Shown here one piece after another: positions 1-64,000 of a DNA stretch of 64,000 nt (position 1 is its first letter; each line of letters starts with the position of its first letter). The stretch spans positions 152,283-216,282 of the forward strand of contig NZ_JAAVUP010000003.1 in the NCBI RefSeq assembly GCF_012163135.1, given 5' to 3'. The notes under the pieces were generated by a model. That model made no database searches and had not been told where the DNA came from. It was given only the letters and a program-made list of their open reading frames with translations. The DNA comes from Neoroseomonas oryzicola. Lineage in GTDB: Bacteria > Pseudomonadota > Alphaproteobacteria > Acetobacterales > Acetobacteraceae. A program made the translations under genes and the position numbers.

Positions 1-1
1 G

Positions 2-1546
2 GCGCAGGGGACGATCCGCATCGGCATGACGGCCGCCGACATCCCGCTGACCAACGGCCAGCCGGACCAGGGCTTCGAGGGCAACCGCTTCACCGGCATC
101 CCGCTGTTCGACAGCCTGACGATGTGGGACCTGTCCTCGGCCGACAGGCCGTCCACCGTGATCCCGGGGCTGGCGACCGAATGGCGCGTCGATCCGAACG
201 ACCGCACGCGCTGGATCTTCACGCTGCGCCGCGGCGTGCGCTTCCACGACGGGTCCGAGTTCAACGCCGACGCCGTGGTGTGGAACGTGCGCAAGGTGCT
301 GGACCGCGAGGCGCCGCATTTCGATCCGCGCCAGGTCGGCGTGACCGCGACGCGCATGCCCACGCTGCGCCGCGCCGAGAAGATCGACGACTATACCGTC
401 GCGCTGATCACCAGCGAGCCGGACAGCCTGCTGCCGATCAACCTGACCAACCTGTTCATGGCATCGCCGGCGCAGTGGGACCGCCACCGCGCCGCCAGCC
501 CGAATGCCGAGGCCGCCTGGGGCGCCTTCGCGCGCGAGCCTTCGGGCACCGGGCCGTTCCGCGTGACGCGTTTCGTCCCGCGCGAGCGGCTCGAGATGGC
601 GCGCTTCGACGGGTATTGGGGCGAGAAGGCGCGGGCCGAGCGCATCGTGCTGCTGCCGATCCCCGAGGCCAATGCGCGCACCGCCGCGCTGCTGTCGAAC
701 CAGGTGGACTGGATCGAGGCGCCGTCCCCGGATGCGATGCCCCAGCTGCGCCAGCGCGGGATGGTCATCACGTCCAACGCGCAGCCGCATGTCTGGCCGT
801 GGCAGCCCTGCTTCGTGGGGGATTCGCCGCTGCGCGACGTGCGGGTGCGCCGCGCGCTCAACCTCGCGATCGACCGCGAGGCGATGCGCACGCTGCTGGG
901 CGGCATGATGGCGATCCCGGTGGGCACGGTGCCGCGCGGGCATCCGTGGTTCGGCAACCCGTCCTTCAACATCCGCACCGACAAGGCGGAAGCGCGGCGG
1001 CTGCTCGCCGAGGCAGGCTACGGGCCGAACCGGCCGCTGACGCTGCGGGTGCAGATCTCGGCCTCGGGGTCGGGGCAGATGCAGCCGCTGTCGATGAACG
1101 AGTTCCTGCAGCAGGACCTCAAGGAAGTGGGCGTCAACGTCGAGTTCGACGTGATCGAGTGGAACGCGCTGTTCACCAACTGGCGCAACGGCTGCCAGCA
1201 CGCCTCGGCGCGCGGGGCGCATGCGACCAACGTGTCCTTCGCCGCGATGGACCCCTTCTTCGCCATGGTGCGCTTCTGGGATTCCAAGATGGCGCCGCCG
1301 GTGTCGAACAACTGGGGCCATTTCAACGACCCGCGCTTCGACGCGATGATCGCCGAGGCGCGCAACGCCTTCGAGCCGGCGGAGCGTGACGCCGCACTCG
1401 CACGGCTGCACGCGGCGGGCGTGGACGAGGCGCTGTTCATCTGGATCGCGCACGACGTCGCGCCGCGCGCGATGTCCCCCCGCATCCGCGGCTACGTCCA
1501 GCCGCAATCCTGGTTCGTCGACCTTCGCCTTCCCTACATCCAGTGA
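2..1546 (+). CDS. ABC transporter periplasmic binding protein, SBP family 5 (5'-truncated by window edge)
   Basis: Probable solute-binding protein of a peptide/nickel/opine-type ABC importer (SBP_bac_5 family), acting in the periplasm. The frame is open to the first base of the window, so the signal peptide and true start lie outside. The visible part begins near the mature N-terminus, has the family block around WIFTLRRGVRFHDGSEFNADAVVW at residues 60-85, the GTGPFRVTRF block around residue 180 and the RVRRALNLAIDREAM block around residue 280. It is followed by two permease genes in the same orientation; no ATPase gene follows, so the ATPases must be encoded upstream or elsewhere. Substrate cannot be told from sequence alone. 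Confidence 0.92.
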   Translation, partial: AQGTIRIGMTAADIPLTNGQPDQGFEGNRFTGIPLFDSLTMWDLSSADRPSTVIPGLATEWRVDPNDRTRWIFTLRRGVRFHDGSEFNADAVVWNVRKVLDREAPHFDPRQVGVTATRMPTLRRAEKIDDYTVALITSEPDSLLPINLTNLFMASPAQWDRHRAASPNAEAAWGAFAREPSGTGPFRVTRFVPRERLEMARFDGYWGEKARAERIVLLPIPEANARTAALLSNQVDWIEAPSPDAMPQLRQRGMVITSNAQPHVWPWQPCFVGDSPLRDVRVRRALNLAIDREAMRTLLGGMMAIPVGTVPRGHPWFGNPSFNIRTDKAEARRLLAEAGYGPNRPLTLRVQISASGSGQMQPLSMNEFLQQDLKEVGVNVEFDVIEWNALFTNWRNGCQHASARGAHATNVSFAAMDPFFAMVRFWDSKMAPPVSNNWGHFNDPRFDAMIAEARNAFEPAERDAALARLHAAGVDEALFIWIAHDVAPRAMSPRIRGYVQPQSWFVDLRLPYIQ

Positions 1547-1551
1547 CGCCC

Positions 1552-1582
1552 GCGCCGGGCGGGGATTGCCCCCGCCCGGCGC
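1552..1582 (+). terminator. 13-bp intergenic hairpin between binding protein and permease
   Basis: Perfect inverted repeat: left arm 1552-1564, five-base loop, right arm 1570-1582, six bases after the binding-protein stop codon and just before the AGGAGAG ribosome site of the permease. There is no T-run. Hairpins at this place in ABC operons usually protect the upstream mRNA or attenuate, giving more binding protein than permease; that role is inferred here. Confidence 0.6.
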
Positions 1583-1595
1583 ATGAGGAGAGCGC

Positions 1596-2549
1596 ATGCT
1601 GTTCTACCTGATCCGCCGGATCATCTACGCGATCCCGATCGCCCTCGCGGTCGGGTTCGTCTGCTTCATGCTGGTGCAGATCGCGCCAGGCGATCCGATC
1701 AACGCCATCGTGCCGGCGGATGCGCCGGGCGACGTGGTGGAACAGGTGCGGCGCGACTACGGGCTCGACAAGCCGCTGCCGGTGCAGTTCGGCATCTGGC
1801 TGTCGAAGGTGGTGCAGGGGGATCTGGGGCGGTCGCTGGCGACGGGGCGCAGCGTGTGGTCGGACCTGTCGGGGGCGATCCAGAACACGCTGATGCTGGC
1901 GGTCGCGGCGTCCCTGATCGGCTTCACGCTGGGCTGCGTGCTGGGCGGGCTGGCGGGGACTTTCCGCGGGTCCTTCATCGACCGCGCGGCGGTGTCGGTC
2001 GCGGTCGCGGGCGTGTCGGTGCCGCATTACTGGCTCGGCATGGTGCTGGTGGTGATCTTCTCGGTACAGCTGAACTGGCTGCCGGCGATGGGCGCTGGGC
2101 CCGGCGGATCCGGCGACTGGGCCTGGGACTGGGAGCATGTGAAGCACCTGGTGCTGCCGGCGGTGACACTCGCCGTCATCCCGATGGGCATCGTGACGCG
2201 CACGGTGCGCGGCATCATCGCCGAGATCATGAACCAGGAATTCGTCACCGCGCTGCGTGGCAAGGGCCTCACGCGCGGCGGTATCTTCCTGCATGTGGTG
2301 AAGAACGCGGCGCCGAACGCGCTCGCGGTGATGGGGCTGCAGCTCGGCTACCTGATGGGCGGGTCGATCCTGGTGGAGACGGTGTTCTCCTGGCCCGGCA
2401 CGGGGCTGCTGCTGAACAACGCGATCTTCCAGCGCGACCTGCCGGTGCTGCAGGGGACGATCCTGGTGCTGGCGATGTTCTTCGTGGCGCTGAACCTGGC
2501 GGTGGACCTGGTGCAGACGGCGCTCGATCCCAGAATCAAGCGGGCGTGA
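1596..2549 (+). CDS. ABC transporter permease, DppB/OppB type
   Basis: Inner-membrane permease subunit of the peptide/nickel-type importer, 317 residues, the usual length for DppB-like proteins. It opens with the family's hydrophobic first helix (FYLIRRIIYAIPIALAVGF) and an N-terminal GDPI motif around residue 32. It has further hydrophobic segments and the EAA-type cytoplasmic loop near residues 215-240 (EFVTALRGKGLTRGGIFLHV). The ATG is preceded by AGGAGAG at good spacing. It lies 49 bases after the binding protein and 13 bases before the second permease, so the three are one operon. Substrate is not predicted. Confidence 0.93.
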   Translation: MLFYLIRRIIYAIPIALAVGFVCFMLVQIAPGDPINAIVPADAPGDVVEQVRRDYGLDKPLPVQFGIWLSKVVQGDLGRSLATGRSVWSDLSGAIQNTLMLAVAASLIGFTLGCVLGGLAGTFRGSFIDRAAVSVAVAGVSVPHYWLGMVLVVIFSVQLNWLPAMGAGPGGSGDWAWDWEHVKHLVLPAVTLAVIPMGIVTRTVRGIIAEIMNQEFVTALRGKGLTRGGIFLHVVKNAAPNALAVMGLQLGYLMGGSILVETVFSWPGTGLLLNNAIFQRDLPVLQGTILVLAMFFVALNLAVDLVQTALDPRIKRA

Positions 2550-2562
2550 GGAGAGACGGTCG

Positions 2563-3474
2563 ATGAGCATGTCCACGACACCCTCCGCCGCCGAGGCCGA
2601 GCTGGCGGTCCAGGCGAAGCAGGCGGTCGCGAGGAGCCAGGGCTACTGGGCCGGCGTGTGGAAGCGGCTGCGGCGCGATCCACTGACCATCGCCTGCGCG
2701 GCGGTGCTGCTGGTGATGTTCCTCGCCATCGTCCTCGCGCCGCTGATCGCGCCGCACGATCCCTACCAGGGATCGATGATCCGGCGGCTGCGGGCGATCG
2801 GGACGACGAACTATCCGCTCGGCACCGACGAGCTCGGCCGCGACATGCTGACGCGGCTGCTCTACGGCGGGCGGCTGTCCTGGTTCATGGGGATCACGCC
2901 GGTGTTGCTCGCCTTCGTGATCGGGACCTTCCTCGGCGTGCTCGCGGGTTTCGCGGGCGGGAAGGTCAACATGGCGATCATGCGGACCACCGACATCTTC
3001 TACGCCTTCCCATCCGTGCTGCTGGCGGTGGCGATCTCGGGCGCGCTCGGGGCCGGCATCGTGAACGCGATCCTGGCGCTGACGCTGGTGTTCATCCCGC
3101 CGATCATCCGCGTGGCGGAGAGTGTCACGACCGGGGTGCGGAACCTCGACTTCGTGGATGCGGCGCGGGCGAGCGGTGCTTCCGCCTTCACCATCGTGCG
3201 GGTGCATGTGCTGGGCAACGTGCTGGGGCCGATCTTCGTCTATGCGACCTCGTTGATCAGCGTGTGCATGATCCTGGCGTCGGGGCTGTCCTTCCTCGGT
3301 CTCGGCACCAAGCCGCCGGAGCCGGAATGGGGGCTGATGCTGAACACGCTGCGCACGGCGATCTACGTGCAGCCCTGGGTCGCGGTGCTGCCGGGGGCGT
3401 GCATCTTCGTGACGAGCATCTGCTTCAACCTGCTGAGCGACGGGCTCAGGCAGGCGATGGATGTGAAGGGCTGA
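2563..3474 (+). CDS. ABC transporter permease, DppC/OppC type
   Basis: Second membrane subunit of the same importer, 303 residues. It has the OppC_N-type start with a long helix around residues 45-65 (TIACAAVLLVMFLAIVLAPL), the APHDPYQ motif after it, the conserved PLGTDELGRDMLTRLLYGGR block near residue 90, and the EAA loop around residues 190-215 (FVDAARASGASAFTIVRVHV). It starts 13 bases after the DppB-like gene, with GAGGAGAGACGGTCG upstream of the ATG. No ATP-binding subunits follow; the next gene is convergent and unrelated. Confidence 0.93.
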   Translation: MSMSTTPSAAEAELAVQAKQAVARSQGYWAGVWKRLRRDPLTIACAAVLLVMFLAIVLAPLIAPHDPYQGSMIRRLRAIGTTNYPLGTDELGRDMLTRLLYGGRLSWFMGITPVLLAFVIGTFLGVLAGFAGGKVNMAIMRTTDIFYAFPSVLLAVAISGALGAGIVNAILALTLVFIPPIIRVAESVTTGVRNLDFVDAARASGASAFTIVRVHVLGNVLGPIFVYATSLISVCMILASGLSFLGLGTKPPEPEWGLMLNTLRTAIYVQPWVAVLPGACIFVTSICFNLLSDGLRQAMDVKG

Positions 3475-3537
3475 GGCTGTTCACGTCCATCGCTGTCATG
3501 CGCCGGTCGCGCCTTGCGGCGTGCCGCGCGTGAAAGA

Positions 3538-3560
3538 CTGATCGCGCGTAACGCGATCAG
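3538..3560. terminator. 9-bp hairpin between convergent genes
   Basis: Perfect stem CTGATCGCG / CGCGATCAG with a five-base loop, in the 146-base gap between the permease stop and the stop of the convergent lipoprotein gene. It lacks a T-run on either strand, so it is a weak candidate for a bidirectional terminator. Confidence 0.35.
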
Positions 3561-3620
3561 CGTCGGTGAGCGCGAAGGGATCTCTCTCGCCTGTGCGGGG
3601 GCGGCCCGCGATGTCCGGCG

Positions 3621-4883
3621 CTACCTGGGTTGCAGCAACACGTCGCGCGCGGCCGCAACCGCATCGGCGACGTCGGCCGCCAGCAGTCCGGCGCCCTCCG
3701 GCCGGCAGTAGTCGGCAAGAGGACGGCAGGTCACGCCCTCGGTGACAGGCAGCTCCCAGACGGGCGGCACCTGGAAACGGAGGCCGGGTGCCGAGGGCGG
3801 GTATCTCATCGCCCGGGTAATGTGCGCCTCGCGGCCGGGAGTGGTCCAGCGCATGCCGACCTCGGCGCCATAGGCCAGGCCCTCGCCGGGGCACCGGCGC
3901 AGCACGACGCGCGTCACCTCCACTTGCCACGCGACTGTCGGCCGTGAACGCTGACGGCCACCGGAGCCCGCCTCGTCCCAGGTGGCCGGCGGGATCCGCG
4001 CCTCGATCGCGCTGGCGGGAACGCCTTCGCCGAGCGCATCGAGGCAGGGGCGCCATTGATGTTCGACAGCCGAGCGATGCGCAGCCTCCGCGCCGGCCGC
4101 GATGCCGCCCACGGCAACGGTGACGAGCGCCACGGCGAAGACCGGTGCCATGAGAATCGCGCCGGCCGATCCGCCCTGGGCGCCGGCAACGCCCAGCCCG
4201 CCGATGCCGCCCGCCGCGCGGATGACCTCGCGGCTGCCTTCCCGTCCGACGAGATCCTCCCAGTCGATGGCCGACCGCACGGATGCGCGGTCGACCGCGA
4301 CTTCGATGCGCGATGGCGGCGGCCAGCCGCGCGTGGCCTCGCGTGCCTCATGGCGGCGGGCGAGGCTCACCTGCTGCGCGCCGGACGTTCCCGGCAGGGC
4401 CGGGCGGGCTGCGAGTGGTTCCTCGACCGGCGCGGCGAGGCGCCGGCACGGCCGATCGACCGTGTAGGGGCAGTCGAAGCCGATGCTGCCGATGTAGGTG
4501 ACGCCGCCACCGGACGGGACGGTGACGAGGAAGGCACGGCCATCCTCCGGCGCGCCGTAGCCGCCGAGCGTCAGGTGGTAAGCGCCGGGCCGCAGGGGCT
4601 GGATCACCCAGCCTGCGGCGGCCGCAGGCACGGAAGGCGCGGATCCGCCGAAGCGTTCCTCGCGGCCGTCCTCCAGCCGAGTTAGGAAGGCCGGCACCGA
4701 GGCCGTCGGCCCGCCGACGAAGATGCCTTCGCCGGTATCGGTACGGTGGAATCGCGCGAGGACGAGGACCTCGCCGACCGATCCCGCGCGGCGGAGGTCC
4801 GCCGTCGTCAGCGGTTCCGGCGCCCGGGCGGGCGCGCAGGCGGCGAGCGCGAGCGCCGCGGCGGCGGATCTCAGGACGCGCAT
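3621..4883 (-). CDS. Lipoprotein of unknown function, paralogue 1 of a tandem triplet
   Basis: Unrecognised protein of 420 residues. The chosen ATG has AAGGTGAG just upstream and gives a lipoprotein signal with lipobox LAAC, Cys16. Visible features: an N-terminal beta-rich part with a GGYGAP region and the motif YIGSIGFDCPYTVDRPC near residue 130; an SAIDWEDL motif before a hydrophobic helix of about 25 residues (ILMAPVFAVALVTVAVGGIA) near residue 260; and a C-terminal domain with WQVEVTRVVLRRC and CRPLADYC. All of these recur in the next two genes upstream. It is the last gene of the triplet, one base from its neighbour. A lipid anchor plus an internal membrane helix suggests inner-membrane location, which is an inference. 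Confidence 0.8.
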   Translation of the reverse strand: MRVLRSAAAALALAACAPARAPEPLTTADLRRAGSVGEVLVLARFHRTDTGEGIFVGGPTASVPAFLTRLEDGREERFGGSAPSVPAAAAGWVIQPLRPGAYHLTLGGYGAPEDGRAFLVTVPSGGGVTYIGSIGFDCPYTVDRPCRRLAAPVEEPLAARPALPGTSGAQQVSLARRHEAREATRGWPPPSRIEVAVDRASVRSAIDWEDLVGREGSREVIRAAGGIGGLGVAGAQGGSAGAILMAPVFAVALVTVAVGGIAAGAEAAHRSAVEHQWRPCLDALGEGVPASAIEARIPPATWDEAGSGGRQRSRPTVAWQVEVTRVVLRRCPGEGLAYGAEVGMRWTTPGREAHITRAMRYPPSAPGLRFQVPPVWELPVTEGVTCRPLADYCRPEGAGLLAADVADAVAAARDVLLQPR

Positions 4884-4884
4884 C

Positions 4885-6264
4885 TCACCTTCCCGCCGCG
4901 ATCGCATCGCGCGCCTCAGCGACGCCGCGCAGGACTTCCTCGAGCAGCCGCGCCGAGCCGTCTTCTCCGCACCACTCCGCGAGCGGCCGGCAGGCGGCCT
5001 CCGTCGCGGTCGGCAGGTCCCAGGGCGCCCGCTGCGCGTGGCGCAGCCTCGCGTCCAGGATCGCGCCGGCGACGCCGCGCGTGTAGGCGGCGTCGTAGAT
5101 CGGCGGGGCCTCGCCGGCGCGCAGCGCGGTCCAGCGTGTCATCACCTCGAGGCCGTAGCGGTTCTCGCCCTCCGGGGCGCAGGGGCGCAGGACGAGGCGT
5201 GCGACCTCGGCCCGCCAGGGCGTGCCGCGGGCGGCGTGCAGCGGCGAGGCACGGAGATGCCGCTCGACTCCCGCAGGGTTCAGGGTCGTGGCCATGCCTG
5301 ACAGGCAGGCGCCCCAGCGTTCGCGGGCGCGCTCCAGGGCGGCGGCCTGCTCGGTCGCGTCGCGCAGCGCGTCCTCGGCACGGCGGCGCCGCACATCGGT
5401 GATGATGCCGTGCACCACGAGCGCGATCGGCAGGGCCACGACGACCGCCGCGGGAAGGATGACAATGGCCGCGATGCCGCCGCTGCCGCTGAAGTCGAGG
5501 TTGACGGAGCGGAGCTCTCCCGCCTGCTCGGGCCAGGCCTCGCTCCTCGGCTCGCCCTGCCCGTCCGGCGCGCGCCGGCGTTCGGAGTCGATCAGCGCGT
5601 TCCAGTTCAGCGCCTGGCGCCAGCCTTCCGGGTTCACGCGCAGCTCGGCCGTCGCCGGCGCCGCCAGGCCGAGCGGGGCCAAGCGCGGCGGATAGGGTTG
5701 CGCCAGCGCGCGCCGCGGCGTTCCGGCCGCTGGGTTCGTGCGCGCGAGCATGCCTACGGCGGCGTCCGTCTCGTCCACCGCATCGGGGAGGATGCGGCAG
5801 CCTTCGCTCCGGCTCGGCCCGCAGTCGCGGCGGAAGGAGCCGATGTAGATGGTGGCGGGCGTCTGCGGCACGCTGAACGCGAAGCGCGCGTCGCCCTCCG
5901 GTCCCCGGGCCCCGGCGGGTCGCAGGCGGAACACGTAGCGTCTGGGCCCCATCGCGAGGTTGACCCAGCCGTCGTTCCCGGCGGCGTGGCTCGGCGCGCC
6001 GGCCAGGTCTGTGCCGAGTTGCGGCGGCGCATAGCGCCGGGCGGGTTCGCCGTAGGGCGCGAACGCCACCTCGGCCAGCGACGCGGCGCGTGCCGGGCCG
6101 CCGGGCGGATCGGTCACCCGCAGCAGGACGACCGAGTCGGTGGTGCCGGGCGCGAGGGGCAGCTCGGCGAGGTGCCGGCGCGCGAGGGCATCGCAGCCGC
6201 CGAGCATCAGCGCCATCGCGGCGCAGGCGGCGCGGCGGCGGCGTTCAGCGCGCCGCGACCGCAT
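4885..6264 (-). CDS. Lipoprotein of unknown function, paralogue 2 of a tandem triplet
   Basis: Unrecognised protein of 459 residues with an arginine-rich n-region and lipobox LGGC (Cys24). It shares the plan of its neighbours: the YIGSFRRDCGPSRSEGC motif near residue 145, an ALNWNAL motif, a hydrophobic helix (AAIVILPAAVVVALPIALVV) followed by basic residues RRRR, an alpha-helical ERARERWGACL stretch, then WRAEVARLVLRPC and a C-terminal CRPLAEWC followed by LLEEVLRGVAEARDAI. Its ATG lies inside the 3' end of paralogue 3 (20-base overlap) and its stop is one base before the start of paralogue 1, so the three are almost certainly co-transcribed. Confidence 0.8.
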   Translation of the reverse strand: MRSRRAERRRRAACAAMALMLGGCDALARRHLAELPLAPGTTDSVVLLRVTDPPGGPARAASLAEVAFAPYGEPARRYAPPQLGTDLAGAPSHAAGNDGWVNLAMGPRRYVFRLRPAGARGPEGDARFAFSVPQTPATIYIGSFRRDCGPSRSEGCRILPDAVDETDAAVGMLARTNPAAGTPRRALAQPYPPRLAPLGLAAPATAELRVNPEGWRQALNWNALIDSERRRAPDGQGEPRSEAWPEQAGELRSVNLDFSGSGGIAAIVILPAAVVVALPIALVVHGIITDVRRRRAEDALRDATEQAAALERARERWGACLSGMATTLNPAGVERHLRASPLHAARGTPWRAEVARLVLRPCAPEGENRYGLEVMTRWTALRAGEAPPIYDAAYTRGVAGAILDARLRHAQRAPWDLPTATEAACRPLAEWCGEDGSARLLEEVLRGVAEARDAIAAGR

Positions 6265-7669
6265 CGCGCGCCTCAGCGACGCCGCGCGTCACTTCCTCGA
6301 GCAGCCGGGCCGAGCCGGCGGCGTTGCAGTAGTCCGCCAGCGGGCGGCAGGCGGCTTCGCTCGCGGTCCGCAGTTCCCAGGGCGGGGGCTCGGAGAAGAC
6401 CAGCCGGCGGTCGGGCGTCGCGCCGGCGACGCGACGGGCGAAGGCGATGTCGAAGGCCGGGTCGGCCTCGCCGGGGCGGCGGGCGGTCCAGCGGGTCGCG
6501 ACCTCGACGCCGTGGTGGTCGGGCTTCGTCCCGCATTGCCGGAAGATGACGCGGGAGACCGTGACGTCCCACGGGTCGGGCAGCGCGGCGCGGCGGCCTT
6601 CGGCGCGCTGCGGGGCGAAGGCGGCGCGCAGGCGGCGTTCCACGTTGTCGGGGGCGAGGGTCATCGCGATGCCGGCGGCGCAGGGGCCCCATTGTTCCTG
6701 CGCCAGGGCGGCGGCGCGCAGCGCCTCAGCCTGGATACGGGCTTGGTTGGCACTGCGGCGGTTACGCTGGTCCTCGGCGATGGCGCGGGCGATCAGCGCG
6801 ATCGGGACCGCCACCACGATGATCGCGAGGCCCACACCGAGCACGGCCAAGTAGCCCATGCCTTCGAAGGCGGCACTCATGTCGGCGACCGAGGCGAACT
6901 CGGCCCCCGCCGGCCACGCACCTTCGCTGCGCGGCGCACTCTCCGGCGCAGGCGCCGCCCCCTCCGACGGCGGAGGCGGCAGCGCGCCTTGCGAAGTCGC
7001 GGAATTCCAGTCGACCGCCGCGACCCAGAGGCGCGGATCGACGCGGATCTCGGGCGCCGCCGGCCGCGGCAGGCCGGTCGCCGCCAGGGGCGCCGGGTAG
7101 GGCTGCGCGAGGCGCGTCGCGGGCGGCGGGACGGATGGCGCCTCGGCGGCGAGCAGGGCGCGGGCGGCGTCGGACTGGTCGGCCGCGACGGGGCTGACGC
7201 GGCAGGCCGCCTGGGCGGGGCAGTCGAGGCGGAAGCTGCCGATGTAGAGCACCGGCGGCGCCGGATCGGGCACGGTGAAGGTCAGGTCGGCGGGCGCGGC
7301 GTCGCGCGGGTCGGGCGTGAGGAGGCGCAGGAAGTAGCGGCCGGAGGGCAGCAGCGCGTCGTGACGCCAGCCCTCGGCGCGGGCCGTGCGGGAAAGGCTC
7401 AGGCCGCCGGGCGGACCGAGCCGCTGCCCGGTGTCCATGTTCCACAGGCCGGCGCGGTCGGACAGCGCGCTCGTCGTCGCGCTGTCGCCGGCGGTGAGGC
7501 GGAACAGGACGTTGCTGCGGCGGCCGTCGGCCTCGGCGGCATGCATGGCCTGGATGACGGCGGCATCCCGCGTGGCGGTCGCACAGCCCGCGAGCAGGGC
7601 GGTGGCGGCGAAGGCGAGCCGGCGCGGACGCCACCGGCGAAGCCCTGCAAGCTTCTGGACGTTTCCCAT
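6245..7669 (-). CDS. Lipoprotein of unknown function, paralogue 3 of a tandem triplet
   Basis: Unrecognised protein of 474 residues and first gene of the triplet. Lipobox LAGC gives Cys29 after a basic n-region. It carries YIGSFRLDCPAQAAC near residue 165, the AAVDWNSA motif, a hydrophobic helix (YLAVLGVGLAIIVVAVPIALIA) near residue 285 followed by a charged RNRRSANQARIQAEALRAA helix, WDVTVSRVIFRQC, and CRPLADYC near the C-terminus. No good ribosome site precedes the ATG. The three copies differ strongly outside these motifs, so the duplications are old. Confidence 0.8.
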   Translation of the reverse strand: MGNVQKLAGLRRWRPRRLAFAATALLAGCATATRDAAVIQAMHAAEADGRRSNVLFRLTAGDSATTSALSDRAGLWNMDTGQRLGPPGGLSLSRTARAEGWRHDALLPSGRYFLRLLTPDPRDAAPADLTFTVPDPAPPVLYIGSFRLDCPAQAACRVSPVAADQSDAARALLAAEAPSVPPPATRLAQPYPAPLAATGLPRPAAPEIRVDPRLWVAAVDWNSATSQGALPPPPSEGAAPAPESAPRSEGAWPAGAEFASVADMSAAFEGMGYLAVLGVGLAIIVVAVPIALIARAIAEDQRNRRSANQARIQAEALRAAALAQEQWGPCAAGIAMTLAPDNVERRLRAAFAPQRAEGRRAALPDPWDVTVSRVIFRQCGTKPDHHGVEVATRWTARRPGEADPAFDIAFARRVAGATPDRRLVFSEPPPWELRTASEAACRPLADYCNAAGSARLLEEVTRGVAEARDAVAAR

Positions 7670-7732
7670 AAATGAAAGACTGAGCGCATGAAGCGCTGGG
7701 GTGCTTGATCTGCAGCAATCCGCGTGCGCGGC

Positions 7733-8176
7733 CTACCAGAAGGGCAGGAAGCCCTTGATGGTCGCGCGCGTCAGGCGCTGGTTCGACCGCGCCCACGGGT
7801 CGTCCGTGTAGAAGACCGGCTCGGCCGGTTCCCAGCCCGAGCAGGTCCAGTCCGACTGGCGGGCGAAGAAGGCGACGAAGGCGTCGCGGTCCGTCCATTC
7901 GGCGAGCGGCGGGCCAGGAAGGTGGCCGTCCTGGATCTCGCACAGCATGACGCCGGTCGCCGTGCGGATCAGGCCATGGCCGCAATAGTCGCGGTGATGG
8001 GCGTGGATCAGCCCCTCGCCTTCCCGGCACCAGGCGAGTTCGCGCCAGAGCCGCGACGCCAGCCTCGCCCCGAAGGGGCTGCGGTCGAGTTTCGCGGCGA
8101 GGCGTTCGCGTTCGGCGCGGTTGGACTCGTAGTAGGCCCGCAGATAGGCGTCGTGGTCGTCCGGCGGTTCGGTCAT
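7733..8176 (-). CDS. Conserved-looking protein of unknown function, 147 aa
   Basis: A soluble-looking protein I do not recognise. The ATG overlaps the stop of the upstream GST gene (ATGA), which fixes the start and implies translational coupling. The sequence is acidic to neutral, rich in Trp and His, with a compact stretch HAHHRDYCGHGL near residue 60 that contains several potential metal ligands (His, Cys, Asp), and a C-terminal FFARQSDWTCSGWEPAEPVFY region. No signal peptide or membrane segment is seen. It may work with the GST, but only the operon arrangement supports that. Confidence 0.75.
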   Translation of the reverse strand: MTEPPDDHDAYLRAYYESNRAERERLAAKLDRSPFGARLASRLWRELAWCREGEGLIHAHHRDYCGHGLIRTATGVMLCEIQDGHLPGPPLAEWTDRDAFVAFFARQSDWTCSGWEPAEPVFYTDDPWARSNQRLTRATIKGFLPFW

Positions 8177-8805
8177 GTCATCGGCACGGCGACCCAGCGC
8201 TGGAAGCCGGGACGCTCGCCGACCTTGGCGTACCAGGCCGCGAGGGCGGGGAAGTGCGGCATGCCCTCGACGCGCACTTCCTCGCCGAACCAGCGGCGCG
8301 CGTAGCAGCCGAGCACGATGTCCGCGATCGTCATCGCCGCGCCGTCGATATAGGGCCCGCCATGCTTCGCGATATGCGCGTCGAGCATCGCCCAGCAGTC
8401 GCCCGCCGCCTTCGCCGCGGCCATCACCGCGGCCATGTCGCGCTTGTCGGCCGGCGTGCGCACCAGGCCCCAAAACAGGTTGCGCTCGGCGGGCGAGAGC
8501 GTCGAGAGCTGCCAGTCCATCCAGCGGTCGGCACTCGCGCGCGCCGCCGGATCGGCGGGGTAGAGCGCGCTGCCGTGCTTCATCGCGAGGTAGCGCAGGA
8601 TCGAATTCGATTCCCACAGCACGAAGCCCTCATCCTCGATGGTCGGGACGCGGCTGTTGGGATTCATCGCGCGATAGGCCGGCGTGTTGACGACGCCGTG
8701 CTCCATGCCCGCATCGACGCGGTCATAGCGAAGCCCGAGCTCGTCGAGCATCCACAGCACCTTCTTGACGTTGACCGAGTTCACCCGGCCCCAGAGCTTC
8801 AGCAT
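8173..8805 (-). CDS. Glutathione S-transferase family protein
   Basis: Cytosolic GST of 210 residues, standard length. The N-terminal thioredoxin-like domain starts LKLWGRVNSVNVKKVLWMLDELGL, where Ser/Asn at positions 8-9 replace the classical tyrosine. It then has the cis-proline and glutathione-binding segments RVPTIEDEGFVLWESNSILRYLA near residues 50-75, and an all-helical C-terminal domain with the ADIVLG N-capping box near residue 155. The start is chosen at the ATG preceded by GGAGGAACGG; an upstream in-frame ATG has no such site. Substrate unknown; GSTs of this type usually detoxify electrophiles. Confidence 0.9.
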   Translation of the reverse strand: MLKLWGRVNSVNVKKVLWMLDELGLRYDRVDAGMEHGVVNTPAYRAMNPNSRVPTIEDEGFVLWESNSILRYLAMKHGSALYPADPAARASADRWMDWQLSTLSPAERNLFWGLVRTPADKRDMAAVMAAAKAAGDCWAMLDAHIAKHGGPYIDGAAMTIADIVLGCYARRWFGEEVRVEGMPHFPALAAWYAKVGERPGFQRWVAVPMT

Positions 8806-8893
8806 CCGTTCCTCCCACGCAGAATAGTGCAGTGCCCCCCTCAACCTTCCTTGGGACCTGGGGACTGACCGCGGAGGGTGGCGCCCAGTGACC

Positions 8894-8934
8894 AGAAAAG
8901 GGAGGGGGTTCGGGGGAGGTTCACCCTCCCCCGA
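8894..8934. repeat. Hairpin repeat, copy 1 (10-bp stem)
   Basis: After a GGGAGGGGG stretch lies a perfect stem (8910-8919 with 8925-8934, loop TTCAC). Most of the segment recurs with small changes at 35330-35372, directly after the mnmE stop. Here it sits just beyond the stop codon of the DEAD-box helicase, which is read from the minus strand, so it probably serves as a transcription terminator. On the minus strand no T-run follows. Confidence 0.6.
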
Positions 8935-8941
8935 CCTTGCA

Positions 8942-10606
8942 TCACCGTCGCGGCCGCCGCGCCGGCCCCTTCACCGGCTGCATCGGGATGATGCGGATAT
9001 GCGCGTCCTCCCCTTCCCCCCGCCGCGCCGCGGCGGCGAAGCGCTGGGCGGCGTAGGGCGCGACCTCGAACTGCGTCTCCCGCGCGAGGACGCGGATGCG
9101 CCCGATCTCCTGCCGCGTGACGTGCCCGCGCCGGCACAGGAAGGGCAGCAGCCACTTCGGATCGGCGCGGCCGTCGCGGCCGACATCCATGCGGAACCAG
9201 ACGCCGCCTTCGTCGGCGCCGCCCGGCGCGGCCGCGGACGGTGCCTCGCGCGGCGCGCGGGGAGGCGCACGATCGGCGATCTCCGCGATCTCCTCCGGCG
9301 CGGGCAGCGGCGCGCGCAGCACGCGCACCAGCGCGGCCGCGAGGCCCTCCACCCCGCGCCCGGCGATCGCCGGGTCGGCCAGCAGGCGGCGGGCGACCGC
9401 GACATCGTCGTCCGCCGGTTCCTCGGCGGCCAGGGCGAGCGCCTGTTCCACCAGCCGTTCGGCATCGCGTGCGCGCACCGCCTCGGCCGATGGCGCCGGT
9501 CCCCAGGTCGCCTTGATCTTGGCGGCGGCGACGAGCCGCTCGCCCACCCGCCGGCGCGTATGCGGCACCAGCAGCACCGAGATGCCCTTGCGCCCCGCCC
9601 GGCCCGTGCGGCCGCTGCGATGGAGCAGCGTCTCCGGGTCGCGCGGCATCTCGGCATGGATCACGAGGCCGAGGTCCGGCAGGTCGATGCCGCGCGCCGC
9701 GACGTCGGTCGCGACGCACACGCGCGCCCGCCCGTCGCGCAGGTTCTGCAGCGCGCGGTTCCGCTCGGCCTGGGAGAGTTCGCCCGACAGCGCGACGGTC
9801 GAGAAACCGCGTTCCGACAGGTTGCCCTGCAGCCGCGCCACCGCCGCGCGCGTGGCGCAGAACACCATCGCGATGCGCGGATCCTCGAGCCGCAGCAGGT
9901 TCACCACCGCGCGTTCGAGTTCATGCGGCGCGACCAGCAGGGCGCGATGCTCGATATCGCCATGCGAGACATCGGCCGATGTGGCCTCGATGCGCAGCGC
10001 GTCGCGCTGGTAGCCCTTGGCCAGCGCGGCGATGCCCCGCGGCACGGTGGCCGAGAACATCAGCGTCCGGCGGCCTTCCGGCACTTCCTCGAGGATCGCC
10101 TCGAGCTCCTCCTGGAAGCCGAGGTCGAGCATCTCGTCCGCCTCGTCCAGCACCACCGCGCGCAGCGCCGACGGGTCGAGGTTGCCGCGTTCCAGGTGGT
10201 CGCGCAGCCGCCCCGGCGTGCCGACGACGATATGCGCCCCGTGGGAGAGCATCCGCCGCTCCGCCACCGGGTCCATGCCGCCGACGCAGGAGACGATGCG
10301 CCCGCCCGCCGGCGCATACAGCCAGGCGAGTTCCGCCTTCACCTGCAGCGCGAGTTCGCGCGTCGGGGCGACGATCAGCGCGAGCGGCGCGGCGGCCGGC
10401 GGCAGGCGCGGCGCATCGCCCATCAGTTCCGGTGCGAGGGCCAGGCCATAGGCCACGGTCTTGCCCGACCCGGTCTGGGCGGAGACGAGAAGGTCGCGCC
10501 CGGCGGTCTCCGGCTGGAGGACAGCGGACTGGACAGGGGTCGGCTCGGCATAGCCGCGCCCGGTGAGCGCGGCCTGCAGCGGCGCGGGAAGGTCTTGGAA
10601 GGACAT
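8942..10606 (-). CDS. DEAD-box ATP-dependent RNA helicase
   Basis: 554-residue RNA helicase. All the main motifs are present in order: Q motif (EPTPVQ), motif I AQTGSGKT near residue 43, PTRELALQ, VVLDEADEMLD (motif II), FSATVPRG (motif III), then in domain 2 ATDVAARGIDLP and HRSGRTGRAGRKG (motif VI). After residue 450 there is a linker rich in Ala/Pro/Arg and a small C-terminal domain (QEIGRIRVLARETQFEVAP) resembling the DbpA RNA-binding domain, ending in a basic tail. DbpA/DeaD-type proteins act in ribosome assembly or RNA decay in the cytoplasm. GGGAGG precedes the ATG. It stands alone between FDH and GST genes. Confidence 0.95.
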   Translation of the reverse strand: MSFQDLPAPLQAALTGRGYAEPTPVQSAVLQPETAGRDLLVSAQTGSGKTVAYGLALAPELMGDAPRLPPAAAPLALIVAPTRELALQVKAELAWLYAPAGGRIVSCVGGMDPVAERRMLSHGAHIVVGTPGRLRDHLERGNLDPSALRAVVLDEADEMLDLGFQEELEAILEEVPEGRRTLMFSATVPRGIAALAKGYQRDALRIEATSADVSHGDIEHRALLVAPHELERAVVNLLRLEDPRIAMVFCATRAAVARLQGNLSERGFSTVALSGELSQAERNRALQNLRDGRARVCVATDVAARGIDLPDLGLVIHAEMPRDPETLLHRSGRTGRAGRKGISVLLVPHTRRRVGERLVAAAKIKATWGPAPSAEAVRARDAERLVEQALALAAEEPADDDVAVARRLLADPAIAGRGVEGLAAALVRVLRAPLPAPEEIAEIADRAPPRAPREAPSAAAPGGADEGGVWFRMDVGRDGRADPKWLLPFLCRRGHVTRQEIGRIRVLARETQFEVAPYAAQRFAAAARRGEGEDAHIRIIPMQPVKGPARRPRR

Positions 10607-10642
10607 GGTGTGGGCCTCCCTTGATCCTCGCGCCCGGCCCGG

Positions 10643-13390
10643 TCAAGCGCGCGTTCGGGCGGCTTCCACGCGCGCGGCGCAGAGCTTGAAGCCCGGGATG
10701 TGCCCGATCGGGTCCAGCCGCGGGTCCGTCAGCAGGTTCGCCGCCGCCTCGCGGAAGGCGAAGGGCAGGAAGATCATGCCGTCCGGCAGCGCCGGATCGG
10801 CGCGGGAGGCGCATTCCACCATCCCCCGCCGGGTCGTCACCCGCACCCGGTCCCCCGGCGCGATGCCCAGTCGCCGCAGTTCGGCAGGGGCGAGGGAGAC
10901 GGTCGCCGCCGGCTCCAGCGCATCCAGCACGCCTGCCCGGCGGGTCATGGCGCCGGTGTGCCAATGCTCCAGCGCGCGGCCGGTGGTGAGCATGAAGGGG
11001 TAGTCCGCATCCGGCGCCTCGGCGGGGTCCGAGACGCCGGCCGGCACCAGCCGCGCCCGGCCGTCGGGGGTGGGGAAATGGTCGTCGAAGACGATCTCGT
11101 GCCCCGGCGCGTCCGGCGCGGGGGTCGGGTAGGTGACGGCGTTCTCCCGCGCCAGCCGCTCCCAGGTGATGTTCGCGAGGCTCGGCATGGCCTGCGCCAT
11201 CTCGGCGAAGACCTCGCGCGGATGGGCGTAGGTCCAGGGCAGGCCGAGCCGCCGCGCCAGGTCCACGATGATGGCGAGGTCCTGCCGCGCACCGCCCGGC
11301 AGCGGCACGGCGGCACGGCCCATCTGCACCGTGCGGTTGCTGTTGGTGACGGTGCCGTCCTTCTCCGGCCAGGCCGAGGCCGGCAGCACCACGTCGGCCA
11401 GCGCCGCCGTCTCGGTCAGGAAGAGGTCCTGCACCACCAGGTGGTCGAGCCGCGCCAGCGCCGCGCGGGCATGGGCGAGGTCCGGGTCCGACATCGCGGG
11501 GTTCTCGCCCATGATGAACATGCCCCGGATCTCCCCGCGGCCCGCGGCCTCGAGGATCTCGACCACCGTCAGCCCGGGGCGCGGATCGAGGGCCGCACCC
11601 CACAGCGCCTCCATCGCGGCGCGCGCGGCGGGGTCGTCGGTGTGGTGGTAGTCGGGCAGCATCATCGGGATCAGCCCGGCATCCGACGCACCCTGCACGT
11701 TGTTCTGCCCGCGCAGGGGATGCAGCCCCGCGCCCGGCTTGCCGACATGCCCGCACACCAGCGCGAGGGCGATCAGCGCCCGCGCATTGTCCGTCCCGTG
11801 CACGGATTGGGAGATGCCCATGCCCCACAGCGTCAGCGCGGCGGGCGAGGCCGCGTAGCGCCGCGCGACGCGGCGGATCTGGTCGGCCGGCACGCCGCAG
11901 CGCGCTTCCATCGCCTCCGGCGCATAGGCCGCGACATGGGCGCGCAGCCGCTCGATGCCGTCCACGCGCCCGGCGACGAACGCCGCGTCGTGCAGGTTCT
12001 CGGCCAGGATGACGTGCAGCATGGCGTTGAGCAGCGCGACGTCCTGCCCGGGCGCGAAGCGCAGCACCTCGGTCGCGAAGCGATCGAGCGCACTGCCGCG
12101 CGGATCGGCGGTGACGAGCATCGCCCCGCGCGCCACAGCCTCCTTCAGGAAGGTCGCGGCGACGGGGTGGTTCTCGGTCGGCCGCGCGCCGATCAGGAAG
12201 ATCAGGTCGGCATCCTTCACCGCGGTGAAGGGCGCCGTCACCGCCCCGCTGCCGATGCCTTCCAGCAGCGCGGCGACCGAGGAGGCGTGGCAGAGCCGCG
12301 TGCAGTGATCGACGTTGTTCGTCCCGAACCCCGTGCGCACGAGCTTCTGGAACAGATACGCCTCCTCGTTCGAGCCCTTCGCACTGCCGAAGCCGGCCAG
12401 GGCGCCGGGCCCGGCGCCATCGCGGATGCGCAGCAGGCCGGAGGCGGCGCGGTCCATCGCTTCCTCCCACGTCGCCTCGCGGAACTTCGCCCGCGCCCGC
12501 GCCGGGTCGAGGCAATCCGCCGGATCCTTGGCCGCGCCCTCGATGCGGATCAGCGGGGTCGTCAGACGGTCGGGATGCGCGAGGTAGTCGAAGCCGAAGC
12601 GGCCCTTCACGCAAAGCCGCCCCTGGTTGGCCGGGCCGTCGCGGCCGACCACTTCCTCGATGCGGCCGTCCCGGACGCGGAAGCCGACCTGGCAGCCGAC
12701 GCCGCAATAGGGGCAGACGCTCGCGACCTCCCGCACCGGCGCCGCCGCGCGATGGCCGTGGTCGTCGAGCACCGATTTCGGCAGCAGCGCCCCGGTCGGG
12801 CAGGCCTGCACGCATTCCCCGCAGCCGACGCAGGACGACGCGCCCATCGGATCGAGCAGGTCGAAGGCGACCGTCACGCCGGCGCCGCGATGCGCGAGGC
12901 CGATGACGTCGTTGTGCTGCACCTCGCGGCAGGCGCGCTCGCACAATCCGCAGGCGATACAGGCGTCGAGTGCGACCGCCATCGCCGGATGCGACACGTC
13001 CGGCGCCGGCCGCGCATCGGGCGCGAAGCGCGATCGCGTCACGCCGAGCGTCGCCGCCCAGCGCGCGAAGGTGCCGTGCGCGTCGCGCCCTTCCGGCCCG
13101 GGCATGTCGGTCATCAGCAGTTCGAAGACCATCCGCCGCGCGTGATCGGCGCGCGGCGTCGCGGTCTTCACCACCATGCCCTCGCGCGGCGTGCGGATGC
13201 AGGACGCCGCGAGGGTCCGCTCGCCGTCGATCTCCACCAGGCAGGCGCGGCAGTTCCCGTCCGGCCGGTAGCCCGGCGCGGGGCGATGGCAGAGATGCGG
13301 GATGGCCACGCCCTCGCGCTGCGCCACGGTCCAGATCGTCTCGCCCGGCGCCGCCGCGACCTCGCGCCCATCCAGCAGGAAGCGCGTCAT
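10643..13390 (-). CDS. fdsA: Formate dehydrogenase alpha subunit (Mo/W, NAD-dependent type)
   Basis: Catalytic subunit (915 residues) of a cytoplasmic NAD-dependent formate dehydrogenase, oxidising formate to CO2. Domains in order: a [2Fe-2S] ferredoxin domain with cysteines in CHRPAPGYRPDGNCRAC and ASC; the His-Cys Fe-S segment near residue 100; two [4Fe-4S] motifs CIACGLCERAC and CVGCGECVQAC; a further [4Fe-4S] motif CPYCGVGC; then the molybdopterin domains. The motif DHCTRLCHASS near residue 370 holds the cysteine expected to bind the metal. The start ATG overlaps the stop of the fused gamma-beta gene (ATGA), which excludes the longer reading frame. No fdhD/fdsC or fdsD follows; the next gene is a helicase. 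Confidence 0.95.
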   Translation of the reverse strand: MTRFLLDGREVAAAPGETIWTVAQREGVAIPHLCHRPAPGYRPDGNCRACLVEIDGERTLAASCIRTPREGMVVKTATPRADHARRMVFELLMTDMPGPEGRDAHGTFARWAATLGVTRSRFAPDARPAPDVSHPAMAVALDACIACGLCERACREVQHNDVIGLAHRGAGVTVAFDLLDPMGASSCVGCGECVQACPTGALLPKSVLDDHGHRAAAPVREVASVCPYCGVGCQVGFRVRDGRIEEVVGRDGPANQGRLCVKGRFGFDYLAHPDRLTTPLIRIEGAAKDPADCLDPARARAKFREATWEEAMDRAASGLLRIRDGAGPGALAGFGSAKGSNEEAYLFQKLVRTGFGTNNVDHCTRLCHASSVAALLEGIGSGAVTAPFTAVKDADLIFLIGARPTENHPVAATFLKEAVARGAMLVTADPRGSALDRFATEVLRFAPGQDVALLNAMLHVILAENLHDAAFVAGRVDGIERLRAHVAAYAPEAMEARCGVPADQIRRVARRYAASPAALTLWGMGISQSVHGTDNARALIALALVCGHVGKPGAGLHPLRGQNNVQGASDAGLIPMMLPDYHHTDDPAARAAMEALWGAALDPRPGLTVVEILEAAGRGEIRGMFIMGENPAMSDPDLAHARAALARLDHLVVQDLFLTETAALADVVLPASAWPEKDGTVTNSNRTVQMGRAAVPLPGGARQDLAIIVDLARRLGLPWTYAHPREVFAEMAQAMPSLANITWERLARENAVTYPTPAPDAPGHEIVFDDHFPTPDGRARLVPAGVSDPAEAPDADYPFMLTTGRALEHWHTGAMTRRAGVLDALEPAATVSLAPAELRRLGIAPGDRVRVTTRRGMVECASRADPALPDGMIFLPFAFREAAANLLTDPRLDPIGHIPGFKLCAARVEAARTRA

Positions 13391-14952
13391 GGCACGGCCT
13401 CCTTCGGGAAATGCCGCAGCAGCGCGCGCACCGGGTTCATCGCCGCCTGGCCGAGGCCGCAGATCGACCCGTCCGCCATGGCCTGGGCGAGGTCCTCCAG
13501 CAGCGCGCGGTCCCAGCGAGGCGCCTCCAGCAAATGCACCGCCTTCTGCGTGCCGACCCGGCAGGGGGTGCATTGCCCGCAGGATTCATCGCGGAAGAAG
13601 CGCAGCAGGTTGCGCGCCGCCTCGGCCAGGTCGTCCCGGTCCGACAGCACGACGACGGCGCCGGATCCGACGAAGCAGCCCAGCGGTTCCAGCACGCCGA
13701 AGGCGAGCGGCAAATCCGCCATCGCCGCCGGCAGGATGCCGCCCGAGGCGCCGCCGGGCAGGTAGGCGGCGAAGCCGTGCCCCTCCTCCATCCCGCCGCC
13801 GTGGGTCTCGATGAGGTCGCGCGCGGTGATGCCGATCGGCGCGCGATAGACGCCAGGGCGCTTCACGCGGCCGGACAGGCTGAACAGCCTTTCGCCCTTG
13901 TGCCCGTTGCGGCCCGAAGCGGCGAAGCGCGCCGGCGCGTCCGGCGTCGCGAGCAGTTCCGGCAGCCACCATAGCGTCTCGACATTGTGGATCAGCGTCG
14001 GGTGGCCAAACAGGCCGCGCTCACCGGGGAAGGGCGGCTTGTGGCGCGGATAGCCGCGCTTGCCCTCGAGGCTTTCGAGCAGCGCCGTCTCGTCGCCGCA
14101 GACATAGGCGCCTGCGCCGCGCCGCAGATGCACCGGGCGTCGGGCGGGCAGGGCGGGGGCCATCTCCGCGAGGATGCGCCGCGCCTCGGGATACTCGTCG
14201 CGGACATACAGCCAGATCGCCTCGGCCTCGATCGCTTCGGCGGCAACCAGTGCGCCTTCCAGCACGCGATGCGGTTCGCGTTCCAGGCACCAGCGATCCT
14301 TGAAGGTGCCGGGCTCGCCCTCATCGGCATTCACCACCAGGTGGCGCGGGCCAGGCTGCGCCAGCACGGCGCGCCACTTGCGCGCGACCGGGAAGCCCGC
14401 GCCGCCCATGCCGCGCAAGCCCGCTACGTCCAGGGCGTCGAGGATCGCGTCGCGCGTCAGCCGCCCCGCGCGCAGCGCATCGAGCACCGGCATCGGCCGC
14501 GGCGCGGGCGTGGCGACGTCGCGCGGCCGGGCGGAGCAGGCCGGCGCCTCGTCGCAGGCACCCATGCAGGGGGCCTCGACGATGCGCGCACCGTGCGGCA
14601 ATGCCGGCCGCGGCCGCATCGCGCAGGGAAGTCCGCTGCAGACATTGATCACGGGCGGCGGCGGCGCCCCACCATCGGCCAGCATCTCGAAATGCGCGTA
14701 GAAGGTCGCGACCTCGAACACCTCGACGGGTGCGAGGCGCAACGCCTCCGCCAGTGCGACGAGATGCGCGGGATACAGCGCGCCGTGGCGTCCCTGCAAG
14801 GCATGAAGGTGTTCGACGAGCATGTCGCGCCGCAGCGGCATCGCGCCCAGCGCCGCGCGCACCGCGGCGCGGGCTTCATCATCCGCGCTGCGCCCGCGCG
14901 GAAAGGCGCGCGGTGTCCGCTGCCTTGCGCCCGACGGCTGTCCCGTTGCCAT
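13387..14952 (-). CDS. Formate dehydrogenase fused gamma-beta subunit (NuoE-NuoF type)
   Basis: About 521 residues combining two subunits normally separate in fds operons. Residues about 15-150 are a NuoE/FdsG-like thioredoxin-fold [2Fe-2S] domain with cysteines in CSGLPC and CMGAC. Residues about 165-520 are a NuoF/FdsB-like module with the NADH site GMGGAGFPVARKW, the FMN-binding stretch around VVNADEGEPGTFKDR and a C-terminal [4Fe-4S] motif CGQCTPC. This diaphorase passes electrons from FdsA to NAD. The gene is translationally coupled to fdsA. The start is uncertain: an ATG 60 bases upstream is also in frame. The fusion may be a lineage feature rather than an assembly artefact, since the linker is open and in frame. 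Confidence 0.9.
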   Translation of the reverse strand: MATGQPSGARQRTPRAFPRGRSADDEARAAVRAALGAMPLRRDMLVEHLHALQGRHGALYPAHLVALAEALRLAPVEVFEVATFYAHFEMLADGGAPPPPVINVCSGLPCAMRPRPALPHGARIVEAPCMGACDEAPACSARPRDVATPAPRPMPVLDALRAGRLTRDAILDALDVAGLRGMGGAGFPVARKWRAVLAQPGPRHLVVNADEGEPGTFKDRWCLEREPHRVLEGALVAAEAIEAEAIWLYVRDEYPEARRILAEMAPALPARRPVHLRRGAGAYVCGDETALLESLEGKRGYPRHKPPFPGERGLFGHPTLIHNVETLWWLPELLATPDAPARFAASGRNGHKGERLFSLSGRVKRPGVYRAPIGITARDLIETHGGGMEEGHGFAAYLPGGASGGILPAAMADLPLAFGVLEPLGCFVGSGAVVVLSDRDDLAEAARNLLRFFRDESCGQCTPCRVGTQKAVHLLEAPRWDRALLEDLAQAMADGSICGLGQAAMNPVRALLRHFPKEAVP

Positions 14953-15062
14953 GCCGTGGCGATCTCCGTTTCCCCGATCGCCATTAGACCGCGAATGCGA
15001 CGCGAGGGCCACTGGCCGCGCGCAGGGTGCGACGATAGGCTCGCCCCGGGGAGAAGGACGCC

Positions 15063-16103
15063 ATGGTGAACACGCTGCTGCCGACCTCGCTGGTCGGCTC
15101 CTATCCGCAACCGGACTGGCTGATCGACCGGTCGCGCCTCGACAGCCGGCTGCCGCCGCGGGTGCGTGCGACGGAATTGTGGCGCATCGCGCCCGAGCGG
15201 CTGGAGGCGGCGCAGGACGATGCGACGCTGCTCGCCATCCGCGCGCAGGAACGCGCGGGGCTCGACATCATCACCGATGGCGAGATGCGCCGCGAATCCT
15301 ATTCCAACCGCTTCGCCACCGCGCTCGAGGGCGTGGATCTCGACAATCCCGGCAGCGCGATGGACCGCACCGGCAAGCCGAACCCGGTGCCGCGCGTGAC
15401 CGGCCGCATCCGGCGTCGTCATGCGGTGGAGGCGCGCGACGTCGCCTTCCTGCGCGCCAATACCGACCGGATGATCAAGATCACCGTGCCCGGCCCCTTC
15501 ACCATGGCCCAGCAGGCGCAGAACGACTTCTACAAGGACGAGGCCGAGATGGCGCTCGACTACGCGGCGGCGGTGAACGAGGAGATCCGGGACCTGTTTG
15601 CCGCCGGCGCCGACTTCGTCCAGGTCGACGAGCCCTACATGCAGGCGCGCCCCGAGAAGGCGCGCGAGTATGGGCTCGAGGCGGTGAACCGCGCGCTGGA
15701 GGGCATCACCGGCACGACGGCGCTGCACATCTGCTTCGGCTATGCCGCCCACCAGCACAACCGGCCGAACGGCTATTCCTTCCTGCCCGAGCTCTGCCGC
15801 TGCAAGGTGCGCCAGATCTCGATCGAGACGGCGCAGGCGAACCTCGACACCTCCGTGCTGAAGGACCTGCCGGACCAGACCATCATCCTCGGCGTCATCG
15901 ACCTCAACGACCAGCGTGTTGAATCGCCCGAGACGGTCGCCGCGCGCATCCGCCGCGCGCTGCCGCATGTGAACCCGGAACGCGTCATCGTCGCCCCCGA
16001 TTGCGGCATGAAGTACCTCTCGCGGGAGGTCGCGGACGGCAAGATGCGCGCGATGGTCGAAGGGGCCGCGATCGTGCGGCGCGAGCTGACGGGGGCGGCG
16101 TGA
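15063..16103 (+). CDS. MetE-like cobalamin-independent methionine synthase family protein
   Basis: 346 residues, matching only the C-terminal catalytic barrel of MetE. Visible family elements: the GSYP start near residue 12, DIITDGEMRRESYSNRF near residue 70, PGPFTM near residue 145, the HICFGY motif near residue 223 (His and Cys typical of the zinc site) and the C-terminal PDCGMKYLSREVADGKM. It lacks the N-terminal half needed for folate binding in true MetE, so it is probably a short paralogue that may use another methyl donor. GGGGAGAAGG precedes the ATG. Its stop overlaps the ATG of the amidohydrolase, suggesting a joint catabolic role. Confidence 0.85.
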   Translation: MVNTLLPTSLVGSYPQPDWLIDRSRLDSRLPPRVRATELWRIAPERLEAAQDDATLLAIRAQERAGLDIITDGEMRRESYSNRFATALEGVDLDNPGSAMDRTGKPNPVPRVTGRIRRRHAVEARDVAFLRANTDRMIKITVPGPFTMAQQAQNDFYKDEAEMALDYAAAVNEEIRDLFAAGADFVQVDEPYMQARPEKAREYGLEAVNRALEGITGTTALHICFGYAAHQHNRPNGYSFLPELCRCKVRQISIETAQANLDTSVLKDLPDQTIILGVIDLNDQRVESPETVAARIRRALPHVNPERVIVAPDCGMKYLSREVADGKMRAMVEGAAIVRRELTGAA

Positions 16104-16960
16104 TGACGCCCTGCCTGCCGCCGCTGGACGTGACGCCGGCGCCGTCCTGGCGCGCGCCGCCGCTGTCCTGCGACTGCCATTTCCACATCTTCGGCCCCTA
16201 TGACCGCTTCCCGCTCGACCCCGGGCGGCACTACGACCCCGCGGCGGCGCTGATCCCGGCCTATCTGCGCGTGGCGGAGGCGCTCGGCATCGGGCGCATG
16301 GTGGTGGTGCAGCCATCCGTCTATGGCACCGACAATGCCTGCACGCTGGATGCCGCGGCGCGCTTCGGCCTCGACCGCGCGCGCGTCGTCGCGGTGGTGG
16401 ACGACAGCGTGGACGACGCCGCGCTGCGGGAGATGCACGCCAAGGGGACGCGCGGGGTGCGCTTCAACACCGTCTCGGGCAACGGGGCGCCGATCGAGCA
16501 ACTCGACGGGCTGGCCCGCCGCGTTGCGCCGCTGGGCTGGCACATCCAGATCTACGCGACGGGGGAATCGCTGGCCGAACTCGGCCCGCGCCTCGCCGCC
16601 CTGCCGGTCGAGGTGGTGATCGACCACATGGGCGGCGTTCGCACGGCGGATGGCCTGAACGGCGCAGGATTCCAGGCGCTGCTGCGGCTGATGGACAGCG
16701 GGCGCGCCTGGGTGAAGCTGTGTGGCTACCGCATCTCCTCCTCCGGCCCGCCTTTCCACGATGTCGCGCCGTTCGCGCGTGCGCTGCTGGATGCGGCGCC
16801 GGACCGGTGCCTGTGGGGCACCGACTGGCCGCATCCCTCGCTCACGGACTGGATGCCGGAGGACGGAATGCTGCTCGACCGGTTTGGCGAATGGGCGCCG
16901 GGGGCGAAGGAGCGGCAGCGGGTGCTGGTGGACAATCCCGCCGCGCTCTACGGCTTCTAG
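16103..16960 (+). CDS. Amidohydrolase family 2 protein, LigI-like
   Basis: 285 residues, a TIM-barrel metal-dependent hydrolase. The HxH motif is in CDCHFHIFGPYDRFP near residue 27, followed by GVRFN near residue 120, DHMGG near residue 175 and the terminal WGTDWPHP motif with the catalytic Asp near residue 238. This pattern resembles 2-pyrone-4,6-dicarboxylate lactonase and related lactone hydrolases. The start overlaps the stop of the MetE-like gene (TGATG). A role in lactone or dicarboxylate degradation is likely, but the exact substrate cannot be read. Confidence 0.88.
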   Translation: MTPCLPPLDVTPAPSWRAPPLSCDCHFHIFGPYDRFPLDPGRHYDPAAALIPAYLRVAEALGIGRMVVVQPSVYGTDNACTLDAAARFGLDRARVVAVVDDSVDDAALREMHAKGTRGVRFNTVSGNGAPIEQLDGLARRVAPLGWHIQIYATGESLAELGPRLAALPVEVVIDHMGGVRTADGLNGAGFQALLRLMDSGRAWVKLCGYRISSSGPPFHDVAPFARALLDAAPDRCLWGTDWPHPSLTDWMPEDGMLLDRFGEWAPGAKERQRVLVDNPAALYGF

Positions 16961-18012
16961 CGCGGCGGCAGGATCCGAGCCGCGCGGTAGCCTTCCACCT
17001 GGGCGGCGAACATCGCCCAGGAATCGACGAAGCCGGTGAAGCCCGCCGCGCGCGCCGCCGTCATGGACGCAATCACGTCGTAGTCCATGTTGAGGAAGAA
17101 GTCCGCGAATTCCCAGGACGCGACCTGCGCGATGGGCAGCGCCAGGCAATGGCGCGCCCGGATCGCTTCCCACACCGGCCCCTTGTCCGCCATCCAATGC
17201 GCCATGCGCATCGGCCGCGGCCGGCCGCAGGGCAGGCCGAACAGATCCGCGAGGTAGGGCCACAGGTCGCACCAGCGGAAGGCGTCGCCGTTCGTGACGT
17301 TGAAGGCGCGATTGGCGCAGCGCGGCTCCCGCAGCATCCACAGGATGCCGTCCGCCAGCAGCGTGGCATCCGTCACCTCGTGCAGCTTCTCCCACACGCC
17401 CGCCTTGCCCGGGAAGTCGAAGGGCACGCCCAGTTCCCGGCAGATCGCCGCATAGGCGCCGAGCGTCGAGACCATGTTCCGCGCGCGGCCGGGCGCGACG
17501 TCGAGCACGAAGTTCGGCCGGCTCGCGGACCACGACCACGCCTTGCCCTTCTGCCGCGCCGCGACCAGGTCCTGCTGGTCGTAGTAGAAGTTCGGCGGCA
17601 TGTGGCGCGGATCGTCCTCCCGCGCCGGGGTGCGGAAGGGCCCGATATGCAGCCCGTACCACTTGCCGCCATGGATCATGTGGATATGCGCGAAGCGCGG
17701 CAGCGCTGCCTCCGCCGCGTCGAGCAGGTTGCGCAGCATCGCGACGTTCGCCGGCACGTCCTCCACGCCGCTTTCCCCATGCGGGGCGCGCGAGGCATAG
17801 ACGATGTGCGTGACATCAGGCCGCGTCGCCAGGGCCGCGGCCAGGCCGGGCGTGTCGTTGAGGTCCGCGGTGATCCAATCCGCCGCACCCTCGGGCCGGT
17901 TGCGCGACAGGCCGACCACGGCAAGGTCCGGCGTCGCCAAGGCGCGTTCCAGCACGCGCGTCGCGGCGGCGCCGCTGGCGCCGGCGATGAGGACGGTGCT
18001 GATTGCGGTCAT
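16957..18012 (-). CDS. NAD(P)-dependent epimerase/reductase of the extended SDR (PRISE-like) type
   Basis: 351 residues. Begins VLIAGASGAAATRVLERAL, a variant Rossmann glycine motif, followed by VVGLSRN. The region HGGKWYGLHIGPF near residue 125 resembles the K..Y/KHY motif of progesterone 5-beta-reductase/iridoid-synthase-like (PRISE) enzymes, and FYYDQQD and WSWSASRP follow as in that family. It probably reduces an activated C=C or C=O bond of a small molecule. GGAGGAACACC precedes the ATG. The gene is convergent with the amidohydrolase (4-base overlap) and divergent from the MmgE/PrpD gene. Confidence 0.85.
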   Translation of the reverse strand: MTAISTVLIAGASGAAATRVLERALATPDLAVVGLSRNRPEGAADWITADLNDTPGLAAALATRPDVTHIVYASRAPHGESGVEDVPANVAMLRNLLDAAEAALPRFAHIHMIHGGKWYGLHIGPFRTPAREDDPRHMPPNFYYDQQDLVAARQKGKAWSWSASRPNFVLDVAPGRARNMVSTLGAYAAICRELGVPFDFPGKAGVWEKLHEVTDATLLADGILWMLREPRCANRAFNVTNGDAFRWCDLWPYLADLFGLPCGRPRPMRMAHWMADKGPVWEAIRARHCLALPIAQVASWEFADFFLNMDYDVIASMTAARAAGFTGFVDSWAMFAAQVEGYRAARILPPR

Positions 18013-18130
18013 GGTGTTCCTCCGTTCGGCGGATGCTCGCCGCGCGCGTGCGGGCTCGTCAACCGAGGCGGGGTTGCACGCCGCGCGGGGCCGGATCACG
18101 CTCCGCGCCAACGACACCGGAGGAATGCCC

Positions 18131-19495
18131 ATGACCACGCGCGCGCTCGCGGAATTCGTCGCCGGACTGCAGCCCGAGACCCTGCCGAAGGAGGTGACGG
18201 CGCAGGCCGCGCGCGTGGTGCTCGACGCCGTGGGCTGCGCCGTCGCCGCCTGGACCGAGGACGCCGAGAAGTCCCGCATCGCGCGGGAGATCGCGGCGAT
18301 GTACCCGGCTTCCCCCGGCGCCGGCGTGATCGGGGCGCGCGGCATCGCCGCCCAGCCGGCCTTCGCCGCGCTCGCCAACGGTATCCTCGTGAACGCCGCC
18401 GACAACGACGACACGCACAAGGTCGCGCTGCTGCATGTCGGGTCCTGCGTGGTGCCGGCCGCCCTCGCACTGGCCGAGGCGCGCGGCCTCAGCGGGCCCC
18501 GCCTGCTCGCCGCCGTCGTCGCGGGCTATGAGGTCGCGGTGCGCGTGGGCATGGCGGTGATGCCGACGCATTACCGCTTCTGGCATTCCACCGCGACCAA
18601 TGGGACCTTCGGCGGCGCGGCGAGCGCAGCGAACGCCATGGGCCTCGACGCGGATGGTGCGCAACGCGCGCTCGGCCTTGCCGGCACGCAGGCGGCAGGG
18701 CTCAACACCTTCTTCGAATCCGGCGACATGACGAAGAGCCTGCATCCCGGCAAGGCGGCGATGAACGGCGTGCTCTCGGCGCAGCTCGCGGCCCTCGGCA
18801 TGACCTCGCCGCCCGGCATCCTCGAGCACCCGAAGGGCTATCTCGCGGCCTTTTCGCTGGAACCGAAGGCGGCCGCGCTGACGGCGGGGCTGGGGTCGAC
18901 ATGGGAGATCCTGAACAACGGTTTCAAGTTCTTCCCCTCGATCCTTGCGAGCCACTCGCCGATCCAGGCGACGCTGGCCATCGTGGCGAAGCATCGCCCC
19001 GACCCCGCGCGCATCGCGCGCATCACCAACGAAACCTACAACACCGTGCTGTCGCATTTCTCGGCGAAGGAGGCGGCGACGGTCATGGCGGCGCGCGTCT
19101 CGGTGCCCTACTGCATCGCGGCCGCGGCGGTGGACGGCGTGCTCACCCAGGCGCAGTTCGCCGCGGCGCGCATCCATGATCCGCTGATCCGCCGCGTGCT
19201 CGACCGCACCGAGGTCATCGCCGATCCGCAGCTCAACACGCTCTACCCGGCGAACTTCCCCGCCCGGGTGACGATCACCATGGAGGACGGCCAGTCCTTC
19301 CAGGAAACCGTGATGCTGCCCAAGGGCGACCCCGGCAATCCGCTCTCCGACGCGGAGCTCGAGGACAAGTTCCGTACCAATGTCGAACCTGTCTTCGGTG
19401 CCGCCCAGGCCACCCGCCTGCGCGACGCCATCCTGCGCCTGGCCGATGGCGGGCCGGTCGGCGCGCTTTCGGCCGCCATGGTGCCGGGCGGCTAG
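18131..19495 (+). CDS. MmgE/PrpD family protein
   Basis: 454 residues, the usual length for the family that includes 2-methylcitrate dehydratase and cis-aconitate decarboxylase. Recognisable parts: VVLDAVGCAVAAW near residue 30, ANGILVNAADNDDTHK near residue 85 (active-site region of the family, normally D-H-D-D-T-H type), GYEVAVRVG near residue 130, and HPGKAAMNGVLSAQLA near residue 205. GGAGGA is six bases before the chosen ATG; a second in-frame ATG lies six bases earlier. Probably a lyase or isomerase on a dicarboxylic or tricarboxylic acid, fitting the neighbouring catabolic genes. Confidence 0.9.
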   Translation: MTTRALAEFVAGLQPETLPKEVTAQAARVVLDAVGCAVAAWTEDAEKSRIAREIAAMYPASPGAGVIGARGIAAQPAFAALANGILVNAADNDDTHKVALLHVGSCVVPAALALAEARGLSGPRLLAAVVAGYEVAVRVGMAVMPTHYRFWHSTATNGTFGGAASAANAMGLDADGAQRALGLAGTQAAGLNTFFESGDMTKSLHPGKAAMNGVLSAQLAALGMTSPPGILEHPKGYLAAFSLEPKAAALTAGLGSTWEILNNGFKFFPSILASHSPIQATLAIVAKHRPDPARIARITNETYNTVLSHFSAKEAATVMAARVSVPYCIAAAAVDGVLTQAQFAAARIHDPLIRRVLDRTEVIADPQLNTLYPANFPARVTITMEDGQSFQETVMLPKGDPGNPLSDAELEDKFRTNVEPVFGAAQATRLRDAILRLADGGPVGALSAAMVPGG

Positions 19496-19890
19496 CCGAT
19501 CCGGCGCCAGCCTTCGTAGACCGTCTCCTTCGCGATGCGCCCCTCGCGCATCGCAAAGAGGTGCATCAGCCGCAATTCGACCCAGCTGCCGACCGGCAGC
19601 GGCGCGTTGACCACCCCGTCCCCGGTCAGGCGGAAGCGGGCGGTGCAGTCGTCGACCACGTGGTCCGGCGTCGCGAAGCGGGTACCGGGGATGATCTCGA
19701 CCTCGGCCATGGATCCGAACATGGCGCGGTAGTTCGCCTCGATCGCCGCCTTGCCCGTCAGCGTGAGGTTCCGCGTCGGCATCTCGAGCACGATGTCGTC
19801 GGTATAGAGGTCCATCACGGCCGCGGGGTCGCGCGCCTCGTCGCGGATATGGGCATCGACCACGGCGAGGTTCCGGGCAATGGCGTCCAT
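19492..19890 (-). CDS. SnoaL-like / NTF2-fold protein
   Basis: 132 residues of the cone-shaped NTF2-like fold: helix-rich start with VVDAHIRDEARDPAAVMDLYTDDIVLEMPTR, the typical phrase of SnoaL-like polyketide cyclase or hydrolase proteins, then alternating strands ending LMHLFAMREGRIAKETVYEGW. Cytosolic. The ATG with GGAGAAAG upstream is chosen over an earlier in-frame ATG without a site. It overlaps the convergent MmgE/PrpD stop by four bases. It is divergent from the MarR gene and shares its operator-containing promoter region, so it is probably the regulator's target. Confidence 0.85.
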   Translation of the reverse strand: MDAIARNLAVVDAHIRDEARDPAAVMDLYTDDIVLEMPTRNLTLTGKAAIEANYRAMFGSMAEVEIIPGTRFATPDHVVDDCTARFRLTGDGVVNAPLPVGSWVELRLMHLFAMREGRIAKETVYEGWRRIG

Positions 19891-19903
19891 GGCTTTCTCC
19901 ATT

Positions 19904-19948
19904 CGTCAGTCTATCTGACGATCACTAGACAGTCTATCTGACGACCTG
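19904..19948. promoter_or_regulatory. Putative MarR operator, two copies of a palindromic motif
   Basis: Between the divergent SnoaL and MarR genes lies CGTCAGTCTATCTGACG (19904-19920), a perfect inverted repeat with six-base arms. A second, slightly imperfect copy (one mismatch per arm region) spans 19928-19944. The 15-mer CAGTCTATCTGACGA occurs exactly at 19907-19921 and 19930-19944. The 23-base spacing, about two helical turns, is typical of two dimers on one DNA face. This is probably the autoregulatory site of the adjacent MarR protein. Confidence 0.75.
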
Positions 19949-19960
19949 TCAACTAGGCCC

Positions 19961-20416
19961 ATGGACAACCGCCCCGTGACCGAGCGCCGCCGCACCCTCG
20001 GTGCCCTGCTCCGCCTGCCCTACGAGGCCCTGCAGCGGGAGGTCTATGGCGGCCTCGCCGCCCGCGGCTTCCCCGAGATCCGCCCCGCCCATTCGGCCGT
20101 CTTCCGCCATATCGGCCCGGACGGCGCGCGGCTGACCGCGCTCGCCGAACGGGCGGGCATGACGAAGCAGTCCATGGCCTACCTGGTGGATGGGCTGGAG
20201 GAAGCCGGGCACCTGCGCAGCGCGCCCGACCCCAATGACGGGCGCGCGCGCATCGTGCAGCTGACGGCGAAGGGGGACCGCGTGCTCGAGGCGCTGCTCG
20301 ACCTCAGCGCCGAGGCCGAGGCCCGCGTCGCCGACCGGATCGGCAAGCGCCGCGCGGCGAAGCTGCGCCGCGCGCTCGAGGAATGGGTGGAGGCGATCGG
20401 CGCCGGGACCGGCTGA
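19961..20416 (+). CDS. MarR family transcriptional regulator
   Basis: 151-residue winged-helix DNA-binding protein. Helix-turn-helix region around residues 50-85 (LTALAERAGMTKQSMAYLVDGLEEAGHL) is followed by the wing with RSAPDPNDGRARIVQLTAKG, the classic MarR signature, and helices for dimerisation to the C-terminus. It is divergent from the SnoaL gene with two palindromes between them. MarR proteins usually release DNA on binding small phenolic compounds; the ligand here is unknown, though the nearby catabolic genes suggest an aromatic or acid intermediate. Confidence 0.93.
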   Translation: MDNRPVTERRRTLGALLRLPYEALQREVYGGLAARGFPEIRPAHSAVFRHIGPDGARLTALAERAGMTKQSMAYLVDGLEEAGHLRSAPDPNDGRARIVQLTAKGDRVLEALLDLSAEAEARVADRIGKRRAAKLRRALEEWVEAIGAGTG

Positions 20417-20420
20417 ACCC

Positions 20421-20443
20421 GCCGCCCGGGCAACCCGGGCGGC
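20421..20443 (+). terminator. 10-bp hairpin after the MarR gene
   Basis: GCCGCCCGGG (20421-20430), loop CAA, CCCGGGCGGC (20434-20443), four bases after the stop codon of the MarR gene. No T-run follows. Likely stops or slows transcription before the LpxR-like gene. Confidence 0.5.
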
Positions 20444-20490
20444 CGCTGCGCGTTTCCCGTGGCAACAGCGCCACGGAGACGCCGTCCGCC

Positions 20491-21528
20491 ATGACCACAC
20501 GCGCACCGAACCGATGGCTTGCCCTGGGGTCCGCGCTGCTCGCCTGCGCGACGCTGACGGCGGGCCACGCCTCCGCCCAGGCGCCCGGCGTTGCCACGCC
20601 GCCGCCGCCCGACCCGGCCGGCACGCTCAGCCTCGGCATCGAGAACGACGTGCTCGGCGGCACCGACCGCTACTACACGAACGGGCTGCAGATCGCCTGG
20701 CGCTCGCCCTCGGCCGATCTTCCCGCGCCGCTCGACTGGCTCAACCGGCAGCTCGACTTCCTCCAGGGGCCGGGCGAGCTGCGCTGGGGCCTCGCCATCG
20801 GCCAGTCCATCTTCACGCCCGAGAACACGCAGCTCACCGACCCGGACCCGACGGACCGGCCTTATGCGGGCTACCTGTACGGCGCGCTGTCGCTGTCGCG
20901 CGTCACGGCGACGAGCCTATCCGTGCTCGAGATCCAGGCCGGCATCGTCGGGCCCTCCGCGGGCGGGAAGTTCGTGCAGAACGGCTTCCATTCGCTGATC
21001 GGCGATGCGCCCGCGCGCGGCTGGGCCTACCAGCTCTCGGACGAACCGGTCGCGGCCCTGATCCTCGAACGCAAGTGGCGCGTCCCGCTGGCGGGGGACG
21101 AGCAGCTGGGCGTCGAGCTGCTGCCCTCGCTCGGCGGCAGCATCGGCAACCTGCAGACCTATGCGGCGGCGGGCGCGGTGCTGCGCGTGGGCCGCAATCT
21201 CGCCGCGGATTTCGGGCCGCCGCGCATCCGTCCGGCGCTCGCCGGCAGCGCCTTCTTCCAGCCGCGGGGCGACGATTTCGGCTGGTACGTCTTCGGCGGC
21301 GTGGAAGGTCGCGCGGTCGCGCGCGACATCTTCCTCGACGGCAACACCTGGGCGGACAGCCGCAGCGTCGATTCCCGCCCGCTGGTGGCCGACCTGCAGG
21401 CGGGCGTGGCCGTCATCTGGCGCGGCGTGCGCATCGCCTACACCCAGGTCTGGCGCACCGAGGAATTCTACGGCCAGCGGGGCGGCATGCAGCAGTTCGG
21501 CTCGCTGAGCGTGTCCTTCCGGTTCTGA
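20491..21528 (+). CDS. LpxR-like lipid A deacylase (DUF2219 family)
   Basis: 345 residues, outer-membrane beta-barrel enzyme expected to remove the 3'-acyloxyacyl chain from lipid A. It starts with a Sec signal peptide cleaved after ASA (near residue 30). The mature part has LSLGIENDVLGGTDRYYTNG near residue 48, with the Asn-Asp pair found in the LpxR active site, RPYAGYLYG near residue 130, GGKFVQNGFHSLIGDAPARGW near residue 160 with the expected catalytic His, and many amphipathic strands. It ends with phenylalanine, typical of outer-membrane barrels. The ATG is chosen for the signal peptide and a GGAGAC upstream. Confidence 0.85.
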   Translation: MTTRAPNRWLALGSALLACATLTAGHASAQAPGVATPPPPDPAGTLSLGIENDVLGGTDRYYTNGLQIAWRSPSADLPAPLDWLNRQLDFLQGPGELRWGLAIGQSIFTPENTQLTDPDPTDRPYAGYLYGALSLSRVTATSLSVLEIQAGIVGPSAGGKFVQNGFHSLIGDAPARGWAYQLSDEPVAALILERKWRVPLAGDEQLGVELLPSLGGSIGNLQTYAAAGAVLRVGRNLAADFGPPRIRPALAGSAFFQPRGDDFGWYVFGGVEGRAVARDIFLDGNTWADSRSVDSRPLVADLQAGVAVIWRGVRIAYTQVWRTEEFYGQRGGMQQFGSLSVSFRF

Positions 21529-21540
21529 CCGGCGCGCGGG

Positions 21541-22428
21541 CTAGGCCTGCTTCCGCTCGATCAGCTCGTGCCGGATCTTCCGGCCGCGCCTGATGCGGTC
21601 CTCGATGAATTCCGCCTGGCCGTAGCGCACCGCGCGGCCCAGGGCGTGCGCGTCCTCGCTGAACCGCGCCAGCATCTCGAGCAGCGCCTCGCGGTTGTTG
21701 AGGAAGATGTCGCGCCACATGTCGATGTCCGACGCCGCGATGCGCGTGAAGTCGCGGAAGCCGGAGGCGGCGAACTTCAGCACCGCCTCCTTCGTCTCCT
21801 CCGCGAGGTCGTCGGCCGTGCCGCAGATGGTGAAGGCGATCAGGTGCGGCAGGTGGGAGACGACCGCGACGATCTTGTCATGCGTCGCGGGATCCAGCGT
21901 CTCGATCATCGAGCCGCAGCGGCGCCACATCTCCCGCACCTTCTCCACCGCCGCCGGGTCGCTGTCCGGCAGCGGGGTCAGGATGCAGTAGCGGCCTTCG
22001 AACAACTCGGCGAAGCCGGCATCGGGACCGGAATACTCGGTCCCCGCCATGGGGTGCGCCGGCACCAGCTGGACGCCGGCGGGGACCAGCGGCCCCAGGT
22101 CGCGCACCACGCTGCCCTTGGTCGACCCCACATCCGTCAGCACGCAGCCCGGCGCGAGATGCGGCGCGATCTGCGCCATCACCCCGGCATAGGCGCCGAC
22201 GGGCACGCAGAGCACGACGCAATCGCAGCCCTCGACCGCCTTGCCCAGGTCGTCCTCGACCACGTCGACGATGCCGAGCTCGCGCACGCGCGCCAGCGTC
22301 TCGGCCCGCCGCGTCGTCGCGACCACGGTGCGCGCGATGTCCCCGCGCTTCTTCGCCACCCGCGCGATGGACGACCCGATCAGCCCGATGCCGACCAGGC
22401 AGAGCCGGTTGAAGACGGGCTCAGCCAT
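21541..22428 (-). CDS. tyrA: Prephenate/arogenate dehydrogenase
   Basis: 295 residues. Catalyses NAD(P)-dependent oxidative decarboxylation of prephenate or arogenate in tyrosine synthesis, in the cytoplasm. N-terminal Rossmann motif [19 protein letters not shown], then [21 protein letters not shown], the [11 protein letters not shown] motif, and [14 protein letters not shown] near residue 125 that contains the substrate-binding His. The helical C-terminal domain has [13 protein letters not shown] and the conserved [20 protein letters not shown]. It has no ACT domain. It starts inside the end of the aminotransferase gene (8-base overlap), third gene of an aromatic amino acid operon. Confidence 0.93.
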
Positions 22429-23503
22429 GCATGAAGGCCGTCAGCGCGTCGATCACCATGGTGCATTCCTCGGCGGTGCCGATGGTGATGCGCAGGCATT
22501 GCGGCAGGCCGTAGCCGCCCATGGCCCGCACGATGAGGCCACGCTGCTTCATCGCCTCGTCCGCCGCCTTGGCCTTCGCCGCGGTGCCGAAATCGGCGAG
22601 CACGAAGTTGCCCTCGCTCGGCCACACCTTGATGCCCGCGGCGGTCAGCGCGGCGGCGACCTTCGCGCGCCATTCGGTGTTGTGCGCGACCGACTGCTCG
22701 ACCCAGCCCTTCTCGGCCAGCGCCGCCACGCCCGCGGCCATCGCCGAGGCATTCACGTTGAACGGCCCGCGCACGCGCCCCAGCACGTCGACGATCGGCG
22801 CCGGCGCATAGGCCCAGCCGAGCCGCATCCCGCCCATGCCGAAGATCTTGGAGAAGGTGCGGGTCATCACGGTGGTGCCGGACGCATCCACCAGCTTCGC
22901 GCCCGCGTCGTAGTCCGGCCGCGTGACGTATTCGGCATAGGCGCTGTCGAGCACCAGCAGCACGTCGTCGCGCAGCCCTGCGCGCAGCCGCTCCACCTCG
23001 GATTGCGGCAGGATCGACCCGGTCGGGTTGTTCGGGTTGGCGAGGAACATCAGCCGCGTGCGCGGCCCCACCGCCGCGAGCATCCCGTCCACGTCGGTGG
23101 TCAGGTTCTTCTCCGGCACCTTGATGATGCGGCAGCCGGCCCAGCGCCCGGTGATGTCGTACATCATGAAGCCGTGCGCGCTCATCACCAACTCGGTGCC
23201 CTCGCCGCCATAGGCGAGGATCAGCAGCGCGAGCAGCTCGTCGGACCCGTTGCCGACCACGATCCGCGCGGGGTCGAGCCCGAAGCGCGCGCCGATCGCC
23301 TCGCGGATCGCCTTCGCATTGCCGTCCGGATAGCGGTGCGCCTCCGCGGCCGTGGCGCGGATCGCCTCCACCGCGCCGGGCGGGGGGCCGAAGGCGCCCT
23401 CGTTCGACGACAGCTTGATGATCCGGTTCACGCCCGGGATCTTGGACTCGCCGCCGACATAGGGCTCGACCGACAGGATCGAGGGGCGGGGCATCACGGT
23501 CAT
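22421..23503 (-). CDS. hisC: Histidinol-phosphate/aromatic amino acid aminotransferase, HisC-like
   Basis: 360-residue class-II PLP aminotransferase. PLP-binding lysine is in the motif [15 protein letters not shown] near residue 225; other family marks are [13 protein letters not shown] near residue 32, NGSDELL near residue 90, [11 protein letters not shown] near residue 160 and a final LRITIG. GGAGACGCACC precedes the ATG. Its place between a chorismate mutase gene (ATGA overlap) and tyrA suggests it transaminates prephenate, phenylpyruvate or 4-hydroxyphenylpyruvate as well as or instead of imidazole acetol phosphate. Confidence 0.9.
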
Positions 23504-24345
23504 GGTGCGTCTCCGGGAACCGGCGCGGCATAGGCGCCGAGGATGATGCGCCGCGCCCAGGGCAGCGACGCGAGGCGCGGGTCCTCCGCGCGCAGGAAAC
23601 CTTCGACCTCGGCGAGCGCGAGCGTTGCCGCCGGCGCGCGCGACAGGATCAGCGAGGTCACGGCGAAGCCTGCCCCGGACAGCGCCTGGGCGATGCGCCC
23701 GCGCTGCGCGCCGGCCTCGGCCTCGACCATCAGCAGGCTGCGGTCCTCCCCGCAGGGGTCGGGGGCGACCGGGGCGACGACCAGGGCGCCGGGATCGGAT
23801 GCCGGCCCGGCCAGGAAGGGCAGCCGCGCGACCACCTGCAGCCGCGGCACGTCGAGCCGCGCCCACCAGGCATCCGCCGCGGGTTCGCCATCGATCGGCG
23901 CCGGCAGCACGGCGGCCGAGGCCTCCCCGCCGGTCACCGCGGCCAGCGCGCGCGCCGGCGTGGGGTGCACGCGCGTCGGCGTCAGCGGGCCGAAATGCTG
24001 CCGCGCCAGGCGGGCGTGGCCCGATTGCGGGTCGGGCGCGAAGACGGCGGCGGAAAACCCGCCCTGGATCGCCGTGCTCGCCATGAAGATCTCGCGCCAG
24101 ATCCGCACGATGCGTGCCCGTGCGAGCGGCCCGGCATGGCGGGCGAGCAGCCGGCGCAGCACCGCCGCCTCCCGCCCCGCGCGCAACGGCGTGGTGTTGC
24201 CCTTGGCCCGGCTGCCGGCCATCCGCGCGACCACCGCCGCGCGCCGCATCAGCAGGTCGTGCATGGCGTCGTCGATCGCGTCGATCTCGGCGCGCAGCGC
24301 GGCGATCTCGGCCTCGGCGGGGGCGGACGGGGAACTGTCGGGCAT
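23500..24345 (-). CDS. Chorismate mutase with degenerate C-terminal prephenate dehydratase-like domain
   Basis: 281 residues. Residues about 10-90 form an AroQ-type chorismate mutase: [30 protein letters not shown], then R and K positions ([23 protein letters not shown]) and an ending helix with IVRIWREIF. The remaining 190 residues look like the type-2 periplasmic-binding fold of a prephenate dehydratase but lack the canonical GP-GTFSE and TRF motifs, so dehydratase activity is doubtful. It is the first gene of the chorismate mutase-hisC-tyrA operon and overlaps hisC by four bases. No clear ribosome site is seen at the chosen ATG. Confidence 0.8.
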
Positions 24346-24434
24346 GGGGATGGATGCAATAGACGGCGCGGCCCGGCGCGCCAAGCGTCCCGCCCGTTGC
24401 GGCGGCGGCCCGGCGGCCCTAAGGATCGCCCCCC

Positions 24435-25589
24435 ATGTCCCAGGCGATCGCCCCCCTGCCGGAGGTCGAGCACCAGCACGCCGTCTTCGCCGACGGCCTG
24501 CCGCTGGATTGCGGCGCCGTGATCGTGCCGCTGACCGTCGCCTACCGCACCTACGGCACGCTGAACGCGGCGAAGACGAACGCGGTGCTGGTCTGCCATG
24601 CGCTGACCGGCGACCAGTATCTGGCCGAACCCCACCCCGTCACCGGCAAGCCCGGCTGGTGGGAGAGCATCGTCGGCCCGGGCAAGCCGCTCGACACCGA
24701 CCGCTACTTCCTGGTCTGCGTGAACGTGCTGGGCGGGTGCATGGGCTCCTCCGGCCCGCGGTCGGAGATGACGGACGCCGAGGGCCGGGGTCTTGGCCGC
24801 CCCTGGGGCACCGATTTCCCGCAGGTGACGATCCGCGACATGGTCCGCGCCCAGAAGCGGCTGATGGACCACATGGGCATCGCGCGATGGCTGGCCGTCA
24901 TCGGCGGGTCGATGGGCGGGATGCAGGTGCTGGAATGGGCGGCGACCTACCCGGACGCCGTCCTCGCCGCCGCGCCGATCGCCTGCGCAGCGCATCATTC
25001 GGCGCAGAACATCGCCTTCCACGAGGTCGGCCGCCAGGCGATCCATGGCGACCCCGACTGGAAGGGCGGGCGCTACTGGGAGGACGGGCGCATCCCGGCG
25101 CGCGGGCTCGCGGTGGCGCGCATGGTCGCGCACATCACCTACCTGTCCGAACAGGCGCTGACCCGGAAGTTCGGCCGGCGGCTGCGCGGCGCCTCGGCGC
25201 TGACCTTCCTCGAGGACGTGTTCGAGGTGGAGAGCTACCTGCGCCACCAGGGCAGCACCTTCGTCCGCCGGTTCGATGCGAATTCCTACCTGACCATCAC
25301 GCGGGCGATGGATTTCTTCGACCTCGCCTCCGAGCACGAGGGCGACCTGTCGGCCGCCTTCCGCGGCACGGCGACGCGCTTCTTCCTGGCGAGTTTCAGC
25401 AGCGACTGGCTGTTCCCGACCTCCGAGAGCCGCAACGTGGTGCGGGCGCTGAACATGGCGGGCGCGAGCGTGTCCTTCGTCGAGATCGCGTCCGACAAGG
25501 GGCACGACGCCTTCCTGCTGGAGGAACCGGAGTTCCATGCGGCGCTGGGGGGGTTCCTGCGTGGCGCCGCCGAGAAGGCAGGGGTGTGA
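24435..25589 (+). CDS. metX: Homoserine O-acetyltransferase (or O-succinyltransferase)
   Basis: 384-residue alpha/beta-hydrolase enzyme that activates homoserine for methionine synthesis. Visible motifs: [10 protein letters not shown] near residue 37, VCHALTGD near residue 55 (oxyanion region), GGCMGSSGP near residue 100, the nucleophile elbow GGSMGGMQ near residue 157 with catalytic Ser, and SDKGHDAFL near the C-terminus with the catalytic His; the Asp is expected in SSDWLFP. AAGGATCG precedes the ATG. It is followed two bases later by metW, the usual pair in proteobacteria. Acyl donor specificity cannot be assigned reliably by eye. Confidence 0.95.
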
Positions 25590-25591
25590 CC

Positions 25592-26236
25592 ATGCCCGAA
25601 GCCCCCGCTGACATCCGCTACGTCGCCAAGAACATGCGCCTCGACCTCCGCCTGATCGCGGAGATGATCCCGCATGGCGCCAAGGTCCTCGACATCGGCT
25701 GCGGCGACGGCGCGCTGATCGAGCACCTGACGCGCGAGAAGCAGGCCGATGCGCGGGGGATCGAGATCGACATGGCCGAGGTGACCAAGGCGGTCTCCTC
25801 CGGCCTCGCGGTCATCCACGGTGATGCCGACAACGACCTCGCCTTCTATCCGGATGGGGGCTTCGACTACGTCGTGCTTTCCCGCACCCTCCAGGCGGTG
25901 GAACGCCCGCGGGAGGTGCTGCGCCAGATGCTGCGCATCGGGCGGCACGCCATCGTCTCCTTCCCGAATTTCGGCCATTGGCAGCTGCGCTGGCGGCTGC
26001 TGGTGAACGGGCGGATGCCGGACACCGAAACCTGGAACCGTCCCTGGTACGAGACGCCCAACATCCACCCCTGCACCATCCTCGACTTCACGGCGCTCTG
26101 CGCCATGGAGGGCTATGGGGTGGAACGCTGGCTGGCGGTGGATGAGCGCGGTCTGAAGGCGCCCTGGAAGCGTTCGCTGCGCCTGGCGAACCTGTTCGGG
26201 GAGCAGGCGCTGTTCCTGCTCCGGCGCGCGGGGTAG
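25592..26236 (+). CDS. metW: Methionine biosynthesis protein MetW (SAM-dependent methyltransferase fold)
   Basis: 214 residues. Class-I methyltransferase fold: VLDIGCGDGALIEHLT near residue 32 (SAM motif I), ARGIEID near residue 53, FDYVVLSRTLQAVERPREVL near residue 92, and the MetW-specific FPNFGHWQLRWRLLVNGRMPDT near residue 130 and WYETPNIHPCTILDF near residue 153. MetW associates with MetX in methionine synthesis; its precise reaction is not settled. It starts two bases after the metX stop, so they are co-translated. Confidence 0.93.
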   Translation: MPEAPADIRYVAKNMRLDLRLIAEMIPHGAKVLDIGCGDGALIEHLTREKQADARGIEIDMAEVTKAVSSGLAVIHGDADNDLAFYPDGGFDYVVLSRTLQAVERPREVLRQMLRIGRHAIVSFPNFGHWQLRWRLLVNGRMPDTETWNRPWYETPNIHPCTILDFTALCAMEGYGVERWLAVDERGLKAPWKRSLRLANLFGEQALFLLRRAG

Positions 26237-26246
26237 GGCCGGCCGC

Positions 26247-26462
26247 TCAGTGGAGCGGCTGGCAGCGCACCACGCCGGCCTGGGTCGAACACTCCGAGGC
26301 CTTGGTCATCTGCACCAGCGTCGCCGCCTGCGCCGCATGTCGCGCCGCGTCGAGCGAGCCGATGCGCATGCATTCCGCCTCGACATAGGCCAGCATCATC
26401 AGGATGGCACTGCGATCGGTGCCTTCGTGATCCTGCTCCGGATACAGAACTGGGTGATCCAT
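26247..26462 (-). CDS. Small hypothetical protein, 71 aa
   Basis: I do not recognise it. The frame uses a plausible codon pattern and encodes MDHPVLYPEQDHEGTDRSA followed by a helix ILMMLAYVEAECMRIG and an Ala-rich helical stretch, with three cysteines in all and no signal peptide. The ATG has only a weak GAGAG-type site upstream; an in-frame GTG at 26507 is an alternative start (86 residues). It lies 10 bases after the convergent metW stop. A short cytosolic protein of the soluble helical kind is the best description. Confidence 0.55.
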   Translation of the reverse strand: MDHPVLYPEQDHEGTDRSAILMMLAYVEAECMRIGSLDAARHAAQAATLVQMTKASECSTQAGVVRCQPLH

Positions 26463-26719
26463 GACCGTACTCTCGTTGCGTCCCGCCCGGTGAGACCAGA
26501 CCTTCACGCCGGGGTGAACGCACGACTATCTAACGCTGCGTTTGCGGGCGCCGACAGAGCCATGACGGGGCACCCACCGGCATTGACGTGGAATTCACGG
26601 CGCCTTCGCGGGAAAGGCCGGAATCAGGCCGACTTCATCACGCACCGTTAAACGGTCGTGGTTCTACCGCTTCCATTTTCACGCAGTCGTATGCGGATGA
26701 CTCGGGAGGTTGTCCAGAA
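26463..26719. other. AT-richer intergenic stretch
   Basis: About 257 bases between the small hypothetical gene and the DUF2125 stop, with visibly lower GC than its surroundings (for example 26680-26720). No reading frame with a convincing start, no RNA gene and no hairpin of note is seen. It probably contains the promoter of the small gene read leftward. Confidence 0.4.
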
Positions 26720-27784
26720 TTACGGCCAAACCATCGGTGGAAATTCCACCAGCGGAATGCGCGCCAGGGTTATGCGACCCCGCTCGAGGGCGACCGGAAC
26801 CTCGACCCGCGGCGGCCCGCCCTCCGGCGGCACCCGCGACAGCAGCGCCACCACCCCCTGCGCCGTCCGGGCCGTGGCGCGCGGCACCAGCCCCGCCCCC
26901 TCCAGCGCCTGGATCGCCGCCGGCGCCCCGGCGAGGCGCACCCCGCCCGACCCCTGCGGCTGCAGCGCCGGGTCGAGCGTGACCCGCAGGCTCGCCTCCC
27001 CGGCGATCGGCCCCCAGCGCAGCGCCAGGTTCTGCAGGTCCAGCACCCCGCCCGCCTCCCGCCACGCCCGCGCCCGCTGCGCCGAGGGCGGCATGGGCGG
27101 CGGCCCGGTCAGCGTGGCGGCCACGCTCGCGGATTCCACCTCCCGCCCGAAGGCGGCGACCCCGGGTCCTATCGCCCCGGGCGGCAGGCGCAGCGCCTCG
27201 GCCCGCAGGTCCAGCATGAGGGCCGGCTCCGCCCCCACCGAACCGGGGCTCAACAGCAACCGCACCCGGCGTGCCTCGAGCGGGCCGGCCGGCGTCGCCG
27301 CCGCTACGCCCTCGGCCAGCACCTCCATCGCCCGCGGCGGCGGCATGGGCTCGAGCGGCAGATCGGCCTCGAGCCGCGCCGCCGTGAAGGGCACCGCGAC
27401 GGCGCCCAGGCGCAGCACCTGCTGGCCCTCCCAGCGCAGCGCCAGCCGGTCGAGCCGCGGCGGGGCGATGCGCAGCACCAGCCGCCCGGACTCATGCCCC
27501 ACAGCCTCGGCGAAGCCGCGCCCGCGCGCTTCCACCCGCAGGTTCGGCACCACCAGCTCGGCGGCCAGCGGCCAGCCCGCCGGGCGCGGCGGGTCGTGCT
27601 CCACCGTCCAGCCCTCGGCCCGGCGCAGCGCGGTCCAGTCGGCGAAGCCCGCCGCCATCATCCCGGTGATGCGCCACCAGGCGAGGCCATGGGCCCCGGC
27701 CAGCAACAGCAGCAGGACAATGAGCGTGGACAGGATGCGCCGCCGGCGGCGGGGCGGGGCGGGCGTCGGCTTGGCGGGGGTCAC
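26720..27784 (-). CDS. DUF2125 family protein with N-terminal membrane anchor
   Basis: 354 residues starting at a GTG. A basic N-terminus (PRRRRR) precedes one membrane helix (ILSTLIVLLLLLAGAHGLAWW, residues about 17-37), then the DUF2125 signature WWRITGMMAAGFADWTALRRAEGW and a large predicted periplasmic domain of beta-strands resembling AsmA/DUF2125 proteins. Function is unknown; the family is typical of alphaproteobacteria and is probably an envelope protein. It is divergent from the ChaC-like gene with only about 35-70 bases between starts. Confidence 0.85.
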   Translation of the reverse strand: MTPAKPTPAPPRRRRRILSTLIVLLLLLAGAHGLAWWRITGMMAAGFADWTALRRAEGWTVEHDPPRPAGWPLAAELVVPNLRVEARGRGFAEAVGHESGRLVLRIAPPRLDRLALRWEGQQVLRLGAVAVPFTAARLEADLPLEPMPPPRAMEVLAEGVAAATPAGPLEARRVRLLLSPGSVGAEPALMLDLRAEALRLPPGAIGPGVAAFGREVESASVAATLTGPPPMPPSAQRARAWREAGGVLDLQNLALRWGPIAGEASLRVTLDPALQPQGSGGVRLAGAPAAIQALEGAGLVPRATARTAQGVVALLSRVPPEGGPPRVEVPVALERGRITLARIPLVEFPPMVWP

Positions 27785-27855
27785 GGGGGGAGGTATAGCG
27801 CCGCGCCCGCCGCGCCGCGATGCCGCCGGTCCGCTGGCCGGGCGCGGGCTTCGAC

Positions 27856-28431
27856 ATGCATCACGATCAGGCCGCGCTGCGCGACGTCCTCGACGCCGAC
27901 GGCCACCTCTATGTCTTCGGCTACGGATCGCTGATCTGGCGGCCGGGCTTCACCCATGCGGCGGCGCATCCGGCGCTGCTGCGCGGCTTCCACCGCCGCT
28001 TCTGCCTGTGGTCGCACCGCTACCGCGGCACGCCGGAACGGCCGGGCCTGGTGCTCGGGCTGGATCGCGGCGGGGCCTGCCGCGGCCTCGCCTTCCGTGT
28101 CGCGGCGACCGAGGCGGCGGAGGTGCTCGCCTATCTCGACGACCGCGAGCTGCCCGACGGGGCCGAGGTCGTCTACCACCGCCGCATGCTGCCGCTGCGG
28201 CTGCTGGATTCCGGGCGGATGGTCCGCGCGGTCGCCTATGTCGCGAACCGCGGCTGCCGGCTCTATGTCGGGCGCCTCTCGCCCGAGCGTGCTGCCGCGG
28301 CCATCGCGGGCGGCCACGGCCAGATGGGCGCCAACCGCGACTACCTGCTCAACACGCTGCGCCACCTGCGGGAGATGGGGGTGCGCGACGCCGGGCTCGC
28401 CCGCATCGCGGAGCTGCTGCCCGCAACCTGA
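27856..28431 (+). CDS. ChaC-like gamma-glutamylcyclotransferase
   Basis: 191 residues from the chosen ATG (203 if an upstream in-frame ATG at 27820 is used). The family motif VFGYGSLIWRPGF begins near residue 18, where YGSL forms the substrate-binding loop. HRRFCLWSHRYRGTPERPGLVLGLD follows, and the catalytic Glu is expected in LDDREL near residue 100. ChaC enzymes cleave gamma-glutamyl bonds, glutathione in particular, giving 5-oxoproline. Cytosolic. It is followed by a 140-base gap that holds DnaA-box-like sequences. Confidence 0.9.
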   Translation: MHHDQAALRDVLDADGHLYVFGYGSLIWRPGFTHAAAHPALLRGFHRRFCLWSHRYRGTPERPGLVLGLDRGGACRGLAFRVAATEAAEVLAYLDDRELPDGAEVVYHRRMLPLRLLDSGRMVRAVAYVANRGCRLYVGRLSPERAAAAIAGGHGQMGANRDYLLNTLRHLREMGVRDAGLARIAELLPAT

Positions 28432-28466
28432 GGGCGAACCCCCCGCAGGGACCGATTTTCATCCCC

Positions 28467-28580
28467 TTATCCACACGTGCGGGCCGCACGGTCGGAATCA
28501 GGATTTTTCAATGACTTGAATGCCTGATCTGAGGGGGTGCCTGAACTGCCCCGGACTCCTCTTCCCCAGACTTATCCACA
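28467..28580 (+). other. Two perfect DnaA boxes flanking an intergenic spacer
   Basis: TTATCCACA, the consensus DnaA box, occurs at 28467-28475 and again at 28572-28580, both on the plus strand, 105 bases apart. Between them is an AT-richer patch around 28490-28520 with a GAATC site. The second box overlaps the TAA stop of plsC. The rest of the gap shows no gene. It could titrate DnaA or regulate expression, or be chance. Confidence 0.55.
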
Positions 28581-29294
28581 TGTCCTCGGCAGGCCCGCCA
28601 GGCGGTCGCTCTCGCCCTCGATCGCCTGTTCCAGCGCGGCCATCAGCGCGGGTCGCGGCAGCCCCTTGGGCAGCGGCGGCAGGATGGCGACATGGATCGT
28701 CCCGGGGCGCTTGTGGAAGGCCCGCCGCCCCCAGACCAGGCCGCTGTCGGTCGCCACCGGTACCACCGGCGCGCCCGTGGCCGCGGCGAGTGCCACGATC
28801 CCGGGCTGGTAGGGCACCCGTTCGCCCGGCGCGGTGCGCGTGCCCTCGGGGAAGATCACCACCGGGCGGCCCGCCGCCAGCACCGCCTGCGCCGCCCGCA
28901 CCATCGCCTTCAGCGCCGCGCCGCCGCCCTTCCGGTCCACCGGGACATGCCCGCACTTGCTGGCCAGCAGCCCCCAGACCGGGATCGACAGCAATTCCTT
29001 CTTCAGCACGTAGACCGGCGCCCGCAGCAGCATCAGCCAGACCACCGTGTCGAAGGCCGACTGGTGCTTGGCCGCGATCAGCGCCCCGCCCGGTGGCAGG
29101 TTCTCGAGGCCCGTGACCTCGAGCCGGATGCCGCAGAGGATGCGCAGCGCCGCCACCACGGCGCGCGCCCAGGTGCGGACATAGGCGATCATCGCGGCCG
29201 GCGGCGCGAGGAGCAGCGGCAGGGCGAGGATCGCGGCCATCGCGCTCCCGCCGAGGAAGAGCGCGTTGAACAGCGCCGAACGCAGCAGGATCAA
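28572..29294 (-). CDS. plsC: 1-acyl-sn-glycerol-3-phosphate acyltransferase
   Basis: 240 residues. Inner-membrane enzyme that acylates lysophosphatidic acid. Motif I is AKHQSAFD (HxxxxD) near residue 79, motif III is FPEGTRTAPG near residue 153, and VPVDRKGGG (motif II area) and PVVPVATDSG (motif IV area) are in place. N-terminal hydrophobic helix ALFNALFLGGSAMAAILALPLLL. The start is taken as TTG at 29294, which overlaps the ydcF stop (TTGA); an ATG 54 bases further in is an alternative but would cut the first helix. Confidence 0.88.
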   Translation of the reverse strand: MILLRSALFNALFLGGSAMAAILALPLLLAPPAAMIAYVRTWARAVVAALRILCGIRLEVTGLENLPPGGALIAAKHQSAFDTVVWLMLLRAPVYVLKKELLSIPVWGLLASKCGHVPVDRKGGGAALKAMVRAAQAVLAAGRPVVIFPEGTRTAPGERVPYQPGIVALAAATGAPVVPVATDSGLVWGRRAFHKRPGTIHVAILPPLPKGLPRPALMAALEQAIEGESDRLAGLPRTCG

Positions 29295-29920
29295 CTCTCG
29301 CGGGGCTCCCGACCATTGGCGAAGAGGCCGGACAGCCCGGCCTGCGCCGCCACGTAGCGCGCATACTCGCCGATGAGGAGCGCCCAGGATCCCGGCCGCC
29401 ACAGCGCACCGGGCGCCCGCAGCGTTCCCGTCGCCACCGGATGAGCCACCAGGGTGCGGTCCGGCATGGCGCGGCGCAGTTCCAGCATGGCGCGCGGCAT
29501 GTGGTAGGCGGCGGTGACGACGCGGATCGACTTCACGTCCTGGGCCCGCGCCCAGGCCGCCGTCTCGGCCGCGTTGCCGCGGGTGGACGCCGCCGCATGG
29601 CCCACCGTCACGCGCCCCTGCACGGTCGCCGCGTCGACGCCGGCGGCGGTCGCGATCTCCTGCAGCCCCGCCGCCTGGTGCGCGCCCGAGATCAGCATCC
29701 GCTGCGCCCGCCCTTCGCCCAGCAGGCGGAAGCCGGTCGCCACGCGCTCGCCGCCGCCGGTCAGCACCACGATGCCGTCGGTCTCGCCGGCCGGCGGATC
29801 GGCCGCGTCCAGCACGCCGGCGACATAGACGACGAAGCCCGCCATGAAGGCGAGCGCGGGCAGCAGCAGCACCAGCGCGGCGATGCGCCGCTTGCGCGCC
29901 AGCGCGGTTCCCTCGGTCAT
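29291..29920 (-). CDS. YdcF/DUF218 family membrane protein
   Basis: 209 residues. An N-terminal membrane helix (residues about 12-35, IAALVLLLPALAFMAGFVVYVAG) is followed by a DUF218 domain: DGIVVLTGGGERVATGFRLLGEGRAQRMLISGAH, then TRGNAAETAAWARA and VVTAAYHMPRAMLELRRAMPD. DUF218 proteins include ElyC/SanA-like envelope factors, probably acting near the inner membrane on envelope carbohydrate. Its start overlaps the ftsX stop by four bases and its stop overlaps the plsC TTG, so ftsE-ftsX-ydcF-plsC is one transcript. Confidence 0.88.
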   Translation of the reverse strand: MTEGTALARKRRIAALVLLLPALAFMAGFVVYVAGVLDAADPPAGETDGIVVLTGGGERVATGFRLLGEGRAQRMLISGAHQAAGLQEIATAAGVDAATVQGRVTVGHAAASTRGNAAETAAWARAQDVKSIRVVTAAYHMPRAMLELRRAMPDRTLVAHPVATGTLRAPGALWRPGSWALLIGEYARYVAAQAGLSGLFANGREPRES

Positions 29921-30774
29921 GGCAGGCGCCTCAGCCAGCGGCGCACGGTGCCCTGGGTGGTGAGCCATCCGACCGCGGCGGCCGCGACCGGCAGCACCGC
30001 CAGGTCGAACCAGGGCAGGGAGGTCCAGGAGGTCTCGCCGGCGAGCGGCCCGGCCATCCGCACCAGCCCCGCCAGCGCCGGCACCGCCGCGACCGTCCCG
30101 ATCGCGGCGCCGAGCCCCGCCAGCCAGGCGACCCGGGCGGCGAAGCGCCCGGCGACCTCGGAATCCGTCGCCCCCAGCCCGTGCAGCACCAGCACCGCAT
30201 CCCGCCGCGCCGAGAGCCCCGCGCGGACGGCGACGCCGACCACCGCCGCCGCGACGCCGGCCACCAGCGCCACCACCGCCAGGGCGACGCCCTGCACGGC
30301 GCCGGCCAGCGCTACCAGATGCGCGACCCAGACGCCGTGCGCCTCGGTCACCGCGCCGGGCACCTCGGCCGCCACGCGGTCCCCGATCAGCACCGGATCG
30401 GCCGAGAGGTTGGCGAGGTGGATCTCGATCACCCCCGGCAGCGGCACGTTGTGCGCCCCACCGAGCCAGGGGCGCAGCAATTCCGCCATGCGCGCCGGAT
30501 CGACCGCCTCAGCCGCCGCGACCTCCGGCAGGTCGCGCAGGACGGCCAGCGCCTTGGCCATCCGCGCCGGGTCGGGCTGCGGCACCTGCACCGTCACCGC
30601 CGCCTGCGCGCCTTCCCGCCAGCGCTGCGCCAGCCGGTCCGCGCCGTCGCGTCCTGCCAGCGCCAGCGCCGCGAGCAGCGCCATCGCCGCCACCAGGCCC
30701 AGCAGCAGCCGGTCGGCCAGCGCCTTGCGCAGCCCGAGCGGATCGCGGGCGAGGCGGCGGCGCGGTTCAGCCAT
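29917..30774 (-). CDS. ftsX: Cell-division ABC transporter permease FtsX
   Basis: 285 residues. The protein has a first membrane helix near residues 27-45 (LLLGLVAAMALLAALALAG), a periplasmic domain of about 100 residues (VTVQVPQPDPARMAKALAVL and on), and three further hydrophobic helices (VALAGAVQGVALAVVALVAGVA, GLGAAIGTVAAVPALAG and the final one). This is the FtsX topology. With FtsE it signals to periplasmic peptidoglycan hydrolases during cell division. It overlaps ftsE by eight bases. Confidence 0.88.
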   Translation of the reverse strand: MAEPRRRLARDPLGLRKALADRLLLGLVAAMALLAALALAGRDGADRLAQRWREGAQAAVTVQVPQPDPARMAKALAVLRDLPEVAAAEAVDPARMAELLRPWLGGAHNVPLPGVIEIHLANLSADPVLIGDRVAAEVPGAVTEAHGVWVAHLVALAGAVQGVALAVVALVAGVAAAVVGVAVRAGLSARRDAVLVLHGLGATDSEVAGRFAARVAWLAGLGAAIGTVAAVPALAGLVRMAGPLAGETSWTSLPWFDLAVLPVAAAAVGWLTTQGTVRRWLRRLP

Positions 30775-31447
30775 CGGAGATGATCCGCCCGCCCTCGAGC
30801 ACCAGCGTCCGCGACGGATGCCGCTCCGGCAGGTCCTCGGAATGCGTCGCCACCACCACCGTCGTGCCCTGGCGGTTCATCTCGAGCAGCAGCGCCAGGG
30901 TGCGCCGGGCCTGGCGGGCGTCGAGCTCCGAGGTCGGCTCGTCCGCCACCAGCAGGGCAGGGCGGGTGACGATGGCGCGGGCCAGCGTCAGCCGCTGCTG
31001 TTCGCCGCCCGACAGTTCCTCCGGCCGCCGCTCCGCCTTGTCGTCCAACCCGATCCAGTCGAGCAGTTCGGCGACATCGCTCCGGATGGTCGATTCCGCG
31101 ATGCCGGCGAGGCGCAGCGGCAGGGCGACGTTGTCCCAGGCGGACAGGTGGTTCAGCAGCCGGAATTCCTGGTGCACCACGCCGACGCGCCGGCGCAGCG
31201 GCGGCAGGTCCGACCGCCGCGCGCGGGAGATCGGGATGCCCAGCAGCTCGACCTCGCCCGCCGTCGGCCGCAGCGCCGCGTGCATCAGCCGCAGCAACGA
31301 GGTCTTCCCCGCGCCCGACGGCCCGATGATCCAGGTGAAGGAGCCTTCACCGAGCGTGAACGAGATGTCGCGCAACACCTCCGCTCCGGGGCGCCCGCGC
31401 GAATCCGGGTAGGCCAGGGCCACGCGGCTGAATCGGACCATGGACAT
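30767..31447 (-). CDS. ftsE: Cell-division ABC transporter ATP-binding protein FtsE
   Basis: 226 residues. Walker A IIGPSGAGKTSLLRL near residue 42, Q-loop VHQEFRLL near residue 92, signature motif LSGGEQQRLTLARAI near residue 145, Walker B ALLVADEPTSELD near residue 165, and H-loop THSED near residue 202. The short length and the presence of FtsX directly downstream identify it as FtsE. A second in-frame ATG six bases inside is equally possible. It is divergent from the zinc-ribbon gene, an arrangement often seen in alphaproteobacteria. Confidence 0.93.
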   Translation of the reverse strand: MSMVRFSRVALAYPDSRGRPGAEVLRDISFTLGEGSFTWIIGPSGAGKTSLLRLMHAALRPTAGEVELLGIPISRARRSDLPPLRRRVGVVHQEFRLLNHLSAWDNVALPLRLAGIAESTIRSDVAELLDWIGLDDKAERRPEELSGGEQQRLTLARAIVTRPALLVADEPTSELDARQARRTLALLLEMNRQGTTVVVATHSEDLPERHPSRTLVLEGGRIISDG

Positions 31448-31510
31448 GTTTTGCCTGGGCCGGGGCTGCGCCTCAACCGCTCCTTGCCGTATGCGCGACG
31501 GAGGTGGGAT

Positions 31511-31927
31511 ATGGAACGCATGCGTATCGCCTGTCCGTCCTGCGCGGCGGAATACGAGGTGCCGGAACGCCTGCTGGCCGGAGGGGCACGGAAACTGCGC
31601 TGTTCCCGGTGCGCGGCGGAGTTCGCGCTGCCGGCCCCGGCCGCGCCGGACCCACCGCCACCGGCCGAGGAACCGCCTCCGGCGGTCGTCGCCGCGGCCC
31701 CGCCGCCCGTCGCGGCGTTCGAACCGCCCCCGGCCCCGCCGGTCCCCGAACGCACCCCCATCACCGAGGACGACCTCGCCGACCCCTCGGAGCGGCTGGT
31801 GCGCGCCTGGGTGCTGTCGGTGGCGGCAGTGGTGGTGGCGGGGCTCGCGCTGGTGGTATTCCGCGCGGAGGTCGTCGCGGCCTGGCCGCCGGCGGCGCGG
31901 CTGTTCACCGCGCTGGGGCTCGCCTGA
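31511..31927 (+). CDS. Zinc-ribbon domain protein with proline-rich linker and one membrane helix
   Basis: 138 residues. An N-terminal MJ0042-type zinc ribbon has IACPSCAAEYEVPERLLAGG and LRCSRCAAEF, two CxxC pairs (residues about 7-36). Then a Pro/Ala-rich linker to about residue 85, and a membrane helix near residues 100-120 (AWVLSVAAVVVAGLALVVF). The topology is a cytoplasmic ribbon tethered to the inner membrane. Function unknown; the family often sits next to ftsEX in alphaproteobacteria, pointing to an envelope or division role. Confidence 0.88.
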   Translation: MERMRIACPSCAAEYEVPERLLAGGARKLRCSRCAAEFALPAPAAPDPPPPAEEPPPAVVAAAPPPVAAFEPPPAPPVPERTPITEDDLADPSERLVRAWVLSVAAVVVAGLALVVFRAEVVAAWPPAARLFTALGLA

Positions 31928-31965
31928 TTTAATTTCTGATTAGCAACGAAGAGGTGGCTGGGGTG

Positions 31966-32017
31966 CCCCGGGGGCGCCGCCCCCGGACCCCCGCCGGGGA
32001 ACAGGCGTGTTCCCCGG
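31966..32017. repeat. Structured intergenic repeat, copy A (two hairpins)
   Basis: Hairpin 1 is CCGGGGGC / GCCCCCGG (31968-31975 with 31979-31986, loop GCC). The spacer ACCCCCG follows. Hairpin 2 is CCGGGGAACA / TGTTCCCCGG (31994-32003 with 32008-32017, loop GGCG). It lies between the zinc-ribbon stop and the convergent quinone-reductase stop. Related copies with the same plan but different arm sequences are at 39531-39661 and 49658-49704. Likely also acts as a terminator. Confidence 0.75.
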
Positions 32018-32026
32018 ACCCCGCGA

Positions 32027-33001
32027 TTACGGGAGAAGGACCGTGCTTCCCGTGGTCTGGCGCGCCTCGAGCGCGCGATGCGCGTCGGCGGCGTCTTTGA
32101 GCGCGAAAGTCTGGTTGACGCGGATCTTCACGGCACCCGAACCCACAACCTCGAACAGGTCATGGGCGCGGCCGATCAGGTCCTCGCGCTTCGCCGTATA
32201 GGTCGCGAGCGTCGGGCGCGTGACGAAGAGCGAGCCCTTTGCCGCCAGGATGCCGAGATCCGGGATCGCCACCGGGCCGGACGCATTGCCGTAGGACACC
32301 ATCATCCCGAAGGGTGCGAGGCAGTCGAGCGAGACGTTGAAGCTGTCCCGGCCCACGCTGTCGAACACCACCGGCAGCATCGCCCCGCCGGTGATCTCCT
32401 TCACCCGCGCGGGCACGTCGTCCTTCGTCAGCAGCGCATGCGCCGCGCCATGGGCCCGCGCCAGCGCCGCCTTCTCCTCGGTGCTGACCACGCCGATCAC
32501 CGTCGCACCCAGGTGCTTCAGCCACTGGCACATGATCAGCCCGACGCCGCCCGCCGCGGCATGGACCAGCACGGTCTGGCCGGCCTGCACCGGGTAGCAC
32601 TTCTTGATCAGGAAGGCCGCGGTCATGCCCTGCAGCATCATGCCGGCCGCCTGCTCGAAGGAGATCCCGTCCGGCATCTTCACCAGGCGATCGGCCTTGA
32701 TGCAGCGTGCCTCGGCATAGGCGCCGATCGGCGCGGTGGCATAGGCGACGCGGTCGCCGACCGCGACCTCGGTCACGCCCTCGCCGACCGCCTCGACCAC
32801 GCCCGCGCCCTCCATGCCGATGATCGCGGGCAGGGAGGGGGCCTTGTAGAGCCCCGTGCGGAAATAGACGTCGATGAAGTTGAGCCCGACCGCCTTGTGG
32901 CGGACCAGCGCCTCGCCGGCCTTGGGCGCGGGGAGGGACACGGCCTCCCAGACCAGTTTCTCGGGGCCGCCGGTCTCATGGATGCGGATGGCATGGGTCA
33001 T
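32027..33001 (-). CDS. NADPH:quinone oxidoreductase, zeta-crystallin type
   Basis: 324-residue zinc-free medium-chain reductase. The N-terminal GroES-like part contains VGLNFIDVYFRTGLYKAP near residue 40 and GMEGAGVVEAVGEGV near residue 65. The Rossmann motif is VLVHAAAGGVGLIMCQWLKHLGATVIG near residue 145, with AAAGGVG typical of quinone oxidoreductases (QOR). It reduces quinones by one or two electrons using NADPH. The ATG overlaps the stop of the ogt gene (ATGA), so the two are co-transcribed. Confidence 0.92.
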   Translation of the reverse strand: MTHAIRIHETGGPEKLVWEAVSLPAPKAGEALVRHKAVGLNFIDVYFRTGLYKAPSLPAIIGMEGAGVVEAVGEGVTEVAVGDRVAYATAPIGAYAEARCIKADRLVKMPDGISFEQAAGMMLQGMTAAFLIKKCYPVQAGQTVLVHAAAGGVGLIMCQWLKHLGATVIGVVSTEEKAALARAHGAAHALLTKDDVPARVKEITGGAMLPVVFDSVGRDSFNVSLDCLAPFGMMVSYGNASGPVAIPDLGILAAKGSLFVTRPTLATYTAKREDLIGRAHDLFEVVGSGAVKIRVNQTFALKDAADAHRALEARQTTGSTVLLP

Positions 33002-33510
33002 GAAGGACGTGTCCGTCGCTGGGCCGGCAGGGTCCCGGCCGTGAACAGGGTTGCGGGCCCCGGCGCGGCGCGCTCGAGGTCCAGGAGATAGCGCTTGGTA
33101 GCCGGTCCCTCGCCCCCCGAATAGCCGCCCAGCGACCCGTCCGCCGCGACCACCCGATGGCAGGGAATGAGGATCGGAATCGGGTTCGACCCGTTGGCCT
33201 GGCCGATGGCCCGCGCCGCGCGGCAGCCGACCTGGCGGGCGATGTCGGCATAGGTCCGGGTCTCCCCGGCGGGGATGGTGCAGAGCGCGTCCCACACCTT
33301 GCGCTGGAAGGCCGTCCCGTGCGGGGCGAGCGGCAGGTCGAAGTCGGTCCGCTTGCCGTCGAAATAGTCCTGCAGCTGGTCGCGCGCGCGCTTCAGCAGC
33401 GGGGTCTCCGCCTGGTCGCGCCCGCGCCCCCAGTCGAGGGCGACGATGGCGCCGTCCTCCTCGGACACGGTCAGTTCCCCGAGTGGGGTATGGAGCGAGA
33501 GTTGCGGCAT
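32998..33510 (-). CDS. ogt: Methylated-DNA--protein-cysteine methyltransferase
   Basis: 170 residues. Suicide repair enzyme removing alkyl groups from O6-alkylguanine. The active-site motif IPCHRVV is near residue 118, with the acceptor Cys, preceded by the helix-turn-helix PAGETRTYADIARQVGCRAARAIGQANGSNPIP. The usual ending GGYSGG is present at about residue 133. The ATG at 33510 is chosen; a GTG nine bases upstream is alternative. No Ada-type N-terminal domain. Operon with the quinone reductase. Confidence 0.93.
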   Translation of the reverse strand: MPQLSLHTPLGELTVSEEDGAIVALDWGRGRDQAETPLLKRARDQLQDYFDGKRTDFDLPLAPHGTAFQRKVWDALCTIPAGETRTYADIARQVGCRAARAIGQANGSNPIPILIPCHRVVAADGSLGGYSGGEGPATKRYLLDLERAAPGPATLFTAGTLPAQRRTRPS

Positions 33511-33628
33511 GGCCGGCACCGACAGACACCCTCAGGGCAGGGGGCGTCAAGCGTCCCGCCGGACGGGTTGGAGGTCCGCTCGGGCGGCTCTACATCCCCC
33601 GCACGCCCTTCCTCCGGAGCACCCCCGC

Positions 33629-33982
33629 GTGACCGACGCCGACCCGCCGCCCTTCTACCAGGCGCATATCTTCGTCTGCACCAACCGCCGGCCCGAGGGC
33701 CACCCGCGCGGCTGCTGCGCGGCCCGCGGATCCGAGAAGCTGCGCGACTACATGAAGGCGCGCGCGAAGGAGCTGAAGATCCCCGACATCAGGGTGAACA
33801 CCGCCGGCTGCCTCGAGCGCTGCGAGTTCGGCCCGGCCATGGTGATCTACCCCGAGGGCGTCTGGTACCGCCCGACCACGGTCGAGGACGTGGAGGAGAT
33901 CCTGCAGGTGCACGTCATCGGCGGCGGGCGCGTCCGGCGGCTGATGCTGACCGAGAAGGACGTGCCCCCGCCGAAGGCGTAG
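33629..33982 (+). CDS. (2Fe-2S) ferredoxin, thioredoxin-like domain protein
   Basis: 117 residues from a GTG start preceded by CCGGAGC. The thioredoxin-like [2Fe-2S] fold is marked by HIFVCTNRRPEGHPRGCCAARG (first cysteines) and NTAGCLERCEFGPAMVIYPEGVWY (second pair), the pattern of NuoE-like ferredoxins. It ends shortly after a VEDVEEILQVHVIGG helix. The electron partner is unknown. It lies directly upstream of mnmE with a parS-like palindrome in the gap. Confidence 0.88.
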   Translation: MTDADPPPFYQAHIFVCTNRRPEGHPRGCCAARGSEKLRDYMKARAKELKIPDIRVNTAGCLERCEFGPAMVIYPEGVWYRPTTVEDVEEILQVHVIGGGRVRRLMLTEKDVPPPKA

Positions 33983-33988
33983 GGCGGG

Positions 33989-34004
33989 TGTTTCACGTGG
34001 AACA
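33989..34004. other. parS: parS-like centromere site 1
   Basis: TGTTTCACGTGGAACA differs from the general bacterial parS consensus TGTTTCACGTGAAACA at one position. It sits seven bases before the GTG start of mnmE. The 14-base core is the exact reverse complement of site 2 at 37259-37274. Nearby parA and parB genes encode the proteins expected to bind it. Confidence 0.82.
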
Positions 34005-34010
34005 TCGGCG

Positions 34011-35330
34011 GTGACGGCGACCGATACCATCTTCGCGCTGGCGAGCGGTGCGGGGCGGGGCGCCATTGCGGTGCTGCGGCTGTCGGGGGTGGGGACCGGG
34101 GCGATCGTCGCCCGGCTGGCCGGCGGGCTGCCCCGGCCGCGGCACGCCAGCCTGCGTCGCCTGCACGGCCCCACAGACGGCGAGGTCCTGGACGAGGCTT
34201 TGGTGCTCTGGTTCCCCGGCCCCGGCTCCTACACCGGGGAGGACAGCGCCGAGCTCCACCTCCATGGCGGTCCGGCCGTCATCGCGGCAGTGGGTGCCGC
34301 ATTGGCTTCGCTCGGAGCCCGCCCCGCGGAGCCCGGTGAATTCACCCGCCGCGCCTTCCTCAACGGCCGGATGGACCTGACCGCCGCGGAGGGCATCGCC
34401 GACCTGATCGACGCCGAGACCGAGGCCCAGCGCCGCCAGGCCCTGCGCCAGGCCGACGGCGCGCTGGCGCGGCTCTATGGCGGCTGGGTCGAGCGCCTGA
34501 CCCGGTTGCTCGCCCACCAGGAAGCGGCAATCGAATTCGCCGAGGACGACCTCCCCACCGACCTAGGCGACCAGGCCCGGGCGGGTGCCGAGGCGTTGCG
34601 GGCCGAGATCGCCGCCCACCTTGCCGATGGCGGGCGCGGGGAGCGGCTGCGCGAAGGCTTGCTGGTCGCGATCCTCGGCGCCCCGAATGCCGGGAAGTCC
34701 TCCCTCCTGAATGCGCTGGCGGGGAGGGAGGCGGCGATCGTCTCGGCCCGTGCCGGCACGACGCGGGACGTGGTGGAGGTGCGGCTCGCGCTCGCCGGCG
34801 TCCCTGTCACCCTCGCCGACACCGCGGGGCTGCGGGAGGCGGCGGACGAGATCGAGCAGGAGGGCATCCGCCGCGCCCGGCGGCGGGCGGAGGAAGCGGA
34901 CCTGGTCCTCGCCGTCTTCGCCACCGATGTCGCCCCGGATCCCGAGACGCTCGCCTGGGTGAGGCCGGGCGTGCTGGTGCTGGCCAACAAGGTGGACCTG
35001 GCGGCGGCGCCGGACGTGATCGGCGGGGTCGCGCCGCTGCCGGTCTCGGCCCGGACGGGGGAGGGGCTGGAGGCCCTGCGCGCCTGCCTGGCCGAGGCCG
35101 CGACGCGCCTGGCAGGTGCCGGCGATGCAGCCCTGCTGACCCGCCCGCGCCACCGCGCCGCATTGAACGACGCCGTCGCCTGGCTGGCCGAGGCCGAGGC
35201 GGCTCCGCTCCCCGAGCTCGTCTCCGAGGCGTTGCGCGCCGCGCTGCGCTCCCTGGGTCGCCTCACCGGCCGCATCGGCGTCGAGGACATCCTCGACGTC
35301 GTCTTCCGCGACTTCTGCATCGGCAAGTGA
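34011..35330 (+). CDS. mnmE: tRNA uridine-5-carboxymethylaminomethyl modification GTPase MnmE
   Basis: 439 residues, GTG start. Works with MnmG to modify wobble uridine 34 of certain tRNAs. The N-terminal tetrahydrofolate-binding domain opens with [22 protein letters not shown]. The G domain follows: G1 [14 protein letters not shown] near residue 224, G2 TRDVVE, G3 DTAGLRE, G4 NKVD near residue 325. The C-terminal FCIGK motif with catalytic Cys is intact at the end. It is 71 bases from mnmG; a hairpin repeat lies between. Confidence 0.95.
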
Positions 35331-35372
35331 CCAGGGAAGGGAGGGGGGTTCGGGGGAGGTTCTCCTCCCCCG
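35330..35372. repeat. Hairpin repeat, copy 2 (9-bp stem)
   Basis: Begins at the last base of the mnmE stop. Stem CGGGGGAGG (35351-35359), loop TTCT, CCTCCCCCG (35364-35372). The preceding CCAGGGAAGGGAGGGGGGTT closely matches the copy at 8894-8934. It stands between two co-oriented genes, so it may be an attenuator rather than a full terminator. Confidence 0.55.
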
Positions 35373-35401
35373 CGCTGCCGGCTTGCCCTATATCGCCGCC
35401 C

Positions 35402-37270
35402 ATGGATGGGATTTTCGACGTCATCGTCATCGGCGGCGGCCATGCCGGCGCCGAGGCCGCGGCTGCCGCCGCGCGTTGCGGCGCGCGCACCCTGCTGCTG
35501 ACGCACAAGGTCGAGACGCTGGGCGAGATGTCCTGCAACCCAGCCATCGGCGGCGTGGGCAAGGGCCATCTGGTGCGGGAGGTCGATGCCCTGGACGGGA
35601 TCATGGCCCGCGCGGCGGATGCGGCGGCCATCCATGTGAAGATGCTGAACCGGTCGAAGGGCCCGGCCGTGCGTGGTCCGCGGGTCCAGGCCGACCGCGC
35701 GCTCTACCGCCAAGCCGTCCGCGGCCTGCTGGAGGCCCAGCCCGGCCTGACCATCCTCGCCGCCGCCGCCGAGGGCCTCGAGACCGCCCCGGATGGCGGC
35801 ATCGCCGCCGTGCTGACCGGCGACGGCCGCCGCTTCGCCTGCGGCGCCGTCGTGGTCACGACCGGCACCTTCCTGCGCGGCGAGATCCATATCGGGGAGA
35901 AGCGCATCCCCGCCGGCCGGGTCGGCGACGCGCCCGCGATCGGCCTCGCGCTGGCCTTCGAACGGCTGGGGCTGCCACTCGCGCGGCTCAAGACCGGGAC
36001 CCCGCCGCGCCTCGACGGCCGGACCATCGACTGGGACGCGCTCGAAGCCCAGCCCGGCGACGACGACCCCGAGCCGATGTCCTGGATGACCGAGCGGATC
36101 ACCAACCGCCAGGTCGCCTGCGGCATCACCGCCACCACGCCCGAGACCCACGCCCTGATCCGGGCGAACCTGCACCAGAGCGCCGTGTATGGCGGGCGCA
36201 TCCAGGGGGTCGGACCGCGCTACTGCCCGTCCATCGAGGACAAGGTCGTCCGGTTCGCGGAGCGGGAGCGCCACCAGATCTTCCTGGAGCCCGAGGGGCT
36301 GGATGACGACACCGTCTATCCGAACGGCATCTCGACCAGCCTGCCCGAGGACGTGCAGGCGGTGATGATCGCCTCCATCCCGGGCCTGGGCCGGGCGCGG
36401 ATCCTGCGCCCCGGCTACGCCATCGAATACGACCATGTCGACCCGCGGGCGTTGACCCCGGCGCTCGAGGTCCGGGCCGTGCCGCGGCTCTTCCTCGCCG
36501 GCCAGATCAACGGGACCACGGGCTACGAGGAAGCCGCCGCCCAGGGGCTGATGGCCGGCCTCAATGCGGCCGCGCGGGCCGGCGGGGCGACCCCGGACCG
36601 CGTGCTGACGCGCTCCGAGGCTTATGTCGGCGTCCTGGTGGACGACCTGGTCCTGCACGGCGTGTCCGAGCCCTACCGCATGCTGACCGCCCGCGCCGAG
36701 CACCGCCTGGTGCTGCGCGCCGACAATGCCGGGCTGCGCCTGACGGAGAAGGGCATCGCCTGGGGGTGCGTCGGCCCCGAGCGCGCCGCCCGCCACCGCG
36801 CGTTCGCGGCTTCCCTCGCGGACGCCCTCGCCCGTGCCCGCGATGACGGTGCGACACCGTCGGCGCTGGCCGCCGCCGGTGTCGCCGTGAACCAGGACGG
36901 TCGCCGCCGCAACGTGCTGGAGGTCCTGGCCCTGCCCGGCGCCGACCCGGCCCGCATCGATGCCGCCTTTCCCTGGCTGCGCGACCTTGCCCCCGCGCTC
37001 CGCGCGCAGCTCGAGGCCGAAGCCCTTTACGCCCCTTATCTCCGCCGCCAGGAAGCCGAGATGCGCCTGCTGGAGCGCGAGGAGCGCACTCGCATCCCCG
37101 ACGACCTCGACTTCGGCGCCGTCCCGGGCCTGTCCTCCGAGATGCGCCAGCGCCTGACCGCCGCGCGCCCCGCCACCCTCGGTTCCGCTGGCCGTCTGCC
37201 CGGCGTCACCCCGGCGGCCATCGCAGCGCTGGCCGTCGCCCTCCGGCGCGAGGCGGTACGTTCCACGTGA
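35402..37270 (+). CDS. mnmG: tRNA uridine-5-carboxymethylaminomethyl modification enzyme MnmG
   Basis: 622 residues, FAD-dependent partner of MnmE. The N-terminal FAD motif is [21 protein letters not shown] (residues 7-27), followed by the GidA signature [24 protein letters not shown] near residue 43, the second signature around [15 protein letters not shown] near residue 281, [11 protein letters not shown] near residue 370, and the C-terminal helical domain ending [10 protein letters not shown]. Its stop overlaps the rsmG GTG (GTGA). The block mnmE-mnmG-rsmG-parA-parB is the usual one in alphaproteobacteria. Confidence 0.96.
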
Positions 37271-37274
37271 AACA
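37259..37274. other. parS: parS-like centromere site 2
   Basis: CGTTCCACGTGAAACA has the core GTTCCACGTGAAAC, the reverse complement of the core of site 1 at 33989-34004, and differs from the consensus parS TGTTTCACGTGAAACA at two positions. It overlaps the mnmG stop and the GTG start of rsmG, so the site lies inside coding sequence. Confidence 0.78.
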
Positions 37275-37875
37275 TCCAGTTCCGCCCCTCGCAGCCGACC
37301 CCGACCGGGACGCCCGCCTCGCCGCCTATCGAGACCTGCTGCTGCGCTGGAACGCGACCATCAACCTGGTCAGCGCCCGCACCGCCACCGAGGTCGACAG
37401 CCGCCACATCGCCGACAGCCTGCAACTGGTGCCGCTGCTGCCGACGGAAGGCCCGATCGCCGACCTTGGTTCCGGCGGCGGACTGCCCGGCATCGTCATC
37501 GCCGCCGCCCTGCCGGACCGCGAGATCCACCTGGTCGAATCCGACCGTCGCAAGGCCGCCTTCCTGATCGAGGCCGCCGGCACGCTCGGCCTGAAGCAGG
37601 TGAAGATCCACGCCACGCGAATCGAGGCCGCGACCCTCCCGCCGCTCGCTGCCATCACCGCCCGCGCGCTTGCCCCGCTCGATGCGCTGCTGGCCCATGC
37701 GGCGCGATTCCTCGCACCCGGCGGCATCGCGGTCTTCCCCAAGGGCCGCGCCGCCGAGCAGGAGTTGACGAGCGCGTCCGCACACTGGCACTTCACGACG
37801 GAGCGGTTCACGAGCCGCACGGACCCCGAGGCCACCATCCTTCGCCTGAGCGAGATCCGCCGTGCCGGTGACTGA
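37267..37875 (+). CDS. rsmG: 16S rRNA (guanine-N7) methyltransferase RsmG
   Basis: 202 residues, GTG start within parS site 2. Methylates G527 of 16S rRNA with SAM. Visible: [22 protein letters not shown] near residue 33, the SAM motif [16 protein letters not shown] near residue 65, [13 protein letters not shown] near residue 88 and [13 protein letters not shown] near residue 130. It overlaps the parA start by about 14 bases if the first GTG of parA is used. Confidence 0.93.
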
Positions 37876-38674
37876 CCGTCCCCATCTCCGCATCATCGCC
37901 CTGGCCAACCAGAAGGGCGGCGTCGGCAAGACCACCACCGCCATCAACCTCGCCACGGCCCTCGCAACGAAGCGCAAGGTGCTGCTGATCGACATGGACC
38001 CGCAGGGCAACGCCTCGACCGGCCTCGGCGTGCCCCGCCAGGACCGCGGCGCCGGCTCCTACGCGCTGCTGACCGGCGAGAAGCCCCTGCACGACCTGCT
38101 GCGCCCGACCAAGATCCCGAATCTCACCCTGCTGCCCGCCGACCCCGAGCTCGCCGGCGCCGAGATCGAGCTCGTCGGCCTCGAGAACCGCGAACGGCGG
38201 CTGCGGGATGCGCTCGAGGCCCAGGCCGAGGCGCTGGCCGGCACCGAGATCATCCTGATCGACTGCCCGCCCTCGCTCGGCCTGCTGACGCTCAACGCCC
38301 TCGTCGCGTCGCATTCGGTGCTCGTCCCACTGCAGACGGAATTCTTCGCCCTCGAAGGCGTCTCCCAGATCACCCGCACGGTCGAACGCGTCCGCCGCGG
38401 CCTCAACCCGGCGCTCGAGCTCGAAGGCATCGTCCTGACGATGTTCGACAAGCGCAACAACCTGTCCGAGCTCGTCGCCGCCGACGTTCGCGCCTTCTTC
38501 GGGGACAAGGTCTATTCGACCATCATCCCCCGCAATGTCCGCATCAGCGAGGCGCCGTCCCACGGTCTGCCGGTCATCCTCTACGATCACCGCTCGGCCG
38601 GCGCGCAGGCCTATGTCAGCCTCGCCGCCGAGCTCCTGAAGCGCGAACGCAAGGCGAGGAAGTCCGCCGCATGA
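37862..38674 (+). CDS. parA: Chromosome-partitioning ATPase ParA
   Basis: 270 residues. The deviant Walker A motif NQKGGVGKTTTAINLATAL is at residues about 17-35, Walker A' ending in IDMDPQGNASTGLG near residue 42, and Walker B ILIDCPPSLGLLT near residue 132. Short, so of the chromosomal type without an N-terminal HTH. Drives movement of ParB-parS complexes after replication. Starts at GTG (two in-frame GTGs six bases apart). Overlaps parB by four bases (ATGA). Confidence 0.95.
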   Translation: MPVTDRPHLRIIALANQKGGVGKTTTAINLATALATKRKVLLIDMDPQGNASTGLGVPRQDRGAGSYALLTGEKPLHDLLRPTKIPNLTLLPADPELAGAEIELVGLENRERRLRDALEAQAEALAGTEIILIDCPPSLGLLTLNALVASHSVLVPLQTEFFALEGVSQITRTVERVRRGLNPALELEGIVLTMFDKRNNLSELVAADVRAFFGDKVYSTIIPRNVRISEAPSHGLPVILYDHRSAGAQAYVSLAAELLKRERKARKSAA

Positions 38675-39528
38675 AGAAGCCCGCGCGCCTCGGCATGGGG
38701 CTCTCCGCCCTGATGGGCGATGCCGCCGCCCCGCCCGCCGCACCCTCCGGCGCGCCGCGCACCCTGCCGGTCGAATCCCTCGAACCGAGCCCCTTCCAGG
38801 CCCGCTCGACGCCCGATCCCTCCGCGCTTGCCGAGCTCGCCGCCTCGATCAAGGAACACGGCATCCTCCAGCCGATCCTGGTGCGGCCCAAGCCCGGCAC
38901 CGCGGGCAAGTTCCAGATCCTCGGCGGCGAACGCCGCTGGCGCGCCGCACAGCAGGCGAAGCTGCATGACGTCCCGGTCGTCATCCGCGACCTCGACGAC
39001 CGCGCGGCCATGGCCGCGGGCCTGGTCGAGAACCTCCAGCGCGAGGACCTCAACGCGCTCGAGGAAGCCGAGGGCTACCAGCGCCTGATGGGCGAGTTCG
39101 GCCTCAAGCAGGAGAGCCTCGGCCAGGCGGTCGGCAAGTCGCGCAGCCATGTCGCGAACACGCTGCGCCTTCTGAACCTGCCGCCCAAGGTGCGCGACAT
39201 GCTGCGCGGCGGCACGCTCTCGGCCGGTCATGCCCGCGCGCTGCTCGGCGCGCAGGACCCCGAGCGCCTCGCCGCCCTGGTCGCGGTGAAGGGCCTCTCG
39301 GTCCGCCAAACGGAGGCGCTCGCCGCCGCCGCCCCGCGCGACCCCGCCGCCCGCCGCGGCGCGAAGCCGGATGCGGACACGGCCGCGCTGGAACGGCGGC
39401 TGACGGAACGGCTTGGGCTCAAGGTCGGGATCAAGGCGGCGGGGAAGGGCGGCAGCCTCACGATTTCCTATCGCGACCTCGATCAGCTCGACGGGTTGCT
39501 CAGGCTGCTCGATCCGGACATGGCGTAG
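38671..39528 (+). CDS. parB: Chromosome-partitioning protein ParB
   Basis: 285 residues. Binds parS, spreads on DNA and hydrolyses CTP. The N-terminal domain contains VESLEPSPFQAR, KEHGILQPILVR, the arginine patch GGERRWRAAQ near residue 88 and VENLQREDLNALEEAEGYQRL near residue 117. A central HTH follows (LKQESLGQAVGKSRSHVANTLRLLNLP, near residue 150, and LSAGHARALLG). The C-terminal dimerisation domain ends LDGLLRLLDPDMA. It is last in the block and followed by a cluster of hairpins. Confidence 0.95.
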   Translation: MKKPARLGMGLSALMGDAAAPPAAPSGAPRTLPVESLEPSPFQARSTPDPSALAELAASIKEHGILQPILVRPKPGTAGKFQILGGERRWRAAQQAKLHDVPVVIRDLDDRAAMAAGLVENLQREDLNALEEAEGYQRLMGEFGLKQESLGQAVGKSRSHVANTLRLLNLPPKVRDMLRGGTLSAGHARALLGAQDPERLAALVAVKGLSVRQTEALAAAAPRDPAARRGAKPDADTAALERRLTERLGLKVGIKAAGKGGSLTISYRDLDQLDGLLRLLDPDMA

Positions 39529-39530
39529 GC

Positions 39531-39661
39531 CGAGGGGGCGCCGCCCCCTCGAACTCCCCCGCCAGGAAACTCAGTTTCCTGGACCTTCGACCAGGTATCG
39601 GTTTCCAAAGGCCTCCGGGCCTTTGGCGGGGTGAGCCCGAGAGGGGCGGCGCCCCTCTCGG
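39531..39661. repeat. Structured intergenic repeat, copy B (four hairpins)
   Basis: Four perfect hairpins between the convergent parB and HIT genes: 39531-39551 (9-bp stem, loop GCC), 39562-39582 (CCAGGAAAC / GTTTCCTGG), 39605-39626 (CCAAAGGCC / GGCCTTTGG) and 39637-39661 (11-bp stem, loop GGC). The outer two share the GGGGC-GGC/GCC-GCCCC core seen in copies A and C. The spacers CTCCCCCGCC and GGCGGGGTG are reverse complements apart from one or two bases, so this looks like two units in opposite orientation. A strong bidirectional terminator is likely. Confidence 0.8.
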
Positions 39662-39668
39662 TCCCGCC

Positions 39669-40055
39669 TCATTCGCCCGCGCGCGGCACCATCCGGCCCA
39701 GCGGCCGCCCGCCGAACAGGTGCACGTGGTAGTGGGGCACTTCCTGCCCGCCATGCGCGCCCATGTTCATCAGTACGCGGTAGCCCGGCTCCTCGAGCCC
39801 GAGATCCTTCGCCACCTTCGCCACTGCGCGCCAGAAACCGGCGATCTCCTCGGGGCTCGCCTGCGCCGCGAAGTCGGCGACCGAGACGTAGCGCCCCTTC
39901 GGGATCACCAGCACATGCACCGGCGCCTGCGGCGCGATGTCGTGGAAGGCGAGCGCGTGATCGTCCTCATGCACCTTCTTGGCCGGGATCTCCCCGCGAA
40001 GGATGCGGGCGAAGATGTTGCCGTCGTCATAGGGGGGCAGGCCGGACACGGGCAT
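39669..40055 (-). CDS. HIT family nucleotide hydrolase/transferase
   Basis: 128 residues. The HIT motif HYHVHLFGG near residue 110 carries the histidine triad, and the N-terminal part has NIFARILRGEIPAKKVHEDDHALAFHDIAPQAPVHVLVIPKG, characteristic of HinT-like (Hint) proteins, which hydrolyse purine nucleoside phosphoramidates. AAGGAGACCGCC gives the chosen ATG a strong ribosome site. It is convergent with parB and divergent from the TetR gene. Confidence 0.93.
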   Translation of the reverse strand: MPVSGLPPYDDGNIFARILRGEIPAKKVHEDDHALAFHDIAPQAPVHVLVIPKGRYVSVADFAAQASPEEIAGFWRAVAKVAKDLGLEEPGYRVLMNMGAHGGQEVPHYHVHLFGGRPLGRMVPRAGE

Positions 40056-40146
40056 GGCGGTCTCCTTGGGCATCGAGGCCCGCATCCTCCGCCTCCGCGG
40101 CCGTCGCGCAAGGCCAGGACGATTCCGCTTGCGCCTGCGATGCCTT

Positions 40147-40175
40147 TTCGAATAACTCTTCGTTATTCGAATAAC
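40147..40175. promoter_or_regulatory. Putative TetR operator
   Basis: An inverted repeat TTCGAATAAC (40147-40156) with GTTATTCGAA (40162-40171) overlaps a perfect 14-base palindrome GTTATTCGAATAAC (40162-40175). The site is AT-rich in a GC-rich context and lies 14 bases before the ATG of the TetR gene, as expected for autorepression. Confidence 0.75.
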
Positions 40176-40189
40176 AGCGTGTATCTCCA

Positions 40190-40804
40190 ATGTCCGCCGA
40201 CACCCAGGTCCGCCCCTATCGCCAGGTCGCCCGCGCCGCCGCCACCGAGGAGACGCGCCGGCGCATCGTCGCCGCCTTCGCGGCGGCGCTCGAACGGCTC
40301 TGGCTGGACGAGATCACGCTGGACGACGTCGCAGCCGCCGCCGGGACCACGCGCCAGACCGTGATCCGCCTGTTCGGCGGCAAGGACGGGTTGCTCGCCG
40401 CCGTGGCCGAACGGATGAGCGAGGAGGTAGCGCGTCGCCGCGCCCTGCCGCGCGCTGCGACGCCGCCGGCGATCGCGCGCGCGATCGTCGAGGACTACGA
40501 AGCGAGCGGCGACATGGTCGCCCGGCTGCTGGCGCAGGAAGGCCGGCATCCGGCACTCGGCACCGTCCTTGCGCGCGGCCGCCGCGGGCACCGGGCCTGG
40601 GTCACGGAGGTTTTCGCCGCACCGCTCGCCGCCGCGCCGCAGGCGGCGCGGGAGGCGCTGGTCGACCGGCTCGTCCTCGCCACCGACGTCTACAGCTGGA
40701 AGCTGCTCCGCCGCGACATGGGCCGCAGCCGGTCCGCCACCGAAGCGGCCGTCGCCGACCTCATCGCGGCCATCCTGGCCGAATGGAGTGCCCATCATGG
40801 CTGA
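40190..40804 (+). CDS. TetR family transcriptional regulator
   Basis: 204 residues. The N-terminal HTH comprises TRRRIVAAFAAALERLWLDEITLDDVAAAAGTTRQTVIRLFGGKDGLLAAV (residues about 20-70), the TetR_N signature. The C-terminal ligand-binding domain is helical and degenerate relative to known subfamilies. A perfect palindrome upstream probably binds it. Its stop overlaps the glycosyltransferase start by eight bases, so it likely controls that gene. No ribosome site of note precedes the ATG. Confidence 0.92.
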   Translation: MSADTQVRPYRQVARAAATEETRRRIVAAFAAALERLWLDEITLDDVAAAAGTTRQTVIRLFGGKDGLLAAVAERMSEEVARRRALPRAATPPAIARAIVEDYEASGDMVARLLAQEGRHPALGTVLARGRRGHRAWVTEVFAAPLAAAPQAAREALVDRLVLATDVYSWKLLRRDMGRSRSATEAAVADLIAAILAEWSAHHG

Positions 40805-42080
40805 ATTCCTGGTCACGACCTTCGAGGGCGGCGGCAACGTGCCGCCGGTGCTCGGCATGATCCGCCGGCTGGTCGCGCGCGGGCATCGCGTGCGCCTCCT
40901 CTCCGACGCGGTGCTGCGCGAGGAGGCGGAGGCCGCCGGCGCATCCTTCCGCGCCTGGACCACGGCGCCGAGCCGGCCGGACCGCCGGCCGGAGAGCGAT
41001 CCGCTCGAGGACTGGGCAGCGACGGAGCCAGGCGGCGGCCTGCTGCGCCTGCTCGACCGGATGACCATCGGGCCGGCCGCCGCGCATGCCGCCGACACGC
41101 TGGCGGAGCTGCGCCGCGCGCCGGCCGATGCGTTGGTGTGCAGCGACCTGATGTTCGGACCGACCATCGGCGCCGAGGCGGCCGGCGTGCCCTTCGCGAC
41201 CTTCGCCAGCAATATCGCCGTCGTGCCGATCGAAGGTATCCCTCCGCGCGGGCCGGGCCTGGCGCCGCCCGCGACGGAGGCGGAACGGGAGCTTGCCGCC
41301 GGCGTCGCCGCGTGGTTCCACACGATGCTCGACGAGCGCCTGCCGGTGCTGAACGCCGCGCGCGCAACGGTCGGGCTCGCCCCGCTCGCCGAGACGATCG
41401 AGCAGCCGCGACGCGCGGCGATGACGCTCCTCGCCACCAGCACCGCCTTCGACTTTCCCGCGACCTCGCTCCCGCCCGGGCTGCGCTATGTCGGGCCGCT
41501 GCTCGACGCGCCGGACTGGGCGGCGGCATGGGAGTCGCCCTGGGATGCGCAGGACGCGCGGCCGCTGGTGCTGGTCGCGCTGAGCACGACCTTCCAGGAC
41601 CAGGTCGGGACGATCCAGCGCCTGCTGGATGCGATGGAAAGCCTCGCCGTGCGCGCGGTCGTCACGCTCGGCCCGGCGCTGGACGGCGTTGCGCTGCGCG
41701 TGCCGGGCAATGCGCATGTCGTCGCCAGCGCCTCCCACGACGCGCTGATGCGCGAGGCGGCGCTGGTGGTGACGCATTGCGGGCATGGCACGGTGATGCG
41801 CGCGCTGGCGCATCGGCGGCCGATGCTGTGCCTGCCGATGGGCCGCGACCAGAACGACAATGCGGCGCGCGTTGCCGCACGCGGCGCGGGGATCCGCCTC
41901 GCGCCCGATGCGGATGCCGCGGCGCTGCGCGATGCGATCGCGACGCTGCTGGCCGACCCTTGCTATGCGGCCGCCGCCGCCGCCCTCGGCACCGCCATTG
42001 CCGCGACGACGCGCGAGGAAGCGCTGGTCGAGGCGCTGGAGGAACTCGTCGCCGGGCCGGCCTGCCGCCACGCGGCGTGA
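40797..42080 (+). CDS. Glycosyltransferase, UDP-glycosyltransferase/MGT-like (GT-B fold)
   Basis: 427 residues. The N-terminal part has FEGGGNVPPVLGMIRRLVARGHRVRLLSD, the acceptor domain of GT1-type enzymes. The C-terminal nucleotide-sugar domain has VLVALSTTFQDQ near residue 257, followed by VVTHCGHGTVMRALAHRRPMLCLPMGRDQNDNAARVAARGAG near residue 323, matching the family signature, with CGHGT in place of the usual GGxGT. Such enzymes glycosylate small molecules such as macrolides or flavonoids, here perhaps a toxic compound sensed by the TetR partner. Cytosolic. Confidence 0.9.
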   Translation: MAEFLVTTFEGGGNVPPVLGMIRRLVARGHRVRLLSDAVLREEAEAAGASFRAWTTAPSRPDRRPESDPLEDWAATEPGGGLLRLLDRMTIGPAAAHAADTLAELRRAPADALVCSDLMFGPTIGAEAAGVPFATFASNIAVVPIEGIPPRGPGLAPPATEAERELAAGVAAWFHTMLDERLPVLNAARATVGLAPLAETIEQPRRAAMTLLATSTAFDFPATSLPPGLRYVGPLLDAPDWAAAWESPWDAQDARPLVLVALSTTFQDQVGTIQRLLDAMESLAVRAVVTLGPALDGVALRVPGNAHVVASASHDALMREAALVVTHCGHGTVMRALAHRRPMLCLPMGRDQNDNAARVAARGAGIRLAPDADAAALRDAIATLLADPCYAAAAAALGTAIAATTREEALVEALEELVAGPACRHAA

Positions 42081-42123
42081 CGCGGCCGAAGGGGTATCGA
42101 AGGTGCGCCGCCCGGCGCGGCGG

Positions 42124-42693
42124 TCACGGCAGCTTGGTGGTGCCCGCCGCGCGGATGATGCCCTGCGGGCGCGCGGCCTTCTCGGCGATGCCCGAGATGC
42201 CCTGCCGCCGCGCGAGCTCGGCCCAGACCTCCTGCGGGCGGATGCCCGCATCCACCCAGACGACGACCAGGTGGTAGAGCAGGTCCGCGCTCTCGAGCAC
42301 CGTGGCCGGGCGGTTGCCGGTCGCGGCCTCGATCACGCATTCCACCGCTTCCTCGCCGAGCTTCTGGGCGACCTTGGCGGTGCCGCGGGCGATCAGGCGG
42401 GCGGAATGCGAGGCCATGGTGTCGCCCGCGTTCCGACGGTCCTCCACCACCTGCCACAGGCGATCGAGGATCGCGGCGTCCGCACCTTCGATCGAGGGCA
42501 TCAGCGGGGCGAGCAGGCGCTTGTCGGCCTTCTTCACCGGCTTGGGCAGCTTGGCCTTGGCCGCGGCCTTGGTTGCGCGCACCACCGCGGGCACCGGCAC
42601 CTTCACCTTCTTCTTGGCCGCGACCTTCTTCTTCGGCGCCGCCTTCTTGGGCGCGACCTTCTTCGTGACCTTCTTCTTCGTAGCCTTGGCCAT
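42124..42693 (-). CDS. hisE: Phosphoribosyl-ATP pyrophosphatase with lysine-rich N-terminal extension
   Basis: 189 residues, against about 105 for a normal HisE. Residues about 60-189 are the HisE domain, hydrolysing PR-ATP in histidine synthesis: [22 protein letters not shown] near residue 108 and [18 protein letters not shown] near residue 134, with the acidic metal ligands. The first 58 residues contain about 22 lysines in KKK/PKK/AAAK patterns like histone H1 or AlgP-type tails. The ATG lies five bases after hisF, and no internal ATG gives a better start. The extension could bind nucleic acid. Confidence 0.9.
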
Positions 42694-42698
42694 GCAGC

Positions 42699-43475
42699 CT
42701 ACTCCCCGGCCTTCGGGGCGCGGCGCACCGGCAGCCCCGCCGCGGCGAGCGCGGCCTTGGCGTCGGCGATGCTGAATTCCCCGTAGTGGAACACGCTGGC
42801 GGCGAGCAGGCCGGTCGCCCCGGCCTTCGCGCCTTCGACGAAATGCTCCGGTGCGCCCACGCCGCCAGAGGCGACGATGGGCAGGCGGATCGCGGCGCGG
42901 ACCGCGCGCGTCAGCGGCAGGTCGAAGCCCTGCTTGGTGCCGTCGCGGTCCATCGAGGTCAGCAGGATCTCACCGGCGCCGAGCGCCTGCACCTGCTTCG
43001 CCCATTCCACCGCGTCGATGCCGGTGCCGCGGCGCCCGCCATGGGTGAAGACCTCCCAGCCCTCGCCGCTCGCCTTCCTCCGCGCGTCGATGGCGACGAC
43101 GATCGCCTGGCTGCCGAAGGCCTCGGCGCAGCGGCGCACCAGGTCGGGATCGGCGACCGCGGCCGAATTGATCGAGACCTTGTCCGCGCCGGCCAGCAGC
43201 AGCCGCCGCGCATCCTCCACGCTCCGCACGCCGCCGCCGACGGTCAGCGGAATGAAGACCTCGGCCGCCGTGCGGGAGACGACGTCGAGGATGGTGTCCC
43301 GGTTCTCGTGGCTGGCGGTGATGTCGAGGAAGGTGACCTCGTCCGCGCCCTCGGCGTCATAGGCGCGCGCCTGCTCCACCGGGTCCCCGGCGTCGCGCAG
43401 TTCGACGAAGTTCACGCCCTTCACGACGCGGCCGTCCTTCACGTCGAGGCAGGGGATGACACGGAGGGCGAGCAC
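42699..43475 (-). CDS. hisF: Imidazole glycerol phosphate synthase, cyclase subunit HisF
   Basis: 258 residues, GTG start. TIM barrel: [19 protein letters not shown] at the N-terminus with the catalytic Asp11, [10 protein letters not shown] near residue 47, VPLTVGGG-type loop [19 protein letters not shown] near residue 77, INSAA near residue 103, VVAIDARR near residue 127 with the second catalytic Asp, [15 protein letters not shown] near residue 172, and IVASGGVG near residue 202. Forms a complex with HisH, which is not in this window. Overlaps nothing; hisE follows after five bases. Confidence 0.96.
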
Positions 43476-43602
43476 CGGACCGGATGACCTTTCTGCTTGT
43501 GCGCGCTTCGGCGCGATGTGCGCCGCAACACTGGAAACAGGAGCGAGTGAGGCGGAATGATGCGCCGGTCAAGTAAAGCCTTGTGCCCGGAGGGCAGGTC
43601 AG

Positions 43603-44007
43603 ATGCGCGGATATGGCGTGGTCGAGGACGGCTTCACCTTCACCGAGGAGGAGATCGCTCGCGGCAGCCCCCGCTTCTGGTGGGGCCCCCGCAAGCGCGC
43701 GGCCTATGACCGGGTGCTCGCCCGGCGCGGCCAGTCCCGGCGGGACGAGCGCGACGACGACCGCGAGGACAGCAGCGGGTCGAGCGACACGTCCTCGGGC
43801 AGCAGCGGGTCCGCGGGGGCCGCGGCCGGGGCCGCCTATGTCGTCATGACGCAGGAGGAGAAGCGGACCGAAAGCGGCTCCTCCTGGTCGTCCTGGTTCA
43901 GCGGCGGGTCGGACGGCGGGAGCGGATCGTCCGACAGCGGCAGCAGCAGCGGATCCTCGGACAGCGGGGGCGGTTCCTCCGACAGCGGCGGGGGCAGTTC
44001 GGAGTAG
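43603..44007 (+). CDS. Ser/Gly-rich low-complexity protein, 134 aa
   Basis: Unrecognised. GGAGGG at good spacing precedes the ATG. Residues 1-55 form a charged segment (FTFTEEEIARGSPRFWWGPRKRAAYDRVLARRG). From residue 56 on it is a low-complexity run of Ser, Gly and Asp with short hydrophobic insert AAAGAAYVVM and SSWSSWFSGG; the last 40 residues are almost only S, G and D. No signal peptide or membrane helix. The sequence is probably disordered. It sits between hisF and doxX on the opposite strand. Confidence 0.6.
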   Translation: MRGYGVVEDGFTFTEEEIARGSPRFWWGPRKRAAYDRVLARRGQSRRDERDDDREDSSGSSDTSSGSSGSAGAAAGAAYVVMTQEEKRTESGSSWSSWFSGGSDGGSGSSDSGSSSGSSDSGGGSSDSGGGSSE

Positions 44008-44017
44008 CCGCCGCGAG

Positions 44018-44437
44018 TCAGGCCTTGGCGGCGTCGGGCTTCTCCAGGCCAAGGATGCGGTCGATGCTGAGCGGCCCCGCGCCGGCGGTCATGAGGTAGA
44101 GGAAGCAGAAGCAGAACAGCACCGCGAGGTTGCCGCCGTTGCGCGCGGGCAGGATGTCGCGCGGGACGTGGATCCAGAGGACCGCGACGGCCATGTAGCC
44201 CGCGAGGATGAAGGCCGCCGGCCGGGTGAAGAGGCCGAGGACGAGCAGCACGCCGCCCGCCGTCTCGACGATGCCGGAGAACAGGATCTGGCCGGGGAAG
44301 ACGGGGTTCGGCGCCGCCATGGGGAAGCCGGTCAGCTTGCCGAGGCCGAACTGCAGGAAGACCAGCCCTACCATGATGCGGAACAGGCTGAGCATGATGG
44401 GCTGGAAGAAGCCGAAAAAGCCTGCGAGGCGGGACAT
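44018..44437 (-). CDS. DoxX family membrane protein
   Basis: 139 residues with four hydrophobic helices: MLSLFRIMVGLVFLQFGLGKLTG near the N-terminus with the family's FxxxGxxK pattern, LFSGIVETAGGVLLVLGLFTRPAAFILAGYMAVAVLWIH, and AVLFCFCFLYLMTAG. DoxX-like proteins are inner-membrane proteins with roles suggested in quinone or thiosulfate metabolism. AAGGAGCG precedes the ATG. It is convergent with the Ser/Gly-rich gene. Confidence 0.9.
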   Translation of the reverse strand: MSRLAGFFGFFQPIMLSLFRIMVGLVFLQFGLGKLTGFPMAAPNPVFPGQILFSGIVETAGGVLLVLGLFTRPAAFILAGYMAVAVLWIHVPRDILPARNGGNLAVLFCFCFLYLMTAGAGPLSIDRILGLEKPDAAKA

Positions 44438-44563
44438 GGACGCTCCTTGCTGGGCGCTGGCGCCTCCCCGGGGCGGGGGCCCGAAGACTGTCCGCCCGCC
44501 CGCGAACCCCGGCGCGAGCGGGCCGAATCAAACCATGTGGCGGGTCGTTCCGCCAGTGGGGGG

Positions 44564-45292
44564 TCAGGCCGCCGCCGCCAACGCCGCCTTCGGGTCGATC
44601 CGCCCGTCATAGAGCGCGCGCCCGATGATCGCGCCCTCGATGCCGGCCTTCGCTTCCCGCAGGGCCACCAGGTCCTCGACGCCGGCGACGCCGCCCGAGG
44701 CGATGATGGGCAACGACACCGCGCGGGCGAGCGCGGCCGTCGCGGCCACGTTCACGCCCCCCAGCATCCCGTCGCGCGCGATGTCGGTGTAGATCACCGC
44801 CGCGGCGCCGGCGCCCTCGAAGCGCTGCGCGAGCTCGGTCGCGCTGACGTCGCTGGTCTCGGCCCAGCCTTCGGTCGCGACCATGCCGTCCCGCGCGTCG
44901 ATGCCGAGCGCCACGCGGCCGGGAAAGGCCTTGCAGGCGGCGCGCGCGAAATCCGGGTCCTTCACTGCCGCGCTGCCGAGGATGATCCGGCTTACGCCCG
45001 CGGCGAGCCAGGCCTCGGCCACCGCCATGGTGCGGATGCCGCCGCCGAGCTGCACCCGCGCGCCGGGCACGGCGGCGAGGATGCCGCGCACCGCCTCCGC
45101 ATTCGCGGGCTTGCCGGCGAAGGCGCCGTCCAGGTCGACGACATGCACCCAGGCGAAGCCGGCCTCGACGAAGGACCGCGCCTGCGCGCCGGGATCGTCG
45201 GCATAGACGGTCGCCTGATCCATCTCGCCCCGCTTGAGGCGCACGACCTGGCCGCCCTTGAGGTCGATGGCGGGATAGAGCGTCAGTGTCAC
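44564..45292 (-). CDS. hisA: Phosphoribosylformimino-AICAR ribotide isomerase HisA
   Basis: 242 residues, GTG start fixed by the family N-terminus ([20 protein letters not shown], catalytic Asp8) and by GAGGGACC upstream. TIM barrel with [16 protein letters not shown] near residue 45, VQLGGGIR near residue 75, [12 protein letters not shown] near residue 100, LGIDARDG near residue 128 with the second catalytic Asp, [13 protein letters not shown] near residue 168 and [13 protein letters not shown] near residue 198. Upstream of doxX in the same orientation; hisB and hisH are not in the window. Confidence 0.96.
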
Positions 45293-45469
45293 GGCCGGTG
45301 GTCCCTCGATGCGCGCGGGGCAGAAACGCGCCGGACGGGGCGGCGTCAAGGCTGGCGCGCCGGGACGGGCGTGGCAGCATGGCCGCGTGAGTCGCCTTCC
45401 CCGAACTTCGATCGGCCCGAGTGCCGCGGGTCGTGCAGCCAATCAAGGCCGTGCCGTCGTGCAACGCCG

Positions 45470-46162
45470 ATGAGGGCCTTCCTGCCCGGCCTGCGCGATG
45501 CGCTCGGCGCGGCTGGCGTCGCCATGGCGGCGACCTTCCTCGCCTTCGGCGCGGCGGTGCGGGAAGCCGGCCTGTCCCCGGGCTGGGCGGTGCTCGCCTG
45601 CTGGGGGATCTACGGCATGCCGGGGCAGCTGGTCCTGGTGCAGGCGGCCACCCTCGGCTGGGCCGGGGGCGTCGGGACGGCAGTGATGGGTGCCGTCGCG
45701 GTGAATGCGCGCTTCCTGCCCATGGCGATCTCCATCGCGCCGGTGCTCTCGCCCGGGTCGCGGCTGCGGCTGCTGCCGGCCGTGCCCTTCATCGCCATCA
45801 CCCCCTGGGCGGCGGCCATGCGCGCCCTGCCAGCCATCGAGCGGCCCGGCCGCGTCGCCTGGTTCCTCGGCTTTGGGCTGACGTCCTGGGTCGTGGCGGG
45901 CTTCGCGGCGCTGTCCGGCTACTATGTCGCCGGGGCGCTGGGGCCCGAGGCGCGGGCCGCGCTGATCTTCGTCAACCCGCTCTACTACGCGCTGCTGCTG
46001 GCCGCAGACCTCGACAAGCCGGCGCCGCGCCGGGCGGTGCTGTGCGGCGCGGCTGCGGCCTCGCTCGCCGCGGTGCTGCCGGCGTCGATGGCGCTGCTCG
46101 CCGCTGGGCTGGTCGGCGGGACGGCGGCCTTCCTGCTGGGGCGGCGCCGTGGCCGAGGCTGA
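45470..46162 (+). CDS. AzlC family branched-chain amino acid exporter, large subunit
   Basis: 230 residues, about five to six membrane helices. Family signs: ATFLAFGAAVREAGLSPGWAVLACWGIYGMPGQLVLVQAA near residue 20-60, ARFLPMAISIAP near residue 82, and the FVNPLYYALLLAADLDKP region near residue 165. With AzlD it forms a complex that exports branched-chain amino acids or analogues. The ATG has no strong ribosome site; an upstream extension is not excluded. Overlaps azlD. Confidence 0.9.
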   Translation: MRAFLPGLRDALGAAGVAMAATFLAFGAAVREAGLSPGWAVLACWGIYGMPGQLVLVQAATLGWAGGVGTAVMGAVAVNARFLPMAISIAPVLSPGSRLRLLPAVPFIAITPWAAAMRALPAIERPGRVAWFLGFGLTSWVVAGFAALSGYYVAGALGPEARAALIFVNPLYYALLLAADLDKPAPRRAVLCGAAAASLAAVLPASMALLAAGLVGGTAAFLLGRRRGRG

Positions 46163-46469
46163 CCTCGCGCTTCTGCTGACGGCGGCCGCCTGCCTCGGGC
46201 TGCGGCTCGCGGGGGTGTGGCTGGCGGGCGGGCTCGCGGCGGATCACCCGCTGATCGCCTGGGCGACGGCGGTGGCCCAGGCGACGCTCGCGGCCTTCGT
46301 GGCGCTGGCCATCGTCGCGCCGGCCGGCGCGATGGCGGAGGTGCCGCTGGTGGCCCGGCTCGCGGGGCTCGCGGTGGGCGTCGCGGCGTGCCTCGCCATG
46401 CGGCGGCGGCTGCTGCCCGCCCTGGTGGCGGGGCTGCTCGCGATGCTGGTCGTCAGGGCGGTGCTGTAG
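46149..46469 (+). CDS. AzlD family branched-chain amino acid exporter, small subunit
   Basis: 106 residues from a GTG start that overlaps the azlC stop by 14 bases. Three to four hydrophobic helices with the AzlD pattern: LLLTAAACLGLRLAGVWLAGGLAADHPLIAWATAVAQATLAAFVALAI and a last helix LLPALVAGLLAMLVVRAVL. Inner membrane partner of the preceding AzlC protein. Confidence 0.88.
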   Translation: MAEADLALLLTAAACLGLRLAGVWLAGGLAADHPLIAWATAVAQATLAAFVALAIVAPAGAMAEVPLVARLAGLAVGVAACLAMRRRLLPALVAGLLAMLVVRAVL

Positions 46470-46480
46470 CCGCGCCCCCC

Positions 46481-48070
46481 TCAGGCCCGCCGGACGTTCC
46501 AGAAGGTCGCAAAGCCTTCCTGGATGCCGGTCAGGGTGTTCCGCCATGCCGTCGGCTGCAGGAACTGCCCGACCGGGTAGTAGGGCACCTCCTTCATCGC
46601 CTCGAGCTGGATGTCGCGGCAGATCGCCTGCTGGGCCACGAGGTCCGGGGCGCGGAACCAGGCGTCGCGCAACTCCTCGATGCGCGGAAGCGTGGCCCAG
46701 CCGGCATAGCCCTGTTCCCCGTTGCCGCGCAGCGCGATGTGCCCGGCGGGATCGAGCCAGTCCGAGCCCGACCAGTTGGTGACAAACAGGCTCCAGCCGC
46801 CTTCGGACACCGGCCCCTTGCGGTTGCGCCGCTGCAGCATGGCGTTGAACTCGACCGAATAGACCTCGACGTTCATGCCGCAGCGCTTGAGCAGGTCCTC
46901 CATCACCGCGCCGAGCGGCGGCCCGGCCGAGGAGGTGGACGGGATCATCAGCAGCACCGTCTCGCCGTTGTAGCCGGCCTCCCGCAGCGCCTGGCGCGCG
47001 CGGTCGACGCTGCGCGGCGCCGTCAGGATCTCGAGCCCGGCATCGGAGGCCATCGGCGTGCCCGGGCAGAAGAAGCCGAGCGGCACGTGGTAGAGATCGC
47101 GCTCCGACCCCACCATCGCCTGCATGAATTCCCGCTGGTCGAGCGCGTACCACAATGCCCGGCGGATGGCCGGATTGTTGAAGGGCGGCTGGAGGAAGTT
47201 CATCCGCACCATGCAGACGAAGCCGGTCGGGTCGAGCACCCGCGTCGTCACGCCCCGCGCGCGCCGCAGCAGCGGCAACTGGTCGTGATAGGCGTATTCC
47301 TGCCAGTCCGCCTCGCCCGCGATCAGCGCGTTCGTGGCGGTCGACGGATCGGGCATGACGCGCCATTCGACGCGGTCGAAATGCACGACCTTGCCGCCGG
47401 CGGTCCATCCGCGCGGCGCGTCCTGCCGCGGCTGGTAGCGCTCGAACTTCGTGTAGACGTTGAGCGATCCCGGCACCCGCTCATCGGCCTTGAAGCGGAA
47501 GGGCCCGCTGCCGATCAGTTCCGTCACCTGGCGGAACGGATCCGTGTTCGCGAGCCGCTCCGGCATCATCGCGCAGACCGGCACCGACGCCTTGCCGAGG
47601 GCCACCGGCAGCAGCGGGAAGGGATGCTTCAGGCGGAAGCGGATGGTGCGGTCGTCGGGTGCGGAGAGGTCCTCGGTCGCCGCCAGCAGCGTCGCGCCGA
47701 AGGGATCGCGCCGTGCCCAGCGGCGCAGGCTCGCGACGCAATCCCTGGCGAGCACCTTCTCGCCGTCGTGGAAGAACAGGCCCTCGCGCAGCGTCAGGTC
47801 CCAGCGCTTCCCGTCATCCTCGACGCGATGCCCCTCGACCATCTGCGGCGAGGGACGGAACTGCGCGTCCATGCCGTAGAGCGTGTCGAAGACCATGTAG
47901 CCGTGGTTGCGCGTGGCGTAGGCCGTGGTGGTGACGGGATCGAGCGTCACCAGGTCCTGCTGCGGCGTGAAGCGCAGCGTCGAGGCCGATTGCGCGCGGA
48001 CCAGCGCGGGACCGGCGACCGAGGCCGCCAGCCCGGCGCCGGCGGCCTGCAGGATGGAGCGTCGTTGCAT
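46481..48070 (-). CDS. ABC transporter periplasmic binding protein, SBP family 5
   Basis: 529 residues. A Tat-type signal (MQRRSILQAAGAGLAASVAG) is cut after VRA near residue 26. The mature protein has LTLREGLFFHDGEKVLARD near residue 92 and GSGPFRFK near residue 190, NNPAIRRALWYALDQREFM near residue 320 and CGMNVEVYSVEFNAMLQRR near residue 400, all typical of the peptide/opine SBP_bac_5 family. AGGAGTCACC precedes the ATG. It stands alone without permeases, so it must serve a transporter encoded elsewhere. It is not closely similar to the protein at the left window edge. Confidence 0.92.
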   Translation of the reverse strand: MQRRSILQAAGAGLAASVAGPALVRAQSASTLRFTPQQDLVTLDPVTTTAYATRNHGYMVFDTLYGMDAQFRPSPQMVEGHRVEDDGKRWDLTLREGLFFHDGEKVLARDCVASLRRWARRDPFGATLLAATEDLSAPDDRTIRFRLKHPFPLLPVALGKASVPVCAMMPERLANTDPFRQVTELIGSGPFRFKADERVPGSLNVYTKFERYQPRQDAPRGWTAGGKVVHFDRVEWRVMPDPSTATNALIAGEADWQEYAYHDQLPLLRRARGVTTRVLDPTGFVCMVRMNFLQPPFNNPAIRRALWYALDQREFMQAMVGSERDLYHVPLGFFCPGTPMASDAGLEILTAPRSVDRARQALREAGYNGETVLLMIPSTSSAGPPLGAVMEDLLKRCGMNVEVYSVEFNAMLQRRNRKGPVSEGGWSLFVTNWSGSDWLDPAGHIALRGNGEQGYAGWATLPRIEELRDAWFRAPDLVAQQAICRDIQLEAMKEVPYYPVGQFLQPTAWRNTLTGIQEGFATFWNVRRA

Positions 48071-48227
48071 TCTCGGTGACTCCTGTCGGGATGGCCGGTG
48101 CCGCGAGCGTTCTTGCGGCAACTCTAGCCACGTCGGGCCGTCGCTGGCGACCCGGGGCGCGAATTCCGGCCGCCGACCGCGGGACGGACCCCTTGCGCGA
48201 AGCGCCCGTGCTGGGCTTGTTGCGGGG

Positions 48228-49067
48228 ATGCGCCTTCTCACCGGTCACGCGCGCCTTGCCGGGGTCCTCGGCTGGCCTGTCTCGCATTCCCGCTCGCCGC
48301 GCCTGCATGGGCATTGGCTCGCCACGCTCGGCATCGACGGGGCCTACCTGCCGCTGCCGGTGCATCCGGACCGCTTCGCCACGGCGGTGCGCGCGCTGGC
48401 GGATCTCGGCTTCCGCGGGGCCAACGTCACCATCCCGCACAAGCTCGCGGCCTTCGAGGTCTGCGACGTGGTGGACGCCACTGCGCGGCGGGCCGGGGCG
48501 GTGAACACGCTGGTGTTCCGCGACGGGCGGATCGAGGGGTCCAACACCGACGGCTACGGCTTCCTCGAAAGCGTGAAGGACCAGGCGCCGGGCTGGCAGC
48601 CGGGTGCCGGACCGGCCGTGCTGCTCGGCGCCGGCGGGGCGGCGCGGGCGATCGCCGCGGCGCTGATCGATGCCGGCTGCCCGCGGGTGACGCTGGTCAA
48701 CCGGTCGCGCCACAAGGCCGAGGCGCTCGCTGGCGACCTCGGCGGGCCGGTCGCCGTGGCCGATGCGCCGCCGCTCGAGGACGCGGCGCTGCTGGTGAAC
48801 ACGACATCGCTCGGCATGGTGGGGCACCCACCGCTCGAGGTGGACCTCGCGCCGCTGGGCGCCGGGGCCGTGGTTTCGGACATCGTCTATGTGCCGCTGG
48901 AGACGCCCTTGCTCGCCGCCGCGCGGGCGCGCGGGCTGCGGGCGGTGGATGGCCTCGGGATGCTGCTGCACCAGGCGCGGCCGGGCTTCGAGGCCTGGTT
49001 CGGCGCCGCGCCGGTGGTCGATGCCGCGCTGCGCGAGGTGGTGGCCGCGGATATCCCGAAGCGATGA
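48228..49067 (+). CDS. aroE: Shikimate dehydrogenase
   Basis: 279 residues. Reduces 3-dehydroshikimate with NADPH. The N-terminal substrate domain has GVLGWPVSHSRSPRLHGHWLATLGIDGAYLPLPV (residues about 12-45), RGANVTIPHK near residue 62 with catalytic Lys, and the NTLVF motif near residue 90; NTDGYGF follows near residue 106. The cofactor domain has VLLGAGGAARAIAAAL near residue 128 and VNRSRHKAEAL. The C-terminus has DMVY-like SDIVYVPLETPLL and GLGMLLHQARPGFEAWFG. Stop overlaps coaE. Confidence 0.95.
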   Translation: MRLLTGHARLAGVLGWPVSHSRSPRLHGHWLATLGIDGAYLPLPVHPDRFATAVRALADLGFRGANVTIPHKLAAFEVCDVVDATARRAGAVNTLVFRDGRIEGSNTDGYGFLESVKDQAPGWQPGAGPAVLLGAGGAARAIAAALIDAGCPRVTLVNRSRHKAEALAGDLGGPVAVADAPPLEDAALLVNTTSLGMVGHPPLEVDLAPLGAGAVVSDIVYVPLETPLLAAARARGLRAVDGLGMLLHQARPGFEAWFGAAPVVDAALREVVAADIPKR

Positions 49068-49651
49068 TCGTGCTGGGCCTGACCGGTGGGATCGGCATGG
49101 GCAAGTCGACCGCGACGACGACCCTGCGGCGGCTCGGCGTGCGGGTCTTCGATGCGGATGCCGCCGTCCACCAGTTGCAGGGCAAGGGTGGCCGGGCGGT
49201 GCGGCCGATCGGGGAGGTCTTTCCGGGAACGGTGGTGGACGGAAGGGTGGACCGGGAGGCGCTGCGCCGCGCCGTGCTGGGCAACCCCGAGGCGATGAAG
49301 CGTCTCGAGGCCATCGTCTGGCCGCTGGTGCGGATGGAGGAGCGCCGCTTTCTCGACCGTGCCCGGCGCGACGGGCAGCGCATCGTGGCGCTCGACATTC
49401 CCCTGTTGTTCGAGACCCGGGGCGAGGGCCGCGTCGACCGGGTGCTGGTGGTCTCCGCCCCGGCCTCGGTGCAGCGCATCCGCGTGCTGCGCCGCCCTGG
49501 CATGACCGAGGAACGCCTGGCCTCGATCCGTGCCCGCCAGATGCCCGACCGCGAGAAGCGCCGCCGCGCCGACCACGTCGTCTTCACCGGCCTGAGCCGC
49601 CGCTTCGCCCAGGCCGCCATCCACCGCCTGGTCAGATCGTTGTTAAAGTAA
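49064..49651 (+). CDS. coaE: Dephospho-CoA kinase
   Basis: 195 residues. P-loop GLTGGIGMGKSTATTTLRRLG at the start, VFDADAAVHQL near residue 28 with the conserved Asp, HPLV-equivalent VWPLVRMEERRFL near residue 85, LDIPLLFETRG near residue 110, and ERLASIRARQMPDREKRRRADHVV (lid) near residue 150. Last step of coenzyme A synthesis. ATG overlaps the aroE stop (ATGA). The gene ends in SLLK followed by a hairpin pair. Confidence 0.95.
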   Translation: MIVLGLTGGIGMGKSTATTTLRRLGVRVFDADAAVHQLQGKGGRAVRPIGEVFPGTVVDGRVDREALRRAVLGNPEAMKRLEAIVWPLVRMEERRFLDRARRDGQRIVALDIPLLFETRGEGRVDRVLVVSAPASVQRIRVLRRPGMTEERLASIRARQMPDREKRRRADHVVFTGLSRRFAQAAIHRLVRSLLK

Positions 49652-49657
49652 CGGGTT

Positions 49658-49704
49658 CCGAGGGCCTTTCGGCCCTCGGCGGGGTGCAGGGGCGGCGCCC
49701 CTGC
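49658..49704. repeat. Structured intergenic repeat, copy C (two hairpins)
   Basis: First stem CCGAGGGCC / GGCCCTCGG (49658-49666 with 49671-49679, loop TTTC), spacer GCGGGGT, second stem GCAGGGGC / GCCCCTGC (49686-49693 with 49697-49704, loop GGC). It follows coaE and precedes dnaQ by 15 bases, so it stands between co-oriented genes. The plan matches the right half of copy B. Confidence 0.75.
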
Positions 49705-49718
49705 TCTATTGTTCCTCG

Positions 49719-50426
49719 ATGCGCCAAATCGTCCTGGACACCGAAACCACCGGCCTGGACCCGGCCCTGGGCGACCGTGTCATCGAGGTCGCCGCGGTCG
49801 AGCTGGTCAACCTGCTGCCCACCGGCGCGACCTTCCATCGCCTGGTCGACCCCGAGCGCGACATCCCCGCCGAGGCGACGCGCGTCCATGGCTTCACCAA
49901 TGGCGACCTCGCCGGCAAGCCGAAATTTGCCGAGATCGCTGCGGAGATGCTCGACTTCCTCGGCGATGCGCCGATCATCGCGCACAATGCGCCCTTCGAC
50001 TTCGGCTTCCTGGACGCGGAACTGAAGCGCTGCGGCAAGCCCGCGCTGGACCGCGCGCGGATGGTCGACAGCCTGGTGATCGCGAAGCAGCGCTATCCTG
50101 GGATGCCGAACAGCCTCGATGCGCTGTGCCGGCGGCTCGGCGTCGACAACTCCATGCGCGCCGCGCACAACGCGATCCTGGACTGCACACTGCTCGCTCA
50201 GGTCTACCTGGAGCTGATGGGCGGCAAGCAGCCCGGCTTCGAGCTGGCGGCGTCGCTCGCGGTCAGCCGCGCTGCGCTGGCGGCCGGGGAGGCGGTGGCC
50301 TGGACCGCGACGCCGATCGCCGTGCCCGAGGACCGGGCCGCCGCGCACGCCGCCTTCGTCAAGGCGAAGGTCAAGGACGCGCTGTGGCTGAAGCCGCCCT
50401 TTGCCGATGGCGGGGAGACCGCCTGA
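49719..50426 (+). CDS. dnaQ: DNA polymerase III epsilon subunit (3'-5' exonuclease)
   Basis: 235 residues, proofreading exonuclease. ExoI RQIVLDTETTGLDP at residues 2-15 with the metal-binding DxE, ExoII VHGFTNGDLAGKPKF and IIAHNAPFDFGFLDAEL near residue 85, ExoIIIe HNAILDCTLLAQVYLEL near residue 150 with His and Asp. The C-terminal 50 residues would contact the polymerase alpha subunit. It lies 68 bases after coaE with the hairpin repeat between. The stop overlaps the following small gene. Confidence 0.95.
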   Translation: MRQIVLDTETTGLDPALGDRVIEVAAVELVNLLPTGATFHRLVDPERDIPAEATRVHGFTNGDLAGKPKFAEIAAEMLDFLGDAPIIAHNAPFDFGFLDAELKRCGKPALDRARMVDSLVIAKQRYPGMPNSLDALCRRLGVDNSMRAAHNAILDCTLLAQVYLELMGGKQPGFELAASLAVSRAALAAGEAVAWTATPIAVPEDRAAAHAAFVKAKVKDALWLKPPFADGGETA

Positions 50427-50650
50427 TGCGCTCCGTCCTGCTCGGCGCCGGCGGAGCCTTCGCCGGCTTCGTGGCGGGATGGGTCGGCACGGCGGCCGTG
50501 CTGATCGCGCTTGGCGGGATACTGGGCGTCAGCAACCGCGAAGGCGCCTACGACATGGGCGCCGCCTTCGTCTTCGGCCCGTTGGGGGGGATCGCCAGGG
50601 CGGTGCTCAGCATTCCCGGCGCGCGGCGGGCGCCGTCAGCCGGGCGCTGA
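50426..50650 (+). CDS. Small membrane protein of unknown function, 74 aa
   Basis: The ATG overlaps the dnaQ stop (TGATG), so the two are coupled. The protein has a Gly/Ala-rich hydrophobic helix of about 30 residues (LLGAGGAFAGFVAGWVGTAAVLIALGG), a short polar turn with SNREGAYDMG, and a second weakly hydrophobic segment FVFGPLGGIARAVLSI. It ends with basic residues. A one- or two-helix inner-membrane protein is likely; no function recognised. Convergent with hemE, four bases away. Confidence 0.7.
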   Translation: MRSVLLGAGGAFAGFVAGWVGTAAVLIALGGILGVSNREGAYDMGAAFVFGPLGGIARAVLSIPGARRAPSAGR

Positions 50651-50654
50651 CGCC

Positions 50655-51713
50655 TCAGGCCGAGCGCAGGATCCGCATCAGCGCCGTGACGTGCTCCGGC
50701 GGGGTCTGCGGCACGATCCCATGGCCCAGGTTGAAGATGTAGGGGCGGCCCTTCATGGCGGCGAGGATCGACCGCGTCTCGGCTTCCAGCGCCGCGCCGC
50801 CGGCGACCAGCGCGAGGGGATCGAGGTTGCCCTGCAGCGCCATGGTCGCCGGCACGGCCTGGGCCGCCCAGCGCGGGTCCATCGAGGTGTCCATCGCCGT
50901 CGCGTCCACCCCGGCGCGCGCCGCGTAGTCCGCCAGCAACGGTCCCGCCAGGCGCGGGAAGCCGATGATCGGGATCCCGGGGCAGCGACGCCGCAGGTTG
51001 CGCGTGATGGAGGCCGTCGGCTCGATCACCCAGCGCCGGAACTGGCCCGGCGAGAGCATCCCCGCCCAGGAATCGAACAGCATCAGTGCCTCGGCCCCGG
51101 CCTCGACCTGGGCCACCAGGTATTCCGTGGTCGCGTCCTGCAGCGTGCGGATCAGCCGCCCGAACAGCGCCGGGTCGGCATAGGCGAGGCCGCGAGCCGC
51201 CGGGAACTCCTTGCTGCCCTTTCCCTCGAGCATGTAGCAGGCGACCGTGAAGCAGCCGCCGGCGAAGCCGATCAGCGTGGTCCGCGGCGCCTCGGCCGCG
51301 AGCCCGGCGCGCACGCGGGAGACGGTCTCCATCACCGGTGCCGCCCGCGCCACGACGACCGAGGGGTCGAGTGCCGCGATCGCCTCGGCCGTGCGCAGCG
51401 GTTCCAGCAGCGGGCCTTCCCCTTCCGCGAAGCGGAGCGGCTGCCCGAGCGCCCAGGGGATCATCAGGATGTCCGAGAACAGGATGGCGGCTTCCATCCC
51501 GTAGCGGCGGATTGGCTGGAGCGTCACCTCCGCCGCCAGCTCGGGCGTGGTGCACAGGGCGATGAAATCGCCTGCCTGCGCGCGGACCTCGCGGTATTCG
51601 GGCAGGTAGCGCCCGGCCTGGCGCATCAGCCAGGCAGGGGGTGGCCAGACGGCCTCCCCCGCAAGGGCGCGCAGAAGGGGCTTGGCCGGCACGGCGGGAC
51701 GTTCGCTCTCCAT
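50655..51713 (-). CDS. hemE: Uroporphyrinogen decarboxylase
   Basis: 352 residues. Decarboxylates uroporphyrinogen III to coproporphyrinogen III. The signature PPAWLMRQAGRYLPEYREVR (residues about 26-45) contains the substrate-binding arginines; later SDILMIPWALGQPLRF near residue 83 with the catalytic Asp, GFAGGCFTVACYMLEGKGS near residue 148, and the C-terminal FNLGHGIVPQTPPEHV near residue 330. AAGGGTAGG precedes the ATG. In many alphaproteobacteria hemE borders the replication origin; the gap upstream of it here fits that. Confidence 0.96.
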   Translation of the reverse strand: MESERPAVPAKPLLRALAGEAVWPPPAWLMRQAGRYLPEYREVRAQAGDFIALCTTPELAAEVTLQPIRRYGMEAAILFSDILMIPWALGQPLRFAEGEGPLLEPLRTAEAIAALDPSVVVARAAPVMETVSRVRAGLAAEAPRTTLIGFAGGCFTVACYMLEGKGSKEFPAARGLAYADPALFGRLIRTLQDATTEYLVAQVEAGAEALMLFDSWAGMLSPGQFRRWVIEPTASITRNLRRRCPGIPIIGFPRLAGPLLADYAARAGVDATAMDTSMDPRWAAQAVPATMALQGNLDPLALVAGGAALEAETRSILAAMKGRPYIFNLGHGIVPQTPPEHVTALMRILRSA

Positions 51714-52012
51714 CGCCTACCCTTCGCAAAGAAAAAGGATTCTAGGAAGTGATAGAGGCTTGTTGGGCCTGTGGATGACGGGGATGCAGGTGATCCGGCG
51801 TCGTCCCACAGACCTTTCCACAGGGTCCGGGGGGCCTCCTCGGCTGGCGGGACGGGGCATTGGCCGACCTGTCCACGATTCCGGCAAAGTTTTCGGGAGA
51901 ACCGTCCGGCGCTGCCCGAAGGCGTGCCCGTCGTGCAGGGCTTCCCCAGGCAGGCGTCCCGGGCTGGAATCCACCCCCGTTATCCACACGGATTCACGCT
52001 ATCCTTCCCGCG
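51714..52012. other. oriC: Candidate chromosomal replication origin (oriC) between hemE and ppsR
   Basis: 299 bases without a gene between divergent hemE and ppsR, the place of oriC in Caulobacter and other alphaproteobacteria. It has a perfect DnaA box TTATCCACA at 51980-51988, a one-mismatch box on the minus strand at 51770-51778 (TGTGGATGA) and a two-mismatch box CTTTCCACA at 51814-51822. Four GANTC methylation sites lie at 51738, 51877, 51967 and 51991. The stretch 51725-51762 is clearly AT-richer than its surroundings and could be the unwinding element. No ORF or RNA gene is seen. Confidence 0.72.
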
Positions 52013-52909
52013 ATGCCCCAGAGAACCATCAACCTCCACCTCGTGTCGGATTCGACCGGGGACACGCTCAATTCGATCGCGCGGGCGACGCTCGCCCGCT
52101 TCGACGACCACCATGTGATCCATCACCGATGGTCCCTGGTGCGGTCCCGGCTGCAGCTGGACCGCGTGCTGGAAGGCATCGAGCACGAGCCCGGCCCGGT
52201 GCTCTACACCCTGGTCGATTCCAGCCTGCGCCTGGCGCTGGAGGAGACCTGCGGCAGGCTCGGCGTGCAGTGCTTCTCCCCGCTCGATCCGGTGATGGAG
52301 ATGCTGCAGGGCGAGATCGGCGCGCGGGCGAAGGAAAAGCGCGCTGCCCAGCACGTCATGGACGCCGACTATTTCCGCCGGATCGATGCCATGCACTACG
52401 TGCTGTCGCACGATGACGGGCAGGGCACGCTCGGCATCCGCGATGCCGACGTGGTGCTGGTGGGCGTATCGCGGTCGTCCAAGACGCCGACCTGCTTCTA
52501 CCTGGCCAACCGCGGCATCAAGGCGGCGAACGTGCCGATCGTGCCCGGCGCCGCGCTGCCCGACGCGCTCGAGAACCCGCCCTGCCCGGTGGTCGGCCTG
52601 CATATCGACGTGAACGCGCTGATCGATATCCGGCGCCACCGCCTCAAGATCATCGGCGCCGGCGGGGTGCGCCAGGACGCGACCGACTACGTGGATCCGG
52701 AGGCGGTGAAGGCCGAGATCGTCGCCGCGCGGCGGCTCTGCACCGCGCGCGGCTGGCCGGTGATCGACGTGACCCGCCGCAGCATCGAGGAGACGGCGGC
52801 GACCATCCTGCAGCTGATGGAAGCCTGGCACGCGCGGCGGAAGGACAACCTCGCCCCGCATCGCCCCGAGGATCCTGCCGCCGCCGTGCTGGGCCGGCAC
52901 GGCGCATGA
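52013..52909 (+). CDS. ppsR: Pyruvate, phosphate dikinase / PEP synthase regulatory protein (DUF299)
   Basis: 298 residues. Bifunctional ADP-dependent kinase and phosphorylase controlling pyruvate phosphate dikinase or PEP synthase. Family marks: [19 protein letters not shown] at the start, [10 protein letters not shown] near residue 60, [12 protein letters not shown] near residue 85, [16 protein letters not shown] near residue 121, and the P-loop [30 protein letters not shown] near residue 147. It is the RP001-type gene beside the origin. The stop overlaps the maf start (ATGA). Confidence 0.94.
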
Positions 52910-53517
52910 TGCAGGCAGACCTGCCGCGGATCGTCCTGGCCTCCGCCTCCACCGCCCGCCGCGCGGTGCTCGAAGCCGCCGGCCTGCGCTTCGAGGCGCT
53001 GCCCGCTGCCGTGGACGAGGCCGAGATCAAGGCCGCTGCCCAGGCCGAGGGCATCCCCCCGGCCGACGCCGCGCTGATGCTCGCCGACGCCAAGGCCGAG
53101 CGCATCGCCCGCCGCGACCCCGAGGCGCTGGTGATCGGCTGCGACCAGCTGCTGGTCTGCGAGGGCGTCTGGTTCGACAAGCCGGCGGACCTCCCTGCCG
53201 CGCGAGCGCAGCTGCAGGCGCTGCGCGGCAGGACGCACGACCTCGTCACCGCCGTGGTCTGCCATCGCCATGGCGGGCGGGTCTGGCAGCATGTGGCGGT
53301 GCCGCGCATGACGATGCGGGATTTCAGCAACGCCTTCCTCGATGCGTATCTCGCGGCCGAGGGCGAGGTGTTGACCCGCTCGGTCGGCGCCTATCGGCTC
53401 GAGGGCCTGGGCGCGCAGCTCTTTGCCCGCATCCAGGGCGACCAGCCGGCGATCCTGGGCGTGCCGCTGCTGCCCCTGCTGGCCTTCCTGCGCCAGCACG
53501 GGGTGCTCGCGACCTGA
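52906..53517 (+). CDS. Maf-like nucleoside triphosphate pyrophosphatase
   Basis: 203 residues. Hydrolyses non-canonical or modified nucleoside triphosphates to monophosphates. N-terminal [30 protein letters not shown] with the Maf signature (S-S-x-R-R-like), [22 protein letters not shown] near residue 65, [16 protein letters not shown] near residue 102, and a [19 protein letters not shown] ending, which differs from the common DxxxxxGLP segment. Follows ppsR with a four-base overlap, as in other alphaproteobacterial origin regions. Confidence 0.9.
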
Positions 53518-53533
53518 AGCCCGCGCGACAGCA

Positions 53534-54784
53534 TCATTCCGCCGCGACGGGCGCCGCCCCGCGACCTTCGCGGAATTCCGGCGCCTTCGCCCAGGCTTCC
53601 GGCCGCAACTCCTCCGGCCGGTTGGGGAAGGCGAAGGCGCAGACCAGCGTGACCGTCGCCACGCCTGCCAGCACCAGCATCGCGACGGACAGCGACCCCG
53701 TCGCCTCATGCAGCAGCCCGATCAGGGGCGAGGCGATCGCCGCACCCAGGAATCCGATGGTGAAGCGGATGGAATACAGCTTCGCCCGCAATTCAGGGGC
53801 GACGTAGCGCGCGGTCATCGTCTCGTTCACCGTCACCTGGCCGAAGACGCAGGCGGCGACGAGCCCCGCCACCGGCAGCACCAGCCAGCCATCGAGAAAC
53901 GCGAGCGCCGCGAGCCCCGGCACCACCGCGACGCCCAGCGGCAGGAACACCGACTTCAGCGTGCGGCTGTCGATCATCCGCCCCACGGTGAACTGCGTCA
54001 GCCCGCCGCAGATCGTCGCGAGGAAGGCGAGCAGGCCCACCACCGGCAGCAGGTCCGGGCTGCCGGCCAGGCGTTCCTCCATCAGCTTCGGGATCAGCAG
54101 GGTATAGGCGTTGAACACCAGCCCCGAGACCGCCGCGATCGACAGCAGGATCACCACCGCGCGGCGGACGACGCTGCGCGGGATCTCAGGGAAGGGCTTC
54201 GCCCCGCCGCCAGCCTTCACCGCGTCGAATTCCGGCTCGCGCGCATAGAACAGCCCCACCACGGCGCAGGCGACGCCCGGCAGGATGAAGGCCCAGCGCC
54301 AGCCGAGCGCCGCCGCGACGAAGGCGGTCACGATCGGCGCCGTGGCGACGCCGAAATTGCCGAAGACGCCGTTGATGCCCATCGCGCGCCCGACCCGGCT
54401 GCCCGCGGCCTCCACCAGCATCGCCGTCCCGATCGGGTGGTAGATCGCCGCGAAGCAGCCCATCAGCCCCAGGCAGATGCCGATCGCGACCGGGCTGTCC
54501 ATGAAGCCCGCCGCCGCCATGAAGAAGCCTGTGCCGAGGAAGAAGGCGATCATCAGCGCCCGCCGGCCCACCCGGTCCGCCAGCCAGCCCATCGGCAGCG
54601 CACCGAGCCCGTAGGTCACGAACATCGCGGTGCCGAGCGACAGGATCGGCCCGTAATCCGCGCCGAAGCGATCGCGTTCCTGCGTGACCATCGCGAGCAC
54701 GGCGGTGGCCAGGATGAGCAGGCAGTAATGGGTGAAGGTATGGGCGGCGTTGATGAACACCACCTGGCGCTGGGCCGCGGTCAT
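53534..54784 (-). CDS. Major facilitator superfamily transporter
   Basis: 416 residues with about twelve hydrophobic helices. Family loop motif near residue 65-75 is GWLADRVGRRALMIAFFLG, matching the MFS A motif GxLaDrxGrR. The central cytoplasmic loop near residue 200 is EFDAVKAGGGAKPFPEIPR. Substrate unknown; the layout is like small-molecule or aromatic acid exporters. GAGAGGAATCGCC precedes the ATG. Divergent from the AraC-type gene, 57 bases between starts, which may regulate it. Confidence 0.92.
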   Translation of the reverse strand: MTAAQRQVVFINAAHTFTHYCLLILATAVLAMVTQERDRFGADYGPILSLGTAMFVTYGLGALPMGWLADRVGRRALMIAFFLGTGFFMAAAGFMDSPVAIGICLGLMGCFAAIYHPIGTAMLVEAAGSRVGRAMGINGVFGNFGVATAPIVTAFVAAALGWRWAFILPGVACAVVGLFYAREPEFDAVKAGGGAKPFPEIPRSVVRRAVVILLSIAAVSGLVFNAYTLLIPKLMEERLAGSPDLLPVVGLLAFLATICGGLTQFTVGRMIDSRTLKSVFLPLGVAVVPGLAALAFLDGWLVLPVAGLVAACVFGQVTVNETMTARYVAPELRAKLYSIRFTIGFLGAAIASPLIGLLHEATGSLSVAMLVLAGVATVTLVCAFAFPNRPEELRPEAWAKAPEFREGRGAAPVAAE

Positions 54785-54841
54785 GGCGATTCCTCTCGGG
54801 CGGCTGGCGCCGCCGTGTCCCGGGAGGCTACGCTCGGCCGC

Positions 54842-55645
54842 ATGGAGACGTCAGGCCAAATCCTGTCGCCAAACGGCCAGGCCTCGGCGCCGCGCCGCGA
54901 CATCCCCCAGGACCGGGTCGACCGGCCGCTCGGCGCCTTCGCGCGCGATTACGCCGAAGGCGAGGCCGTGCCCCGGCACAGCCACGACCGGGCGCAGCTG
55001 CTCTACGCCATCACCGGCATCATGCGCGTCACGACCGATGCGGCGATGTTCACCCTGCCGCCCGCGCGCGCCCTGTGGCTGCCGGCCGGGTTGCCGCATT
55101 CCGTGGCCATGCCGCGCGGCCTCGCCATGCGGGCGCTGTTCCTGCGCGCCGACGCCGCCCATGCCGGGCCGGCCCATCCGGCGGTGCTGTCGGTCTCCCC
55201 GCTGCTGCGCGAACTCATCCTCGCGGCCTGCGCCGAGCCGCTCGAATGGGACGAGAAGGGGCGCGGCGGGCACCTCGCGGCCCTCATCCTCGAGGAGATC
55301 GCCCGCGCGCCGACCCTGCCGCTCGGCGTGCCGCAACCGCGCGACCCGCGGCTGCTGCGGTTGTCCGCCGCCCTCGCCGCCAATCCGGCCAGCAGCCTCA
55401 CCCTCGAGGACTGGGCGACGGAAACCGGCGCGTCGGCCCGCACGCTGCGCCGGCTGTTCCACGCGGAGACCGGCATGGGATTCGCCCGCTGGCGCCAGAC
55501 GCTGCGCCTGGCGGAAGCGGCCGCGATGCTCGCCAACGGCACGCCGCCGGCCCGCGCCGCAGCGGCGGTCGGCTACGCCAGCGCGCCTGCTTTCGGTGCA
55601 GCCTTCCGGGCTGCCTTCGGTGCCACGCCCGGCGCGGGGCTCTGA
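54842..55645 (+). CDS. AraC family transcriptional regulator
   Basis: 267 residues. N-terminal cupin: GEAVPRHSHDRAQLLYAITGIMRVTTDAAMFTLPPARALWLPAGLPHSV (residues about 38-90). C-terminal double HTH: SLTLEDWATETGASARTLRRLFHAETGMGFARWRQTLRLAEAAAMLANGTPPARAAAAVGYASAPAFGAAFRAAFGATPG, the AraC/XylS signature. Divergent from the MFS gene and probably its regulator. No strong ribosome site. Confidence 0.92.
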   Translation: METSGQILSPNGQASAPRRDIPQDRVDRPLGAFARDYAEGEAVPRHSHDRAQLLYAITGIMRVTTDAAMFTLPPARALWLPAGLPHSVAMPRGLAMRALFLRADAAHAGPAHPAVLSVSPLLRELILAACAEPLEWDEKGRGGHLAALILEEIARAPTLPLGVPQPRDPRLLRLSAALAANPASSLTLEDWATETGASARTLRRLFHAETGMGFARWRQTLRLAEAAAMLANGTPPARAAAAVGYASAPAFGAAFRAAFGATPGAGL

Positions 55646-55652
55646 CCCGCGT

Positions 55653-56276
55653 TCAGATGCGGGTGACGAACTCGACGATCATCGGCTTCGTGTAGCGCGC
55701 GGCGTAGCCGGATGCGGTCATGAAGTCGCGGTACCAGGACAGGAAGGCGCCGCCGCTCTGGAAGCGGAAATGGCCGTGATTGGCATCGAAGTAGCGGTAG
55801 CTCGGCACCAGCGAGGTGAAGGGCCCGCTGCCGTGCACGCGCGCATCCTTCTGGATGACCACGAGGTGGCCGCCGCCGTCGCGCTTGTAGGACAGCCGGT
55901 AGCAGCCGTAGTCGGCGTCTCTGATATGGGCGAAGATGATGGCGGCGTCGGCGTTGCTGCCGATGGTGACGGCGCCATGCCCCTTCAGCCCCAGCTCGGT
56001 CATCACCGGTCCGTAGCCGAGCTGCTTGGTTAGGTTGTGCAGGCGGGTGACGCGCCAGTCGGCCTTCTCGGCCATCATGGTCCCCTTGTCGAAGGCGAGG
56101 TCGCCCCCGGCCAGCCGCGCCTTGATCCAGAGGAAGCCGAGCGCCGCGCAGTAGCCGTTGCGCACGTCGCCCCAGGGGCCGATATCCTTGTAGTTGTACT
56201 CCGGATCGCCCTGCGAGTAGCCGTATACGAGGTAGCCGAGATCCTTGGCGGCCTTGGCGATCGGCGTCATGGGCAT
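55653..56276 (-). CDS. Putative YopT-like (peptidase C58 fold) cysteine-protease-like protein
   Basis: 207 residues, no signal peptide or membrane helix. Three pieces match the C58 (YopT/AvrPphB) active-site pattern in order: [18 protein letters not shown] with Cys43, [11 protein letters not shown] with His137, and [11 protein letters not shown] with Asp164, which resembles the family's FDPNxGxF block. Cys-to-His and His-to-Asp spacings (94 and 27) are near but not equal to those of YopT. Two in-frame ATGs six bases apart are possible starts. It is convergent with the AraC gene. It could be a housekeeping cysteine peptidase or an effector; neither is shown. Confidence 0.6.
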
Positions 56277-56794
56277 TGGCGGTTCCCCCCCTGCGCGGCG
56301 CGACCCAGGATCACCATTCCTGCGCAGTTCGCAATGCGATTGCCGCCACCCGGGACAGGCTTCCTGAGGGCCCTCGCCCCGGGCCCGGGTGGCCCCCCGA
56401 AGGGTGGCGCCCTCCCCTGGGGACTTTCCTGTGGCGTTTCCCTGGAAACCGCGCCATACACCCGCCCTGGCTGCGCCCCGGGGGCATGGCCGACCGCCGC
56501 GGCTGCGGCGGGCTGACAGAGAAAGCCGCGGGACCCGGGATCGGACCGCCGCGGCGTTTCCGGCCACATGGGCGGCCTTCCCGTCGCGAGATCCGCGATG
56601 GGCCCACCCCATGCCGCCCGAGACGCCGAGCATACCGGCCCCTTGTCCTGGACCCCTCGGTCCCGACCTGTTCCGCCCACCGTTGTCGCTTCTTTGGGGT
56701 CCCAAGGGGCCTGACATGCCGCGTGGCTGCCTGCGATGGACGGGCGGGCGCGGTTCGCGCGGCGCATCCGGCGCCGGGCACGAGAGGACGACAG
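56277..56794. other. Long gene-free leader upstream of pnp
   Basis: 518 bases between the YopT-like gene start and pnp. No convincing ORF, tRNA or rpsO gene is found, although rpsO usually precedes pnp. Short GC-rich repeats and the segment around 56690-56715 (GGGGTCCCAAGGGGCC) could fold. Part may be the pnp 5' leader, which in other bacteria is a target of PNPase autoregulation. Confidence 0.5.
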
Positions 56795-59026
<2,232 letters not shown>

Positions 59027-59039
59027 CCATCCGGAACGG

Positions 59040-59074
59040 ACCGGCCGGGGCCCTGCACAGGGGCCCCGGCCGGT
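59040..59074 (+). terminator. 14-bp hairpin after pnp
   Basis: Perfect stem ACCGGCCGGGGCCC (59040-59053) with GGGCCCCGGCCGGT (59061-59074), loop TGCACAG, 13 bases after the pnp stop. No T-run follows, but the very stable stem suggests transcript stabilisation or termination. Confidence 0.65.
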
Positions 59075-59114
59075 GCCATATTCCTGTCACGTAGTTGCTT
59101 GGGAGCGGCCGGTC

Positions 59115-60515
59115 TTGAAGGCGATCAACGCGATCCGGATGGGGGGTTTCGAGGTCCTGCCGCTGGTGGAAGGCGGCAAGGGCGTCTCGGTGTCGAATGG
59201 CGCGTCCTGCGGGGCCTGGTCGGCCTCCGGCGGCGTCGGCACCTTCTCCGCGGTCAATGCGGATTCCTATGATGCGGACGGCAACCCGATCCCGCAGGTC
59301 TATCACGGCAAGACGCGCCGCGACCGGCATGAGGAACTCGTCCGCTACGCCATCGACGGCGCCATCACCCAGGCCAAGCGTGCCTGGGACGTGGCCGGCG
59401 GCAAGGGGCGGATCCACGCCAACATCCTGTGGGAGATGGGCGGTGCGGAGCGCGTCGCGCGCGGGATGCTGGAAGGGGCCAAGGGCCTGATCCACGGCAT
59501 CACCTGCGGTGCGGGCATGCCCTATCGCCTGGCCGACATCGCCCGCGACTACGGCGTGCACTACTACCCGATCGTGTCCTCGGCGCGCGCCTTCAACGCA
59601 CTGTGGAAGCGCGCCTACCACAAGACGCGCGAATGGCTGGGCGGCGTGGTCTACGAGGACCCGTGGCTGGCCGGCGGCCACAACGGCCTGTCCAATTCCG
59701 AGGATCCGAAGAAGCCCGAGGATCCCTTCCCCCGCGTGCTGAAGCTGCGCCAGCAGATGCGCGAATTCGGCCTCGACGACGTGCCGATCATCATGGCCGG
59801 CGGCGTGTGGTGGCTGGAGGAATGGGAGGACTGGATCGACAATCCCGACCTAGGCCCCGTCGCCTTCCAGTTCGGCACCCGCCCGCTGGTGACGAAGGAA
59901 AGCCCGATCTCGGATGCGTGGAAGCAGCGCCTGATGACGCTGCAGCCCGGCGACGTGCTGCTGCAGCCCTTCTCCCCCACGGGCTTCTATTCCTCGGCCG
60001 TGCGCAACGACTTCCTCCATGAACTCGAGGAACGCAACGAGCGCCAGGTCGCCTACACCACCGAGCCGGTCGGCGAGCACATCGCCGAATACGGCGTCGG
60101 CCCGCGCAAGCGGAAGGTGTGGCTCGCCCCGCACGACCTCGCGCGCGTGAACCAGTGGGAGGCCGAGGGCTTCGTCGAGGCGATGCGCACGCCCGACAAC
60201 ACGCTGATCTTCGTGACGCCCGAGAAGTCGCAGGAGATCGTGCAGGACCAGATCGACTGCATGGGCTGCCTGTCGCAGTGCCGCTTCAGCAACTGGTCGC
60301 AGCACGAGCCCGAATTCTCGAACGGCAAGAAGGCGGACCCGCGGTCCTTCTGCATCCAGAAGACGCTGCAGGACATCAGCCATGACGGCGCGCTCGAGCG
60401 GAACCTGATGTTCGCCGGGCACAACGCCTACCGCTTCGGCCAGGACCCCTTCTACTCGAACGGCTTCGTGCCGTCGGTGAAGCAGCTGGTCGAGAGGATC
60501 ATGACGGGGCGGTGA
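59115..60515 (+). CDS. Nitronate monooxygenase / 2-nitropropane dioxygenase-like flavoprotein
   Basis: 466 residues from a TTG start preceded by GGGAG; an ATG eight codons in is the alternative. TIM-barrel FMN enzyme: GGKGVSVSNGASCGAWSASGGVGTF near residue 20-45 (phosphate-binding family start), LIHGITCGAGMPYRLADIARDYGVHYYPIVSSARAF near residue 120-155, and PIIMAGGVWWLEEWEDW near residue 224 with VAFQFGTRPLVTKE. A C-terminal extension has DQIDCMGCLSQCRF, a CxxCxxxC cluster near residue 380, not typical of short nitronate monooxygenases. Probably oxidises or reduces a small unsaturated substrate. Overlaps the next gene if that starts at GTG. Confidence 0.85.
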   Translation: MKAINAIRMGGFEVLPLVEGGKGVSVSNGASCGAWSASGGVGTFSAVNADSYDADGNPIPQVYHGKTRRDRHEELVRYAIDGAITQAKRAWDVAGGKGRIHANILWEMGGAERVARGMLEGAKGLIHGITCGAGMPYRLADIARDYGVHYYPIVSSARAFNALWKRAYHKTREWLGGVVYEDPWLAGGHNGLSNSEDPKKPEDPFPRVLKLRQQMREFGLDDVPIIMAGGVWWLEEWEDWIDNPDLGPVAFQFGTRPLVTKESPISDAWKQRLMTLQPGDVLLQPFSPTGFYSSAVRNDFLHELEERNERQVAYTTEPVGEHIAEYGVGPRKRKVWLAPHDLARVNQWEAEGFVEAMRTPDNTLIFVTPEKSQEIVQDQIDCMGCLSQCRFSNWSQHEPEFSNGKKADPRSFCIQKTLQDISHDGALERNLMFAGHNAYRFGQDPFYSNGFVPSVKQLVERIMTGR

Positions 60516-61492
60516 TCGGCGCGGCGATGACCCCTGCGCGCATCGCCGTCCTCATCCCCTGCTACAACGAGGAAGTCGCCATTCCCCGCGTGGTGGCGGA
60601 CTTCCTCGCCGCGCTGCCCGGCGCCACCGTCTACGTCTACGACAACAATTCCCGCGACCGCACGCGGGAGGTCGCGGCCGCCGCCGGCGCCGTGGTCCGC
60701 CGCGAGCCCCTGCAGGGCAAGGGCAACGTCATCCGCCGCATGTTCGCCGACATCGAGGCGGACGCCTATGTCCTGGTCGACGGCGACGATACCTACGAGG
60801 CCGCGGCCGCGGCCGGCATGGTCGAGCGGCTTCTGGCCGAACGGCTCGACATGGTGACCGGGCTGCGCGTGACCGACGCCGATGCCGCGGCCGCCTACCG
60901 GCCCGGTCACCGCTTCGGCAATGTCGCGCTGACGGGCATGGTCCGCTGGGTCTTCGGCGACCGCATCGGGGACATGCTCTCGGGCTACCGCGTCTTCTCC
61001 CGCCGCTTCGTGAAGTCCTTCCCCGCGATCGCCTCCGGCTTCGAGACCGAGACCGAGTTCACCGTCCACGCGCTCGAGCTCCGCCTGCCGGTGGCCGAGG
61101 TGCGCACGCACTACAAGGAACGGCCGGACGGATCGGTCAGCAAGCTCAGCACCTGGCGGGACGGGATGCGGATCCTGCGCACCATCCTGCTGCTGGTGCA
61201 GCGCGAACGGCCGCTCGCCTTCTTCTCGACCGTGGGCGCGATCCTGGCCGCCACGGCGATCGGCATCGCCCTGCCGCTGATCCCGACCTACCTCGAGACC
61301 GGCCTCGTGCCGCGCTTTCCGACGGCGATCCTAGCCACCGGCCTCGGCATCCTCGCGAGCCTGGCGTTCACCTGCGGGCTGATCCTCGACAACGTCACCC
61401 GCGGCCGGCAGGAGGCGAGGCGCATGGCCTACCTCGCCATCCCGGCCTGGGAGGCGCCCGCTACTCCGCCCGCGCTCCCGACGCCCGGATGA
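60512..61492 (+). CDS. Glycosyltransferase family 2, polyprenyl-phosphate glycosyltransferase-like
   Basis: 326 residues from a GTG that overlaps the preceding stop; ATG 15 bases in is also possible. GT-A fold: IAVLIPCYNEEVAIPRVVADFL, YVYDNNSRDRTREVA near residue 45, QGKGNVIRRMF near residue 67, and the metal-binding DGDDTY motif near residue 87. RFGNVALTGMVRWVFGDRIGDMLSGYRVFSRRFV near residue 133 is typical of DPM1/GtrB-type enzymes, and two C-terminal membrane helices (FFSTVGAILAATAIGIALPL and the next) fit anchorage in the inner membrane. Probably loads a sugar on a polyprenyl phosphate. Confidence 0.9.
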   Translation: MIGAAMTPARIAVLIPCYNEEVAIPRVVADFLAALPGATVYVYDNNSRDRTREVAAAAGAVVRREPLQGKGNVIRRMFADIEADAYVLVDGDDTYEAAAAAGMVERLLAERLDMVTGLRVTDADAAAAYRPGHRFGNVALTGMVRWVFGDRIGDMLSGYRVFSRRFVKSFPAIASGFETETEFTVHALELRLPVAEVRTHYKERPDGSVSKLSTWRDGMRILRTILLLVQRERPLAFFSTVGAILAATAIGIALPLIPTYLETGLVPRFPTAILATGLGILASLAFTCGLILDNVTRGRQEARRMAYLAIPAWEAPATPPALPTPG

Positions 61493-62444
61493 TGGGCGCA
61501 AGCCGCTGTTCCTCGGCGGCGCGGAAATCGGCCACCTGCTCGGGCGTGGTCCACCAGGCGGTGGACCCCTGGTCGAGGTACTGCCGCTTCAGGTCCTCCG
61601 CTTCCAGCGCACGACGGGCGAAGGCGGACATCCGCTCGATCGCCGCGCGCGGCACCCCGGCCGGTCCGCACAGGCAGGTCCAGGAGGACATGTCGTAGCC
61701 GGGCAGCGTCTCCGCGATCGAGGGCACGTCCGGGACGACCGGGCTGCGCGCGGCGGAGGTGACGCCGAGCGCCCGCACCCTGCCCTCCCGCGCCTGGGCC
61801 AGCGCGCCGGGGATGTTGTCGAAGATCATGTGCACGCGCCCGGCGATGATGTCCGGATAGGCCGCCGCGCTGCCGCGATAGGGCACATGGGCCATGTCCA
61901 CCCCGGCCTTCATCTTGAACAGCTCGCCCGAGATGTGCAGCGTCGTGCCCGGCCCGGCCGAGCCATACGAATACTTCCCCGGATTGGCCTTCAGCACGGC
62001 GATCAGCTCGGCGACCGAGCGCGCCGGGATGTCGTTGTTGATCACCAGCAGGTTCGGCAGCTGCCACAGCCCGGTGATGAAGGTGAAGTCCCGGTGCGGG
62101 TCGAAGGGCAGCCGGGCATAGAGCGTGGGGGAGATCGCATGCGTTGCGATGCCGCCCATGCCGATGGTGTACCCGTCCGGCGTCGACTGCGCGATCGCGA
62201 GGTTGCCGACCACCCCGCCCGACCCGGTGCGGTTCTCGACCACGAATTGCTGACCGGTGACCTCGGACATCTTCTGGCAGAACTGGCGCGACAGCGTGTC
62301 GGTCGGCCCGCCGGCGGCATAGGGGCAGATGTAGCGGACGGGCTTGGACGGCCAGGCGTCCTGGGCGCCCGCGATGCGCGGCGCGGCAAGCCCGGTCGCG
62401 GCCAGCCCCAGCACGGCCCGGCGGCCGGGCGTCGATCCTCTCAT
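61461..62444 (-). CDS. Tripartite tricarboxylate transporter binding protein (TctC/Bug family)
   Basis: 327 residues. Tat-like signal with RR (MRGSTPGRRAVLGLAATGLAAP), cut near AGA residue 26. Mature part has AWPSKPVRYICPYAAGGPTDTLSRQF, the Bug family start with the binding-site GGPTD, GGVVGNLAIAQSTPDGYTIGMG near residue 75, and VPYRGSAAAYPDIIAGRVHMIFDN near residue 185. Binds a carboxylate in the periplasm; a partner transporter is not present here. GGAGGAACGCCGC precedes the ATG. Convergent, overlapping the GT2 gene by 32 bases at the stop. Confidence 0.93.
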   Translation of the reverse strand: MRGSTPGRRAVLGLAATGLAAPRIAGAQDAWPSKPVRYICPYAAGGPTDTLSRQFCQKMSEVTGQQFVVENRTGSGGVVGNLAIAQSTPDGYTIGMGGIATHAISPTLYARLPFDPHRDFTFITGLWQLPNLLVINNDIPARSVAELIAVLKANPGKYSYGSAGPGTTLHISGELFKMKAGVDMAHVPYRGSAAAYPDIIAGRVHMIFDNIPGALAQAREGRVRALGVTSAARSPVVPDVPSIAETLPGYDMSSWTCLCGPAGVPRAAIERMSAFARRALEAEDLKRQYLDQGSTAWWTTPEQVADFRAAEEQRLAPIIRASGARAE

Positions 62445-62685
62445 GCGGCGTTCCTCCCTTGCGGCCCCTCTGGCGGGGGCCGTGGCCCGGAAGCCTAGGC
62501 GGAGGCACGGGCCGGAGGCGAGACAAACCCGCCGCGCGTGCCCGCGCGCCTGCGGCGGGCGGCGCCGGCCCGCATGCCCCCATGGGCCGCCCGGCGCCCG
62601 CGCCGATTGCGCAAGAGCGGAAAAGGTTCTAACCGCCGCGCCAACCGTCAGGCGCCGCGCCGCGCCCCTGCGAGAAGGTCCCGAC
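62445..62685. promoter_or_regulatory. Divergent intergenic region between TctC and secB genes
   Basis: 241 bases. It must hold the promoters of both genes. No clear -35/-10 pair, operator or RNA element was recognised by eye; the AT-richer patch around 62605-62635 is the best place for a promoter. Confidence 0.3.
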
Positions 62686-63189
62686 ATGTCCGACCAGCCG
62701 ATTCCGCCCGTTCCGGGCGCCAATGGTGGCGCCAACGTCGCCACGGGCCCCGTGGTGCTGAACCTGCAGTTCACCAAGGACCTCTCCTTCGAGGTGCCGG
62801 GCGCGCCGCAGATCTTCCTCACGTTGCGCGAGGCGCCGCAGATCGACATCGCCCTCGATGTCCAGGCCCGCCGCCTGCAGGAAGGGCAGGAGACCTTCGA
62901 GATCTCCCTCAACATCCGCGCCGACGCCAAGGCGGCCGGGCAGACCGCCTTCATCGCGGAGCTCGTCTACTGCGGCATCTTCACGCTGAACGGCGTGCCG
63001 CCGGAGATGATGGAGCCGATCCTGCTGGTCGAATGCCCGCGGCTGCTCTTCCCCTTCGCGCGCAACATCCTCGCCGACGTGACCCGCGACGGCGGCTTCC
63101 CGCCGGTGCTGCTGGCGCCGATCGACTTCGTGCAGCTGTGGCAGCAGCGCCGGGGCCAGCCCATGGGCGCGCCGGTCGCGAATGCCTGA
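62686..63189 (+). CDS. secB: Protein-export chaperone SecB
   Basis: 167 residues. Tetrameric cytosolic chaperone that keeps preproteins unfolded and hands them to SecA. Core: LNLQFTKDLSFEVPGAPQIF near residue 25, IDIALDVQARRL, FEISLNIRADAKAAGQTAFIAELVYCGIFTLNG near residue 70-105, and the LFPFARNILADVTRDGGFPPVLLAPIDFVQLWQQR region near residue 125. GAGAAGG precedes the ATG. Followed by hemH 53 bases downstream. secB is often found on the ppsR/maf side of the origin in alphaproteobacteria. Confidence 0.95.
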   Translation: MSDQPIPPVPGANGGANVATGPVVLNLQFTKDLSFEVPGAPQIFLTLREAPQIDIALDVQARRLQEGQETFEISLNIRADAKAAGQTAFIAELVYCGIFTLNGVPPEMMEPILLVECPRLLFPFARNILADVTRDGGFPPVLLAPIDFVQLWQQRRGQPMGAPVANA

Positions 63190-63242
63190 GACAGTGCGGG
63201 GGGCTTGATTCCGGGTCCCCCGCCGTCATCTGCGCCAGATCC

Positions 63243-64000
63243 ATGACCAAGCGCCGCATCGCCATCGTGCTGTTCAACCTGGGCGGTCCCGACCGCCCGG
63301 AAAGCGTGCGGCCCTTCCTGGTCAACCTCTTCACCGACCCGGCGATCCTGCGCGTGCCGGGCTTCGTGCGGCCCTGGCTCGGCCGCATCATCGCCTGGCG
63401 GCGCACCAAGCCGGCGATGGAGAACTACGCCATCCTCGGCGGCCGGTCCCCGCTGCTGGAACTGACCGAGGAGCAGGGACGCTCCCTCGATGCCGCGCTC
63501 GCCGGCGATCCGGGGATCGAGGTCCGCTCCTTCGTCTGCATGCGCTACTGGCACCCGATGAGCGACGCCGCCGCGCGCGCCGTGAAGGACTGGGCGCCGG
63601 ACGAGATCCTGCTGCTGCCGCTCTACCCGCAGTATTCGACCACCACGACCGGCAGCTCCATCGCGGCCTGGGACGAGGCCTGCCGCAAGGCCGGCCTGTC
63701 GGTGCCGACCACCACGCTGTGCTGCTGGCATTCCGACGGCGACTTCGCCGAGGCGACCGCCGCCCTGGTGCGCGACGCCTATGCCAAGGCGCGCGCGGAA
63801 CTGCCGGCCGAGATCCCGCTGCGCATCCTGTTCTCCGCCCACGGCCTGCCCGAGAGCATCGTCGCCGCCGGCGACCCGTATCAGTGGCAGGTCGAGCGCA
63901 GCGTCGCCGCGGTCGTCGAACGGCTCCACATCGAGGGCCTGGACCACACCGTCTGCTACCAGTCGCGCGTGACGCCGCAGAAGTGGATCGGCCCCTCGAC
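63243..64000 (+). CDS. hemH: Ferrochelatase (3'-truncated by window edge)
   Basis: At least 252 residues; the frame is open to the last base of the window. Inserts iron into protoporphyrin IX, the last step of heme synthesis. Visible: IAIVLFNLGGPDRPESVRPFL at the start, FTDPAIL, GGRSPL near residue 66, MRYWHPMSDAA near residue 100, LLLPLYPQYSTTTTGSS near residue 124 and FSAHGLPESIV near residue 198 with the catalytic His. The usual YQSRVTP motif near the end is present. With hemE it places two heme genes near the origin. Confidence 0.95.
   Translation, partial: MTKRRIAIVLFNLGGPDRPESVRPFLVNLFTDPAILRVPGFVRPWLGRIIAWRRTKPAMENYAILGGRSPLLELTEEQGRSLDAALAGDPGIEVRSFVCMRYWHPMSDAAARAVKDWAPDEILLLPLYPQYSTTTTGSSIAAWDEACRKAGLSVPTTTLCCWHSDGDFAEATAALVRDAYAKARAELPAEIPLRILFSAHGLPESIVAAGDPYQWQVERSVAAVVERLHIEGLDHTVCYQSRVTPQKWIGPS

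What the first reader, a model, noticed from the sequence alone, without database searches (positions are those of the whole stretch)
51714..52012. Probable chromosome origin between hemE and ppsR
The gap between divergent hemE and ppsR is the known oriC location in Caulobacter and other alphaproteobacteria. Seen here: one perfect DnaA box (51980-51988), weaker ones at 51770-51778 and 51814-51822, four GANTC sites in 299 bases and an AT-richer stretch at 51725-51762. parAB and two parS-like sites lie 12-18 kb away, as expected near an origin. The gap is short, with few strong boxes, so the true origin could need boxes with a lineage-specific consensus.
Basis: partly seen in the sequence, partly recalled or inferred. 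Interest (0 to 1): 0.75.

Follow-up and report, generated by a model that had tools for sequence, protein, structure and literature searches.

The report
Replication origin beside hemE, plus companion
The short gap between hemE and ppsR is very probably where this Neoroseomonas-like bacterium starts copying its chromosome, as in Caulobacter, and the same window also holds a second conserved binding site for the starter protein DnaA that looks like a control element.

Summary
The 299-bp gap has one perfect DnaA box, two weaker ones, four GANTC sites and the second least stable DNA in the window. The genome is a Neoroseomonas-like acetobacterium. In relatives the gap keeps boxes at fixed places and nearly fixed length (295-303 bp in 29 congeners). 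In 72 named loci, boxes are about 200 times denser in the gap than in flanking DNA. Caulobacter's proven origin lies between the same two genes (passages of PMC1914354). Strand asymmetry in complete relatives is mixed: it favours the gap on two of three measures in G109 and is ambiguous elsewhere. Best reading: oriC (0.85), a new member of a known kind, without evident CtrA or IHF sites.

The pair is conserved, but lies 1.4 Mb from hemE in G109 and is absent beside plsC in 9 of 26 congeners that all keep hemE-gap boxes. So it is probably not the origin. Its layout resembles E. coli datA; I know of no such site in alphaproteobacteria (recalled). It is the more interesting lead.

The parts
51714..52012 (.). 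hemE-ppsR intergenic gap, proposed oriC
   Evidence: conserved length and boxes; same gene pair flanks Caulobacter Cori (PMC1914354, passages)
51717..51756 (.). low-stability AT-richer stretch, candidate unwinding element
   Evidence: second least stable separate 40-bp stretch of the 64-kb window
51770..51778 (-). DnaA box TCATCCACA, conserved left box
   Evidence: column conservation 0.93 in 29 congeneric gaps
51814..51822 (+). weak DnaA box CTTTCCACA (TTGTCCACA is the column consensus in congeners)
51869..51877 (+). degenerate box CTGTCCACG at a place where some relatives have TTGTCCACA or TTCTCCACA
51980..51988 (+). perfect DnaA box TTATCCACA, conserved right box
   Evidence: column conservation 0.93
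51738..51742 (.). GANTC site (further ones at 51877, 51967, 51991)
50655..51713 (-). hemE, uroporphyrinogen decarboxylase
   Evidence: PF01208
52013..52909 (+). ppsR / DUF299 / COG1806 family kinase-pyrophosphorylase
   Evidence: PF03618 and NF003742
28467..28580 (+). companion element: two perfect DnaA boxes 105 bp apart with an IHF-like site between
28467..28475 (+). left DnaA box of the companion element
28506..28518 (+). IHF-like site TTTCAATGACTTG (1 mismatch to WATCAANNNNTTR, consensus recalled)
   Evidence: the well conserved columns are among those fixed in the IHF consensus
28564..28580 (+). CCCCAGAC followed by the right DnaA box TTATCCACA, best conserved part
28572..29402 (-). plsC-like acyltransferase whose stop codon lies in the right box
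   Evidence: PF01553
27820..28431 (+). chaC-like gamma-glutamylcyclotransferase, convergent with plsC
   Evidence: PF04752
33989..34004 (.). parS-like site
   Evidence: 1 mismatch
37259..37274 (.). parS-like site
   Evidence: 2 mismatches
37862..39528 (+). parA and parB

Best explanation
The hemE-ppsR gap is the chromosomal replication origin (oriC). DnaA binds the right-hand box (51980) and the inward-facing left box (51770), with weaker sites between as helpers. The filament then melts the AT-richer stretch next to hemE (51717-51756) and helicase is loaded there. Shown here: the sites, their conservation, the near-fixed gap length, the low predicted duplex stability, and partial strand-asymmetry support in relatives. 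Inferred: DnaA binding, the side of melting, and control by GANTC methylation. A separate conserved element at the plsC 3' end (28467-28580) most likely binds DnaA and IHF as a control or titration site and is not itself the origin. Its function is inferred only.
For: Same flanking genes as the experimentally located Caulobacter origin (PMC1914354, passages). Boxes within 1 mismatch: 4.79 per kb in the gap against 0.024 per kb in the rest of the same 72 named loci, at least one in 63 of 72 gaps. 83 of 88 distinct gaps have at least two TCCACA cores, mean 2.95 against 0.13 expected. Gap length is 295-303 bp in the 29 congeneric gaps although the middle diverges. Of 26 congeners with both loci read, 26 have a box in the hemE gap and 17 have one beside plsC. 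G109 (one contig), antipodal scan on 17 of the 20 blocks fetched: hemE ranks 5 of 169 on GC skew and 11 of 169 on AT skew, plsC 126 and 135. G010 (one contig, 40 blocks): GGGNAGGG strand bias puts hemE, and equally plsC, in the best-scoring interval. In 400 kb of G010 and 400 kb of G021 only the hemE gap and the plsC gap have three cores in 300 bp. In two of three complete genomes of other families (G043, G048) a perfect box (of 15 and 4 in the genome) lies about 300-325 bp upstream of hemE (searches compared; ppsR adjacency not checked there).
Against: Few strong boxes; 9 of 72 named gaps have none within one mismatch. No IHF-like site within 1 mismatch in the 29 congeneric gaps, and CtrA-like sites in only 2 of 29, unlike Caulobacter. 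G010: local cumulative skew turns at about 5.40 Mb, 60 kb past hemE, and the antipodal GC scan is best at 5.10-5.22 Mb with hemE and plsC both at rank 28 of 275. G109: GGGNAGGG bias is best at 2.2-2.5 Mb and ranks hemE 65 and plsC 78 of 169. G126, read in only 20 blocks of 3 kb: GC skew is best at 3.72-3.84 Mb, close to hemE at 3.874 Mb, but hemE itself ranks 58 of 196 (plsC 167), and AT skew ranks hemE 168 and plsC 18. G046, the third complete genome of another family, has its only perfect box far from hemE. G021 and Belnapia F-4-1 skews were uninformative. No binding, unwinding or copy-number data exist here.
Confidence: 0.85

Rival explanations
1. The true origin is the plsC-chaC element at 28467-28580: two perfect boxes bent together by IHF, with AT-rich DNA between them, while the hemE gap is a relic or a DnaA-regulated promoter region.
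For: Two of the genome's four perfect boxes; spacing of exactly 105 bp kept in 13 congeneric loci besides the window's own, counting one whose left box has two mismatches; fourth least stable separate stretch of the window; only 5.4 kb from the nearer parS-like site; conserved beyond the genus; G126 AT skew ranks plsC 18 of 196.
Against: Missing beside plsC in 9 of 26 congeners that all keep hemE-gap boxes, though it could have moved; in G109 it lies at 3.03 Mb, ranking 126 and 135 of 169 for GC and AT skew; in G126 plsC is at 2.255 Mb and the listed GGGNAGGGC forward sites fall from 44 between 1.0 and 2.05 Mb to 12 between 2.05 and 2.99 Mb, as expected past a terminus (a list of 100 of 187 places).
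Confidence: 0.07
2. The hemE gap is only a shared regulatory region: DnaA boxes control divergent transcription of hemE and ppsR and have no origin function.
For: Boxes sit 57-65 bp from the hemE start and about 25 bp from the ppsR start; [quoted passage not shown]
Against: Near-fixed total length with a divergent middle; Caulobacter origin between the same genes; GC and AT skew in G109.
Confidence: 0.05
3. Both loci are active origins, or the plsC element is a backup origin.
For: Both have boxes and low-stability DNA.
Against: No element beside plsC in 9 of 26 congeners; plsC far from the GC and AT skew turn in G109.
Confidence: 0.03

Closest known systems
Cori, the chromosome origin of Caulobacter crescentus
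   Same: Lies between hemE and the COG1806/DUF299 gene, contains DnaA boxes and an AT-rich stretch (PMC1914354, passages); GANTC sites in the origin (recalled). A box with T to G substitution is called a G-box there (PMC4468827, passages); TGATCCACA occurs at the left box in some congeners.
   Different: Gap of about 300 bp; no evident CtrA or IHF sites.
Rickettsia prowazekii origin (hemE - COG1806)
   Same: Same flanking genes (PMC1914354, passages).
   Different: CtrA and IHF sites are reported there (title of a cited paper seen, not read).
E. coli datA (for the plsC companion element)
   Same: Intergenic, one IHF site with essential DnaA boxes at set spacings, near the origin; IHF bending is thought to bring DnaA on boxes 2 and 3 together (PMC10950094 and PMC10380432, passages). 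In this genus the element is 23-154 kb from hemE.
   Different: Two conserved boxes rather than three essential and one stimulatory; 1.4 Mb from hemE in G109; no activity data; no sequence comparison with datA made.
E. coli DARS1/DARS2
   Same: DnaA boxes in a non-coding control locus.
   Different: DARS has a core of boxes I-III (PMC10380432, passages); here two boxes in direct orientation.

Membership tests
DnaA-dependent bacterial oriC | cluster of DnaA boxes above chance and conserved | tested here: met
DnaA-dependent bacterial oriC | low-stability DNA unwinding element beside the boxes | tested here: met
   (sequence prediction only)
DnaA-dependent bacterial oriC | lies at the turn of strand asymmetry | tested here: inconclusive
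   G109: for on GC and AT skew, not on GGGNAGGG; G010: GGGNAGGG rank 1, GC rank 28 of 275, same for plsC; G126 mixed
DnaA-dependent bacterial oriC | replication starts there / autonomous replication | not testable with these tools
   needs marker frequency or plasmid assay
hemE-COG1806 type alphaproteobacterial origin | flanked by hemE and the DUF299 gene | tested here: met
   literature
CtrA- and IHF-controlled Cori subtype | CtrA sites (TTAA-N7-TTAA, recalled) | tested here: not met
   2 of 29 congeneric gaps within 1 mismatch; none in the window gap
CtrA- and IHF-controlled Cori subtype | IHF site in the origin | tested here: not met
   0 of 29 gaps within 1 mismatch
datA (for the plsC element) | IHF site between DnaA boxes | tested here: met
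   present within 1 mismatch in the window element and in 9 of 17 congeneric elements, window included, at the same offset; 11 sites against 0.8 expected; 8 of 17 lack it at that stringency
datA (for the plsC element) | at least three essential DnaA boxes | tested here: not met
   two conserved boxes in the element
datA (for the plsC element) | stimulates ATP hydrolysis by DnaA | not testable with these tools
   biochemical assay needed
DARS (for the plsC element) | core of DnaA boxes I-III | tested here: not met
   two boxes only, same orientation

The most novel reading that the evidence does not exclude
Acetobacteraceae carry, besides oriC at hemE, a second dedicated DnaA control locus at the plsC 3' end. 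Two DnaA boxes (105 bp, ten helical turns, apart in much of Neoroseomonas; about 100-310 bp, most often 225-275, in other genera) are folded together by IHF and either inactivate, reactivate or titrate DnaA. It would be the first datA-like element in alphaproteobacteria that I know of, evolved apart from that of E. coli.
Probability: 0.4. Interest if true: 0.7.

Novelty: new member of a known kind. Interest (0 to 1): 0.5.

Why it matters
It gives a concrete, testable origin sequence for a family for which the rows I saw of five searches of the held library showed no origin study by title (10-15 rows each of 62 to 1,012 matching papers, none of the acetic acid bacteria papers opened). It suggests an origin at the Caulobacter-type locus without evident CtrA or IHF sites. 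It also brings up a conserved DnaA-IHF-DnaA element that would let one ask whether alphaproteobacteria control DnaA through a chromosomal locus, as E. coli does with datA and DARS.

Tried and rejected
A free two-breakpoint fit of the G010 skew gave a meaningless solution (origin 3.04 Mb, terminus 2.36 Mb) because it allowed an arbitrary constant; I used an antipodal scan instead. Belnapia F-4-1 skew (20 blocks) swings too much to use. G021 skew over 400 kb has several local minima, the deepest near 180 kb, away from both loci. The hypothesis that the plsC element is the origin was taken seriously and set aside on the GC and AT skew of G109, on its absence beside plsC in 9 of 26 congeners, and on its varying distance from hemE: 23-154 kb in the nine element-bearing congeners with both on one contig.

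The pattern CCCCAGRYTTNTCCACA was found in 17 of 299 family genomes. Of the 18 places, 6 are beside plsC (three of them G000, G021, G010), 2 beside hemE and ppsR, and 10 near neither within 1.5 kb. It is too strict to map the element's spread. Strong 8-mer strand bias in G010 (CTGACCAC, ACGCAGGT) proved to come from one 20-kb block and was dropped. Paper searches with 'datA' also matched the word 'data' and are weak evidence of absence.

Full report
WHAT IS THERE. The gap 51714-52012 lies between divergent hemE (PF01208) and ppsR (PF03618; DUF299/COG1806). It holds TTATCCACA at 51980 (+), TCATCCACA at 51770 (-) and CTTTCCACA at 51814 (+), and GANTC at 51738, 51877, 51967 and 51991. The core TCCACA/TGTGGA is found 3 times against 0.09 in shuffles (P about 0.0002); GANTC 4 against 1.3 (P about 0.035). 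The 40 bp from 51717 are the second least stable separate stretch of the window. The whole genome (5.3 Mb, 52 contigs) has only four perfect TTATCCACA, three of them in this window.

WHOSE GENOME. HemE is 98% identical to that of Neoroseomonas marina, so the window is from a Neoroseomonas-like member of the Acetobacteraceae.

CONSERVATION OF THE GAP. I fetched 110 hemE loci: 30 from the genome search and 80 named ones, the best 80 of 451. In 102 of them both hemE and ppsR were found and oriented; 8 lacked ppsR in the stretch. After removing identical gaps and one gap over 600 bp, 88 distinct gaps remain. In the 29 congeneric gaps the length is 295-303 bp, although the middle is hardly alignable. 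Column conservation is 0.93 at the left box and 0.93 at the right box, against 0.66 for the gap as a whole and 0.59 in the middle. Among 72 named loci with a gap under 600 bp, boxes within one mismatch number 113 in the gaps (4.79 per kb) and 30 in all the remaining DNA (0.024 per kb); 63 of 72 gaps have at least one and 9 have none. GANTC averages 4.5 per gap against 1.5 expected over the 88 gaps.

ABSENT FEATURES. No IHF-like site (WATCAANNNNTTR, recalled consensus) within one mismatch in the 29 congeneric gaps, and CtrA-like sites (TTAA-N7-TTAA, recalled) in only 2 of 29. [quoted passage not shown]

LITERATURE. PMC1914354 (passages) states that the experimentally located Caulobacter origin lies between hemE and the COG1806 gene with DUF299, and that Rickettsia prowazekii has the same arrangement. 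It also reports that GC skew was insufficient to predict the origin in several alphaproteobacteria. Five searches for origins in Acetobacteraceae, Roseomonas, Gluconobacter or Rhodospirillales showed none by title in the rows listed (15 of 62, 10 of 73, 10 of 1,012, 10 of 222 and 12 of 831 papers). I opened none of the acetic acid bacteria papers listed, and most subscription papers are not held.

THE RIVAL IN THE WINDOW. At 28467 and 28572, between convergent chaC and plsC, two perfect boxes stand 105 bp apart, the only direct pair of perfect boxes in the genome with a spacer of 90-115 bp. Of 30 congeneric plsC loci fetched (of 34 genomes with a match), 17 carry boxes at this place: 14 with 105-bp spacing (the left box weaker in several, beyond one mismatch in L163) and 3 with 103-104 bp. 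Thirteen of 30 have none within one mismatch in the 400 bp. The distance to chaC varies from 121 to 904 bp in the 13 loci where chaC was found, while the box spacing stays nearly fixed. In the 17 elements, which were picked for having the two cores, CCCCAGAC plus the right box (0.94-0.96) and the left box (0.92) are best conserved. Not part of that selection: CCCCAGAC, and an IHF-like site at a constant offset, within one mismatch in 9 of 17 elements (11 hits on both strands against 0.8 expected). Five of its columns reach 0.88-1.0, all among those fixed in the IHF consensus, and the four free positions vary (0.29-0.53); one fixed column is only 0.53. The genome encodes IHF alpha and beta.

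BEYOND THE GENUS. In the 28 loci whose PlsC is most similar to the window's (of 149 genomes with a match among 160), 23 have at least one box and 16 at least two between -60 and +400 of the plsC stop. With four further loci (three of them chosen by the box pattern itself) the density is 3.67 per kb against 0.035 elsewhere in the same loci. IHF-like sites occur in 16 of 35 such loci, 17 sites against 3.4 expected. In G126 the two boxes are degenerate (TTATCCCCA, TTACCCACA) with a perfect IHF consensus between.

WHICH ONE IS THE ORIGIN. Of 26 congeners with both loci read, 26 have a box in the hemE gap and 17 have one at plsC. In G109 (one contig, 3.37 Mb) the loci are 1.42 Mb apart. GC and AT skew change sign near 1.4-1.5 Mb. 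In an antipodal scan on 17 of the 20 blocks, hemE (1.606 Mb) ranks 5 and 11 of 169 and plsC 126 and 135. Against this, GGGNAGGG (KOPS-like, recalled) in the same genome scores best at 2.2-2.5 Mb, with hemE rank 65 and plsC 78.

In G126 the loci are 1.62 Mb apart. From 20 blocks of 3 kb GC skew is best at 3.72-3.84 Mb (hemE at 3.874 ranks 58 of 196, plsC 167), while AT skew says the opposite (plsC 18, hemE 168). A truncated motif list (100 of 187 places) has 44 forward sites from 1.0 to 2.05 Mb and 12 from 2.05 to 2.99 Mb, which suggests a terminus near 2.05 Mb, close to plsC.

In G010 (one contig) the terminus by GGGNAGGG lies between 2.48 and 2.61 Mb, so the origin is expected near 5.22-5.35 Mb. 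hemE (5.339) and plsC (5.255) both fit and both rank 1. By GC skew both rank 28 of 275, with the best interval at 5.10-5.22 Mb, and the local cumulative minimum is at about 5.40 Mb. In 400 kb of G010 and 400 kb of G021 only these two places have three cores within 300 bp. Of three complete genomes of other families, two have a perfect box about 300-325 bp upstream of hemE and one (G046) does not. In G164 the record starts about 2.7 kb from the boxes of the hemE-ppsR gap, which may reflect the depositor's choice of zero.

MECHANISM. By analogy with known origins, DnaA would load on the strong right box and the inward left box and melt the AT-richer DNA beside hemE. This is inference. For the plsC element, the layout of DnaA box, IHF site, DnaA box resembles E. 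coli datA, where IHF bending is thought to bring DnaA on boxes 2 and 3 together to promote ATP hydrolysis (PMC10950094 and PMC10380432, passages). datA needs three boxes and this element has two, so I do not file it as datA; that it works like datA is a hypothesis. PMC4451416 (passages) reports DARS from a number of gammaproteobacteria.

VERDICT. The companion element at plsC is the less expected finding and deserves its own study.

Noticed in passing
window 28467-28580: Conserved pair of perfect DnaA boxes 105 bp apart with an IHF-like site between, at the plsC 3' end; discussed in the report as a companion element.
   Followed up: partly
   Followed up: no
L150 (G010:C1:5362501-5382500): 56-57 copies, nearly all on one strand, of 8-mers CTGACCAC and ACGCAGGT in one 20-kb block near the proposed origin of a congener, probably a repeat array.
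   Followed up: no
window 40151-40190 and 19901-19940: The least stable and third least stable separate 40-bp stretches of the window lie here, away from the DnaA boxes within one mismatch; not identified.
   Followed up: no
L201 and L202 (unnamed genus g121): The plsC-side element is AT-rich and origin-like here (AT-rich core flanked by several DnaA boxes), most strikingly in L201.
   Followed up: partly
L207 and L208 (unnamed genus g45): CCCCAGACTTATCCACA beside AT-rich DNA at a place without plsC or hemE found within 1.5 kb, perhaps a relocated copy of the element.
   Followed up: partly
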